64,000 nucleotides of DNA from Magnolia sinica (Eukaryota > Streptophyta > Magnoliopsida > Magnoliales > Magnoliaceae), in assembly GCF_029962835.1 (NCBI RefSeq), contig NC_080584.1:78644862-78708861 (forward strand). Direction: 5' to 3'. The stretch's first letter is position 1, and each line of letters starts with the position of its first letter. A program made the position numbers and the translations under genes. The notes beneath the pieces were generated by a model. That model ran no database searches. It was not told the DNA's origin and saw only the letters and a list, made by a program, of their open reading frames with translations. Positions 1-64,000 of the stretch are shown here, in pieces.

Positions 1-200
1 CATTATCCTCATTGCTATTTTCGGTGTGGTTCATTTGAGCTTCAGATATGATTCATTTTTTTTACCAAATGCCCTAAAATGATTATGAAAAATAGATAAA
101 CGGTATAGATATAATAAATACATTATTGTGGGGCCCATCTTAAACTCATTTGAGCCGTTCGTACAACTCGTAGCTCGAGGGTGAGGCTTTTAAAAGCTAC
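1..200. repeat. Right half of a GGGCCCAC-type MITE, cut by the window edge
   Basis: The stretch reads through 'ggtgtggttcatttgagc', 'gccctaaaatga' and 'ttgtggggcccatctt', the recurring right-arm words of the inverted-repeat element that fills this window. The left arm lies outside. No coding potential is seen. Confidence 0.6.
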
Positions 201-201
201 A

Positions 202-819
202 GCTGTAAAACAGCTGTGATTGTGAACGGCGTCAGTGGCGAGCACGTTTTAAGGTGGGTTTGATCACGGTGCATGTGTTATATCATGGTGCATGTGTTAT
301 ATCAAAACCATCCATCCATTTGGCAAGCATGTTTTAAGGCTTGGGATGAAAAATAAAATAGATCTAACTATTAAGTGGGCTACACTGAAAAAAGCAGTGA
401 AGAATGAACATTTATCATTGAAACCCTTTTTGGGTCACGGTCTGACAGAAGTTCTGAATGATTTCAAATTTATTTTTCCTCTTAATTGAGGTCTTTGTGA
501 TCTCATGAACAGATTGGATGGAAAATAAACGTTATGATGGGCCCTACAAAGTGTTTAGAGGTGAAAATCATTCTCAGTCGCTATTTGTGGTGTGGTCCAG
601 GTGACTTTGGATGTGATCCATTTTTTTGGATAATGCTGTAAATTGATATGTAAATATGTATGAATGGTGTAGATATAATAAATACATCACCATGGGCCAT
701 ATAACTTTGATCTCCTTTGAACCGTTCGTGCAACTCGCAGCTCGAGGAGCATCCTCTTGGCACGACATGTACCTATGCTAGTGTGTAAGGCAGCTACATA
801 GCTACTGTGTGTGTGGTAC
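202..819. mobile_element. Inverted-repeat MITE, same subfamily as the one at 35590-36168
   Basis: Left and right arms are imperfect reverse complements around a centre near 510. Both arms carry the words 'ccatccattt' and 'gatagatctaac'-like and end in 'agctacatagct...gtggtac', matching the terminal AGCTATATAGCTGGTGTGAG of the copy at 35590-36168. The flanking 'gagctcgagga' segment is also shared with 36095-36110. The left boundary is estimated by alignment with that copy. Confidence 0.55.
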
Positions 820-839
820 ACCTGCAAATCCTTTTACTA

Positions 840-1132
840 ATGTACACAGTAACTCTATTGGGGCCCACCTTGAATGCATTTGATTTATCCACGCCGTCCA
901 TTCGTTTTTGTAGATCATTTTAATGGTTGAACCCAAAATTGATGTGAATGGATCAGTTTTCGAGTCGGGTCGGGTCGAATCAAGGTCAATCTGAACTCGA
1001 CCCGAAAAGTTTCAGATCTGGATGGGGCTACCCAATCCGCACCAATGCAGACCATCGGTTATGTTCTGATCGGGTCGGATCGGGTCTGATTGGGTCGGAT
1101 CCACCAGATCGGGTCTATTTTGCCCAGCTCTA
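840..1132. mobile_element. MITE left half followed by a hAT-like right terminus
   Basis: 840-945 is a MITE left arm ('ggggcccaccttgaatg...atccacgccgtccatt'). From about 945 the sequence becomes a run of GGGTCGGGTC/GATCGGGTCGG subterminal repeats and ends in TGCCCAGCTCTA. The same order of MITE, repeats and TGCCCAGCTCTA terminus is found at 36190-36577, so this is a second copy of that hAT-like element's right end. The following LINE abuts the terminus directly. Confidence 0.55.
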
Positions 1133-1802
1133 TCGACGATGGGGAACCTGGGCCCTTCAGGTGGGGGTGGCATATGCAGGAATGAAAACGATACTTTTCT
1201 GTTCGGTTTCTCGGCGGGCTACGGGGTTGGATCTAATAACATGGCGGAACTCCGTGCGATTCATGACGGGATGTTGCTCTGTTTGGGTAGGGGTCTGGAT
1301 AGGGTTATTGTTGCGTCTGAATCTAAATTGTTAATTAGTAGTCTCACTTATCACTCCAAAACTCCTTGGAAGTGGAATCCTTGGCTGTCTAGAATTAACC
1401 ATTTACGCCGGCTGGGAGACTTTTCTTTCGCACACATCCTCAGAGAAGGAAACGGTGCAGCTGATGGTTTGTCTCAGGAAGGGAGTCTCCTTCAACAGTA
1501 TATGATCTATCTCCACTCCAGATGCCTTCCTCAAGTAATCCGAGGTATGCTCTTTTTGGATAGGATCATGTTAGGTGCGCTCAGATCTAATGACTAGATC
1601 GGTTGTTTTCTTTTAGCTTTTGTCGCTTCTTGTACATAGGTGATCACTCCTGCCCTCTGTCTATTGCCCCTTTTGTCCTTTTTGTTGTGAGGGGCCTGGC
1701 TTGTTTGTGCATTTTGATGAGCTTTGTATAGCCTTTTACTTGATGAAATGAAAGTTTCGAAAAAAAACCAATTAGAAACCTCAAAAAAAAAAAAAAAAAA
1801 AA
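1133..1802 (+). mobile_element. 5'-truncated LINE (L1-type) with RNase H domain and poly(A)
   Basis: An open frame at 1139-1597 encodes the plant LINE RNase H module: GNLGPSGGGG at the start of the fold, NMAELRAIHDGM with the catalytic Glu, ASESKLL where an Asp is usual, and REGNGAADGLSQ with the last acidic residue. It ends with the family's C-terminal 'LPQVIRGMLFLDRI' tail. A 3' UTR with 'ggcctggcttgtttgtgc' and 'gatgaaatgaaagtttcg' leads to a poly(A) run at 1784-1802. Endonuclease and reverse transcriptase are absent, as expected of 5' truncation. Family knowledge: RVT_3-type RNase H of plant L1 elements. I saw no clear target duplication. Confidence 0.75.
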
Positions 1803-3672
1803 GATCAAAGCCATAAAGATTGATCTTCCTGAATCATTCCAAGTCGGGGTTATAATTGCTAAACCGCCACTGATGTGGAAAGACTATAAAAAGAAGTTGC
1901 TACATAAGACTGAGGACTACACAATGGAATAAATCCAGAAACATCTCAGAATTGAGGAAGAATTCTGTAACCGCGATAAAAAATATGACAATGGGAATTC
2001 CTCGTCCAAGGTACACGTAGTTGAAAATACTAATAACAAGAATTTCAAGAAGGATGATTCCCTGAAACCCAAAAAAGAAAAATTAAAGAAAAATGCCCAA
2101 AAGAAGAACGGAAAGTTCAAAGGCCCATGTCATGTCTGTGGGAAAATCGGGCACTATGCTCAAGTATGTCGATATCGCAAATCTAAAAGAGTGGCAAGTG
2201 CAGTAGAAGAATGTGATATTGTAGCCATGATAGGTGGATACCATCTAAGGAAAGGTTCCTAGTTGGTGGTACGATACTGCTGCCACCATGTATGTTTGCT
2301 ACGATAGATTAGCCTTCAAAACCTATGAGGAGTTGACCGATGGTCAAGAAGTCCAAATGGGTAATGAAGTCCGATTGAAGGTTGTTGGTAAAGGAACCGT
2401 TGAGCTGATATTCACCTTTAGAAAGAAAGGGATTCTGACAAATGTCCTACATGTCACAGACATGAGGCAAAACTCAGTTTCTGAGGATCTTTTGGGTAAA
2501 CTAGGAATAACGGTGGTGTATGAGTCAGGAAAACTGATTCTATCTAAGAATGAGAACTTTGTCGAAAATGGATATGCTTGTAACGGTACGGTCAATTTTT
2601 CTCTGAATGAAAGTAACACTTCTGTGTATATGGTTGAATCCGTTGGACTGTGACATGATAGACTAGCCCATATAGGATATAGTACCTTGAAGTTCATGGC
2701 TAAGAATGGTTTAATCTCATACACAAAATGAAACTGATAAGTGTGAAGTGTGCATACGATTCAAAATAATAAAGAAACCTTTTCCAAGTGTTGAAAGTTT
2801 GTGTCAAGTATTGGATCTTGTGCATAGAGATATCTGTGACTTAAACTTGAGGCTTCAGCAAGAGGTTATGTCTATCATTTGTGACAACCAAAGTGTGATC
2901 AATTTTGCTAAAAACTACGTTAATCACTCATGTACTAAACATATTGATGTGCATCATCATTTTATCCAACAAGTGCTTAAGGAAGGAGGCGTGTCTCTAG
3001 AAAAGATCCACACAAGCGTGAATCCGCCTAATATGCTTACTAAGGTAATTCCAATAGATGATGGAGTTATGATGGAGGAAGGAATTAGATATGGTGATTG
3101 ATAAGGAGTTATGATGAATGAATATTGAAGACATGGTGGAGATTGTTGTTGATATCTTAAATCTGTCATTAACAGGGTCTTTCGATGCCATCGATAAATC
3201 ACTCGATGTCATCAATAGATGATCTATCCCATCGAGAAAATCTGAAAAAATCTATGTTGGTTGTTGGAATGTTTTAGTGTTGCTAATCGATGGCATCGAA
3301 GGAGTTCAATGCCATCGAAGATGTTCGCAGAATTGTGTAAGTGCATAAGTTATTTCCTATTTCGGTTGTAACACTATATATAACCAATGTAACAAGGATT
3401 TGGGAGAGAGTGGTGTATTAAGGCTTTCTAAATCACTTCTAAGTGTTCAAGGGCATAACTAGGGCTTGTGGAAAGAAATTTGAGGCGTGTTCGAATCGAT
3501 AAGCCGCCATCTCTTGTAATTTCTACTTTAATAGTATGTTACTTGTAGCTTTGTGCAATTATTTTTTCTCAAAAGATTTTTTCCATAGAAAATTCAGATT
3601 GTTTATGTTTGAACTTAGCTGGGAGATCGTATGTAGTTTGCTTATCTCTTAATGCTTCCATCGTTTCCAACA
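1803..3672 (+). mobile_element. Ty1/Copia retrotransposon fossil, incomplete and broken
   Basis: Recognisable parts in order: a gag segment, a CCHC zinc knuckle (CHVCGKIGHYAQVC, near 2125-2165), a protease-like segment and pre-integrase segment (about 2265-2730), the C-terminal RNase H end (CDNQSVINFAKN...KHIDVHHHFI, about 2870-3090) and a probable 3' LTR from about 3110 to 3672 ending in CA. Most of integrase and reverse transcriptase are missing. It is clearly old and has many breaks. No 5' LTR was seen upstream; the LINE lies there instead. Confidence 0.75.
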
Positions 3673-4180
3673 CGGCACTCCAAGGTATTCAATTCCGACT
3701 ATATCGTGCAGTATGGGCCACGTGAGTTTTAGATCTGCGTGCTTTTTAGAATCCTAATCTACCGTCGTCTTTCAAAACGGACACGCGGAGTGAATTTTCC
3801 ACGAATATCTCTGTGGACCCACGTATCCCAGGCGTGGGAATGTATCTGTCACCGGCAATCCTCTCACGATGGAAAGTGGCAGTCACAGAAGTGGATTTTG
3901 ACTGGGGTGACAGGCAATCCGCTCTTGGCGGAGAGTGGCAGTCATTGAAGCGGATTGCTTATGACCGAGCACCTAGATATTTCTGTGAATTTATCAGCAA
4001 CACATTTTAGAAATATTCCATCGTTGTTGCACATGGCGTAGATTTTCTGACCATGGGCCTAGTTGTAAGAATAAGAAAATTAACGCAAGCAGGAAAATAA
4101 GCGCCTGGCACATCATCTAATTTCTCATTTGATGAAGATAGGATGCGGATTGCATGGCAACCCCTGCACCACGTAGCTAA
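3673..4180. other. Non-genic stretch with scattered MITE fragments
   Basis: Pieces such as 'gggccacgtgagttttagatctgc' and 'gaagcggattgc' match arm and terminal words of the window's MITE families, but no complete element can be delimited. 3850-3960 has an internal imperfect duplication around 'gtggcagtca...gcggatt'. No coding frame is convincing. Confidence 0.4.
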
Positions 4181-4184
4181 AATC

Positions 4185-4276
4185 GGGTTATAGTGACCCA
4201 CCATTGAAACCAATTCCCAGGGCCCACAGTGATGTTCATTTGTCATCCAACCTGTTGATAAAGTCCCCAATGGAAG

Positions 4277-4312
<36 letters not shown>

Positions 4313-4720
4313 TCTATTTTGCTTTTTAACCCCACACTACATGGGCACTCGATCAATGGACTCTGTGTAACAGGAGTCTGTCTACCACAGAGCTTTGGAG
4401 GTGGACCCAATGTAAAACATACATATCAAAAAATCCGAAACTTTTTTGTCTTGAAAATTTTCAATGGCAGGCATTAAATCTCCATTTTTTCTTTGGTGTG
4501 GTCTATTTGAGCTTTGGATATGCTTTGATTTTGGGCTCATTTTCTAAAATGAGCTGTCAAAACAGATAGATGGTGTGGATAAAACAAATACATCATGGTG
4601 TACACCATGGTGGGCCCATAGAGTCCTGTTACCACGAAGCTACATGGCAATTGGGTCACCACGCAATCCAAGTCCAAGATGGGGCTAGACGCTTGTGTTA
4701 GGTAGGCGCCATGTTGAAAG
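4185..4720. mobile_element. MITE with an internal (TA)n run, diverged relative of 36585-37080
   Basis: The arms read 'gggcccacagtgatgttcatttg' on the left and 'ttctaaaatgagctgtcaaaac...gtgggcccat' on the right, with a (TA)n run at about 4287-4311. The downstream sequence (4640-5300) aligns, with much divergence, to 37090-37470 and 40507-40640. This marks the end of an older tandem unit. Confidence 0.5.
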
Positions 4721-4878
4721 GGGTGATGACTTTTCACAAGCGGACATGGATTACTTGTACATCAGTCGAGACTTTAAAAATCCCAACTTCAGGTTACACC
4801 CCTGCAGGGTTGAATCTGATTAGCCTCAATCACCGGGATGGTTGTAAAGCCATTTATGATTGGGGCAGGCGCAAAGAG

Positions 4879-5015
4879 ATCAAAGCGCGTGTCGTTATCT
4901 TCTTGAAATTTTGGCATCTCCCTGCAGCCACTTCAGGCAAGCTCATTAAATTATAAGAGCAATGCAATAGATTCATCTAGTCTCTCATGAAATTGTTTGG
5001 AGCATATCTTTTGCT
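4879..5015 (+). pseudogene. Relict exon, paralogue of the exon at 37212-37347
   Basis: After 'catctccctgcag' the sequence 'ttcaggcaagctcattaaa' aligns with 'gccaggcaagcttattgaaa' of the exon at 37212-37347. The match continues through 'ctgtttggagc' and 'cttttgcttc', with many differences and frame losses. It shows that this piece of a host gene was once part of the duplicated unit. I do not recognise the product. Confidence 0.35.
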
Positions 5016-5422
5016 TCCACCATGGTGGTATTTAGAGACCAGCAAATCTTGTCTGGTCTCAAGTATTTATTTCAAGGCACTCTTTTATCACTTGGTTAAT
5101 CTTTCTTGGTAAGTTTAAAATAAAAAAATAGATTGAAAATGTTGAATATCATATTGGCTGAAAATTGAACTTTTTAATGTGGGGCTATAATCTATTGAGC
5201 ATCTTTTTTCCAATGCCTGTTCCTTTTCTACCATTGGAGGAAAATCCAGCATAAATTTGATCTCACTCTGTGAACGATGCTGGGTTCTGGTGCCCATGCT
5301 TTTTTATTTTTATTTATTCTTACGTGTGGGTTAACTCAAGATTAGGGTATTTTTTACTTGGAGTTTCCACTAGTTAATTATCTGAGATTTGCTTAGTCGG
5401 CTAGAATTTATATAATTTTTAG

Positions 5423-5633
5423 AAATCGGAGAATCAAAGATTCCTGGCTTTATAATGACTCTTGGTATGCGACTTTGGATCATGAGTCACGGAACTCGGT
5501 GACAGAGAAAGAAGATATTAAGGACCTTTTTCCATTCGAAGGCCATTGCAGTTTCTACTTTATGCGATTTGGTGGGATCTTAGGAGACTTCATAGTTGTA
5601 GCATTGTTTTATCTACTAATGCTGGAAGGCAAG
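5423..5633 (+). CDS. Orphan exon-like open frame of unknown product
   Basis: An acceptor-like 'tttttag' at 5416-5422 precedes an uninterrupted 70-codon frame. It starts NRRIKDSWLYNDSWYATLDH, has an acidic middle (EKEDIKDLFPFEG) and a hydrophobic end (GGILGDFIVVALFYLLMLEG), and closes at 'aag|gtgatt', a plausible donor. It lies about 400 bases after the relict exon at 4879-5015, so both could be remains of one host gene. I could not assign a family. A chance open frame in AT-rich DNA is a real alternative. No start codon is needed if it is an internal exon. Confidence 0.25.
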
Positions 5634-5696
5634 GTGATTGTTGCTAGACAACTACTTATTTGCTAGTCTTATATATATATATATATATATATATAT

Positions 5697-5939
5697 GCTA
5701 TTCTTTACTTGAAAGTGAAAGTGTGAGAACGTGGTAGTTTTCTTGTAGCAACTGATATCCAAGATGAGCTAAAAAAAAAAAAAAGAGGAAAAATGGACAT
5801 TCTCAATTATTTAGTCACAAACAAGCACTTTATAACTACTAGAGTCTAATTTGGAAGTAAGAGTGGGAGAACGAAATGATGCTTTTGTAACGGCCAATGT
5901 CTAAGAAAAACTGAGGAAAGAGGGATCTATTCTCTACTA
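5697..5939. repeat. Left part of a tandem array of ~130-bp units
   Basis: Two diverged units share 'tagtcac...caagcacttta', 'gtgggagaac' and 'ttctctacta'. They continue as two more units directly after the CACTA element (12540-12800), so the element inserted into this array. A (TA)n run at 5669-5696 precedes it. Confidence 0.6.
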
Positions 5940-6249
5940 TAATACACCAAAATCTCTATTTAGGAACAGTTGAAAACCATTCCGAACCATTTATGAATGG
6001 TTTTCAACTGTTCTGAAATAGGGCATCGCAAAACATTAAGGCCGGTTGAGAACTGTCGCAAATTTTCAATTTAGGGACGGTTGAAAACTATCACAAATTT
6101 TCAAGTTCGCATCACTTCTAAACCATTCTTAATTTTGGAAACAATATTTTAGGAATGGTATTTTTCTTTTCTTTTTTTAGGAACAGTTTTGAACCCTTCC
6201 TTATTGTGGAAAGGCCGATAAAAGCCGTGCAACCACAGGCAAAAGGCAA

Positions 6250-8100
6250 TAATTTTTATTTTTATCTTTCCAATTAGAACCTATAATTTTCTTAATATTT
6301 GAAAACCCTAGAATGTTATAGTACAATTAAAAACGAATATTAAAAAAATATTGTGTGAATTTATAATAAAAGATATATAATATTATAACAATAAGTTGAA
6401 AATTGTCCAAATACATTATATAAAAAAATTCCTCCATGTGGTCCACTCCTACGTTGCCCGATACAGCTATCTATAGCCTCTTTGTCCACACATTATTTCA
6501 ACCAAGTAGCGTTGGTACCCATCTGCAATGGTCTCTATCAAAATCTCCATATGCAAGTTTAAGAGAACAAACATGTCAAGAAGTAAGTCAAACAAGACAA
6601 AGTGCATTTAAGTTCATCCAAGTGAAGTATGCCAAGCAGGGCCTTAAAAGTCTAAATTTAAAATTAGCATTATTTCAAAAGATCAAGTAGGTACTCTTAT
6701 GCTCCCAATGCATGCTACAATAAGTTGTATCTCAAGCTTCTCATTCATACTCAATTGATCTAGCATAAGTAATACTAAGAAAAGAGAATCAACAAAATAA
6801 AGCAATCAGTCAATTCAAATAGAAAAAAGGCCTGCCAGACTTTCTCAGTTGTCCTCCACGAAACATATATAGCAAATAATAAATTTTCTATATAATTGCC
6901 GAAGTATTTCCTTTGTTATATCCAAGATGCCTTTGATTTCATTTTGATTTGATCATCTAGACAGAATATGTGTGCATCATCCTGCAAAAGAGAACATGTG
7001 TGTATCATCCTGCAGGTTGTAGAAAGGTTTAGTTTCCCACAACATCATATGCAGAAAGATGTTGTTCCATAATTTTGATGACATGGACAATACTAAAAAG
7101 TTTTAACTGGACAACTCCATTAAAAAAAAATTTAAAATAATAATAGCTGTAATGCATTCGTACCAATTTGGTCATCCATCAACAATCACCTCAAACTGAT
7201 TGAAAGTTTTTAACAGTTCAATTGCTAGCTCGCCCAAAGTTCACAAATGCAATTCAATTTAGTGACACATCCAAACTCACCCTCATATATCATTAGACAT
7301 CTCCAAATTCAATAACTCTCCCCTAGAGTTATTGAATTTTGTTAAGTAATACATGTATAGGCTATGATATCATTTGAGACTTTTGCAAAGTGCATAAATG
7401 CTTGAAGGAGGGCACATGTGGGAGGTCTACTACCCTGCACCAGACAGGACAGACCAAGGTATTTAGTGACAGAAATGGCTGATGAAACACCCCCAACAGT
7501 CTGAATTTTTTTTTGAAAGGTAAAAAATATAACAGGGCCCGTGTAGGTCCCTTTTTTCTAAATTGGGCATTACAACCTAAAAGGCCCATCCAACCATTAC
7601 AGTCGGATGCCTGAATAATCAGATGAATCCAGCCAACATTTGGGCCACCACTTAAATTTGGAAGTTTTGGGGTGGTTGCCCATTTCTTCCTTTGGTGTGG
7701 CTCACCGGATGATTGGATACATAAGATTTTCAGAAAATCTCATCATATTGGTGGACATCACAGAATTCACAGGTTGGATGGTACACAAACAAAACGGTGG
7801 GCCCAACATAGGAAATAGCGTGTAGCTAGGTGAATAAGCACCTGAACAAACGCAATTGTCATCCAAACAACAAATAGCACTACCCATAGAGATTTATTCT
7901 GATAGTTGTTATCATTGCCAAACGCTAAATTTCCATAATCATCATAACAATGATTATCATAAACTAACTATATCAAGATTACTCTATCCACATAGTGCTA
8001 TGATGCGTGCCAAACGGGCCCATAGGGTGTGATGAAATAGGAACCAAGAAAGTAAGAGTTCCACCAGAAAAGGTCTCTAATTTGGCAAGGGGTAATACAT
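6250..8100. other. Interior of the CACTA element without recognised genes
   Basis: The stretch is AT-rich, with short open frames that have no recognisable motif. 7620-8030 contains 'ggtggacatcac...cggtgggccc' and 'gtgccaaacgggcccatag', which look like fragments of other MITEs. It could be introns or flanking DNA of captured genes; nothing decides this. Confidence 0.4.
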
Positions 8101-8355
8101 GCATAAGATAAAGTCATCAGCAAGACCTCCCCGATCTTGTTCGGGGAAGGTGTTTCTTAGGCAGAATGGGGCTCGGTTCTATTAGAATCGTCCCCAAGGG
8201 TCCCTAGGTTGGGTTGTTTTTCTTTATATAGGGGTGGCTCTGGCGGCTCCCTGCTGATGATAGGATCCCCTGTATTTCACGGGCTCCCGAATGTAGTGTG
8301 CAATCCGGTTGTATAGCTTTCTTCCCATATATGAAAGTTTGTTCTTTTTGAAAAA
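8101..8355 (+). mobile_element. LINE 3' end fragment
   Basis: The sequence ends 'cccatatatgaaagtttgttctttttg' followed by an A-run (8350-8357). This is the layout of the LINE 3' UTR at 1700-1770 ('gatgaaatgaaagtttcg' then A-run). No coding part remains. Confidence 0.45.
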
Positions 8356-9309
8356 AAATAAATCAGAAAAGAAACTAGGGAAAGTGGAGAGGTGGATAAG
8401 GGGAAACTAAAGATGCTCATGGGAATGCTCTAATATAATAGAGACTTCTCTTTTTTTCTTTTCTTTTTTTAAAAGCCATTGTTTTCTTTACTTGTTCATT
8501 AGCAGTCTCTCATCTCAACTACGTTCTAAGCCCTCTTTTCATACAATTTCCAGGATTTCCAAATGGCAAAGAAACTCAACTCGGCCAATTGTGCAATATA
8601 ATGATGAATAATTAAGATGAAATCAGCCAATTGTGCATTCAAATATGCTTTATCATCATTATTGAAAACCAATTTCAAACACGATATACCAGTCAACACA
8701 TTGCTTGTGAACATGCAGGGCTTTGGAGTGGATTGCTTGATCTGCCTCAATTGATATCCCGTTGGGAATAATGCAACATCGGTCCAGAAGCCTGGAAGAC
8801 CAAACAGGGGTTGAACAGTGAGATTGAGCCAAATATCACATGTAGATCAAATATCATGTGATTTTTTCAGTCAGTAAAAATAAAATAAAAAAAATGCAAG
8901 GTGAACTATGTACACAGTGTACATAACAAACATGTCATTAACAATTACTTCTAAATAAGCACAGGCATAATGCCTCATGGAGAAATACATAATTATTTAT
9001 ATCTATCTTAGTAAAAAGGTCAAATAATCAACCGAAGTAAGAAATGATGAATCACCTTAAGAGTATTTAGGACTGGCAAAATGCACATACAGCAGCTGGA
9101 CCTGTGTTTCTAGAGCTAGAAGAATTGGAATATATTAACATACACAGTTTCTAAATCCAGGTGCTACAACTTCAAATGGCAGCCTGACACTTCAACACTT
9201 ACAACAGATGTGTGCGTGTGTGATCTCACACATGAGCTTACGCATACACATACAAAAGAAAAGTGTACAATGCATCACACATGCACACACACACAAAAAA
9301 AAAAAAGTG

Positions 9310-9622
9310 TGTGTGATACCATTGACAATGTGATTGCATTAAGTTTCTCCTCACTTTTCCGAAAGAATCTGGCTTTGAAGCTTTTGATGACATCCCGTTA
9401 TCCTGCACATCTGAATTATTCTATTCTCCATGATTGAAGCTTGCTTTTTTATGGCAAGCTGCTTTTTGAGTTCAGCTTCTTCCTTCTCCCGGCACCGTTG
9501 ATCCTTCTCAGCTTCATCCTGTTGCCGCTTAAGTTGCTTCTTCAATTCAGCTCTTCTTTCTCGTGACAGCGATGTTCTTCTTTCTCAGCTTCATCTCTCA
9601 GTTGCTTGAGTTCCTGTTCCTG
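9310..9622 (-). pseudogene. Captured fragment of the CAF-1 large subunit gene (FAS1)
   Basis: Read on the minus strand, an intron-like 'tatcctgcag' acceptor is followed by a Lys/Glu-rich coiled coil: QQEQELKQLRDEAEKEEH, then KKQLKRQQDEAEKDQR, EKEEAELKKQL and KKQASIME. This is the highly charged region of plant FAS1, where the family continues 'QKQASIMERFLKRSK'. Further on, in shifted frames, come SSKASKPDSF and KSEEKLNAITLSM, which resemble the region after that motif in FAS1. At least two frame changes break it: one after EKEE near 9555, and others beyond IME near 9430 and 9360. FAS1 normally deposits H3-H4 at replication forks as part of CAF-1. Only about 100 codons are present, inside a CACTA element, so this is a capture and not a gene. 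Confidence 0.75.
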
Positions 9623-10029
9623 CTGCAGGATAGCAGGTTAAGCCAATAGAACATGGGGGCATGTTTACAAGGCACAATCAAAATTACCAACTAGTGCTTG
9701 CAACTGCCAAAAACACATGACATGAGGACATTAAGATTAGATTGTAACTTCACTCTCCTCCATAACAGTTGCATCCACATTGACAAAACAAACAGTGAAT
9801 GAGGCTTAACAACGGACTAAAAATGCTTCATTGTAGAAAAATTTTTGAAAGATTATTCCTCTTGGTTTCAAGTATATGGTTAAGAGAATAAATGTAGATC
9901 AGCCATCCACATTTGATCCATATTCTTTTTATGGAAAATTGAGATGCCATTAACACACTAATCACATCTTATTCCACGGGGACTTTACAGGAGCCTTTCT
10001 CTCACCAAACTAACCACTGCTAGTTGTAT

Positions 10030-10140
10030 ATATGATAGGTGCGGCCGCCATCTTTTTTTGTTAGGCCCACACGAATGCCCGTAAATTTGTCTGATCAATG
10101 AAACTTCCAAGGTTTTGCGCAAAAAAAAAAAAAAAAAGTT
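10030..10140 (+). mobile_element. LINE 3' tail with poly(A)
   Basis: 'ctgatcaatgaaacttccaa' is followed by 'ggttttgcgc' and an A-run (10121-10137). This is a very short, 5'-truncated LINE end nested in the CACTA interior. Confidence 0.45.
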
Positions 10141-11100
10141 GTTATACATGTTTGACATGGACATATAACTAGAAGTTTTTTTTGAAAAATTATTTATTTT
10201 ATATAATTAGCTCATGCAACATGTGCGACACATTTGTGAGATCGAAGCCATCCTTCAGATTGGCTCCACTGTTTAGATACTTTTGGGAATTTTTTATTTT
10301 TATTTTTGGCTTTTCTATTGATAAGACCAGCGGGCATAAAAAGAAATGCGTATTCAAAAGACACTTAAGGATAATATTGTGGACTATTGATGTGGAGAAT
10401 GATTCAATTTTTTGCATATCAGTTGATCCTAGGATGATAAAATAATAATAAAGAATCCTCTTCCAAGTGTGGAGTCTTTTCTAACTCTACCATTCCACTT
10501 TCATTGATTTTCTTTATATAAAAGTGATATTGGCTTTGCATATAAAAGTATGAGGAAAAAGCGGTCCATTAATTACATGGGCCACAATTGATAAAACAAA
10601 TCAAAGTTGTGCAAAAGTTTTTAGAATATCCATTTCATTCAAACACCGTGGCCCATTCAAAAGGTGTATTCCATTGCAAAGATTGCTAGTGCATAGCCTA
10701 GCCGATCAATTCATCGAGTTCTCCACACCATCAAAATCAACCATATGGAATGAAAACTTAAATATTGAACAAAGGATGCTTGGAAGTCAAAAAAATCAAA
10801 ACCGGTACAAAAAAAAGGCAAGACAATCAACCATGAAAAGGAAGGAAAATTAACAGCTATGATCTTTGAATCCAAAAGATTTTTGTTGGGGCACGCTTTA
10901 TCGACACTGGATCTTACTTTTGGCCAAACTGGGTGCCCCATAACACTTTTCACCTACCAGTCTACCTAATTAGGATTGTTAATGCTTCAATAAAGGCCCA
11001 AGAGCCCGTTGCTGAGCCCAAGATCATTTCTACTTAATGGTCCAAGCTCAATCACGAATTTCAGGCCAGATCATCAAATGGGCCAGGACTCTGTTACTAA
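10140..11100. other. CACTA interior, nothing recognised
   Basis: There is AT-rich DNA with several short overlapping frames on both strands and no motif. 10590-10730 resembles a rearranged half of a GGGCCCAC MITE ('attacatgggccacaattgataaaac'). Confidence 0.35.
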
Positions 11101-11110
11101 ATTTAAGCGT

Positions 11111-11296
11111 TTAACATGACGGTGAATGCTCGGCATTGTACCAGTCCTTGCATACTAAAGAGACAGAGCTCATATCCTCATTGGATTTTATGAAAAGAAG
11201 AACCCATTCTAAAAGCTCATCTGGAAATGAAGAAATGTGATTCTCAACACCACTGTCCATTTCCACCGACTGCATTGTCCTCTTAGACGCCGCCAT
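11111..11296 (-). pseudogene. Captured 5' fragment of a TIR1/AFB-type F-box gene
   Basis: A 61-codon frame starts MAASKRTMQSVEMDSG and contains SSFPDELLEWVLLFI, then SVSLVCKDWYNAE. This is the F-box helix pattern of the auxin receptor family (FPDEVLE...KDRNSVSLVCK.WY..E). The F-box binds the SKP1-like adaptor of an SCF ubiquitin ligase; in the family it is followed by 18 leucine-rich repeats. Here the match stops after WYNAE, where RWSR/RWTR would follow, and the frame ends within five codons. The whole LRR and auxin-binding part is absent. The start codon looks native, so exon 1 and perhaps its leader were captured. It has the same orientation as the FAS1 fragment 1.5 kb downstream; a joint transcript is possible but not shown. 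Confidence 0.7.
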
Positions 11297-11299
11297 TGC

Positions 11300-12254
11300 A
11301 GAAAGAAGAAGAAAAAAAATAATCTTTGAGCTTGTGTATGAAGGAAGATCTCTGCTTTTGAAGAAGTCAAGTGAAGAAAATCAAATGCGTTTGGAAAAAA
11401 TTTGTAGAGATCCACCATGAAAATCAGTGTCCTACAAATGGAGAAGACTAGCAAGAAAAAAAAAAAATGGATTTTTTTTCCAAACAACGCTACTAGTAAC
11501 CAGAAATTTGCAATAAGCCCATTTTCACTAAACAAAAGAAAACACTCTCTCCAAAAACACTAGAAAACAAAAGAAAAAAAAAAACGTATTTTTGCCAAAA
11601 GGCACCTACAACTTAAAATAAAAATTTTTAAAAAAAAATTAAAAAAAAAATCCTTTTTTTAACAAACTGAAGAACACAATCTCTTCCAAAAAGTACAGAA
11701 AAGATCTATCCTCTACTAAAATTGCAATTTCCTTTAAAATCAGAAAATTCGCAGGAAAAAACAAACTTTTTTCAATTTAAAAAGAAAACCCTAAAAGTAT
11801 TTCAAAATTCACGAAAAACCCCGCTCTTCAGATAACAGCACGAATCAGATCTGTCCTTTAAGACAACTAGAGTTTCCATCAAAATCCGGAAATGGCAGAA
11901 AAAGTCAAAACATTCATATAAAAAAACCATACGAGTAGCAAACAATTTCTAGAAAAAAAAAACCCTTTTGCCTCCACTTAGACCAAGAAGCTTCTCCCAA
12001 ACCCTAAGAAAAAGAGGCGATCAATTGATCTAGCAGGGAAAACATCTCTAGAGATAGAAATCTGGCGTGGAAACGAGAGATGGAGCTACTGAGAAGAAAC
12101 AAAAAAGAGCAAGATCTCAAAACCCTAGAAAAGAAGAGGTAGATCTCACCACGGAAGTCGCTCTCTTGCCTCTGAAAAGGAAAAGATAGATTGAAAATTA
12201 GGGTTTTTCTTTCAAAAGGTTAGATCTTACTTAAGATCTACTGCCATTAATGAA

Positions 12255-12290
<36 letters not shown>

Positions 12291-12430
12291 AAGAGGAAAA
12301 ATGCATGTGATTTCATGTTTATAGGTCTAAGAGAGTGATAGAGAGAGGAAGGAACAAAAATGAGGTAATAATAGCATACCAACTATTTTATGAGAGAGAA
12401 TAAATAATGAGGTAAGAAATGAGGGTCGTA
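11300..12430. other. A-rich CACTA interior with a (CT)n run
   Basis: Plus-strand A-rich DNA with repeated 'aaaccctagaaaa' words and a (TC)n run at about 12257-12291. On the minus strand this would be a T- and CT-rich leader upstream of the F-box fragment, so captured 5' flank of that gene is a reasonable guess. No coding frame is recognised. Confidence 0.35.
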
Positions 12431-12539
12431 TTTTCTTTTTCATTTGAAACGGAATGAAAACATTCTAAATTTTGAACAGTCTGAAGCCGTTCCTAAACTA
12501 AAACTCTCATCGTTCCTAAATAGCGATTTTGGTGTAGTG

Positions 12540-12800
12540 CTAGTCAACCACATGCAAGTATTTTATAACTATTAAAGTCCACTTGCAAGCAAAAGTGGGA
12601 GAATGTGAAGGCATCCCCGCAGCGACCAATATCTAATGAGAACTAAAAGGGATGATGGACCATTCTCTACTAGTTAGCCACCGACAAGTATTTGATAATT
12701 GCTAGTGTCCAAGTTGAAAGTGGGAGTAGGACAATGCATTAACATTCTTGCAGTGACCAGTACCTAAGAAAAATAAAAATAAAAAGTGACTAAGCAATCT
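12540..12800. repeat. Right part of the ~130-bp tandem array
   Basis: Two units, each with 'caagtattt.ataa', 'agt.cacttgcaagc..aagtgggag', 'gcagtgacca.ta.cta' and (first unit) 'attctctacta'. They complete the array broken by the CACTA insertion. Confidence 0.6.
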
Positions 12801-13099
12801 TGGGTTTCTAATGTGATAGGATCCAAGCACTACAAAAAAGACAACCTTCCCCGATGGTTTAGATTTTTCAGAGTTAGGTAGAAAACTATCATTGAAAGTT
12901 AGGTCCAATGCCAATAGTCTCACATTTTTTATCCGGTGGATTATAGTTGTCAAATCAAATGACGAAGGCTAATATAATTCCCCAATGAAAATAAGTCATT
13001 AGGGAAGGGCATACTTTTCGAAAAAAATAGAAACCCTAAATTCCCCCGTCTTCTCTCCCTCTCTCACTCTCTTGCTCTCTCATATATACAAAATGCTAG

Positions 13100-13157
<58 letters not shown>

Positions 13158-13270
13158 ACCCTAGTCCCCCTTCTCTCTCTATCTCCCTTGTCAAGTGTTG
13201 ATGTCTTTCCTCACTCTCTCTTGCTCTCATACAAAACCCTAGCCCTTTGTCGCATAGAACTCCTACTCCC

Positions 13271-13353
<83 letters not shown>

Positions 13354-13395
13354 ACCCTAGCCCTTTCCCGTTTCAACGATCTCTCTCTCACCCTA
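13100..13395. repeat. (CT)n and (CA)n microsatellites with 'aaaaccctag' words
   Basis: (CT)n at 13101-13154, (CA)n at 13277-13302 running into (CT)n at 13303-13350, each followed by 'aaaaccctagcccc/ttt'. The block is internally repeated: the 'aaaaccctag' to CT pattern recurs four times between 13020 and 13395. It resembles a plant gene leader but no gene follows in frame. Confidence 0.8.
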
Positions 13396-13612
13396 GCATT
13401 TTCCCATTTCAATGATTTCTCCTTCTCCCTCTCTCGCACTCTCACGGTCCTTATCTCCTCGACCCTCTATTGTAACTCTGCTCAGCCATCTACTATTGTT
13501 CGGCCATATCTTTGTCCATCTCCTACCACTCAACCATTTGTTACTCGTAAATCTCATATTCACAAGTATGATGTAGGGTTTTTCCCCTCTCATTATTGTT
13601 TTTTGTGATTTC

Positions 13613-13780
13613 GAATACCTAGTTAGGGATATTCATTGTCGAATCCTTAATTAGGGATTTGTATTGTTGAATCCCTAATTAGGGATATGTATTGTCGAAA
13701 CCCTAATTAGGGATATGTATTATCGAAACCCTAATTATGGATATGTATTTTTGAATCCTTGATTCGGGATTTCTATTACC
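13613..13780. repeat. 28-bp minisatellite, six units
   Basis: Exactly six consecutive 28-bp units fit between these coordinates. The consensus begins GAATCCCTAATTAGGGATAT and ends GTATTGTC. Each unit contains the palindrome CCCTAATTAGGG; the outer units are the most diverged. Confidence 0.85.
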
Positions 13781-13902
13781 TCTTCGATTTATTCTTCGGT
13801 ATTCTTATTTTCTTTTTTCTAGTTGAAGATGTATTGCATTTCAGTAGTTTGTGTTCTTTGGTTCCATTCTAGATACCATACATCTCATCAACCATCAGCC
13901 CT

Positions 13903-14085
13903 ACCGTGGTTGGATGGATCACTGTATGGTTGGATGGATGGGGTGTTTGGATGTATGGAATGGTTGGATGGATGGTTGGATGGATATATCGATGGATGGA
14001 TTATTATATGGTTGTACTATTAGATAGATGGGATTGTTCATTGGATTGTTGTATGGTTGTATGGTTGGATGGATGAAATCTTGAT
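13903..14085. repeat. Degenerate TGGATGGA/TGGTTGGA tract
   Basis: About 180 bases are made of variants of 'ggttggatggatgg' and 'tgtatggttg', with no fixed period. The open frames through it are low-complexity artefacts. Confidence 0.7.
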
Positions 14086-14429
14086 GATGGGCCATCTGAT
14101 GGTGTGCCATTTGAGGAATCAATCAATCTAAATCATCAACCAGGTATTACAACAAGAAAGTCAAGGAGAAAAATAAATGGCATGTTTGTATGGTTGCAAT
14201 AAGAAATTCCACACTGACCATCCGTTCTGATTGCTAATATTTGGGCACGCGAAGAGAAGCTTCAGGAAGATCCAAATACTAGGTGGACCATACCATATGA
14301 TTTAGTGGTGAATCATTATCTACTGTTAATACTCGGTAGTGACTATACAATGGCCTATTGTAGTTCCTTTTTCTTATTTTCCTAAGTCGCTCATCTTCTT
14401 ATGATATTACTGCTACTCTGTTTTTTTCC

Positions 14430-15330
14430 ACTTCAGCTTAGAACAACATGCTCTGGGCCTGGTGTTTAAATGCAATAGTTCCAGGATTTCTGCCAAACCT
14501 ATGCAGTTCACAAAAGTAACCCATATAGCTGGGAAAGGGCTTGATGAAGTTTGCTCATGGTATCCTATTGCTCCCCCTGGCTATGCTTCTCTTGGGTGCA
14601 TAGTATCCAGAATACATGAAGCACCGCCCATGGATTTTTTTTGTTGTCCAAGGATGGATCGTGTCACTCAAGCAAACATTTCTGAGGGTCCAATTTCCAA
14701 GTCTTCTAGTTCAAAAGGTTCACACTGCTGGAGCATCTAGAAAGTTGAAAATCAAGTCTTGCTAAAGTGTTTCGATGTTGAATTAGGTGTTCTCTTATTA
14801 CAGTTCTAGTAGTGAACTCTTGAAAGTATTTTATTGTCTGTAAGGATTCTTCATGATTCAATTTTTGCTAGTTCATAAGTACTATGTTTCTATCTCCACA
14901 TTTCTATCTGGTTATTCCTAAATTTTGTTTAGTTCTACTCTAGTCTCCTTACCAGTGCACTTAAAAGATGGATATTATAATTTTTTGTGGTGATTTACAA
15001 GTATGCACTTCTCTTGGACGATCGGATCTGAAGAAACCATCAAACCGTTTGGCATATAGTATAGGTGATTATGTGAAGCCTAAGACACGTGAAAATGTAA
15101 GTGCTGAGATGAAGTTACAATTCTTCTCTCTCGCTGTTATGGATAACTTAGGCAAATGGAATGTATCTTGATAAGATCTTCTCTTTCACTGATTATAAGC
15201 TATCTCTTTTTATTTTATTATCTATTTGGACTTTGCAGATGGCACCATTATTTAAAATGACTAATACAAATATTATTCTTGCCACTCATGGTTAACTGAA
15301 GTCAATGAATCATCTTTCTTCTTTCCATAT
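14430..15330 (+). pseudogene. VPS13-like gene fragment, three exons with introns
   Basis: First exon part (about 14436-14757): LGLVFKCN, then SAKPMQFTKVTHIAGKGLDE, WYPIAPPGYASLGC, FCCPRMD and SSSSKGSHCWSI. This closely follows the plant VPS13-like lipid-transfer protein family (At5g24740 type: SAKPVQFT..., WYPIAPPGYASLGC..., CWSIWKVENQ). A TAG at 14738-14740 replaces the Trp of SIWKVENQ. Second exon (about 15001-15152): CTSLGRSDLKKPSNRLAYSI, GDYVKPKTRENVSAEMKL. Third exon, after 'ctttgcag' at 15239: MAPLFKMTNTNIILATHG, then a stop. Introns are retained, so the fragment moved as genomic DNA. Intact VPS13 proteins exceed 3000 residues; only about 180 are here. It lies between two CACTA ends, which suggests capture. 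Confidence 0.75.
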
Positions 15331-15907
15331 AAGTTTCATCTTGAAAGTTTCTTTTTTTGAGGAAAATGTGGATGTAGTAGTACTAGTACTCTTTTTTACT
15401 GTTGTGAAACTTAACATGTTCATGTAGGAATCTTTAGAAATTAATTGTATTACTTAGTTGATGATGTCCTTGATAATAAATCTTGTAACTTAGTGCTAAT
15501 ATTTGTAGCTTTTCAAGAAATGGAATACTAAAACAATTTGATTTTATTTGTAACAAGAGGGGATTTGTACTAGTATGGGATTTCTTTAGCTATCTAGATT
15601 TTTATTTTTAAAAAAAATGAAATGGCTAAGGCTATAGTTTGTAGTCATTGTTACTTTTGGCTATGGATCTAGTTCTATTTAGCTATGAATTCACTTCGTA
15701 GCTATATATACTTTTGGCTACAAAAAGAATAGCTACGAATTTAGTTCGTAGCCATTGATAAATTTCTCTATGGATTTAGCCCATTGCCATTGCTTTAAGG
15801 GCAATGGCTATGGTACCAATGGCTACAGACCCGCTATGGATAAAACTGCGGCTATATACATATTGCTACAGATTCAATCTGTAGCCTTTTCCCATTTTCT
15901 TGTAGTG

Positions 15908-16379
15908 GTCACACTCTCCATGGGCTTGGCATCTCTTGTTTCCTCAACGGGCACTACAAGGGCACTCTTGATAAGGCTCAGGTCCTGAACTATAACTTGT
16001 TTATCTACGTATATCAAATAGAAGGCATCATTCGCCAGCATAGTGAAGATATACCCTCAAACCCCCAAAGTTACCCACAATATAGTAGCAATAATAATAT
16101 CACTAGAAGTACTAAACATGTTACACTTGAGTAAGTGATGTGTATGCATACGAGTTCTAAGCATGCTATCCCATAGCTACGTTTATCGAGCATATTATTT
16201 CTAACATAAAACTCTAAACAAGTTATTCTTAGCATATAACAATAAACATATTCTTTCTACCACACAAGTGCTAAGCATATTATTATCGATGTACAAATCT
16301 TAAACATGTTATACACTCTAAATTGTCTTGTTTAGATGCATGAATTCATGAAATGCAGTCAATCTAGAGATGCACATCT
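15908..16379. other. Non-genic DNA with degenerate 'taagcatgttat' words
   Basis: The stretch lies between the CACTA terminus and the start of homology to copy B. 16120-16320 repeats variants of 'ctaagcatattatt' about every 30-40 bases. No gene or delimited element is seen. Confidence 0.4.
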
Positions 16380-18770
16380 AGCTGAAAAGGACACCTATGG
16401 TGAACTAGCCACTTGGTAAAATACACTCAGGTACACATACACTGACTAGCCACCTAGTAAAATCCATGCAAAATGACACCCATATTAAAATGATCACATA
16501 GTAAAATATACTCTGGTACACTCATAGTGATCAGTCACCTGGTAAAATTCATACAAAAGGATACCCATAGTGGACGATAGCACGTACTGGTAACCTAAAG
16601 TCAGCTGGTAAATTACTCTAAGGTACACCCATAGTGACTTGGAAACCCATGTCTTACGCAACCCACCCGATAAAGTCCACATTCTATGAATGCATGATTA
16701 GCCCAATCATTATTAATCTAATTTAGACATAAATATTCAATGAGCAATCCAATTTGTAGGCAACAAGTTGTATAATAAATTAAATTCTTAGTCATCCCCT
16801 CGACTAATGGCCCTACCCCAAGTTGTGTCTAGTAAAAGACCCAAGAAAGGATAATAACCGGGATAGCCTCCAAGAAATGGCACCATGGCCCATGCTTCTA
16901 TTGCAATCCACCATAAGTCCTGAAGATTTCCTTGGGCAGGCCCACGAGTGCAGGTATGCTTCCAACTATTGTCAACCCAACATTACTTAATATGATGATT
17001 GATTTATCATGTTATAGCCATAAATTTACAATAAAAGAGGAAGAAGAAGAAGAAATTGATCATAATTTCCCAATTTACTGCAACCTAAAACTAATCATAG
17101 CTTAGATCACTAGCCAATAATGAATACAAAAGAAATTACTAAGTTAAAATGTCGAGAGAAAACTCGGAGGTAGATCTTCACCTCTTTCGGGTTAGGGTTC
17201 TGAGGAATCAAGCCCACCGGTGCATTTAATTTAGGGAAAACCTTATTCCTAACCTCCCAAACTTCCCAAATCTATGATTTGAGCTACCTAGTAAGGATCC
17301 TGACGGTGTTGCATTGATGCTCAACCGCCAGGCAAGGTTAAGGTGCATTGAAGACTTGTTAGGGTCTCGAAACTTGACATATGTACACAGGGAGCAAGGG
17401 GGGTTAGGACTGTAAACACAGAGAATTAGGAGAGATTTTCTCCCCATTACATGCCTAAACTTAAGGAAGTCACTAAATAAATGCATGCAAGGCTAGAGGA
17501 GGATCTCACCTAGTGAATTCGAACATTGAAGAGCTCATAAATGCAAGGAAGATGACGGGGGAAGCCCCAAGTGACTCCAGTCAATGGGTTGAGGGGAAAA
17601 TCACAAGGATTTTCCTCTAGTCCTCTCTCTCTCTCTCTCTCTAGAAATGGAAGGAAGGCTATCAGGTCGATTTTTATAGTCTCAACTGTCAAGTTAGGTA
17701 GTATACGGGTGAAACATTTAATAACTAAACATGATCTATCTGTCGAACCGATGATGGTTTCAATTGGACCATCAAGAACTAATAATTTGGTCGATCGGGC
17801 CGACCAAACACGCATTTCCAGTTCCAGGTTCTCACAAGTCGATTGAACCGACATCACCACCGGTCGAACCGACAAAAGCAAGACATTACTTGAAAAGGCT
17901 ACCTTTCTCTTTCGAGGGTCCTACAGCTAACCAACTAAGTGGTTTAAGTCAGCCTTAGGGTTTGGGTGCCATGATAATAAGATTCTGCTAGCAACCTAAG
18001 GGTCTCCAAGCACCAGAATGGAAGGGTATGCTCATGCAAGTATTTCATTTAAAAAAAAAAAAACTGATAGGCAACACCTGAGCATGAGCAATATCCAAGT
18101 ATTGGAGGGCCAAAGTGTTATAGATTCCCTGACCTTTAAGTGATTCTAAAGTTTCTAGCCAGCCGTAGATTCCAAATTTCATTTGTTTAATGGCGACTAA
18201 AAAAAAAAATCAATTGCATTATCTACATATGAGTTAATTCCATACCCCCATTTGCACAATTAATAAGTAAAAGTAAAAGCAATCGCGGCTACGGAGCAAA
18301 CGGCATTCACAATAAGGATAGGTTGGCTCGAGATGTATAAAGGATGTGTTTGTTCATGTACTTGAAAGTGGGATCATTAGATCTTAAAGTCAATGGTAGT
18401 TTAAGCTTTTACTAGGATAATGGGTAAGATGAAAGACCAGATCATTGTATGGATGCATGTACAAGCGAAGATGAAGGTCTTAAAGTTGGACCAGTAGGAT
18501 TGGGTAGTTTAAAATCGAAGTAGATGATCAAACATCTTTATATAGTGATGATAATTTATTCAACAGTTGGTATAATAAATTATCGAGTATAGGAATGTAT
18601 ATGAGGTCTTGAAGTTCGGTATAGTGTGTATGTGGTACAAGAATTGTACATGTGTGTTCATCTACATAACTTTACTCTTAAAAAATATAAAAGTTAAATT
18701 ACGCACGTTTATTCACATGGAAAAGCCCTCATGTACTTGTGACGAAAAACTTTAGGATATTACATTCAAC
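16380..18770 (-). mobile_element. Ty3/Gypsy-type LTR fossil (copy A)
   Basis: On the minus strand the junction around 18765-18830 reads 'gatttcgatgataaaattct', 'tataaaggtggttgaatgta' and 'atatcc'. This is the usual end of a Tekay/Del-like Gypsy pol ('F(E)D..ILL' then GGGGT.GAATGTAA.A.CC) running into its 3' LTR. The LTR would be about 2.4 kb, which is normal for that lineage. Almost none of the internal coding region remains. It is old and broken, and is shared with copy B, so it predates the duplication. The lower-coordinate end coincides with the edge of the duplicated block and is not independently proven. Confidence 0.5.
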
Positions 18771-18924
18771 CACCTTTATAAGAATTTTATCATCGAAATC
18801 CAATCACACCTATTAATGGATAAAGATGCTACTCTATGATTTGTCCAAGTGTCTGTTATGCTCCATGACTCATATATTTGCATGCGCACACATTTGTATT
18901 TCCACCTACATGAATTCAGGTTCT

Positions 18925-19890
18925 TACACATGTGGAATGGGTTATGGTTGTCACATGGAAGGGGTCGTGGTTGTCAACGGTAAAAAGTCAACATTGTCAA
19001 GTGTGAAGGGTTAAAGTTCTCAAGTGGAAGAGTTTATGATTGTAAAGTGTAATGGGTTGTCATTCAGAATGGCTTATCGACGCAGGGATGAACATGATGA
19101 GGATAACTACTCCGAATCCATGGAGCTTCTCTAGACTCCTCACAGAGACTTCTCGAATTCACGAAGAAAGAAAGTAGAAAATAGAATAAATTCTAATAAA
19201 TTCGAAATTGATTAATTGATGAATAAAAATGAGTTCACAACCCTTTAAATAGGGGTACTAAGCAATGGGAAAGAAATCAAAATCAAACTACAACTAAAGC
19301 TCCTAGAATCCGTGACTTACTATAAATAGTAAACTTACTATTTATAGACGGTCATGATGTCTACTAGTACGTAAGGTTTTCGGCCAAAAATAGTAAGTGT
19401 CCTATTTGGCTTCACCAAACTATTCTCCTAATTAGTCTAGGCTCTTTTCACGTTAGGCGCAACTCCTAAAGCCCAACGGATGAAGAGTTATAATCAAACT
19501 AAAACTTACTATTTATAGAAAAAACGAAATTAAAACAGGGAAACGACCGTCGATTCAGGGGTTTTTCGCAATTCCGGGTTGTGCAACCTGGCATAGCGGG
19601 GTTGGTTGGCTAAAGTGGCTCGTTCTACCCCAAAATCATATATTTTACGTCATATAACTCATTCCAGATTGCGAGATACGCCCGATCTAAGGTCTGACGG
19701 TCCGGATCACTTCTGTCGTCTACCGGGCCTTTTCTGATCCATCTTGGCCATGAAACTGTCCGTGACCCGCTCTACATCAGTTACAGTTGTCATGTGGAAC
19801 GGGTCACAATTGTCCCGTGTAACAAGTTGTCATGCGTAACAAATTGCAATTGTCAAGCGGTAATGGTTGTGGTTGTCGCGAGTCACTATT
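18925..19890. repeat. Degenerate GGTTGTCATGTGGAACGGGT satellite, interrupted
   Basis: About 25-bp variants of 'ggttgtcatgtggaacgggt' fill 18925-19077 and 19784-19890. The same array is uninterrupted in copy B (46990-47250). A ~700-bp LTR-like repeat sits in the middle here. Confidence 0.65.
19078..19779 (-). mobile_element. ~700-bp solo-LTR-like repeat, first copy
   Basis: Read on the minus strand it starts TGATGTAGAGCGGGTCAC and ends near 'TTCATCCCTGCGTCGA'. Copy B keeps the empty site ('gaatgggttacggttgtc'), and a short 4-6 bp duplication around GTTA is visible at the junctions. Size, TG start and short target duplication suggest a solo LTR, but no coding part exists to prove the class. 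A second copy lies at 22457-23158. Confidence 0.5.
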
Positions 19891-20456
19891 GGTTCAAAGT
19901 TCGCAAAAACATTTATAGTTTTGTCAATATAAATTCTGATAAAACAGGCAGGTATTTATTTTCTTCTTCTTATGTCGATATTGTAAACGGAAGGCTGATG
20001 AATAGTCATATGGAAAAGAGAACACTTTAATGGTCATTCCTTCAAAGGAAAGAATGTTGGAAAATAAAATGCAGGCTAATCATTTTCCAGAGAATAAAAC
20101 GTCGAAGAGAAGTGGAGGATCTCGTGGAGGATGCTTCGAAGAAGGATTTCAAAGAAAACAAGGCCAAAGAATGGAACCTCAAAGATTTGAATAGGGCAAA
20201 GAGTGGTAGTTGGTCTCACCAAGGAAGGTCTCTACAAAATATGAAAACTTGAAATGGGATCCTCTCAATAAACTTAGCCCAACTTATGAGTCTTTAGACA
20301 CCATTTGTGGGCCCACCATATGATATATGGCAAATTTATGTAGTCAATTGGATTCGATTCTTAATTTAAGGGCATAATCACAAGAATGAAGGATATCCAC
20401 TGCAATGATGGACCACACATTATTACCGATTGTTGTGACCCATAGAGAACTTGTAT
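19891..20456. other. Non-genic duplicated DNA (matches 47250-47805)
   Basis: The stretch is collinear with copy B, including 'gaagaaggatttcaaagaaaa' and 'cttgtattagg'. No recognised gene or element. Confidence 0.5.
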
Positions 20457-20469
20457 TAGGGTTAAATTA
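20457..20469. repeat. Left target-site duplication of the TIC55 retrocopy
   Basis: TAGGGTTAAATTA is repeated exactly at 23167-23179 after the poly(A) tail. Copy B, which lacks the insertion, has the left flank 'cttgtattagg' joined to the right flank 'ccttctattcatccacacct' near 47800-47840. Confidence 0.85.
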
Positions 20470-22455
20470 TTACTACTAGCCAATCTCTTTCTCAAAAACC
20501 CATTCTCTGCCAAACCCATTTCCATCCCTCCTCCAATCTCTCTCTCTAACACTCAAAAAATTATGGCATTATTACTACAACACCCTTCTCTAGCCAATCT
20601 CTTCCTCAAAAGCCCATTATCTGCCAAACCCATTTCCATCCCTTCTCCAATCTCTCTCTAACACTCAAACAAGGAGAAAACCACTCAATCTAATAGAGAG
20701 AAAAAGACCCAAAAGGGGGGGAGTACTGGGAAACTGCTCTGCAAATGCTCAAATCGGCATTGATGCATCTGTAGAAGTAGACGAGAATGTATTGGTGCCT
20801 GAGGAGGATGAAGAAGGTAAGGGAGGAGATGTTGTGGAATATGATTGGAGAGAGGAATGGTATCCTCTGTATTTGACAGAACAGGTCCCAGACGACTCCC
20901 CTTTGGGCCTGACCGTCTTTGACAAGCAGATAGTGCTGTATCGAGATGGGAATGGATTGCTCTGTTGCTATGAAGATGGCTGCCCGCATAGGCTAGCAAA
21001 ACTCTCGGAAGGTCAGCTGATTGATGGGAGATTGGAATGTCTAAACCATGGTTGGCAATTTGACGAGGATGGTAAATGCATAAAGATACCTCAGCTTCCC
21101 AAGGGAGCAAGAATTCCACACTCTGCTTGTGTCAGAACCTACGAGGTGAGGGACTCTCAAGGTGTTGTATGGGTGTGGATGGCTGACAAGAACAAGGCGG
21201 ATGCCAACAAGCTACCCTGGTTTGAGCACTTCGCCAGGCCTGGGTTTCAAGCTGTATCTTCCATCCATGAGCTTCCATATGATCACTCAATACTCCTCGA
21301 GAATTTAATGGACCCCGCCCATGTCCCAATCTGACATGATCGAACAGATTGGTCTGCCAAGACGGAAGATGCCCAACCATTAGCATTCGAGGTAACTGAG
21401 CGTACAAATAGGGGGTTTGCAGGATTCTGGAGTCGTGCAAAAGACCCGGTCTTGCGGAGCTTCCTACGATTCGAAGCACCATGTGTTCTTCAATACAAGG
21501 GAGAAATCGACAAGAACGGGGAGAAACAATACTTCTCATCAGTCTTCCTTTGTCAACCAACCGGTCAAGGGAAGTCCATGGTTATCATGAGGTTTGGAGC
21601 TTCGACGAGACCTTTTCTATTCAAGCTGGTTCCTAGTTGGTACTACCACCAGAACGCAAGTAAGGTTCTCGAACAAGATAAAGGATTCCTTGCATCCCAA
21701 AACGAGGTTCTAATGAAGGGGAAGGTCCCCACCAAGGGCTTGTACCTAAATCTACGGTCATCTGACACTTCGGTTGCACAGTATCGGAAGTGGATGGATA
21801 GTGTAGGGCATGGAATGCCTTACTATATTGGGCAAAACACTATCTCACTACCTAAAGACCCTGCTGTGGTTGAACACACCCCGGCAGGACTGATCGCGGG
21901 GATTTCCGCTTCCACGCCTGCCAAGGGGCGATTTGGCACCATGCATGTTCCGAAGCCCACCAACCGCTACTTCCGCCACATAGTGCATTGCAAGGGATGT
22001 AGAAATGCCGTGAAAGCATTTCGAGCTTGCAAGAACATGCTTTCCATATTGTCTGTTGCTTCTGCAGCATTGGCTGTTCTGGCGTCAGCAAGACAGTGGA
22101 AGGTCCTACTTTTGGCATTGGCGACGGTGTTCTTGGCTGGAGCATATGCGTTTGCAAGTCAAGTTTCCCTCAATACAACCAACTTCATTAGGAAGCACAG
22201 GAGATTATGAGCCAATGGTTTTATATACAAACCCATTTGGATGAGATTATTTGCCAGTGTCTTTTTGGATTTATGAGCTTGTGCAGCTCACTGATGCATT
22301 AGAATGCGAAACACTTGAATGGGGTGCATCATTTCTCACAGGAGCTGCAGTGTAAAATTACTGGATATTCTTTCTAGTATAGAAGACTACGGTTGTTCAT
22401 ATGGTTTATTCTTAAATTTTAAATGCAAAGCTTATTTGGCAAAAAAAAAAAAAAG
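20470..22455 (+). pseudogene. TIC55: Processed retrocopy of TIC55 (Rieske chloroplast protein)
   Basis: An intronless reading frame ends in an A-run at 22441-22454 and is bracketed by 13-bp target duplications. Reading from about 20648 gives the TIC55 core: YDWREEWYPLYLTEQVPDD, GLTVFDKQIVLYRDGNG, Rieske ligands CPH and CLNH (about 20981-21050), the iron motif NLMDPAHVPI..HDRT, the C-terminal CxxC (HCKGC, near 21988) and two hydrophobic segments before NTTNFIRKHRRL. TIC55 is a Rieske oxygenase of the inner envelope that hydroxylates chlorophyll breakdown products. A TGA at 21332-21334 replaces the Ser of HVPISH, inside the iron site. The transit peptide starts at ATG 20563 (MALLLQHPSLANLFLKSP) but is out of frame by a dinucleotide in the CT run at 20651-20660. 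About 90 bases of the transit region are duplicated in tandem (20478-20553, 20580-20668). Otherwise it is open, so the insertion is young. Confidence 0.9.
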
Positions 22456-22456
22456 T

Positions 22457-23158
22457 CACGCAGGGATGAACGTGATGAGGATAACTACTCCGAATCCACG
22501 GAGCTTCTCTGGACTCCTCACAGAGACTTCTCGAATCCACGAGGAAAGAAAGCAGAAAATAGAAATAAATTCTAATAAATTCAAAATTGATTAATTGATG
22601 AATAAAAACGAGTTTACAACCTTTTAAATAGGGGTACCAAGCAATGGGAAAGAAATTAGAATCAAACTACAACTCAAACTCTTAGAATCCGCGACTTACT
22701 ATAAATAGTAAACTTACTATTTATAGACGGTCGTGATGTCTACTAGTGTGCATGGTTTTCGGCCAAAAATAGTAAGTGTCCTATTTGGCTTCACCAACCC
22801 GTTCTCCTAATTATTCTAAGCTCTTTTCACGTTGGGCGCAACTCCTAAAGCCCGACGGATGAAGAGTTATAATCAAACTAAAACTTACTATTTATAGTAA
22901 AAACGAAATTAAAACAGGGAAACGACCATCGATCCAGGGGTTTTTCGCAATTCTGGGCTGCGCAACCCGGCGTAGTGGGGTTGGTTGGCTAAAGTAGCTC
23001 GTTCTACCCCAAAATCATATATTTTACGTCAGATAACTCATTCCGGATTGCAAGATATGCCCGATTTAAGGTTCGATGGTCTGGATCACTTCTGTCGTCG
23101 ACCGGGCCTTTTCTGATCCATCTTGGCCATGTAACTGTCCGCGACCCGCTCTACATCA
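22457..23158 (-). mobile_element. ~700-bp solo-LTR-like repeat inserted in the retrocopy's A-tail
   Basis: Second copy of the repeat at 19078-19779, in the same orientation, by eye roughly 8% different from it. It splits the poly(A) tail: 'aaaagt' precedes it and 'aaaaagt' follows, which fits a 5-6 bp target duplication. It therefore arrived after the TIC55 retrocopy. It contains repeated 'acttactataaatagtaaac' palindrome-like words. Solo LTR is the most economical reading; no coding part is present. Confidence 0.5.
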
Positions 23159-23166
23159 AAAAGTAA

Positions 23167-23179
23167 TAGGGTTAAATTA
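23167..23179. repeat. Right target-site duplication of the TIC55 retrocopy
   Basis: TAGGGTTAAATTA, identical to 20457-20469, resumes collinearity with copy B at 'tttctattcatccacacctc'. Confidence 0.85.
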
Positions 23180-23399
23180 ATTTTTTCTTTCTATTCATCC
23201 ACACCTCTAGAAAACAAATAAATGAACTGGATCTCCCTTGTAATAATCCCAATCACCACTTGAAAATAGGTCCAATCACCAATTGATGGGCCCATGATGG
23301 TGGGACCCTGCATCTTCTCCCATACTCAATGGCATGTGTCACCGATTCCAAAAATAGTTTCATCCCCGGAAAGGAAAAAAAAAAAGTTTTTAGAAGACA

Positions 23400-23609
23400 A
23401 TATATGAATTTGCCACGAGGTTGAGCTGTGTGGGCCTCGAACAACAACATCTTGAATTTCATGGCTCCCCTTTAGGGTGCGGGATATCCCAAAAACCAGT
23501 AGTATAAAGAACTCAAGTGAACAATACCATAACTTAAAGGGGGTATCAAATGCCTAGTATTGATGTTCAATACACATCATGGTGGGGCCCACACAGCTCG
23601 ACTGTATAG

Positions 23610-23653
<44 letters not shown>

Positions 23654-23700
23654 TATGTATATATATATATATATATACATATATGTATATATATAAACGA
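23400..23700. mobile_element. Deleted MITE remnant and (TA)n run
   Basis: 'gaggttgagctgtgtgggcc' and 'ggtggggcccacacagctcg' are the two ends of the CATGGGAAGTTCCCATG-type MITE that is present three times at 48140-49705 in copy B; the palindromic tips are lost here. A (TA)n run with CA breaks follows at about 23611-23696. Confidence 0.6.
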
Positions 23701-23817
23701 ACAAAAAAAATAGGCAGCCACGTGCAAAGACCATACCATTAGGCAATTTTAGTAAAATTCCCACGAGCAAAAGCAAAATTGTGATTTTGACCATGCTGAA
23801 TACCTGTGAAAGCCAGA

Positions 23818-24280
23818 AGTTCCGGTGCTGGAACCTAGTTGGGGCTACCGTGGTGTTTGTGAAAAATCCACTCCCTCCATACGTTTTGTGAGATATTTTA
23901 GTAAGTGAGGCTAAAAATGAGCCAGATCTAATAATTAAGTGAGGCGAAAATGTGAGGATTGAACATCCACAGTTGAAATAGTTGTGGGGCCAAGTGTTGA
24001 ATCAGGCTAATATTTGTATTTTCAGTTCATCACAGTAAGAATGACGTTAAGAACAGTATGGATGTCATGTAAATGTCACTATAGACCCCAGGAGGTTTCA
24101 ATGGTATAAATTTCCTTACCCACCTTTTCCTTAAGTGCGAGCAAATTGAGTTTGTATCATGCTAAATTTGACCTTATATCTTAAAATGATCTCACAAAAT
24201 GGATAGACGGGATGGATTTCTCACAAACATCAAGGTCGACCCATCTAAGTTACAAGAACTTCTTGCGATAAGCTTTTGCA
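23818..24280. mobile_element. Inverted-repeat MITE with GGAACCTAGTTGGGG ends (copy A)
   Basis: The left end is 'ccggtgctggaacctagttg'. The right end 'cgacccatctaagttacaag' is its degraded reverse complement. The orthologue at 49848-50325 is better kept. Confidence 0.55.
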
Positions 24281-25520
24281 TAAAATCAAATGGGCGTCCC
24301 ATTTTCACATAAAAGAATCTTTACGTTTTTTTATTAAGAGAGCATCCCGTAAATTCCGCGTTCCATTTTCACGTTAGAGAATCTTTGTTTTTTGTTTTTT
24401 TTAAGAGAGAGAGAGCATCCCGGCGCATGCACCGCGGGCATCGTACTGACGGGATACTTTAGTCAAATAAATTTGTGATATGAGCAGCCCGCAATTGGTG
24501 TAAGTTACTTAACTGGTGAGGATTACTTAACCATGTGCCTAGTTAGGACCTGGTTATGATAACAATAAAACCCAGGTATTAGATAAAATAAGTGCTTCAT
24601 GTATCACATGATTTCTAGCCTCTATTTAGCTAGTAAGAGCCAAATTGCTGGTGTCCAAAATCTATGGACCTCACCATGAGGTATGTATTTTATTCACACC
24701 ATTCATTCACTCATTAGGGCATGAGCTCAAAAATGAGGCAAATATAAATCTTAGGATAAAAGACCACTATTTTAAAATATCATATTAAATAAAAGGATGG
24801 CTATTAAAAATTTATATTAATTAAAGGATGGCCATTAAAATTTTTCTAAATCTTGATATAATGTGTATTTGCCATGCTTGGATGGATAAAAGGAAAATAA
24901 AAATACCAACTTGAACCAAAACTTTCATGCCCCCAAAATGTTTTCAATAATATGCGGATCAATTTCCACTGCTCTTGAGTCATTTTTAGGTCGTGCCCTG
25001 AAATATATAACAAAACGGACGGATCGCAGGAATAAAACACATACGTCACATGATGGCCACATATGCTTTAAAATGATCTGGCAAAATGGACAGATGGCAT
25101 GGGTAAAACACATCAATCAAGACTGGCAAAATGGACAGATGGCCATATAGCTTTGACATCTGGATGCCTTGCATTGGTGCCCCAAAAAGCATCAGTAATT
25201 TCTCATAGAAGCCCAAAGTTAGGCTAGACCATTATCATTTTCTAAATGACGGTGATTTTATAAACGTAAACATTAACTACTTATACATCAATCAAGACTT
25301 TTAAAAATACAATGAGACGATAATATTGACCATCTGAATTTTCTATTCAAATATAAACAACAACGGTTTTACCAGTAGGGATTGGATTTTTCTTTTTATA
25401 TATTATTTCTAGAGATATTCCTTTTCTTTTATTACAATGTACGAAGAAGACGACAGAGATCGCGTTGAATCCGTCAACGATCATCGCTCCTTGGATCTGG
25501 ACGCGGTTTGCCGGGTTTCG
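24281..25520. other. Non-genic duplicated DNA with MITE halves
   Basis: Matches 50326-51400. A ~80-bp unit with 'cccattttcaca' and 'agagaatctt..gagcatcccg' is repeated twice (24290-24440). 24640-25140 holds arms of a GGGCCCAC MITE. No coding frame is recognised. Confidence 0.45.
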
Positions 25521-25524
25521 TTGG

Positions 25525-26025
25525 TGACGCTGCGGCTAGCCTCGTGGCTAGTCGTTGGTGCTCCATAGGCCCACTGTGATTTATGTATTTTGTCCATACT
25601 GTCCATCCATTTTTAAAGATCATTTTAGAACTTAATTCCAAAAATGAGTAAGATCTCAATTTCATGTAGACCACACCAGTGGAAAACAGTAGCAATTGAA
25701 TGTTCACCATTTAAAACCTCCTAGGGTTGATTGTAGTGTTCATATGACATCCAACGTGTTGATTAGGTCATAAATACCTGGATGAATGGAAAATAAAAAT
25801 AAAAATCAACTTGATCGAAAACTTTGGTAGACTCGAAGAAGTTTTTAATGGTGGGAGTTCAATCAAGACTGTGGGGTCCACTTCAGATTTTGATTTACCT
25901 TATTTGTAGGTTCATACGATAAAATGATCTGAAAAATTGGTGGACAGCATGGATGAAACACATACATAACGGTGGGGCCCACAGAGCACTGACCGCTAGC
26001 CATTGGCTAGTGGCAGGCTCCCAAG
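25525..26025. mobile_element. CTAGCC-ended MITE abutting the kinase 3' end (copy A)
   Basis: Left end 'ggctagcctcgtggctagtc', right end 'ctagccattggctagtggca'; the arms are imperfect inverted repeats with GGGCCCAC words. Same position and family as 51403-51895 in copy B. Confidence 0.6.
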
Positions 26026-28422
26026 CTGATCCGTTTCCTTGGATCTTCCTGAGACGTGCTTTCCGACCGCGTATTCGTTGAAGCATCGCTCCACGCTTGA
26101 GACTTCGAAGACTCATTTTCTGTAAGAATCTGAAGTGATCTCGGCACGGGTGGCACGTTCACCTCTAAAACACCTTCCAACATTTGAATAATTTGCCCCA
26201 TCGACGGCCTGTCGTTCTCGTCGTCCTGAATGCACCAGCCTACAACTCTGCAAGCTCGACCGAGCTCTTCCATGTTCGCATTTCCCTCCAATCTGTAATC
26301 CAACAAGCAATGGATTTCACCTTTCATGATTTTGCCCACAGCCCAAATCGGAAAAAATACTGTTTCCCCAACTGCCAGCTGCTCGGTATTCCTCCTCCCT
26401 GATATGATCTCAAAACCATCATCCCATAGCCGTAGACATCGGCTTTCGGAGTGATTGCCAGGCCTGAAATCCATTCAGGTGCAAGATAGCCTCTTGTTCC
26501 TCTCATTGTTGTTAAAACCCGACTGAATCCCCCCCGGAAAAGCTTCGCAAGGCCAAAATCTGCCACCTTCGGACAGAACTCACCATCCAGAAGTATGTTT
26601 TCTGGCTTAATATCACAATGTATAATACAGGTTCAGCATTTCTCGTGAAGATAAGCTATTCCTCTTGCTGTCCCAATTGCTATCTTGTACCTCGTTGGCC
26701 AATCCAGGATGTCGGATTAATTCTTACCAAACAGATGAGAATCCAAAGACCCATTTGGCATGTTATCATAAACAAGCAGCCTTTTAGCCATTTTCGAGCA
26801 AAACCCACGAAAGCGGATGAGATTAATGTGCTGGATCATCCCGACCGTACTCACCTCTGTCCGAAAATCCTCCTCTCCTTGCTGAAGCCCTTCACCGTCG
26901 TTAGATCAGACAGGGTCCCTTTGAAAACAGAACCAAAACCTCCGCCACCCAATTTCTCTGAGAAATTCTTTGTTGCAATCTGCAGACTTTGGTAGCTAAA
27001 CCAGATCAAAAAGCCTTGAACTGCATCTGGATGCACTATATCCTGTCGCCGCTGGCGCCTCCAAATAAACAACAGAACAATACCCAATAGAAAAACACCC
27101 ACCGCAACTGCGACTACAACAGTCCGTGTAATTGCCCCCTTCCAACTGTCCGAAATCTTCAGTTCGGAGCTTGCAAGACGGACATGAAGAGTCATACCTT
27201 CAACATTTCCATCATGCAACTGCTGGAGATTCACCAATTCTCCATTCCATATCAAACAGCCGCTCTTGAATGCATAAGCAGTGCAAGAACAGTCATTCAA
27301 GCAAGCTAATTCGCAATCTCGGATGCTCCCTGCCAACGATCTCCATCCGTCAGTAAGATTCATTTCAGACAAAGCCGAAAACCCGTCTTTCTCACTGTCT
27401 ATCTCACCATCAAACGACTCAAACTTCCCACATACCAAATGGGTTTTCCTCATGCATCCGTCTGACCAACTCCCCAAATTCCAATCCTTCAGACACTTCA
27501 GCTCGAAGCCAGGCAAGCACGTACAGGACATGCTGTTCTCATTGCAGTTACCGAAGGTCCCGCAAAGATTATAAACCTGGCATTGAGATACCAGCAGCGA
27601 CCAGAACATATCCCATTCTTGGTAGTCTTTCCGCCATGAAAGATGCTTGATCTGGCCTGAAGGATCCATCACAACTCTTGAAAGGCTGGAAGCATTTTTC
27701 ACCGAGTAAGTGATGTACTCCTCCCGTTCACTTTCGTTGAAGCTGAAATCGTGTAAATAATTTGATTCCATTTGGGAGGATAATTGAAAATTCTGCCCAT
27801 TCAACTTGACATAATACTGAGTGATCCGGCCGGGGTCTATGGAGAGAGAGAATGGCCCAGGGGCCGGATCTTCGGAGTTCTTCCACGAAGTAAGACGTTG
27901 GCTTTCACCTGTAACCTTGTTCAATCCAAACCACCCTCCAGGCAGCAATGTATGGGTTGGGTGACCAAAGCTCTGCCAGTGCATGACAGACGGATCGGAC
28001 CAATCTCTTAGAACAAGATTTCCAGTGTCACGAAGGACTGCAACCGTTGAATTCAACGTCTTGGATGTTATATAGGTGGACCAGATTAGCAAATTTGAGG
28101 GGCTGAGGAGGACTAGATTGCCATCATCTGTGATTTTTAGGATTGAATTGAAGGGGTCTGAGAAGGGTGCTTCTCTGTTGGCTACCTAGACAACTGTTTG
28201 TTCTGGGAGTTGTTTGTACCAGATGCCTATGTAGTATTTTTGGGATTTGCCTGGTGTGAAGAAACCCAGTTCAAATGTCCCTCCTTGGGAGGTTAGGTTA
28301 TGGGGCCAACTAAGATGTTGAGTTGGGGTGATGGAATCTGAACCATAGGAGAGGTCGGCCTTGAGAGAGATGATCAAGAAGAGGAGGAAAGAGGGAGATG
28401 GCATGCTCCTTCTGGTATCCAT
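26010..28422 (-). pseudogene. G-type lectin S-receptor-like kinase, decayed paralogue
   Basis: Collinear with the intact gene at 51868-54312. It keeps the signal peptide (MDTRRSMPSPSFLLFLI), lectin, cysteine-rich and PAN regions, membrane segment and much of the kinase domain ([22 protein letters not shown]). A TAG at 28186-28188 replaces the Trp of VVWVANRE, early in the lectin domain. A 16-base deletion at about 26894 removes the VAVKK lysine region and shifts the frame. A 1-base loss near 26412 and other differences disturb the C-lobe. The HCDIKPEN region near 26600-26640 is also out of frame relative to its neighbours. It lost function after the duplication that produced copy B. A truncated secreted lectin product is ruled out by the early stop, unless translation starts downstream. 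Confidence 0.9.
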
Positions 28423-28534
28423 GCCTACGGAAACATGCATGGACATGCAAGACATACTGGGGGGATTTTGACCAAAAAAAGTATATTGTATTCCCAGATG
28501 CCCCAAATATTAAAAGGATTAAACAAATGCCCCC

Positions 28535-28680
28535 AATAGTCACCCGCCTCCCATTAAACAAATGCCCGGATAGTCAATAGTCACCCGCCACTGTCCCGAA
28601 TAGTCAATAGTCACCCCTCAGTCTCCCAGATAGTCAATAGTCACCTGCCCTGTCCCGAATAGTCAATAGTCAGTCCATCC
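28535..28680 (-). promoter_or_regulatory. Four tandem W-box-containing repeats upstream of the kinase pseudogene
   Basis: The word TAGTCAATAGTCA occurs at about 28571, 28601, 28631 and 28660, each with CCCGAATAGTC-like flanks, a period of about 30 bases. On the gene's strand it reads TGACTATTGACTA, containing TTGACT, the WRKY W-box core, and a second TGAC. A shorter, degenerate copy is at 28534. Regulatory function is inference. Confidence 0.5.
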
Positions 28681-28699
28681 AGGTTGGGACGAAATTACT

Positions 28700-29235
28700 C
28701 CGGGCTGCCAGCGTGTGACAAGTGGACAGATTGGAATGTGGTAAACACAATACGGCCCATCATGGTGTTTGTGTGAAATCTACACAGCTCATATGTTTTT
28801 TCAAAACATTTTATGACATGAGCCCAAAAATGAGATAGCTCCAACGCTCAAGTGGGCCACACCACATAAAACAGTGGAGATCGTATACCCATGTTTGAAA
28901 CATTCATGGGGCTGTAGAAGCTTTGGATCAGGCTAATATTTTTATTCTTTCAGTCCATCCCTATCTTAAAGTGTTTATGAGCATTTGGGCCACTTTATAA
29001 ACTATTTAGATTGCGTATAAACATTACAGTGGAGCCTAGAAAAGTTTGAATGGTAGGGAATTCCTTTCCACTATTTCTAGTCGTGTGGTCCACCTGAGTT
29101 TCAAATCTATCCAATTTTTTTCTCATGTCTTAACATGATCTTCCAAAATGAATGGATGGAGTAGATTTCCCACAAACATCATGGGTGGGCCCAACATAGC
29201 TTATGGTACCATGAGAAAGTGCCTTTAAGAAGCTT
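28700..29235. mobile_element. Inverted-repeat MITE (copy A)
   Basis: Arms from 'gcccatcatggtgtttgtgtg' to 'cacaaacatcatgggtgggc' are reverse complements, with the 'aaaacattttatgacatgag' / 'cttaacatgatcttccaaaa' words inside. Orthologue at 54540-55040. Another MITE half follows at 29310-29480. Confidence 0.55.
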
Positions 29236-29549
29236 CTCTCAAAAACCACTCCAATGTAATGTGATGTGACGCGGATCGGGAACTGGACATATCTGGATAT
29301 GGATAGTCCTGTGGGGACCACTGTGATGTATATATTTTATCCACACCATCTATTCATTTTGAAAGACCATTTTAAGGCATAAGCCCAAAAATACGCATAT
29401 CAAAGGTTCATGTGAACCACACCATAGAAAGTAGTAAGACTAAAAACTTACAATTGAAAACTTTTTGGGGGCCATAGAATTTTTGGATGTAACTCATTTT
29501 TTTAGCCCATAACCTTAAATTAAATTCTAAATCCAATGGACAAAGTCGA

Positions 29550-30110
29550 TCTAACACATTACCCCACGGCAGGACCCACAACCCTTGACGCATGACAACC
29601 TGGACCATTATCACATTACAATCATACCATTATAGCATGACACCCTCAACCCTTAGTACAATATAACCACAACCTTGACCCTTATAACATACAACTACAA
29701 CCTCGACCCTTATCACATTACAACCATGACTTCGATCCTTAAAACATACAACTATGACCTCAACCCTTTAAAGTGACAACCTCAACCCTTAACACATTAT
29801 AACCATGAACTTAACCCTACAACATGACAACCACGACCCTTAACTCATTACAACCACAAACTTGACCCTACAATATGACGACCTCGACCCTTAACACATT
29901 ACAACTACAACCTCAACCCTTAGCATATGACAATGTCGACCCTTCACATGACAACCATGACCTATACCTTGACCACCTCGACCCTTAACACATGACAACC
30001 ATGACCCGAACCCTTAACAAATGAAAACCTTGACCCTTAACACATGATAACCACGACCCAGGCCCTTAACACAAGACAACCTCAACCGTACTAGCAAAAA
30101 TCATCTCTTG
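29550..30110. repeat. Degenerate ACAACCTCGACCCTTAACACATG satellite, block 1 (copy A)
   Basis: About 20 variants of a 23-35 bp unit built from 'catgacaacc', 'tcgaccctta' and 'acacatta'. There is no fixed period. Orthologous block at 55375-55935. Confidence 0.75.
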
Positions 30111-30745
30111 GGTGGGAAACACCATAGAAAACAGTGACAGTGATGACACCCATTGTTGAAACTTTCTAAGGCCCACTGTGGTATATATGTGTACTATAAC
30201 TTATCAAAGGCAAGGCTCTTTGGGCCTAAAGTGAGTTGGCGAACCTAATGGATGATTTGATCTTGCAAATGCACCCCACAAACTGAAAATTACAAAAATA
30301 ATATTTTTATATAAAAAAAGCTTTATGTGCATGCCCAATAACCATAAGAGGGCGAAGGCCCTTTTTTCGAGTGGGCAAGGCCCAACTCATGAGGCCCACA
30401 TTGATCTATGTGTATAATTCATGCTACCCATCCTTTTTGTCATATCATTTTAAGGCTAGGGCCCAAATATCAGCCTAATTCAGAGCTCGTGTAGGGAACA
30501 TAATAGAAAAAAATGGTGACAGTGGCACCCACTGTTGAAATTTTCCAGGCTCATTGTGATGTTTGTTGTTAGTGGACCTTACCCAAAGCCATGACTTCTT
30601 AGGTCCATGGCAAGCTGGTCGACAAGGTGGATGAAACAAATCACCCCATTGTGGGCATTAGGTTACGGTACCAATGACTACTTACTAAAATATTCTTTTG
30701 CTACGGTTTTAGTCCATGCTCTTTCATCCATTTTTTAGTAGAGAA
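30110..30745. mobile_element. MITE remnants between satellite blocks (copy A)
   Basis: Contains 'aaggcccactgtggtatata', 'gaggcccacattgatctatg', 'catatcattttaaggctagg' and 'ggtggatgaaacaaatcacc', which are arms of two overlapping GGGCCCAC MITEs. Orthologous to 55935-56560. Confidence 0.5.
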
Positions 30746-30915
30746 GGTAGTAAACACATGACAACCATGACCCTTAACATAAGACAACCTCGACCTTGAT
30801 AACCTCAACCCTCAACACATGACAACTTCGACCCTTAACACTTGACAACCTCGACCCTGACAACATTGACCCTTAACACATGACAACCTTGACTCTGACC
30901 CTTAACACTATAAGT
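30745..30915. repeat. ACAACCTCGACCCTTAACACATG satellite, block 2 (copy A)
   Basis: Same unit and orientation as block 1, about six variants. Orthologue at 56590-56745. Confidence 0.7.
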
Positions 30916-31840
30916 ATACCATTTGTGGGGTCCACCATCACATATGTGCGGAATGTACTCCATCCATTAACTTCAAAATTTCATGGAAAGCCATGGTTGG
31001 AAGCATGATCACCATTCGTCAAGCACATTGACCACATCGCAAGAAAATAGTTTGTATCGAATGAACACTGTTATAATTTATCAAATTTTGTGAGCTACAA
31101 AGAGATCATGTCAGCAAGAAGTTAGCATCTTTCCATATAAATAAATGACTACAAAGAAAATGAATGGATTGGATCTAGATTTCATAGGCTCAATAATAAC
31201 TTTCATCCACGTCACTTTTTCATGAATGAATACGACGTAACTTCTTCTTCACTAAAAAATCATACAACTATTGATCCAAGAACAAGGGTAATTTGGTCTA
31301 AAAAAATTTTTTAAAACTTATTAGATGACTACCTTGGGAATATTTGAAACTTCCCTTCGATTTCAAGAATTCGACCATACCACAATGCTAGTATGATCAA
31401 AACTATATTTAGGAAGGATAAAATGATAGCAGTCCAACATGTTGTCATTGCATTCTTAATTTTTGGAGCTGAATTTATAAATGCAAGTGTTAGGTGACAA
31501 AATCTCCTTCTCGGCAGTTTCTCGATTTGAGAGCTTGGCAGAATATTCTCAGATTTTGAAGTTTTTTTGGGGATACTATTAGAAATTCTCACTAAAAATA
31601 AATTAGGACACTTGTGTTTTACATAGCATTAAAATTTCCAAATCTACAAATGAGTCAAATTCTAGTGTTAAAATAGAAATAGAGAAATTGAATAGGGAGA
31701 TGAAGGCATGCCAATCAATAATCAATAGTACATCTCTTCTTACAAGTAGTATTGATGAGCACATCTGAGTTCCTTTTAGAATTTATCAGAGATAGATGAG
31801 AATTTTTCCTGTTTCGTTATGGCTATATGATCGTTACATG
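30916..31840. other. Non-genic duplicated DNA
   Basis: Collinear with 56746-57660. Short frames (for example 31329-31592 on the minus strand, partly kept in copy B) show no motif and are not conserved in length. Nothing recognised. Confidence 0.4.
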
Positions 31841-32322
31841 GGGTCCAGTGGGCCCAATTTAAGTTTCTATCCCCATTAAAGACTACACATCTATGATCAT
31901 GCATATTTGAAAACTCTAGATTAAGAAAATGCATGTGGGTTGCTTAGTTTGGAGTATTAGACCATTGGATCATGACTGCGGACCATCTTAATCGTTGGAT
32001 ATTGACCATGGACCATCTTGATCGTGGACTCATTGGACATGATGGTACCATTGGGATGGCTTAGTTTAGTTATTTTGTTTATTTATTTGAGGTATTTTAG
32101 TTTATTTTATAATTTAGTTAAAATAAGGGTGTTTCATACATTTTATATGTACTAAGGGTATTTTTATAAAAATACTCCAAAAACACTATAAAAGGGTTGG
32201 ACGTGTGAAGCCATAAGGTTGATTGGAAATAAAATTTTATTCTTTGTTGGTTTGAATAAAGAAAAGCCTCATACTATTGGAATTTGGTGTGAAGCCAGTG
32301 AGTGATTCCAACTATCTCTTTT

Positions 32323-32330
<8 letters not shown>
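31840..32330. other. LTR-like sequence, class uncertain (copy A)
   Basis: The run 'gtttatttatttgaggtatt', 'aacactataaaagggttgga' and 'ttggtgtgaagcca' resembles the promoter and R/U5 part of a plant LTR. Boundaries and a coding partner were not found. It is shared with copy B (57660-58145), so it is older than the duplication. Confidence 0.3.
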
Positions 32331-32353
<23 letters not shown>

Positions 32354-33430
32354 ACTATTATTTTTCTTTTCAAGGTATTCTTTTAACCTTTTCTAATTCT
32401 CCTTATCTATTTCCTCAATTTTCTTTTATTTCCTCCTAAATTCTATCCCCCACCATCTTAAAAACTCTCTAGACCTAAACCCCACCCAATCGTATAATTG
32501 TACAAACCACCCCCTCACCCCGTACACAACTGTATGACCATATGTCTGGCCAGCCCCATCCCCCCCTTCTTTCCCTCTTGTTGGTCTTTGATCATTCTCC
32601 TTTAAAATTTCACAATTCTAAACCTAAAACCAAGAACTATAACCCTAGAATCTAAAACTTCAAAGCCTAATTTTTCCAATTCCACAAACCTTAAATCTCC
32701 AAACTATAAGTCTTTCAAACCCTCAGAAAGTGCTAGTGAAACATCAAATTTAGATTGAATCATATACTAGATAGATACCTTCCATTGGGCCATTTTCGTT
32801 CGATAATTTTAAGATTATTCTACAGAATTATGATGTGGCCTTGAATTTGGCCATAGTTGACTACTTATTTCTTTATATTTGTAATAGATTAACAATATTT
32901 TATATTTTAATTTACTTTAATAGTCCATTTATTAATTCATTCACAATTTTATAACTTAGGCTATTCATCAAGCATTGACTACACTTTCGGACAATCTAAA
33001 TGATTGATTAGTGAACCACCATATAGATGAGGCTATGGATAAATAAATTGACAGCTATAGGGTTATCTTAGCCATTGCATTAGTTGTTAGAAAAATGAAT
33101 GGATAAAAAATTAATTAAATCTTATAATTTTATTTGGTATGGTCTACCCACACGGTGGCCTAACTGATCGAAGGTTCTGATTGTTGTGTACATGATCCAT
33201 GTGTAAGGTGGAGATGCATCTCTATCTCCTCCTTTACGGATATCTAGAGGAGAAAATGATTTTCACTTATTCTCATCAATATATCTTGAGACGTCAAGAG
33301 AAATTCAAATTCACGCCAATGAGAGACGTACGTGGAACACATAGATGAGTGTTTAGGATCATTACCTTACTAGTTTTTTAGGCCGAAGGCATGATAAGTG
33401 TTGCTAATTCACGGGAAAAGATTAAGTTAT
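32330..33430. other. Non-genic duplicated DNA, T-rich then unique
   Basis: 32330-32460 is T/C-rich, followed by 'aaccctaga'-like and other AT-rich sequence collinear with 58145-59290. No gene or element recognised. Confidence 0.4.
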
Positions 33431-33439
33431 GCCAGAGAC

Positions 33440-33960
33440 ATCGATGTGGGTGGTTCCCTGGCTGTGGGGCCAACCTCAATTTATACGTTGTATTTGTATA
33501 TCCGTGTGGTCCGTCCATTTATGGCATGAGCTCAAAAATGAAGCTGATACAAATCTCAGGTGGACCATACCATAGGAAACAGTGGAGATTGAATGACTGT
33601 CATTAAAAATATCAGCTCACACAAAGTTTTTAAATTGTGAATAGGGATTTTCTGTTTGCCCCAAGCAGAAAAATTCTACCTGTTGCAGTCTAATTGGACC
33701 ACATCATCACACATTGCATTTGATGAATTACAATGCATACAAGCAGAGAAGCAGAGGATCCGGATTCTTAAATTGTCATTCACTACTATTTCTTATAGTG
33801 TGGTCCACGTGAGATTTTTATCTGCTTCATTTTTTGGGGCCATGCTATAAAATGGATGGATGGCATAGATATATAACTCAGACATAGATGTGGGCCCCAC
33901 ACGTTCAGTGAACCACCCAGATCGCTGGTTACGGGTTCCAGCCAAGTCGTGCACCAGGGC
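33440..33960. mobile_element. Inverted-repeat MITE with GGTGGTTCCCTGG ends (copy A)
   Basis: Left end 'gggtggttccctggctgtgg', right end 'gttcagtgaaccacccagat': inverted. The arms carry the 'aaaatgaag' and 'gtggaccata' words. Orthologue at 59870-60370. Confidence 0.6.
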
Positions 33961-34036
33961 AGAGGAGACTGGCAGTCAAAGACGTCCTTCCAAGCATAAC
34001 TATACTGCAGGAAACGAGTGTTTTTTCGTGGTATTC

Positions 34037-34545
34037 GCAGATGGAAGCGGACTGCGTGCTGAGCAAGTATACTGAGTAAACTGTGTAGGGTTTATTATGA
34101 TTTATGTATTTTATCCGTCCATCCATTTATCAGATAATTTAAGGGCTTTAACCCAAAAATGAAGCATATAAAATGCTAAATTGGACCACACCACAGGAAA
34201 CCATATTTAGTGAACATCTACGTTGAAAATTTCTTTAGGGCCACGGAGGGTTTGGATCAAGCTGATATTTGTTTTTTCCTTCATCCACTTCTTTTTTGTC
34301 TCATGAACATGTTGGATGACAAATAAACATCACTGTGGCACTAGAAAGGTTTCAACTGTGGAAATCATTATTACCACTGTTTCCTGTAGTATGGTCCACT
34401 TGAGATTTGAATATGCTTCGATTTTTGGCTCAACACTTAAAATGAGCTGCTAAAATGGATGTACGGTGTGGATAAACTACTTACATTCACGGTGGGCTCA
34501 ACAGTTTACTCGGTAGGATAAGAGCGTACAGATTTTTAGGAATGT
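34037..34545. mobile_element. GCGGACTGCGTACTGAG-ended MITE (copy A)
   Basis: Starts 'ggaagcggactgcgtgctga' and ends 'ggtaggataagagcgtacag'. Same family as 60418-60955 and orthologous to 61015-61520. Confidence 0.6.
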
Positions 34546-34679
34546 TCAGTCCTGACCTGTGAGATCAATGATTAGTTAATCTAGGCCATTGATTACTTGA
34601 GATAATATTTTTTCTTATATACAAAACCACACACAGATACCTCATTGGTACTCAGCACCCATGACTGCGAGTGTTGAAA

Positions 34680-35030
34680 TCCAAGCGTCTACCAGTGAGC
34701 CCTGGAGTGAGACCCAGTTTGAGATAACATTGATTGAAAGTTCTGCCGTTAAAAACTTATTAGGACCCACTTAATGTTTCCATAGTGTTTATCAGCCATT
34801 CAATCTATTGATAAGGTCACATAAGTTTGGATGAAGTGAAAAAACAAATATCAACTTGATCTAGAACTTTTGTCACCCATTAAAGGTTAATCACCGTTGT
34901 TTCCTATAATATGGTCCATTTGATAATTGGATTATATTTTTGAGATAATTTCCTAAAATGATCTGAAAAAACAGATGGACGGAGTGGATGCGAAATATAT
35001 ACATCAAAGTGGGCCTTATAGTAAGGGCCA
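34680..35030. mobile_element. MITE remnant (copy A)
   Basis: 'gagacccagtttgagataac', 'gttttcctataatatggtcc' and 'cagatggacggagtggatgc' are worn arms. Orthologue at 61690-62010. Confidence 0.45.
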
Positions 35031-35063
35031 CATGTCTCACCTAATCCGCTCTCTTATTCCACA

Positions 35064-35303
35064 TTAGAGTTGGGCATGTCTGACCCCATCCGGTGGATCC
35101 GACCAGATCCGACCCGATTCGAACCGAACCGAACCGACAGCCTAAATTGGTGCGGTTCAGGTAGAATCAGGCAGATCCAACCATTTATCGGATCGGGCTT
35201 CAATCAATGTCAATCCGGACCGGATCGATCCGAAATCCGATTCGGGCCCTACATGGTGTGTATTTTATTTTATTTTATATATAAATGAAAGAACATATCA
35301 TTT

Positions 35304-35354
<51 letters not shown>

Positions 35355-35527
35355 GTATTGGGTATTAGAAATTAAGAGAATGTGATTTTTGTAATTTTTT
35401 AGAAATAAGAAGTATAGATGAAAATGGAAAAAAAGAGGAGTTGATAAGAACTCACATGGGTTTTGAGCTGGTATGCTAAAAATCATGATTCTTTTGCCAT
35501 GAGAGTTGCGGAGAGAGGATTCTTTTG

Positions 35528-35577
<50 letters not shown>

Positions 35578-36576
35578 TGTAGTTCAAAGGTACCTCACAC
35601 CAGCTATATAGTTGTTGTATTGACGTCAGCAAGTTTTGTGGGTCTGATCTTGATGAGGTATGTGTTATATTCAAACCATCCATCCATTTGACGAGCTCAT
35701 CTTAAGGCTTGATACGAAAAATAAGATAGATTTAACAATCAAGTGGACCACACTGCAAAAGGCAGTGGGGGATTGAACGTCTACCAATGAAACCCTTTTT
35801 GGGGTCACAGAAGTTTTGGATCAATATGAAATTTGTTTTTCCTCTTAATTCAGGTCTTGGTGAACTTATGAACAAATTGGATGGAAAATTAATGTTATGG
35901 TGGGCCCTAGGAATTTTTTAACTGCAAAAATCATTATCTCCGCTGCTATTTGTGGTGTGGTCCAGATGAACTTTGGATATGATTCATTTTTTGGATAATA
36001 CTCTCTAAAAATAGATGAACGATGTAGATATAATAAATACCTCACTATGGGGCCCATGTAACTTTTATCTACTTTGAACCATTCGTACAACTCGGAGCTC
36101 GAGGAGCGTCAGTGCTCGTCTTCGCACGACACGTACCTACAGCAGCTATATAGCTGGTGTGAGGTACATTAGCTAGTCCGCTTCCTTTTATCATACTGAG
36201 TAAACTATGTAGGGTCCGCCTTGAATTTTTTTGGTTTATCCACACCATCAATCAGTTTTTCCAGATAATTTTAGGGGTTGATACTAAATTTTAAGTATAC
36301 CCAATGATCAAGTAGATCGCACCATATGAAACATTGGGAATAATGATTTCCACACCATTGAAAAAAAGAACCGATCTGAACCTTGCCCAATCCGATCTGA
36401 CTGGGTTTTCTTGATCGAGTCGGACTCGGATCAGTTCAGGCCAGCATGGGTTCGGATCGGTTCAAGTCAGATGACCCAGACTCAGTCCCGGATCGGATCG
36501 AGTTTGGGTAAGGCCCTACAGATTTCGGACCGAGTCAAGTTGAACTCCGATCTGACTCGGTCCAATGCCCAGCTCT
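35064..36576. mobile_element. hAT-like element with GATCGGGTCGG subterminal repeats
   Basis: The ends read TAGAGTTGGGCAT and, inverted, TAGAGCTGGGCAT. The 8-bp target duplication ATTCCACA lies at 35056-35063 and 36577-36584. Subterminal regions (35070-35245 and 36375-36570) are rich in 'gatccgacc/cggatcgg' repeats, as in many plant hAT MITEs. The interior holds two (GA)n runs (35306-35350, 35528-35574) and a nested MITE. No transposase. Confidence 0.75.
35590..36168. mobile_element. MITE with TIR GTACCTCACACCAGCTATAT, nested in the hAT-like element
   Basis: The left end GTACCTCACACCAGCTATAT and the right end ATATAGCTGGTGTGAGGTAC are perfect inverted repeats over 20 bases. Inside are the typical arms ('ccatccatttgacgagctc', 'aatagatgaacgatgtagat'). 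A related element is at 202-819. Confidence 0.75.
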
Positions 36577-36584
36577 ATTCCACA

Positions 36585-37080
36585 CCATGTGGTGCTGACT
36601 TTTCAAACCTCATAATAGTCAATGGATCCCTATGGGCCCACTATGAGGTCTGTGTCCATGTGACAGCTCATTTTTAGGGCATGCTGGCAAAAATGAAGTA
36701 GATTCAAATCTTAGGTGGACCATACCACAGGAAATAGTTATGATTGAATCCCCACCATTAAAAACATCATGGGGCCACTAAAATAGCTACTTCTCATCCA
36801 AACTACTAATAAAGTCACAAAGATCTGGATGAAGAGGCCACATAAACATCAACTTGATCCAAAACTTTTGTGCCTCATAAGAAGTTCATAGTGGTCGATC
36901 ACCACTGCATCCGTATTATGGTCCACCTGAGATTTGGATCTACTTCATTTTTGAGATAGTGCCCTAAAATGAGCTGTCAAAATGGATGGATGGTGTGCAT
37001 ATATACAAGGCACATAAATCACGGTAGTCACACGGTCAGGGATCCCACCTACCTCATGGGTTCCACCGAAGCCACACCCC
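36585..37080. mobile_element. MITE at the right end of copy A
   Basis: Arms 'gggcccactatgaggtctgt' and 'atcacggtagtcacacggtc' with 'ccctaaaatgagctgtcaaa' inside. The orthologue in copy B (63415-63960) has gained a ~70-base (TA)n run where copy A has only 'catatatac'. Confidence 0.6.
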
Positions 37081-37211
37081 GAAGTAAGACTTTCAAAATC
37101 CCTGGCTTCCAGTTGGAAGTATGGTAGTAGAACTTTCTTTGGGCAACGACAATGACATTAAGTTGTATGGAAAAGACATTGTAGTGTGTGCCTTTATCTT
37201 TCGGTTCTCAG

Positions 37212-37347
37212 AATCTTCCAAGGACCACGCCAGGCAAGCTTATTGAAAATTTTAGAGCAACAAGGTCTTCATCTCTTCGCTATTGATGATAAGACTGTTT
37301 GGAGCCTTAACGGTCATGACCAAGGATCCTTTGCTTCTGTGGTGAAG
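37212..37347 (+). pseudogene. Orphan exon of an unrecognised host gene
   Basis: 'cggttctcag' is followed by an open frame IFQGPRQASLLKILEQQGLH and LFAIDDKTVWSLNGHDQGSF to SVVK, then 'aag|gtatgt', a good donor. The residue pattern looks like a real protein exon. A diverged, broken version is at 4879-5015. No adjoining exon of the same gene is visible in this unit because the foldback element follows. I cannot name the protein; at 136 bases it is most likely a relic carried by the tandem duplication. Confidence 0.4.
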
Positions 37348-37465
37348 GTATGTTGAGCTTAGAACTACATAGTAACATGTGCTGATCTTAACTGGTCCAA
37401 AAGATTTATTTCATAGTATTCTTTTAGTGCTTAGTTGACCTTTCTTGGTAGGCTTAAATGGATTA

Positions 37466-37474
37466 AATATTATA
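37466..37474. repeat. Left 9-bp target duplication of the foldback element
   Basis: AATATTATA; the right copy AATATTACA is at 40498-40506. The related unoccupied site is 'gaatatcatattgg' near 5142. Confidence 0.75.
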
Positions 37475-40400
37475 GGGGATTTATGCTAAGTACACCCTCC
37501 TTTTTGTGAGAGCATTGCAATAATATCGCTTCTCAAAACATTATTTTACTATACAATAGGACACTATTTGTCTTTTCTTTTTTTAATGAAATGCCCATAA
37601 TCACCTTTCTTTCTTTTTTCTTTTTTTATAATTTCTATGCACCTACTTTTTATTATTATTACTCTTTAGTAAATTTTCTGATGGAAACTTGCACATGGAA
37701 AGAATGGGTTCTTCTTTTTACCTATTATGTTGAACAAGGTTTACTAGGAAAGAACATGAGAGAATTAAATGAAAAAAATTATAAATATTTTTCTTTTAAA
37801 CAATGGGTCCTTATTCTTTTTATAAAGATTATATTCGGATGAGTTTTCTTGGGAAGAAAATTATATAAAGAGAGGAGAGATAAAAATAATAATAATAATA
37901 ATAATAATAAACCCTCTACTTTTAGATTATATGTTTTTCTTTATTCAAAAGATTATGTTTTGATTAGCCTTTTACCAAGAGCTACACTTTGAGCCAATTT
38001 TTAAAAGGTTAAATGGTATTTAAATGAGATGATTATAAAGTCATTTAAAAGTTTGCCGAATTATCTTTCCAATGAGCTTAAGATTAATTTGATTTAACCT
38101 GTAATAAAAAAGTTATAAGAGTTATGCTGGGACCACGTGATACATTGCTCAAACTATAATTAATAACTTTTGAAAGGTCAAATGGCCTTCGAATGAGATA
38201 ATTTCAAAATCATTTGAAAGATAATCGAATTATCTTTTCAATGAGCATAAAATCATCCTGATCTAACCTGTAATGAGTGAGTTGTGATCGTTTTCGTCTG
38301 ACAGCATGATCCTCGGTCTAAACCGCGATTTGGGCATTACTCAAATCATGATAAAGAATTTCGAGCCACTTTTGAAAGATCAAACATTTTTAAATTATTT
38401 GATTCCAAAGTCTTTTGAAAGTTCATTGAATTATCTTTCCGATGAGCATAAAATCATCCAATCCAATAGGTAGGTATGACCGCTTTCATGAGATTGTGTA
38501 ATTCATTGTTCAAACTGCAATCACTATTTTGTCCAAATTGCGATAAGGACTTTGGACCCACTTTTGACAGGTCAAATAATTTCTAAATGAGCTACTTCCA
38601 AAGCCATTTGAAGGTTAGTTAAATTATGTTTCCAATGAGCACAAGATCACCCCAAGCAAATCTGTGACAAAGGAGTTATAATCGTTTTCGCGATTATTAT
38701 TTTGTCCAAATTGTAATGTGAACTTTGGACCCACTTCTGATAGGTCAAACAATCTCCAAATGATCTGATGCTAAATCCATTCATAGGTTCAACGAATTAT
38801 CGTTTCAACGAGCACAAGATCAACCAATCCAACTTGTGATGAGGGAGTTATGACAGTGTTCAAAAGACCCTGCGATGCTAGAAAAACAATGACCATGATT
38901 TGGAGATCATTATTCGCCATGGTTTAGATTTGAACAATCACGATATGAATTATAAATCTTTATCGTGGAAACCAAATCATGATTGTAAAGAATCAAGATC
39001 GCCCAAATTACAATCATGAAAAATCACGATTGTTGTTTTTCCAGCAAGCCGTGGTCCCACAAAAATGATCATAAGTCCCTCATTACAGATCAAATCGGGG
39101 AGATCTTATATTCGTTGGAAAGATAATTCAATGAAATTTTAAATGATTTTAGAATTATCTCATTTAAAGACTATTTGACCTTTCAAAAGTGGGCCTAAGT
39201 CCAAATTGCAATTTGAACAAAACAACAATCACAGTTTGCATAATGCATTGCACAATCATACGAAAATGGTTGTAACTCCCCCATTATATGTCAAAATGTG
39301 GTGATCTTATGCTCATTGGAAAGACAATTTGATAAAATTTTAAATGACTTTAGAATCAATTTATACCGTTTGAACTTTCAAGAGTGGACTCAACGTCCAA
39401 ACTATAATTTAGACAAGGCCATAACTTCCTTATTATATGTTGGATTGGGGTGATCTTGTGCTCATTGGAAAGATCATATGATGAGCTTTGAAATGGTTAT
39501 GGAATCAACTCATTTAGAGACCATTTTACATTCAAAAAATAAGCCCAAAATTTAGATTATGCTTTGGACAATGCCTATATCGTGATTAGAATATGCATCA
39601 TGAAATCCCACTGAAAAGGTCATAACTCACTCATTACAGATTGGATCGAGGTAATCTTGTGCCTGTTGGAAGGAAACTTTGATGATGATTTAAATTATTT
39701 TGGAATCATTTCATTTAAAGACCATTTGCCCTTTTAAAAGTGGGCCCAAACAGCAATAGTATTTTGAACAATGCATCATGCGGTCCTCCTAAAATGTGCA
39801 TAATTTTCTCATTACAGGTCGAATCGAGGCAATCTTAAGCTTGTTGGAAACATAATTCAATAAGCTATTGAATGACTATGGAATCATCTCATTGAACATC
39901 ATTTTACCTTTCAAAACTTGGCTCAAATTCTAGTTCTTGGAAAAAGATAAATCTAAATCTATTTTTTTGAAGAGAAAAAAAGAAGTTATCTTCTAAAAGT
40001 GGAGTTTTTAATATTTTATCTTTATATCAATTTCTTCTCAAGTAGACTAATTTGATTATAATCTTTATAGAAAGAAGAAGAACCCATCTTTTAAAAGCAA
40101 AATTTTCTGTTTTCTTTCCTTCTATTTATTTCTTTACAAAAGGCACATCTAAGCAAAATCTTTTAAAAAAGAAGAAGAACACATCTTTTAAAAGTAGAAT
40201 ATTTATAATTTTTCATCTAATTTTCTCTCTTTCTTCCCAAAAAGCTTAGTGCTACTTAATAGGTAAAAAGCATAATAACCCATTTTTCTCTCATGGGAGT
40301 TTCTACCAAAGAACTTACCAGAGGGTAATGATAATAAAAAAAGGTATGATTGCATAAAAAAATTAAAAAGGTGATTACTGGCATCTTCATTTGAGAAAAA

Positions 40401-40497
40401 AGACAAACAATATCCAAATGTGTAGAAAAATAATGTTTTGAAAAGCAATGTTATAGTGGCCCTCCCACAAAACAGTGTGCCCATGGGGTAAAAACTC
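37475..40497. mobile_element. 3.0-kb giant foldback (Mutator-type) element with satellite-like arms
   Basis: The two halves are reverse complements along almost the whole length: 37490-37860 pairs with 40110-40490, and 37980-38925 pairs with 39010-39930, leaving a loop under 100 bases. Each inner arm is a tandem series of four to five diverged ~190-bp units with 'gacccacttttgaaaggtca', 'gaattatctttccaatgagc' and 'gagttataa'. Nine-base target duplications differ at one position. There is no coding capacity. Nine-base duplications point to the Mutator superfamily; the long inverted ends fit a foldback. Confidence 0.8.
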
Positions 40498-40759
40498 AAT
40501 ATTACATCAGATGAAAATTATACTATTTATAATGTCAAGTTAGAATTTATAAAGCATCTTTTTTTCCAATGCTCTTTCCTTCTCTAACTTTAATGGAAAT
40601 CTATGATAAATATTATCTTACTCTATTGTTAGGATCCTCCATAACCCGAAGTGTGCAAATCTTTATTAATATTATTAGAAATAAGCACGTCGGTAACGTT
40701 ACGATCAAACTTTACTTTCAGCAGCATCATGAGCAAACTTCAACTTTGTGAGTTTTTTA

Positions 40760-40915
40760 AGGAACAACAAGAGCATGAATGGCTCAAACAATCTAAGATA
40801 TAACACAAGATTTGGGGTTCGAGTACCCATAAGTGGTGAAATCCCACTATAGCGTGAGTGTGGGGTTTTGTGTGTAGGGTGTGTGTGTAAAAAATAAATA
40901 AATAAATAAAATTTC
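40760..40915 (+). mobile_element. Probable tRNA-derived SINE
   Basis: 'gaatggctcaaacaatctaa' is A-box-like and GGTTCGAGTACCC (40817-40829) is a good pol III B box at a usable distance. A T/G-rich body and an (AAAT)n tail follow (40893-40911). No related copy was seen in this window and target duplications are unclear. Confidence 0.5.
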
Positions 40916-40929
40916 CTTTATTAAAAAGG

Positions 40930-41214
40930 GTAATTTAGTCATTTAAATGTTGATGTTATGATATAAATGAAATTGTACAAAATGAGAAACCACGATTATG
41001 TGCAGAAACTTGGCAGGGCTAAGGAATAATGGCTATGTCCTGGGGGGGGGGGGTATTATAAGAACCAAATAAAAAGTACAACTGCTGACATAAACTAATA
41101 TGAAAATTAAACTAAGCAAGAAAATTAACTTTAAGGCTTTTAAGCCATTAGAGGGTCCAATCAAATAAATTTGAAAAGATGTTACAATTAAGCAACTAGT
41201 ATATAAACATGATA
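40930..41214. other. Non-genic DNA with a G13 homopolymer
   Basis: AT-rich; a run of 13 G at about 41041-41053 stands out. Nothing else recognised. Confidence 0.4.
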
Positions 41215-42222
41215 GTGTACATGTGTGTGGGGGATTGTGCTAACTATCAACAACTAGCATTCATTTAATCGTGCATACATATAATTACACATTCAGCACA
41301 TTAGCGTAATTAAACAAGTGCTTAAATAACAATGTCAAATACAACAACTCTCAGTGGACGCACTCAACCTATTAGTGTACTGGATTTCACTATTAGAGGT
41401 TTTAAATCAGGTTCACCTTTAACCTTTATAATCATACACAAGGACTGGCTCCCGCAAGAGACACTAAGTAGATTTTTATAGTCTCACCACGAACCTCAAT
41501 CCTACATAAGAACCTACTGATGTACGGACTCTTACATACGATAACTTACTTGTAGGATTGAACTTCTTTTGTAGCGCCTTCTTAGGTTGTTTGATTGATG
41601 CTCTCCCCTGCTTCAATCAACTCCAAGATCAAACATCTTGTATGTGATACTCCGATGCAGTGACCAAGAAGATGGGATGTTGGGTGAAATCTCCTATAAC
41701 TAATGAGAAGTTGTAAAGCCTAGGGAATTCTACTCGATGGATACTCTAGACATTAATAGACACTTAGTTTTTCTACAAAAATTTATGTCTAAACTCCAGA
41801 GATGACGTAAGATTATGGTCTTCTTGTAGAGGATCTTGGAATCCTCATTAGAGTGAATAATCATTAAGAAGATAGCATAATTCTTATTAGGTAGAGCATA
41901 AGAGGTTTGGTAGAGCCTAGGATGCATTAGGTTTTCTAAAATAGCAAAATCCATTGTTTTTACAAAGATCTGATTGATAAATTTATATATAAAAAACTTT
42001 AATAGGTCTATAATGGCTAGCCTTTGGTCGCATCGAGTGCATGTTTGGCCGCACCGAATTGAGGTTCGATCGAATCGAATTTATAAAAGAAAGCCACTTA
42101 ATCGATTTGAGTACTTTCAATCTCCCCGAAGGTGGTCTTCGGTCACACCGAAAGTGGTCTTCAATGAGATCAAAAATGGGACTTGGTTGCAACTGAATTG
42201 CCCAGAAATCTGCCCCAACACA
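41215..42222 (-). mobile_element. Solo-LTR-like fossil, probably Ty1/Copia
   Basis: On the minus strand it begins TGTTGGGGCAGATTTCTGG. It has a TATATAAA-like box near 41985, a purine-rich 'ctctaatagtgaaatccagt' segment near 41390 and an end near 41215. The layout resembles long Copia LTRs. No internal region adjoins it, so it looks solo. The far boundary and a target duplication were not pinned down. Confidence 0.45.
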
Positions 42223-42479
42223 CTACTATTTTAGCCATTTTCAATCAGCCGATGGTGAGTTCGATGGGACCAAAGGTTCCTAAAATTGTGCAATTTTCTT
42301 AACAACATAGGACCTCTAAAGCCATCATCATTTGAGTAAGTGTCGTTGCCCATCTGTATTAGTTCATATTCCCATTATTGCCTACTTCTGATTTTTTTCT
42401 CCACCACGCATGAATCCATCTTGATGTTCAAAACCATTTATTTGTACACACATCCTAACAATCCAATTTCTAGCAAGCT

Positions 42480-44195
42480 GTAGAATGGTTTAAATGGAAT
42501 AGTTTTTTTTTTTTTTTTTTTAAATTCTTAATAATGTTTCAAGCTATTGTCCAATCCATGTGGTTTTCTCATTGGCTCTTTGGATCTCACCTAATAAATG
42601 GACTGATTAAGAGTGATCATTCCTACACTGTACTAGCTATTATGAACTCAACAACAAAATCACAACTAGAATAAAGGTATGGCACCAACAAATCACAGTT
42701 ATGTATTATGCATATTCATTTGAACATTTTTCCATATGGAGTTCCCAATTTTATTTTTAAAACTCCCCAATTTTCATTTTAAAAATGTCAAATTTTTGCC
42801 AAAAATATGTCTTTTTTAAATTTCATTTTCTTTTTCCAAAATCTGAATCTTTCTCAATCATTAGTAATTTTAAATCTCATATTTTTTTTTCAAAATCTCA
42901 ATTTATTGAAACTTCTCAACTTTTTTGAAAAGTCAATTTTTTATATATTCAAACTTCGATTTGACTAGTCACCCGTCAAGATTGAGTTTCGAATGAGAAA
43001 GATATTGGATGGACAAGATTGATCAACAATATGATGGGTCATATCTTGTGATCCAATGGTCAGATTTAACTATTCACTCGTCATGATCGGATTTTACAGA
43101 TAATCTTAATTTCCTTTTAAAAATCACGTTTTTTTTTCAAAATGTATATTTTTCTAATCTTAATTTTTCTTTCAAAACTTTTAATAAAATATCATTTTTA
43201 TTATCAAAATTTTCAAAAAAAATTTAAAATACCAATTCTTAATTTTTATTTCCAAAATCTCAAAAAAAAATTCACAAAATCTAATTTTTTTATTCTAAAA
43301 AAAATTCAAAATGCTGATTTTTTTTTTCTTCAAAAGCACCATTTTATTTTCTACTTTTCAATTTTCTTTTTCAAAATGATATATATTTTTTTTTCAAAAT
43401 CTCAGTGTTTTTATAAATAACTTTTTCTTTTAATTTCAATTTTCGAACATTTTCAATTAATTTTCAATATCACAAAATTTTAAAACTTTTTTTCCTTTTC
43501 AAAATGTCTATTTTTTGTTAAAGTATCGACTTTTTAATATTGTTTTATCTTCAAAATTTCATCTCTTTCAAACTTCTCCATTTTTTAAAAAAAGTATTTT
43601 TTTTCAAACTTGTCAATTTTTATCGACCTTCTCAATTTTGTTTTATTTTTCAAAATACGAACTCTCATTTTTTTCTTTTTCAAAATATTTTCATTTTTTA
43701 AAGTTGTCAAAATTTTCACATTTTTAAAAATATTTTTAATCTTCATTTTCAAGATATCATTTTTTTCTTGAAATCAAATTATTTTTTTCAAAATTATCAA
43801 CTTTATTCCTTATTCTTTTTTTTTCCCCAAAAAATAGATTTTTATTAAATCACGGTTTTTCTTTTTCAAAACTCAATTTTTGTTAAACATTGTTAAATTT
43901 TTTAAACTTCTCAATATTCTTTTTTCATATGATATTACAAATCATTTAAATATTAGTTTTAAATAATAAAAATTAGTAATAATTTCCTCTCATTTGATAT
44001 GAAAACAAAATAAAAAATTCTTTGCATCCAATCAATTGTTAAAAAATAATCTTAGATATAAATATGTACAATTAAAGCACCGAAATTCTATTAAAAAACA
44101 ATTCTTAGACTACAAAAAAATTTTAAAAAAAAAAAAAAAAAAAAAAACATAAATTTTCCCCATATTCTAAAGAAAAAAGCCATGAAAAAAACAAA
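42480..44195. repeat. Low-complexity TTTTTTCAAAAT-rich tract
   Basis: About 1.4 kb (mainly 42730-43930) is built of T-runs separated by 'caaaat', 'caatttt' and 'aaaatctca', giving a quasi-period of 25-35 bases with strong strand asymmetry for pyrimidine T over A. No coding frame. Poly(A) at 44128-44147. Confidence 0.6.
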
Positions 44196-44204
44196 TGTTG
44201 TAGG

Positions 44205-44485
44205 CAAAAGTCATTTTATGACGAACCTTGATCCGTCGCAAAAGAACTAAAATCCGTCGCTAAGTATTTTTTTGGGCGGAGTTTAGTGACGGATCACAAT
44301 CCATCATAAACATGATTTTAGCGATGGATTTTGGTCTGTCGCTAAAGTTCGCAACTTTTCACCTACGGTTTTTTGCAAAAAACAAATTTGGCGACAGACC
44401 ATTTTCCATTAGCGACGGATTAAGTCCGTCATTAAACCAAGCCATTTTTCGATGGACCAAATCCATCGCAAATTTGCCATTTTAG
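44205..44485. mobile_element. CACTA-like subterminal repeat array (AGCGACGGATT)
   Basis: At least nine copies of 'cgacggat' or 'atccgtcgc' occur in both orientations, the pattern of CACTA subterminal regions. No CACTA terminus is left at either side. It ends a few bases before homology to copy A begins. Confidence 0.5.
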
Positions 44486-44491
44486 CGCACT

Positions 44492-45732
44492 GAACCAGAT
44501 GAAAAGGATACCCATGGTGAACTAGCCACCTAGTAAAATACACTCAGGTACACATACACTAAATAGCCATCTAGTAAAATCCATGCAAAATGACACCCAT
44601 ATTAAAATAACCACCCAGCAAAATACACTAGTAGACCCATAGTGATCAATCACCCTGTAAAATTAATATGAAAGGATACCCATAGTGAATGATAGCACAT
44701 GTTGATTACGCAAAGTCAGGTGGTAAAATACTCTAACGTACACCCATAGTAACTTAGAAATCCTATGTCTTACACAACCCACCTAGTAAAGTCCACATTT
44801 TATGAATGCATGCTTAGTCCAACCATTATTAATCCAATTTAGACATAAATATTCAATAAGCAATTCAATTTTTAGGCAACAAGTTTTATAATAAATCAAA
44901 TTGTTGATCATCCCCTCGACCAGTGGCCTGTCCCAAGTTGTGTCTACCAAAAGGCCCAAGAAAGGATAGTAACTAGGATAGCCTCCAAGAAATGCCACCA
45001 TGGCCCATGCTTCTATTGCAATCCACCATAAGCTCTAGAGATTTCCAGGGGCAGGGCCATGAGTGCAAGTATGCTTCTAACTGTTTTCAACCCGACATTA
45101 CTTTATATGATGATTGATCTATCATGTCATAGCCCTAGATAAAAAAATAAAAAGAAAGAAGAAATTGATCATAATTTTGCAATTTACTACAACCTAAAAC
45201 CAATCATAGCTTGGATCACTAGCCGGTAACAAATACAAATGAAATTAATAAGTAAAAATGTCAAGAAAAAACTCGAAGGTAGATCTTCACCTCTTCCGAG
45301 TTTGGGTTCTGAGGAATCAAGCCCACCGGTGCATTTAATTTAGGGAAAACCCAATTCCTAGCCACCCAAACTTCCCAAATTTGCGATTTGACCTACCTAG
45401 TAAGGATCTTGATGATGTTGCATTGATGCTCAACCGCCAAGCAAGGTTAAGGTGCATCGGACACTTGTTAGGGTCTCAAAACTTGACATGCATGGTGAGC
45501 AAGGGGGGATATTAGGACTGTGGACACAGAATTGAGAGAGATTTTCTCCCCATTCCATGCCTAAACTTAAGGAATACACTAAATAAACACATGCAAGGCC
45601 GGAGGAGGATCTCACCTAGTGAATTCGAACACAGAAGAGCTCATAGATGCGAGGACGATGACAAGGAAGCACCAAGTGACTCCAATCGATGGGTTGAGGG
45701 GAAAAACGGCTAGGGTTTGCCCATAATCCTTT

Positions 45733-45780
<48 letters not shown>

Positions 45781-46835
45781 GGGCTGAAAGGTGCTAGAAA
45801 TGAAAGGAAGGTTCGATCGGGTCGATTTTTATAGCTTCAAGAATCAGGTTAGGTAGTCCGACGGTGAAACGTTTCATAACTAAACATGCTCTGTCGGTCG
45901 AACCGATGATGGTTTCGATTGGACCGTCAAGAACTGATAATCTGGTCAATCGGGCCAACCAAACATGCATTTCCAATTCTGGGTTCTCATAAGTCGATCG
46001 AATGGACATCACCACCAGTCGAACCGACAAAAATATGAAATTACTTGAAAAGGCTACCTTTCTCTTTTGAGGGTCCTAGAGTTAACCAACCAAGTGGTTC
46101 AGGTCATCTCCAAACAAAGCAATGGAAGGGTATGCTCATGCAAATATTTCATTAAAAAAATTGATAGGTAACACCCGAGCATGAGCAATATCCAAGTATT
46201 GGAGGGCCAAGTTAAGTGATTCTGAAGTTTCTAACTAGCCGTAGATTCCAAACTTCATTTGACTAATGGCGACTATAAAAAAAATCAATTGTATTCTCTA
46301 CATCTATGTTAATTCCATCCCCCCATCTGCACAATTAATAAGTAAAAGTGAAAGTGATTGCGGCTGCGCGGTAGATGGTGTTCACAGTGAGGATAGGTTG
46401 GCTCGAGATGTATAAAGGATGTGTATGTTCATGTGCTTGAAAGTGGGATCACTAGATCTTAAATTCAATGGTAGTTTAAGCTTTTACTAGGATAATGGGT
46501 AAGATGGCCCTATCATCGTACGGATGCATGTACAAGCGGATATGAAGATCTTGAAGTTGGATAGTAGGATTGGGCGGTTTATAATTGAAGTGGATGATCA
46601 AACATCTTTATCTGGTGATGATAATTTATTCAACAGTTGGTATAATGAATTATCGAGTATACAAATGTATATGAGGTCTTGAAGTTCAATATAGTGTGCA
46701 TGTGGTATAAGAATTGTAGATGTGCATTCATCTACATAACTCTACTCTTAAAAACTGTGTTAAGTTACGCATGTTTACTCATGTGGGAAAGCACTCATGT
46801 ACTTATTCGTGAGGAAAAAATTTAGGATATTATAT
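44492..46835 (-). mobile_element. Ty3/Gypsy-type LTR fossil (copy B)
   Basis: Orthologue of 16380-18770. The pol-end/LTR junction on the minus strand reads 'gatttcaaggataaaattct' then 'tgtaagggtggtagaatata' near 46800-46880. Old, incomplete and broken; present before the duplication. Confidence 0.5.
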
Positions 46836-46989
46836 TCTACCACCCTTACAAGAATTTTATCCTTGAAATCCAATCGCATCTATTAACGGATAAAGATGCT
46901 ACTCTATGGTCTATCTAAGTATCTGTTATGTTCCATGAGTCATATGTTTGTATGCGCACATGTGTGTATTTCCATCTACATGAATTCAA

Positions 46990-47250
46990 GTTCTTACACA
47001 TGTGGAATGGGTCATGGTTGTCACGTTGAGGGAGTCATTGTTGTCAACTGTAAAAAGTCAATATTGTCAAGTGTAAATGGTTAAAGTTCTTAAGTGGAAG
47101 GGTTCATGGTTGTAAAGTGTAATGGGTTGTCATTCAGAATGGGTTACGGTTGTCATGTGGAACGGGTCACAGTTGTCCCGTATAACAGGTTGTCATGTGT
47201 AACAGATTGCAATTGTCAAGCGGTAATGGTTGTGGTTGTCACGGGTCACA
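46990..47250. repeat. GGTTGTCATGTGGAACGGGT satellite (copy B)
   Basis: Uninterrupted version of 18925-19890, about ten ~25-bp variants. It preserves the empty site of the LTR-like insertion seen in copy A. Confidence 0.65.
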
Positions 47251-48020
47251 GTTGGTTTAAAGTTGGCACCAACATTTTTAGTTTTGTTAATATATATTCC
47301 GATAAAACAGGTTACAAGTACTTCTTCTTCTTATGTTGATATTGTAAATGGAAGGCTGATGAATAGTCAAAAGAGAAGACTTTCATGGTCATTCCTTCAA
47401 ATTGGAAAGAATGTTGGACAATAAAACGCAGGAGAACCATCTTTCGGAGAATAAAATGCCGAAGAGAAGTGGTGGATATCATGGAAGATGCTTCGAAGAA
47501 GGATTTCAAAGAAAATAAGCAAGAGAATGAAACCTCGGTGATTGGAATAGGCCAGTGGTTGGTCTCACAAAGGAAGGTATCTAAAAAATATGAAAACTTG
47601 AAATGAGATCCTCTTGATAGACTTAGCCCTACTAAAGAATCTTTAGACACCATTTGTGCACCAACCGTATGATATATGTGGCAAATTCAGGTAGTCGATT
47701 GGATTCAATTCTTAATTTAAGGGCATAATCCCAAGAATGAAGCATATCAACAGCAACGATGGACCACACATTATTATCAATTATTGTGACTCATAGAAAA
47801 CTTGTATTAGGCTTTTTTTTTTTTCCTTCTATTCATCCACACCTCTACAAAACGAATAAACGAACTAGATCTCCCTTATAATAGACCCAATCAGCGCTTG
47901 ATAATAGGTCCCATCACCACTTGATGGGCCCATGATGGTGGGACCCCGCATCTTCTCCCATGCTCAATGGCTTGTGTCAGGGATTCCAAAAATAGTTTCA
48001 TCCCTGGAAAGGAAAAAAGA
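47251..48020. other. Non-genic duplicated DNA
   Basis: Collinear with 19891-20456 and 23180-23380. The poly(T) at 47813-47825 lies where copy A carries the TIC55 insertion. No gene. Confidence 0.5.
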
Positions 48021-48022
48021 AA

Positions 48023-48126
<104 letters not shown>

Positions 48127-48139
48127 AAGGTTCTATGCA

Positions 48140-49705
48140 GTCGTGCCAGCTCATGGGAACTTCCCATGAGGTTGAGCTGTCTGGGCCCCACCGTGATGTA
48201 TGTCTAACATCAATGCCGTGCATTTGATGGGTCCGTTTTAAATTATGGGATATCCCAAAAATCAGCCATATACGGAACTTAGGTAGGCTATACCATCTAA
48301 AATCATGTGAAGACATGCCTAAAACATATCAAAGCACTTGGTGGGGCCCACTTAAAATTTGGATGCATCTAAAACTTAGTCTGACCCCTCATCCAAGTGG
48401 GACACTCATAATGGATGGGTTGGATTTGTGAACCACATCTTGGTGGGCCCAATAAATAAATATGAATGTTTTAATGGAGGGTAACCCCTCTCAACTTTTG
48501 TATGTGGTGTGGCCCACACAAGTCATGGATTGACTTGATTTTTAAACCCTAGGCCTACCATGGAATGGTGCATCTGACTGGTGGGGTAGATGTTTGACAC
48601 GCATCACAGTGGGCCCACACAACTCGACCTCATGGGAAGTTCCCATGAGCTTGACCGGAGGTTGAGCTGTGTGGGCCCCACCGCGATGTGGTCGAGCATC
48701 TACCCCATCAGTTAGATACACCATTATATGACAGGCCATAGGCTTAAAAATCAAGTCAATCCATGACTTAGGTGGACCACACCACATACAACAGTGATAG
48801 GGGTTACCCTCCCATTAAAACATTCATAATAATTTATTGGGCCCACTAAGATGTGGTTCAAAAATCCAACCCATCCATTGTGTGTGTCCTACTTGGATGA
48901 GGGGTTGGACAAAGTTTCAGTAGCATCCAAAACTCAGGTAGGCCCTACCAAGTGCTTTTATATGTTTTAAGCATGCCCTCACAAGGTTTTTGATGGGATG
49001 GCCCACTTGAGTTTCGTATACGGCTGATTTTTGGGATATCTCATAACCTAAAGGGGACTTGTCAAAATACACGACGTTGATGTTCAACCCACATCATGAT
49101 GGGGCTCACATAGCTCGACCTCATGGGAAGTTCCCATGAGGTCGACCTCATAGTAGTGTGTGTAGGGAAATGGTTCCATGCGGTCAAGCTCATGGGAACT
49201 TCCCATGAGGTCGAGCTGTGTGGGCCCCACCGTGATGTATGTTGAACATCTACCCCATCAGTTAGATACAACATTCCCTGATGGGCCTCGTGATTAAAAA
49301 TCAAGTCAATCCATGACTTGTCTGGGCCACACCACATACAAAAGTTGAGAAGGGTTATCCTCCCATTAAAACATTCATAATGATTTGTTGGGTCCACCGA
49401 GGTGTGGTTCACAAATTCAGCCCATCCATTATGTGTGTTCCACTTGTACGAGGGGTCAAACCAAGTTTCAGACACATCTAAATTTTAGGTGGGCCCCACC
49501 AAGTACTTTTATATGTTTTAGTCATGTATTCACATTATTTTAGATGGTATAGCCCACTTGAGTTCCTTATACGGCTGATTTTTGGTATATCTCATCATTT
49601 AAAGGGGACCCATCAAATGCACGGTGTTGATGTTTGGCATGCATCATGGTGGGGCCCACACAGCTCAACCTCATGGGAAGTTCCCATGAGCTCCACCGCA
49701 TACAA
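48140..49705. mobile_element. Three adjacent MITEs with a CATGGGAAGTTCCCATG palindrome at their tips
   Basis: Elements at about 48140-48655, 48656-49150 and 49185-49705. Each begins near 'aactcatgggaacttcccat' / 'gaggttgagctgtgtgggcc' and ends with the reverse complement 'cacagctcgacctcatggga'. Interiors carry 'atccatgacttgt', 'acccctcatccaagtgg' and 'ggtggggcccactt' words. Copy A keeps only a deleted remnant (23400-23605). Confidence 0.65.
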
Positions 49706-49710
49706 CCATT

Positions 49711-49713
<3 letters not shown>

Positions 49714-49791
<78 letters not shown>
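49714..49791. repeat. (TA)n microsatellite, ~77 bases
   Basis: Pure TA repeat passing into (CA/TG)-like 'acacacatacatac'. Confidence 0.95.
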
Positions 49792-49800
<9 letters not shown>

Positions 49801-49847
49801 ATACGCGCATAAAAAGGGGAGCAAATTCCTTGAAAAGCCTTTAGCAC

Positions 49848-50330
49848 AAAGTTCCTGTGCTGGGAACCTAGTTGGGGCCACTGTGATGTTTGTAGGAAAT
49901 TCACCCATATTTTTGTGAGATCGTTTTAGGAAGCAAGGCTAAAGATGAGTTGGATCTAATAATTAAGTGGGCTAAAAACGTGGAGATTAAACATCCACAG
50001 TCAAAATAGTTGTGGGGCCACAGAAGTGTTGAATCAAGCTAATATTCATGTTTTCAGTTCATCCAAGTAGAAATGACGTTATGAACTGTATAGATGGTAT
50101 GTAAATATATCACTGTCGACCCAGAGATATTTACATAGGACCCTAGCGAGGTTTAATGGTAAGAATTTCCTTACCCACATTTTCCCGTAGTACGAGCCAC
50201 TCAAGTCCTATATAATGCTCAATTTGACCTCATGTCTTAAAGTGATCTCACAGAACAGATGGATGAGGTGGATTTGGCACAAACATCACGGTGGACCCGT
50301 CTAGGTTCCCAATACGGGAACTTATTGTGA
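49848..50330. mobile_element. Inverted-repeat MITE with AAGTTCC.GT..GGGAACCTAG ends (copy B)
   Basis: Left end 'agttcctgtgctgggaacct', right end 'ctaggttcccaatacgggaa', which are reverse complements. Orthologue of 23818-24280. Confidence 0.65.
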
Positions 50331-50331
50331 A

Positions 50332-50505
50332 GTGGTTTTGCAGGAAATCCGGGTCCCATTTTCACATAAAAGAATCTATATTTTTCTAAGAGAGGATCCC
50401 GGCGCATGTACCGTGGTTTTGCAGGAAATCCTGGTCCCATTTTCACATAAAAGAATCTTTATTTTCCTAAGAGAGGATCCCGGTGCATGTACCGCGGCCA
50501 TCGTA
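50332..50505. repeat. ~82-bp direct duplication
   Basis: 'gtggttttgcaggaaatcc' to 'gcatgtaccg' occurs twice in tandem (50332-50413 and 50413-50500) with few differences. A worn version is in copy A. Confidence 0.75.
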
Positions 50506-51400
50506 CTCACGGAAGACTTTAGCCAAATAAATTTGTGATACAAGCAGCCCGCAATTGGTGTATCATGTATCACGTAATTTCTAGCCTCTATTTAGCTAGT
50601 GACAGCGAGCTAGCTGGTGTCCAAGCTTTATGGGACCCTCCAATGACGTATGTATTTTATCTAGGCCATTCATTCATTTTGCCAGTTCATTAGGGCATGA
50701 GCCCAGATATAAATCTTAGGATAAGGACAACGCTGTTTAAAAAAATCATATTAATTAAAGGACAGCCATTAAAAAATTTCGAAAGCCCGCTGTAATGTGT
50801 ATTGTCCATCTAACCTATTGATAAGGTCACGTAGGCATAATGGATGAATGGAAAACACAAATACCAACTTGAACCAAAACTTCAGTTTCCCAAAATGTTT
50901 TGAATAATATGCTGATCAATTTCCACTGTTTCTTGAGTTATTTTAAGACTAATGCTCTAAAATGATCTAACGAAATGAACAGTGGTAGTGGTAGGAATAA
51001 AACACATACATCATGATGGGCCACATATGCTTTAAAATGATCTAGCAAAATGGATAAATGGCATGGGTAAAACACATACATCATGATGGGCCATATATCT
51101 TTGACATCATATAGCCCAAAGCATACGTAATTTCTCATGGAAGACCAAAGTCTAGGCTAGACCATTATCATTTTCTAAATGATGGTGACCTTTTAAATAA
51201 ACATTAATTACTTATACATTAATTAAGATTTTTAAAAATATAATGAGACGATAATATTGACCATCTGAATTTTCTATTCAAATATAAACAACCACGGTTT
51301 TACTAGTAGGGATAGGATTTTTCTTTTTATTACCGTAATTCTAGAGATTTTCCGTCTCTTTTATTACAGTGTACGAAGAAGACGACAGAGATTGCGTTGA
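50506..51400. other. Non-genic duplicated DNA with MITE halves
   Basis: Collinear with 24440-25520. Includes two near-identical 'gggtaaaacacatacatcat' segments (50990-51100), arms of a GGGCCCAC MITE. No gene. Confidence 0.45.
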
Positions 51401-51402
51401 AC

Positions 51403-51895
51403 TAGCCTGCTGGCTAGTGGTTGGTGTTCTGCAGGCCCACTGTGATTTATGTATTCTATCCACACTGTCCATCCATTTTTAAAGATCATTTTAGAGTTTT
51501 ATCCCAAAAATGAGTCAGATATGAACTTCATGTGGACCACACCAGTGGAAAACAGTAGCAATTGAATGTCCACCATTTAAAACCTCCTAGGGTTGATTGT
51601 AGTGTTTATATGACATCCAACCGTTGATTAAGTCATAAAGACCTGGAGGAAAGGAAAAAAAGAAAAGAAAAAAAAAATCAACTTGATCCAAAACTTTTGT
51701 AGCAACGAAGAAGTTTTTAATGGTGGGAGTTCAATCAACACTGTGTGATCCAGTTCAGATTTTGATCTACCTTACTTTTAGGTTCATGCGATAAAATGAT
51801 CTGAAAATATTGGTGGACGGCATGGATGAAACACATACATAAGGGTGGGGCCCACAGAGCACTGACACTAGCCATTGGCTAGTGGCTGGCTCCCT
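51403..51895. mobile_element. CTAGCC-ended MITE supplying the kinase stop codon
   Basis: Left end 'actagcctgctggctagtgg', right end 'ctagccattggctagtggct' then 'ggctccctag'. The right terminal ~28 bases overlap the last codons of the kinase gene on the minus strand. Confidence 0.65.
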
Positions 51896-54312
51896 AGCTG
51901 ATCCGTTTCCTTGTATCTTCCTGACGACATGCTTTCGGACCGCGTATTCGTTGAAGCAATGCTCCACGCTTGAGACGACGAAGACTCATTTTCTGTAAGA
52001 ATCTGAAGTGATCTCGGCACGGGTGGCACGTTCACCTCTAAAACACCCTCCAACATTTGAATAATCTGCCCCATCGACGGCCTGTCGCTCTCGTTGTCCT
52101 GAATGCACCAGCCTGCGACTCTGCAGGCTCGACTGAGCTCTTCCATATTCGCATTTCCCTCCAATCTGTAATCCAACAAGCAATGGATTTCACCTTTCAT
52201 GATTTTACCCACAGCCCAAATCGGGAAAAACACTGTTTCCCCAACTGCCAGCTGCTCGGTATTCCTCCTCCCTGATATGATCTCAAAAACCATCATCCCA
52301 TAGCTGTAGACATCGGCTTTCGGTGTGATTGCCAGACCTGAAATCCATTCAGGTGCAAGATAGCCTCTTGTTCCTCTCATCGTTGTTAAAACCCGACTGA
52401 ATTCCCGCCCGAAAAGCTTCGCAAGGCCAAAATCTGCCACCTTCGGACAGAACTCACAATCCAGAAGTATGTTTTCTGGCTTAATATCACAATGTATAAT
52501 ACAGTTTCGGCATTTCTCGTGAAGATAAGCTATTCCTCTTGCCGTCCCAATTGCTATCTTGTACCTCGTTGGCCAATCGAGGACGTTGGAATTCTTACCA
52601 AACAGATGAGAATCCAAAGACCCATTCGGCATGTAATCATATACGAGCAGCCTTTTAGCCATTTTCGAGCAAAACCCACGAAGGCGGATGAGATTAACGT
52701 GCTGGATCATTCCGACCGTACTCACCTCTGTCCGGAACTCCTTCTCTCCTTGTTGAAGCCCTTCAAGCTTCTTCACTGCCACCGTCGTTAGATCAGACAG
52801 AGTCCCTTTGAAAACAGAACCGAAACCTCCGCCGCCCAATTTCTCTGAGAAATTCTTTGTTGCAATCTGTAGACTTTGGTAACTAAACCAGATCAAAGAG
52901 CCTTGAACTGCATCTGGATGTACTATATCCTGTTGCCGCTGGCGCCTCCATATAAACAACAGAACAATACCCAATAGAAAAACAGCCACCGCAACTGCGA
53001 CTACAACAGTCCGTGTAATTGCCCCCTTCCGACTGTTTGAAATCTTCAGTTCGGAGCTTGCAAGACGGACATGAAGAGTCATACCTTCAACATTTCCAGC
53101 AGGTAACTGCTGGAGATTCACCAAATCTCCATTCCATATCAAACACCCGCTCTTGAATGCATAAGCAGTGCAAGAACAGTCATTCAAGCAAGCTAATTCG
53201 CAATCTTGGATGCTCCCAGCTGCCAACGATCTCCTTCCGTCAGTAAGATTCATGTCAGACAAAGCCCAAAACCCATCTTTCTCACTGTCTTTCCCACCAT
53301 CAAACGACTCAAACTTCCCACATCCCAAATTGGTTTTCCGCATGCATCCGTCGGACCAACTCCCCAAATTCCAATCCTTCAGACACTTCGGCTCGAAGCC
53401 AGGCAAGCACGTACAGGACATGCTGTTCTCATTGCAGCTACCGAAGGTCCCACAAAGATTATAAACCCGGCATTGAGATACCGGCAGCGACCAGAACATA
53501 TCCCATTCTTGGTAGTCTTTCCGCCATGAAAGATGCTTGATCTGTCCTGTAAGATTCAACACGACTCTTGAAAGGGTGGAAGCATTTTTCACCGAGTAAG
53601 TGATGTACTCCTCCCGTTCGCTTTCGTTGAAGCTGAAATCGTGTAAATAATTTGATTCCATTTGGGAGGATAATTGCAATTTCTCCCCATTCAACTTGAC
53701 ATAATACTGAGTGATCCGGCCGGGGTCTATGGAGAGAGAGAATGGTCCAGGGGCTGGATCTTCAGAGTTCTTCCACGAAGTAAGACGTTGGCTTTCACCT
53801 GTAACCTTGTTCAATCCAAACCACCCTCCAGGCAGCAATGTATGGGTTGGGTGACCAAAGCTCTGCCAGTGCACGACAGACGGATCGGACCAATCTCTTA
53901 GAACAAGATTTCCAGTGTCTAGAAGGACTGCAACCGTTGAATTCAACGTCTTGGATGTTATATAGGTGGACCAGATTAGCAAATTTGAGGGGCTGAGGAG
54001 GATTAGATTGCCGTCTTCTGTGATTTTTAGGATTGAATTGAAGGGGTCTGAGACGGGTGCTTCTCTGTTGGCTACCCAGACAACTGTTTGTTCTGGGAGT
54101 TGTTTGTACCAGATGCCTATGTAGTATTTTTGGGATTTGCCTGGTGTGAAGAAACCGAGTTCAAATGTCCCACCTTGGGAGGTTAAGTTATGGGGCCAAC
54201 TAAGATGTTGAGTTGAGGTGATGGAATCTGAACCATAGGAGAGGTCGGCCTTGAGAGAGAAGATCAAGAAGAGGAGGAAAGAGAGAAATGGCATGCTTCT
54301 TCTGTTATCCAT
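51868..54312 (-). CDS. G-type lectin S-receptor-like serine/threonine protein kinase (At2g19130 type)
   Basis: An intronless 814-codon frame, the usual length for this family. Order: signal peptide (MDNRRSMPFLSFLLFLIFSL), bulb-type lectin domain to about residue 150 (VVWVANRE, WQSFGHPTHTLLPG), S-locus glycoprotein region, EGF-like cysteines (CGTFGSCNENSMSCTCLPGF, from about 287), PAN/apple domain (about 331-415), membrane helix about 435-455, then a kinase with GGGGFGSVF (about 493-501), catalytic Lys 514, HCDIKPEN (607-614), DFG 627-629 and APE 653-655. Cys replaces Arg in HRD, so it is a non-RD kinase, a class common among immune receptors. I chose ATG 54312: purine at -3, G at +4, and a positive n-region; an upstream in-frame ATG at 54345 has a poor context. 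The last nine codons (LGSQPLANG and stop) come from a MITE end. All key residues are present, so it is probably functional at the plasma membrane; its ligand is unknown. Confidence 0.93.
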   Translation of the reverse strand: MDNRRSMPFLSFLLFLIFSLKADLSYGSDSITSTQHLSWPHNLTSQGGTFELGFFTPGKSQKYYIGIWYKQLPEQTVVWVANREAPVSDPFNSILKITEDGNLILLSPSNLLIWSTYITSKTLNSTVAVLLDTGNLVLRDWSDPSVVHWQSFGHPTHTLLPGGWFGLNKVTGESQRLTSWKNSEDPAPGPFSLSIDPGRITQYYVKLNGEKLQLSSQMESNYLHDFSFNESEREEYITYSVKNASTLSRVVLNLTGQIKHLSWRKDYQEWDMFWSLPVSQCRVYNLCGTFGSCNENSMSCTCLPGFEPKCLKDWNLGSWSDGCMRKTNLGCGKFESFDGGKDSEKDGFWALSDMNLTDGRRSLAAGSIQDCELACLNDCSCTAYAFKSGCLIWNGDLVNLQQLPAGNVEGMTLHVRLASSELKISNSRKGAITRTVVVAVAVAVFLLGIVLLFIWRRQRQQDIVHPDAVQGSLIWFSYQSLQIATKNFSEKLGGGGFGSVFKGTLSDLTTVAVKKLEGLQQGEKEFRTEVSTVGMIQHVNLIRLRGFCSKMAKRLLVYDYMPNGSLDSHLFGKNSNVLDWPTRYKIAIGTARGIAYLHEKCRNCIIHCDIKPENILLDCEFCPKVADFGLAKLFGREFSRVLTTMRGTRGYLAPEWISGLAITPKADVYSYGMMVFEIISGRRNTEQLAVGETVFFPIWAVGKIMKGEIHCLLDYRLEGNANMEELSRACRVAGWCIQDNESDRPSMGQIIQMLEGVLEVNVPPVPRSLQILTENESSSSQAWSIASTNTRSESMSSGRYKETDQLGSQPLANG

Positions 54313-54379
54313 GCCTACTGAAACATCCGAGGACATGTAAGACATACAATGCCCTAAATATTAAAAGGATTAAACAAAT

Positions 54380-54470
54380 GTCCCGGGTAGTCAATAGTCA
54401 CCCGCTCCCGCCCCCCAACCAGTTAAACAAATGTCCCGAATAGTCAATAGTCACCCGCCCCCACCACCAC
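54380..54470 (-). promoter_or_regulatory. Two W-box-containing repeats upstream of the intact kinase
   Basis: TAGTCAATAGTCACCCGC occurs at about 54388 and 54441, 53 bases apart, 75-150 bases upstream of the chosen ATG. On the gene strand each gives TGACTATTGACTA with the TTGACT WRKY core. Copy A has four units in the same place. No clear TATA box was seen. A poly(T) run (54477-54502) lies just upstream. Confidence 0.5.
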
Positions 54471-54539
54471 CCCTGCTTTTTTTTTTTTTTTTTTTTTTTT
54501 TAAAGGTTGGGACGAAATTACTCCGAGCTGCCAGCGTGT

Positions 54540-55040
54540 GACAAGTGGACGGATTCGAATGTGGTAAACACAGTACAACCCATCATGGTGTTTGTGTGAA
54601 ATTCACACCATTCATATATTTTTTCAAAACATTTTATGACATGAGCCCAAAAACGAGGTAGATCCAAAGCTCAAGTGGGCCACACCACATAAAACAGTGG
54701 AGATGGTATACCCACGTTTGAAACATTCGTGGGGCTGTAGAAGCTTTAGATCAGGCTAATATTTTTATTCTTTTAGTCCATCCATATATTAAGGTGTTTA
54801 CGAGCATTTGGGCCACTTTATGACAACACAATGGAGCCTAAAAAAGTTTGAATGATAGGGAATTCCTTTCCACTATTTCTAGTCATGTGGTCCACCTGAG
54901 TTTCAAATCTGTCCTATTTTTTGTCTCATATCTTAACATGATCTTCCAAAATAAATGGATGGAGTAGATTTCCTACAAACATCATGGATCTAACCAACAT
55001 AGCTTATGGTAATATGAGAAAGTGCCTTCGAGAAGCTTCT
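54540..55040. mobile_element. Inverted-repeat MITE (copy B)
   Basis: Orthologue of 28700-29235: 'acccatcatggtgtttgtgt' to 'acaaacatcatggatctaac'. Another MITE half follows at 55115-55290. Confidence 0.55.
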
Positions 55041-55374
55041 CTCAGACACCGCTTCAATGTAATGTGATGTGACGTGGATCGGGAGTCGGACCTATCTAGA
55101 TATGGATAGTCCTGTGGGGCCCATTGTGATGTATATATTTTATCCACATCATCTATCCATTTTGAAAGATCATTTTAACGCATAAGCTCAAAAATGAGGC
55201 ATATCAAAGGTTCATGTGGACCACACCATAGAAAGCAGTGAGATTAAAAACCTACCATTGAAAACTTACTGGGGGCTATAGAATTTTTGGATGTAACTCA
55301 TTTTTTAGCCCATGACATTAAATTAAATTCTAAATCCAATGGACAGAGTCAATTCAACACATTACCCCACGGCA

Positions 55375-55935
55375 GGACTCACAACCCTTGACACATGACA
55401 ACTTGGACCATTACCACATTACAACTATACCATTATAACATGACAACCTCGACCCTTAATACAATACAACCATGACTTCGACCCTTATAACATACAACCA
55501 CGACCTCGACCCAACCTTGACCCTTATCACATTACAACCATGACCTCAATCCTTAAAACATACAACCATGACCTCAACTCTTTAACATGACAACCTCGAC
55601 CCTTAACACATTATAACCACGAACTTGACCCTACAACATGACAACCTCGACCCTTAACACATTATGACCACAAGCTTGACTCTACAACATGACAACCTCG
55701 ACCCTTAACATATTAGGACTACGACCTCGACCCTTATAACATAACAACCTCAACTATTAGCATATGACAATGTTGACCCTTCATATGACAACCATGACCT
55801 ATACCTTGACCAGCTCGACCCTCAACACATGACAACCATGACCTGAACCCTTAACAAATGAAAACCTCGACCCTTAACACATGATAACCACAACTCAGAC
55901 CCTTAACACATGTCAACCTCAACCGTACTAGCAAA
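55375..55935. repeat. ACAACCTCGACCCTTAACACATG satellite, block 1 (copy B)
   Basis: Orthologue of 29550-30110, with unit losses and gains relative to it (for example an extra 'acgacctcgacccaaccttg' piece near 55500). Confidence 0.75.
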
Positions 55936-56580
55936 TATCATCTCTTAGGTGGGAAACACCATAGAAAACAGTGACGGTGATGGCACCCACTGTTGAAATT
56001 TTCTAAGGCCCACAGTGGTACATGTGTGTATTATAACCTATCAAAGGTAGGGCTCTCCGGGCCCACAGTGAGCTGGCAAACCCAATGGACGATTTGATCT
56101 TGCAAATGCACCCCACATAAACTGAAAATTTCAAAAATTATATATATATATATATATATATAAAGCTTTACGTGCATGCCCAGTAACCATCAGAGGGCGA
56201 AAGCCCTTTTTGAGAGAGGGCAAGGCCCAACTCGTGGGGCCCACATTGATGTATGTGTATAATCTACACTACCCATCCTTTTTGTCATGTCATTTTAGGG
56301 CTAGGGCCCAAATATCAGCCTGATCCAAAGCTCGTGTGGGGAACATAATAGAAAACAATGGTGACAGAGGCACTCACTGTTGAAACTTTCTAGGTTCACT
56401 GTGATGTTTGTTATAAGTGGACCCTGCCCAAAGCCATGACTTCTTAGGTCCACAGCAAGCTGGCCGACAAGGTGGATGGAACAGATCACCCCATTGTGGG
56501 CATTAGGCTACGGTACCAATGGTTACTTACTAAAAGATTCTTTCGCTATGGTTTTAGTCCATACCTTTCATCCATTTTTT
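55935..56580. mobile_element. MITE remnants between satellite blocks (copy B)
   Basis: Arms of GGGCCCAC MITEs as in copy A, plus a short (TA)n run at 56141-56162. Confidence 0.5.
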
Positions 56581-56589
56581 AGTAGAAAA

Positions 56590-56745
56590 GGTAGTGAACA
56601 CATGACAATCTTGACCCTTAACACAAGACAACCTCAACCCTCAACACATGACAACTTCGACCCTTAACATATGACAACCTTGACCCTGACAACATCGACC
56701 CTTAACTCATGACAACCTCGACTCTGACTCTTAACACTATAAGGA
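56590..56745. repeat. ACAACCTCGACCCTTAACACATG satellite, block 2 (copy B)
   Basis: Orthologue of 30745-30915. Confidence 0.7.
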
Positions 56746-57660
56746 TACCATTTGTGGGGTCCACCATCACATATGTGCGGAATCTACTCCATCCATTAAC
56801 TTCAAATTTTCATGGAAAGCTATGATTGGAAGCATGATCAACATTCGTCAGGCACATTGGCCACATCACAAGAAAATAGTTGGTATTGATTGAACACTGT
56901 TATAATTTATCAATTTTTGTGGGCCACAAAGAGATCATATCAGTAAGAAGTTAGCATCTTTCCATATAAATAAAGGGCTACAAAGAAAATGAATGGATTA
57001 TATCTAGATTCCATAGGCCCAATAATAACTTTCATCCACGTCGCTTTTTCATGAATGAATATGATGTAACTTCTTCTTCACTAAAGAATCGTACAACTAC
57101 TAATCCAAGAACAAGGGCAATTTGGTCTAAATTTTTTTTTTCAAAACTTGTTAGATGACTACCTTGGGAATATTTGAAACTTCCCTTCGATATCGAGAAT
57201 TCAACCATAACACAATGCTAGTATGATCAAAATCTAGGAAGGATATATAAAATGATAGCAGTCCAACATGTTGTCATTACATTCTTAATTTTTAGAGTGA
57301 AATTTATAAATGCAAGTGTTAGGTGACAAAATCTCCTTCTTGGCAGTTTCTCGATTTGAGAGCTTGGCAGAATATTTTCAGATTTTGAATTTTTTTCAGG
57401 GATACTATTAGAAATTCTCACTAAAAGTAAATTAGGACACTCGCATTTTATATAGCATTAAAATTTCCAAATCTACAAATGAGTCAAATTCCAATGTTAA
57501 AATAGAAATAGAGAAATTGAATAGGGAGATGAAGGCATGCCAATCAATAATCAATAGTACATCTCTTCTTACAAGTAGTATTGATGAGCACATCCGAGTT
57601 CCTTTTAGAATTTATCAAAAATAGATTAGAGTTGTTCCTCTTCCGTTATGGCTATATATG
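56746..57660. other. Non-genic duplicated DNA
   Basis: Collinear with 30916-31840. Nothing recognised. Confidence 0.4.
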
Positions 57661-58145
57661 ATCCTTACATGGTGTCCAGTGGGCCCAATTTAAGTTTCTA
57701 GCCCCATTAAAGACCACACATCTATGATCATACATATTTGATAACTCTATATTAAGAAGATGCATGTGGGTTGCTTACTTGGGAGTGTTGGACCATTGGA
57801 TCATGGCTGCGAACCATCTTAATTGTTGGATATTGACCATGGACCATCTTGATCGTGGACTCATTGGACATGATGGTACCATTGGGATGGCTTAGTTTAG
57901 TTATTTTGTTTATTTATTTAAGTTATTTTAGTTTATTTAATAACTTAGTTAAAATAAGAGTGTTTCACACATTTTATATGTACTAAGGGTATTTTTATAA
58001 AAATACTCCAAAAACACTATTAAAGGGTTGGACATGTGAAGCCATAAGGTTGATTGGAAATAAAATTTTATTCTTTGTTGGTTTGAGTAAATAAAAGCCT
58101 CATACGATTGGAATTTGGTGTGAAGCCATTGAGTGATTCCAACTT
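57660..58145. other. LTR-like sequence, class uncertain (copy B)
   Basis: Orthologue of 31840-32330, with 'aacactattaaagggttgga' and 'ttggtgtgaagcca'. Same reservations. Confidence 0.3.
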
Positions 58146-59277
58146 CTTATTTATTTTTATTTTTTTACTATTATTTTTCTTTTCAAGGTATTCTTTTAAC
58201 TTTTTGTAATTCTTTTTTTTTTAAATATTATTTTTTCTTTTCAAGGTATTCTTTTAAAATTTTCTACTTCTCTTTATCTATTTTCTTTAATTTTCTTTTA
58301 TTTCCTCCTAAATTCTATCCCCCACCATCTGAAAAACTCTCTAGACCTAACCCCACCCAATCTTATAATTGTACGAACCACCCCCATGCCCCGTACAATT
58401 GTATAGATGCAACTGTATGACAATCTGTATGGCCAGCCCCATCCCCCTTCTTTCCCTCTTGTTAGTCTTTGATCATTCTCCTTTAAAATTTCATAACTCT
58501 AAACCTAAGACCAAAAACCATGACATTAGAACCTAAAACTTCAAACCCTAATTTTTCCAATTCCATAAACCTTAAATCTCCAAACTATAATTCTTTCAAA
58601 CCCTAAGAAAGCGCAAGTGAAACATCAAATTTAGATTGAATCATATGCTAGATAGAAGTCCTACCTTCCATGGGGCCATTTTCGATCGATAATTTTAAGA
58701 TTATTATGAAGAATTATGATGTGACCTTGAATTTGAGCATAAGATTATTCTACAGAATTATGATGTGGCCTTGAATTTGAGCATGGTTGAGTACTTGATT
58801 TCTTTATATTTGTGATAGGTTAACAATATTTTATATTTTAATTTACTTTAATAACCCAATTATTAATTCATTCACAATTTTATAGTTTTCTATTCATCAT
58901 GCATTGACTACACTTTCGGACAATCAAAATGATTGATTAGTGGACCACCATGTAGATGAGGCTATGGATAAAGAAATTGACAGCTATAGTGTCATCTTAG
59001 CCATTGCATTAGTTGTTAGAAAAATGAATGGATAAAAAATTAATTAAATCTTATAATTTTATTGGGTATCGTCTTCCCACATGGTGGCCTAACTGATCGA
59101 AGGTTCTGATTGTTGTGTACATGATCCATGTGTAAGGTGGAGATGCATCTCTATCTCCTCCTTTACGGATATCTACGAATATCTAGAGGAGAAAATGATT
59201 TTCACTTATTCTCATCGATATATCTTGAGACGTCAAGATAAATTCAAATTCACGCCGATGCGAAACGTACGTAGAAC
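58146..59277. other. Non-genic duplicated DNA with local tandem duplications
   Basis: Collinear with 32330-33320. Two short copy-B duplications are visible: 'tattatttttcttttcaagg' (58180-58250) and 'aagattattctacagaatta' (58695-58790). No gene. Confidence 0.4.
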
Positions 59278-59286
59278 GCATAGATG
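59278..59286. repeat. Left 9-bp target duplication
   Basis: GCATAGATG; right copy ACATAGATG at 59761-59769. The empty site in copy A reads 'acacatagatgagtgtttag' near 33338. Confidence 0.85.
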
Positions 59287-59760
59287 GGACGCGGATTGCG
59301 TACCGTCCGGGCAGGGCTCTGTGGGGATCAAAGTGATGTAAATGTTTTATCCATGCCGTTCATAATTTTTCTCAGATCATTTTAATGTACAATGCAAAAA
59401 ATGAGGCAGGTCCAGGGTTTAAGTGGACCACAAAGTGATGATTTAACTTCCACCATTAAAAACTTCTTGGGAGCTGGAGAAGTTTCTGATCAAGCTGATA
59501 TTTGTGTTTTCACTTCATCCCTGTCTTCATGACATTATTACTAGGTTGGGTGGTGAAAAAACATCATGGTGGCCCTTAGAAAGGTTTCAATGGTGAGAGT
59601 CATTATCACTGCAGCTTCCTTTGATGTGGTCCACGGGAGGTGTAGATTTCCTTAATTTTTTGCATTATACATTAAAATGGTCTGAGAAAAGCGATGAACA
59701 GCGTGGATAAATTACTTACATCACTTTGGGCCTCAAAGAGCCCTGACGCATTCCACGTCC
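59287..59760. mobile_element. Mutator-type MITE, copy B only, TIR GGACGCGGATTGCGT
   Basis: 474 bases. The left end is GGACGCGGATTGCGTACC and the inverted right end is GGACGTGGAATGCGTCAG. The arms contain the usual 'tttatccatgccgttcat' and 'gcgatgaacagcgtggataa' words. The 9-bp target duplication and the clean empty site in copy A define it exactly. It is the best-defined member of the GGGCCCAC family here and ties that family to the Mutator superfamily. Confidence 0.88.
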
Positions 59761-59869
59761 ACATAGATGAATGTTTAGGATCATTACATTAGTTTTTTTA
59801 GGCCGAAGGCAGGATAAGTGTTGCTGAATCACTGGTAAAGATAAGTTATGCCAGAGACATCGATGTGGG

Positions 59870-60370
59870 TGGTTCCCTGGCTGTGGGGCCAACCTCAATT
59901 TATACGTTGTATTGGTATAGCCATGTGGTCTTGCCAACTCATTTTATGGCATGAGCTCAAAAATGAAGCTGACACAAATCTCAGGTGGGCCATACCATAG
60001 GAAACAGTGGTGATTGGATGACCATCATTAAAAATATCAGCACACACAGTTTTTAAATTGTAAATAGGGATTTTCCGTTTGCCTCAAGCAGAAAAATTCT
60101 ACCTGTTGCAGTCTAATTGGACCGCATCATCACACATTACATTTGATGAATTACAATGCATACAAGCAGAGATGCAGAGGATCCGGATTCTTAAATTGTC
60201 ATTCGCCACTATTTCTTATAGCGTGGCCCACGTGAGATTTTTGTCTGCTTCATTTTTTGGGGCCATGCTATAAAATGGATGGATGGCGTGGGTATATAAC
60301 TCGGACATAGATGTGGGCCCCACACGTTCAGAGAACCACCCAGATCGCTGGTTACGGGTTCCAGCCAAGT
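59870..60370. mobile_element. Inverted-repeat MITE with GGTGGTTCCCTGG ends (copy B)
   Basis: Orthologue of 33440-33960; right end 'agagaaccacccagatcgct'. Confidence 0.6.
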
Positions 60371-60417
60371 CGTGCACCAGGGCAGCGGAGACTGGCAGTC
60401 AAAGATGCCCTTCCAAG

Positions 60418-60955
60418 CGGAAGCGGATTGCGTACTGAGTAACTCATTACGGTAAGCGTACTCAGTAAACTCCGTGGGCCCCTGTGTCATTCATGCATTT
60501 TATCCACTCCTTCCATCTCCTTTAACACATAATTTTAGGCTTTTTCCCAAAAATGGAGTATATCTAATCCTCAAATAGACCACACCACCGGAAACTGTAT
60601 GAATTGAACATCTACCATTGAAAAATTCTTAGGGACAACAGAGGCTTTAGATCAGGCTGATATTTGTGTTTTCCTTCATCCATGTCCTTCTGATCTTATG
60701 AACAAGTTGGATGACAAATAAACATCACTGGGGGCCTTAGAAATTTTTCAACGGTTGAAATCAATACTTCCACTTTTTCCAGTGGTATGGCCCACTTGAG
60801 ATTTGTATATGCATCAATTTTGGGTTGAACCCATAAAATGATCTGGAAAAATGAATGGACGGCGTGGATAAACCACATGCATTCGCAGTGGGCCCAACTG
60901 AGTTTACTCAGTACGATAAGAGCGTACTGAGTAACTCAGTACGCAGTCCTATTTC
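60418..60955. mobile_element. Mutator-type MITE, copy B only, GCGGATTGCGTACTGAGT ends
   Basis: 538 bases, bounded by perfect 9-bp direct repeats CCTTCCAAG (60409-60417 and 60956-60964). Copy A has the single site 'cgtccttccaagcataacta' near 33990. The terminal inverted repeats include CGTACTGAGT.ACTCA..ACG. It lies 60 bases from the related older element at 61015. Confidence 0.88.
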
Positions 60956-61014
60956 CTTCCAAGCATAACTATACTGCAGGAAACGCGTGTCTTTTCGTGG
61001 CATTCGCAGATGGA

Positions 61015-61520
61015 AGCGGACTGCGTACTGAGTAAGCATACTGAGTAAACTGTGTAGGGTTTAATATGATTTATGTATTTTATCCACTCCGATCCATCCA
61101 TTTTATCAGATAATTTAAGGCCTTTAGCCCAAAAATGAAGCATATAAAATGCTAAAGTGGACCACACCACAGGAAACAATATTTATTGAACATCTACGTT
61201 GAAATTTTCGTTAGGGCCATGGAAGTTTTGGATCAAGCTGATATTTTCTTTTTTTTTCCTTCATCCATTTCTTTTTGATCTCATGGACATGTTGGATGAC
61301 AAATAAACATCACTGTGGCACTAGAAATGTTTCAACCGTGGAAATCATTATTCCCACTGTTTCCTGTAGTATGGTCCACTTGAGATTTGAATATGCTTCG
61401 ATTTTTGGTTCAATTCCTAAAATGAGCTGCTTAAATGGATGTACGGTGTGGATAAACTACTTACATTCAGGGTGGGCTCAACAGAGTTTACTCGGTAGGA
61501 TAAGAGCGTACAGATTTTTA
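61015..61520. mobile_element. GCGGACTGCGTACTGAG-ended MITE (copy B)
   Basis: Orthologue of 34037-34545, of the same family as the neighbouring 60418-60955 insertion. Confidence 0.6.
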
Positions 61521-61689
61521 GGAATGTTCAGTCCTGACCAGTGAGATCAATGATTAGTTAATCTAGGCCATTGATTACTTAAGATAATATTTTTTTTGTT
61601 ATACAAACCCACACACAGATACCCCATTGGTACTCAGCACCCATGACTGTGAGTGTTGAAATCCATGCGTCTACCAGTGAGCCCTGGAG

Positions 61690-62010
61690 TGAGACCCAGT
61701 TTGAGATAACATTGATTGAAACCGTTAAAAACTTATTAGGACCCAATTAATGTTTCCAGAGTGTTTATCAGCCATTCAATCTATTGATAAGGTCACATAA
61801 GTTTGGATGAAGTGAAAAAACAAATATCAACTTGATCTAGAACTTTTGTCACCCATTAAAGGTTAATCACCGTTGTTTCCTATGATATGGTCCATCTGAT
61901 AATTGGATTATATTTTTAGGATAATTTCCTAAAATGATCTGCAAAAACAGATGGACGGAGTGGATATGGAATATATACATCAAAGTGGGCCTTATAGTAA
62001 GGGCGACACG
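61690..62010. mobile_element. MITE remnant (copy B)
   Basis: Orthologue of 34680-35030. Confidence 0.45.
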
Positions 62011-62039
62011 TCTCACCTAATCCCCTCTCTTTTTCCACA

Positions 62040-62233
62040 TAGGGCTGTTCATGAGTCGAGCTAGCTCAACTAACTCGCTCGACTCGGCACGAGTCAGCTC
62101 GGATTGACTCGGCTTGAATGATCGACTCGGGTCGAGTCAAGCTGATTTTTTGTAGCTCGAGTTAAGTTCGAGCCGAGTTCGACCAGGGGGCATTTCAACT
62201 CAACTCGACTCGAAGCTATATATAAATATATAA

Positions 62234-62274
<41 letters not shown>

Positions 62275-63408
62275 TCACTGAAACACCCGACCGCACCCAA
62301 CCCTAGCAAGCTGTCCCTTTCCCTTTCTTCTCTTTCTCTACCTGCCGCATGCCCGCTCGGCGTCCGACCAGAAGAAATCCACCGGACCACCACTACCGAC
62401 GCACGACTAGCACACTGCCTACCTGATCGATCTCGCCGAGCAAAGAAGACCGCACGGTCGTGCGCCCAATCCCGACTCGGTTAGCACTTACCTGTCTCCT
62501 GACACATCCATGCCTTTATTTTAAGAAATTACTCTTTGCTTCTTTTTTTTTTTTTTGGGTTTTCCCATCTCATCGTTTCCAAATCATCCTCTTTTTTACC
62601 TTTTTTCTAAATCATCTGATGCAACCATGATTCGGATTTGGACACGGTTGAGCAATTAGAGATGGATTAGGAGGATGAACGGTTGCTCTTGTTACAACAC
62701 TAGGTCCCTGTAACAAGGAGATGGAAATGCAATAAGGATTTTGAGAAAAAATGAAATTCGGTTTTCATTGAAAGTTAGACTTGAGAAATTATACAGTTGG
62801 ATCGTTGGTTTTTTAAAGTGGGTCCCATGGTTTGACGGTCCATATTATTTTTATCTGGTCTGGTGGTGGATGGGCCACAATATAAGAATCTCCTTGGGAG
62901 AATCCTACCATTACTGGCTGTAGATAGTTTACAAAGGGTGAAAAGATCACATGCGTGCGTTTGAGCTGTGGACCACATTCATGATGTGTATGTAGAATCT
63001 AAACCGTTCAACAGGTGAGATTCTTCATGGGGCACCATATATGCTAAGAATCATCTCCATCAAAATCTTGGGTGGGCCACACCAAAGGAAGCAGTGTAGA
63101 ATCATACCAACATCCTACATGTTCACTTGTTGTGGCTAAGTTCTAGTGGGTCCCTTGATCCTTGTGGGGCATACCTGATGACTGAGTTGGATGACATATA
63201 CACAACCATGATCGATCTACCCTTTACATATGAAAAAGCTCGAGCTCGACTCGACTCGAACCACTAGCTTGACTCGAACTCGACTCGACAACTTTGGCAA
63301 ATAAGCCAAGCTTCAATGTTGAGCTAGAGCTCGAACTCAAGTATAGCATGGACAAATCGAGCTGAGCTTGGCCCACCTCGACTCGACTCGGCTCGATGCC
63401 CACCCCTA
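62040..63408. mobile_element. hAT-like element with CGAGCTCGACTCGACTCG subterminal repeats
   Basis: Ends TAGGGCTGTTCATGAGTCGAG and, inverted, TAGGGGTGGGCATCGAGCCGAG. 8-bp flanks TTTCCACA (62032-62039) and ATTCCACA (63409-63416). Subterminal regions (62050-62215 and 63235-63400) are saturated with 'gagtcgagctc'-type repeats known from plant hAT MITEs. The interior has a (TA)n run (62219-62272) and MITE halves (62810-63220). No transposase. It occupies the same target octamer as the unrelated hAT-like element of copy A. Confidence 0.72.
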
Positions 63409-63414
63409 ATTCCA

Positions 63415-63824
63415 CACCATGTGGTGGTGACCTTTCAAACCTCGGAATAGTCAATGGATCCCTGTGGGCCCACTGTGAGGTCTGTGTCCATGTGACAACT
63501 CATTTTTAGGGCATGATGGCAAAAATGAAGTAGATCCAAATCTTAGGTAGACCATACCACAGGAAATGGTTATGATTGAATCCCCACCATTAAATACATC
63601 ATGGGGCCACTAAAATAGCTACTTCTCATCCAAACTACTAATAAAGTCACAAAGATCTGGATGAAGAGGCCACACAAACATCAACTTGATCCAAAACTTT
63701 TGTGCCCCATAAGAAGTTCTTACTGGTCGATCATCACTGCATCCATATTATGGTCCACCTGAGATTTGGATCTACTTCATTTTTAAGATAGTGCCCTAAA
63801 ATGAGCTGTCAAAATGGATGGATG

Positions 63825-63903
<79 letters not shown>

Positions 63904-63960
63904 TCACATAAATCACGGTAGTCACACGGTCAGGGATCCCACCTACCCCGTGGATCTGGG
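63415..63960. mobile_element. MITE with expanded (TA)n (copy B)
   Basis: Orthologue of 36585-37080; (TA)n at about 63831-63901 replaces 'catatatacaaggcac' of copy A. Confidence 0.65.
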
Positions 63961-64000
63961 GTTCCACGGAAGCCACACCCCCAAGTAAGACTTTCAAAAT

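Follow-up and report, generated by a model that had tools for sequence, protein, structure and literature searches.

Foldback elements with tandem repeats in the arms

The closest described systems are summarized first. The arms of Tetris, a foldback of Drosophila virilis, consist of a flanking outer domain, a variable tandem array with ~220-bp repeats, and an inner domain; the element is non-coding and flanked by 8-10-bp duplications, no transposase-coding copy was found by its authors, and its assignment to Mutator relies on duplication size and earlier suggestions (PMC4079207). Tm1, a Mutator/foldback element of root-knot nematodes, has duplications of 8-10 bp, mostly 9, in 45 of 53 complete elements (PMC3169594).

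A stretch of 64,000 nucleotides of Magnolia sinica DNA, called the window throughout, hosts an element whose design is best read as closest to these two. The likeness to Tetris, drawn from its description, lies in the same arm build, the lack of coding capacity and the duplications. In contrast, Tetris units are 87-94% alike, those of Magnolia 59-75%; the host here is a plant; and Tetris expands to long free arrays, none of which was seen in the few Magnolia arrays examined (PMC4079207). Tm1 shares composite arms and tandem repeats in variable, unequal numbers, and differs in having ~14-bp repeats, arms 93% identical on average and a known transposase-coding copy (PMC3169594). Arabidopsis FARE foldbacks are alike in plant host and long palindromic ends, and are reportedly classed as MULEs (cited in PMC4486113). 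Galileo carries ~210-bp tandem repeats, unequal between arms, in one subfamily, and solo-arm copies are common (64/170), but it makes 7-bp duplications and belongs to the P superfamily (PMC3573991).

Structure of the element

The inverted repeat spans 37475-40497, both ends being well placed. Each arm begins with an outer domain of ~0.5 kb, continues with five diverged tandem units and includes half of the 158-bp central spacer (38882-39039). Long inverted arms account for most of the element in the window copy as in the two-ended relatives examined. The left outer domain (37475-38000, plus strand), supported by outer-domain alignment and tree, begins with the terminus GGGGATTTATG; the terminus of the right one (39915-40497, minus strand) reads inwards GAGTTTTTACCCC. 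Matches to the terminus model are at 37475-37573 (E 6.8e-22) and 40401-40496 (E 2.3e-23), each end being itself a seed of the model.

A single gapped BLAST piece spans 37768-40121 at 64% identity, and an outer piece at 72% pairs 37502-37885 with 40103-40472. Between the arms, 1049 positions match, 282 differ and 361 columns are gaps; arm identity is ~79% (78-79%) ungapped and 62-64% counting gaps. Since shuffled controls reach ungapped identities of 76-81% by opening gaps, the alignment score is the meaningful figure for the arms. Aligned globally, the arms score +612, and the controls (five shuffles, the reversed arm and a same-strand control) -281 to -391. The continuous anti-diagonal expected from the original prediction is thus present, both in the BLAST pieces and in a score above all controls. 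The palindrome had also been called near-perfect, a term which does not suit arms 62-64% identical with gaps and sharing exact runs of 16 bp at most.

The left array (38001-38881, plus strand), recognized by the unit model and pairwise identities, comprises units at 38001-38152, 38170-38320, 38372-38513, 38564-38693 and 38737-38881; the right array (39040-39914, minus strand; unit model) comprises units at 39040-39186, 39237-39381, 39388-39533, 39591-39737 and 39764-39914. Unit starts are spaced 169-202 bp on the left and 151-203 bp on the right. The unit model, built from these same ten units, matches all of them at E 6e-30 or better. Five tandem units per arm agree with the earlier description of the arms as satellite arrays, but "satellite" is too strong a word for units 59-75% identical in pairwise comparison and lacking an entry in the Tandem Repeats Finder listing. 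Pairing of units in the same order between arms is weak (rank 13 of 120 permutations). A self-palindromic unit was considered and rejected, the consensus scoring 19 and its shuffles 19.4 on average; L2 and R5, two of the ten single units, score above most shuffles. Opposite-strand arm coverage was judged an artefact of halving elements with unequal arms.

A dispersed family

Searches were carried out on the 1.84-Gb assembly (127 contigs), where the window occupies G000:C12:78644862-78708861. The first 301 bases of the element gave 27 matches, and the terminus consensus at least 41 on 13 contigs (40 of 67 candidates scored). Dispersed relatives carry the same terminus as the window copy, and the ends of other genomic copies coincide with 37475/40497. 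The 29 loci examined are the window copy, its tandem duplicate, L009-L025 and L028 (all places from the 301-base search except C1:5651599), and nine places, L053-L061, picked from the unit-consensus and terminus-consensus searches. Both termini are found in 11 (window copy, duplicate, L009-L013, L018, L020, L028, L060). L053 and L054 have two arms and one damaged end, and 16 loci are incomplete (L014-L017, L019, L021-L025, L055-L059, L061), L022 and L056 among them retaining parts of both arms. At L017:620-815 a pair of family termini stand directly against each other, with arms pointing apart, as either adjacent insertions or a junction product would leave them.

The number of units, left/right, is 5/5 in the window copy, 5/6 in L009, 4/7 in L010, 3/3 in L011, 7/4 in L012, 5/5 in L013, 4/1 in L018, 8/7 in L020 and 7/6 in L028, and is unequal in six of these nine two-ended copies (weak matches on the opposite strand, one in the window copy and one in L009, being left out). 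The unit consensus has at least 170 genome matches (40 of 1645 candidate places scored); of four same-orientation arrays fetched from the scored places, three reside within two-armed elements and one within a solo arm, the largest having nine units, one of them partial.

Target-site duplications and empty site

The 9-mers flanking the window element, AATATTATA at 37466-37474 and AATATTACA at 40498-40506, agree at 8/9 positions, bearing out the direct repeats first noticed there. The 9-bp duplication is a group statistic over nine two-ended copies; the tandem duplicate of the window copy was left out because it stems from the same insertion. When the ends may shift by one base at most, the best 9-mer match is 9 in L009 (an exact duplication), 8 in the window copy and L020, 7 in L011, L012 and L013, and 6, hence ambiguous, in L010; no clear duplication is seen in L018 (3/9) and L028 (4/9), nor in the later-found L060 (at most 6/9 over offsets up to about four bases). 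Own flanks match on average at 6.56/9 positions vs. 4.31/9 for swapped flanks (2/20,000 permutations), and at 5.22 vs. 3.19 with ends fixed (29/20,000). The match per base over lengths 7 to 12 is 0.67, 0.71, 0.73, 0.67, 0.59 and 0.47, with a peak at 9, lengths 8 and 9 being weakly separated (0.71 vs. 0.73).

A paralogous flank near 5145 is devoid of the element. Flank matches cover 5065-5119 and 5145-5243, and a similar 9-mer, AATATCATA, occurs there once (5145-5153, plus strand, by eye), marking a probable empty site. On the right the match starts at 40498; on the left it stops at 37458, leaving 16 bp before the element, and gaps are needed to align the joint. The site is therefore supportive, not exact. 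As to the unfilled related site proposed near 5142, the single 9-mer holds.

Divergence and history

Over the outer 560 bases, the two arms of one element have a mean identity of 0.737, vs. 0.703-0.725 between elements. In the outer-domain tree, which is star-like, inner branches are short and support is uneven. The two arms of an element pair as sisters in the window copy (0.79), L020 (0.84) and L028 (0.19); those of L011 share one clade with L014 (0.97), and those of L009, L010, L012, L013 and L018 are not sisters. The duplications are 73% identical at the best offsets and 58% when the ends are held, the arms 73.7%. These figures roughly fit arms near-equal at insertion, followed by drift of arms and duplications to a similar degree; the comparison is loose, because the choice of offsets raises the duplication figure, which is drawn from few bases. 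The similar decay argues weakly against selection for pairing. Comparing arm and duplication decay is a simple test for selection on a genomic hairpin, which here is rough and points to drift.

The window also holds a tandem segmental duplication of ~27 kb (36554-37005 and 63385-63837). A second copy of the element (L026/L027, G000:C12:78709266-78726411), split by ~16 kb, resides in it. The outer domains of this duplicate, ~27 kb away, are 94-96% identical to those of the window copy, hence the insertion is older than the segmental duplication.

Solo arms

Five of the 16 incomplete loci (L014, L016, L023, L025 and L055) end near the palindrome centre, 13-93 bp past the last unit and within the central spacer, which makes up 4.3% of the element length (mean of ten two-ended copies). 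L014, L016, L023 and L025 have one arm, with no partner arm within 10-11 kb downstream; L055 is likewise one-armed over the ~2.5 kb examined beyond. Downstream sequences of the first four are unrelated, save scattered repeats common to L014 and L016. By eye, L014 seems to retain ~100 bp of the second arm beyond the centre; L025 has lost its outer end as well. Binomial probabilities for stops at the centre, calculated post hoc, come to 0.0004 for the mean spacer fraction and 0.006 for the largest one, and to 0.003 and 0.026 without L055 (4/15); being post hoc, the excess is suggestive only. Arms might have been lost singly by cleavage at the palindrome centre, extruded as a hairpin or cruciform, leaving solo arms behind, a tentative and rather unlikely reading; if true, breakage at palindrome centres would be preserved in the genome as a fossil record. 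At the solo-arm loci the second arm may lie farther off, as in the duplicate copy, where the arms are ~16 kb apart.

Coding content and transposase source

The element has no frame longer than 110 aa (frames of 110 and 97 aa are present). At least 150 PF10551 (MULE) domains were detected in the genome (150 of 1104 candidates scored). None of these 150 lies less than 260 kb from any of the 41 termini listed, and thus no autonomous partner is linked to them; no transposase source was found among the 150 of 1104 domain candidates and the 40 of 67 terminus candidates scored.

Two loci were considered as autonomous partners. The duplicate (L026/L027) was rejected: its ~16-kb middle is, as read from its sequence, LTR-retrotransposon-like, with direct repeats (~2.2 and ~1.75 kb, 87-89% identical) and polyprotein-like frames. 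L057 is an unlikely partner: a truncated arm is followed there by a small inverted repeat, and no second terminus is found within 9.2 kb. A plant-mobile-domain frame (PF10536, E 1.4e-9) is present at L057:4205-4633, 4 kb inside the family terminus, and is probably a coincidence; the domain is presumably of Ty3/gypsy origin (PMC8616336).

Elsewhere in the window, an open frame of 830 aa is found at 51868-54360 (minus strand), and a related copy, broken into separate frames, at 26007-28185 (minus strand). The 830-aa frame resembles a lectin-type receptor kinase.

Origin of the element

The element is very probably a fossil non-autonomous foldback DNA transposon of the Mutator type. Its structure, the common ends, the dispersed family, the group-wise duplication and the unequal unit numbers are matters of observation. 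The original prediction, a non-autonomous foldback that makes 9-bp duplications as Mutator elements do, is supported by the nine-copy test and the common terminus; the paralogous empty site supports it with less precision. A foldback from a different superfamily of DNA transposons, for instance one with 8-bp duplications, is improbable: Galileo, of the P-element superfamily, also has foldback-like arms with tandem units (PMC3573991), and duplication lengths 8 and 9 differ little, but the best fit is at 9, the L009 copy has an exact 9-mer, and the window copy and L020 agree at 8/9. The odds are negligible that chance or a local inverted segmental duplication produced the structure with no transposon involved. 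A tandem segmental duplication is indeed found in the window; both readings are nevertheless refuted by dispersed copies having a common terminus on 13 contigs, and group-wise 9-bp duplications and the probable empty site speak against them as well.

Sequence analysis bears likewise on the view that the palindrome is a maintained hairpin locus, which would be transcribed into long double-stranded RNA, yield 21-24-nt siRNAs and have a role preserving arm pairing. The predicted fold of the 3-kb RNA exceeds all controls (MFE -1049; four shuffled sequences reach -589 to -634, a version with a single shuffled arm -632 and the neighbouring 3 kb -555), and decayed hairpins can still be processed. A strong fold is, however, what a palindrome gives passively. 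The extended near-perfect duplex of a hairpin siRNA locus is absent, the longest exact run being 16 bp; all 1598 21-column stretches contain differences, 2, 35 and 123 of them at most one, two and three, respectively. The arms have diverged about as far, by a rough estimate, as the target-site duplications, unit counts differ between arms in six of nine copies, and the window has no frame of at least 130 aa between 28186 and 47890. Nothing pointing to maintained pairing emerged from the sequence analysis, and a maintained hairpin locus is very improbable, slightly more so than a foldback of another superfamily. A ~1.4-kb double-stranded RNA feeding small RNAs is accordingly not supported as a function; the RNA would fold, as a duplex interrupted throughout.

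As a Mutator-type foldback, the element would have inserted by cut-and-paste, with the transposase supplied in trans from elsewhere. The enzyme would have bound the common terminus and, judging from the duplication length, cut the target with a 9-bp stagger. At the time of insertion the two arms probably differed very little, arms and duplications having since drifted roughly alike, and tandem units would expand and contract independently in each arm. By analogy with Galileo (PMC3573991), the units may have acted as additional binding sites for the transposase.

The family is ordinary in kind, a new and ancient member of the Mutator-type foldbacks with a build known from other organisms. No paper joining Magnolia with Mutator and foldback was found in the open-access literature, and the family, judged from that literature, may be undescribed. 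A Tetris-like design, with tandem units within foldback arms and 9-bp duplications, is present in Magnolia, and once spread across its chromosomes.
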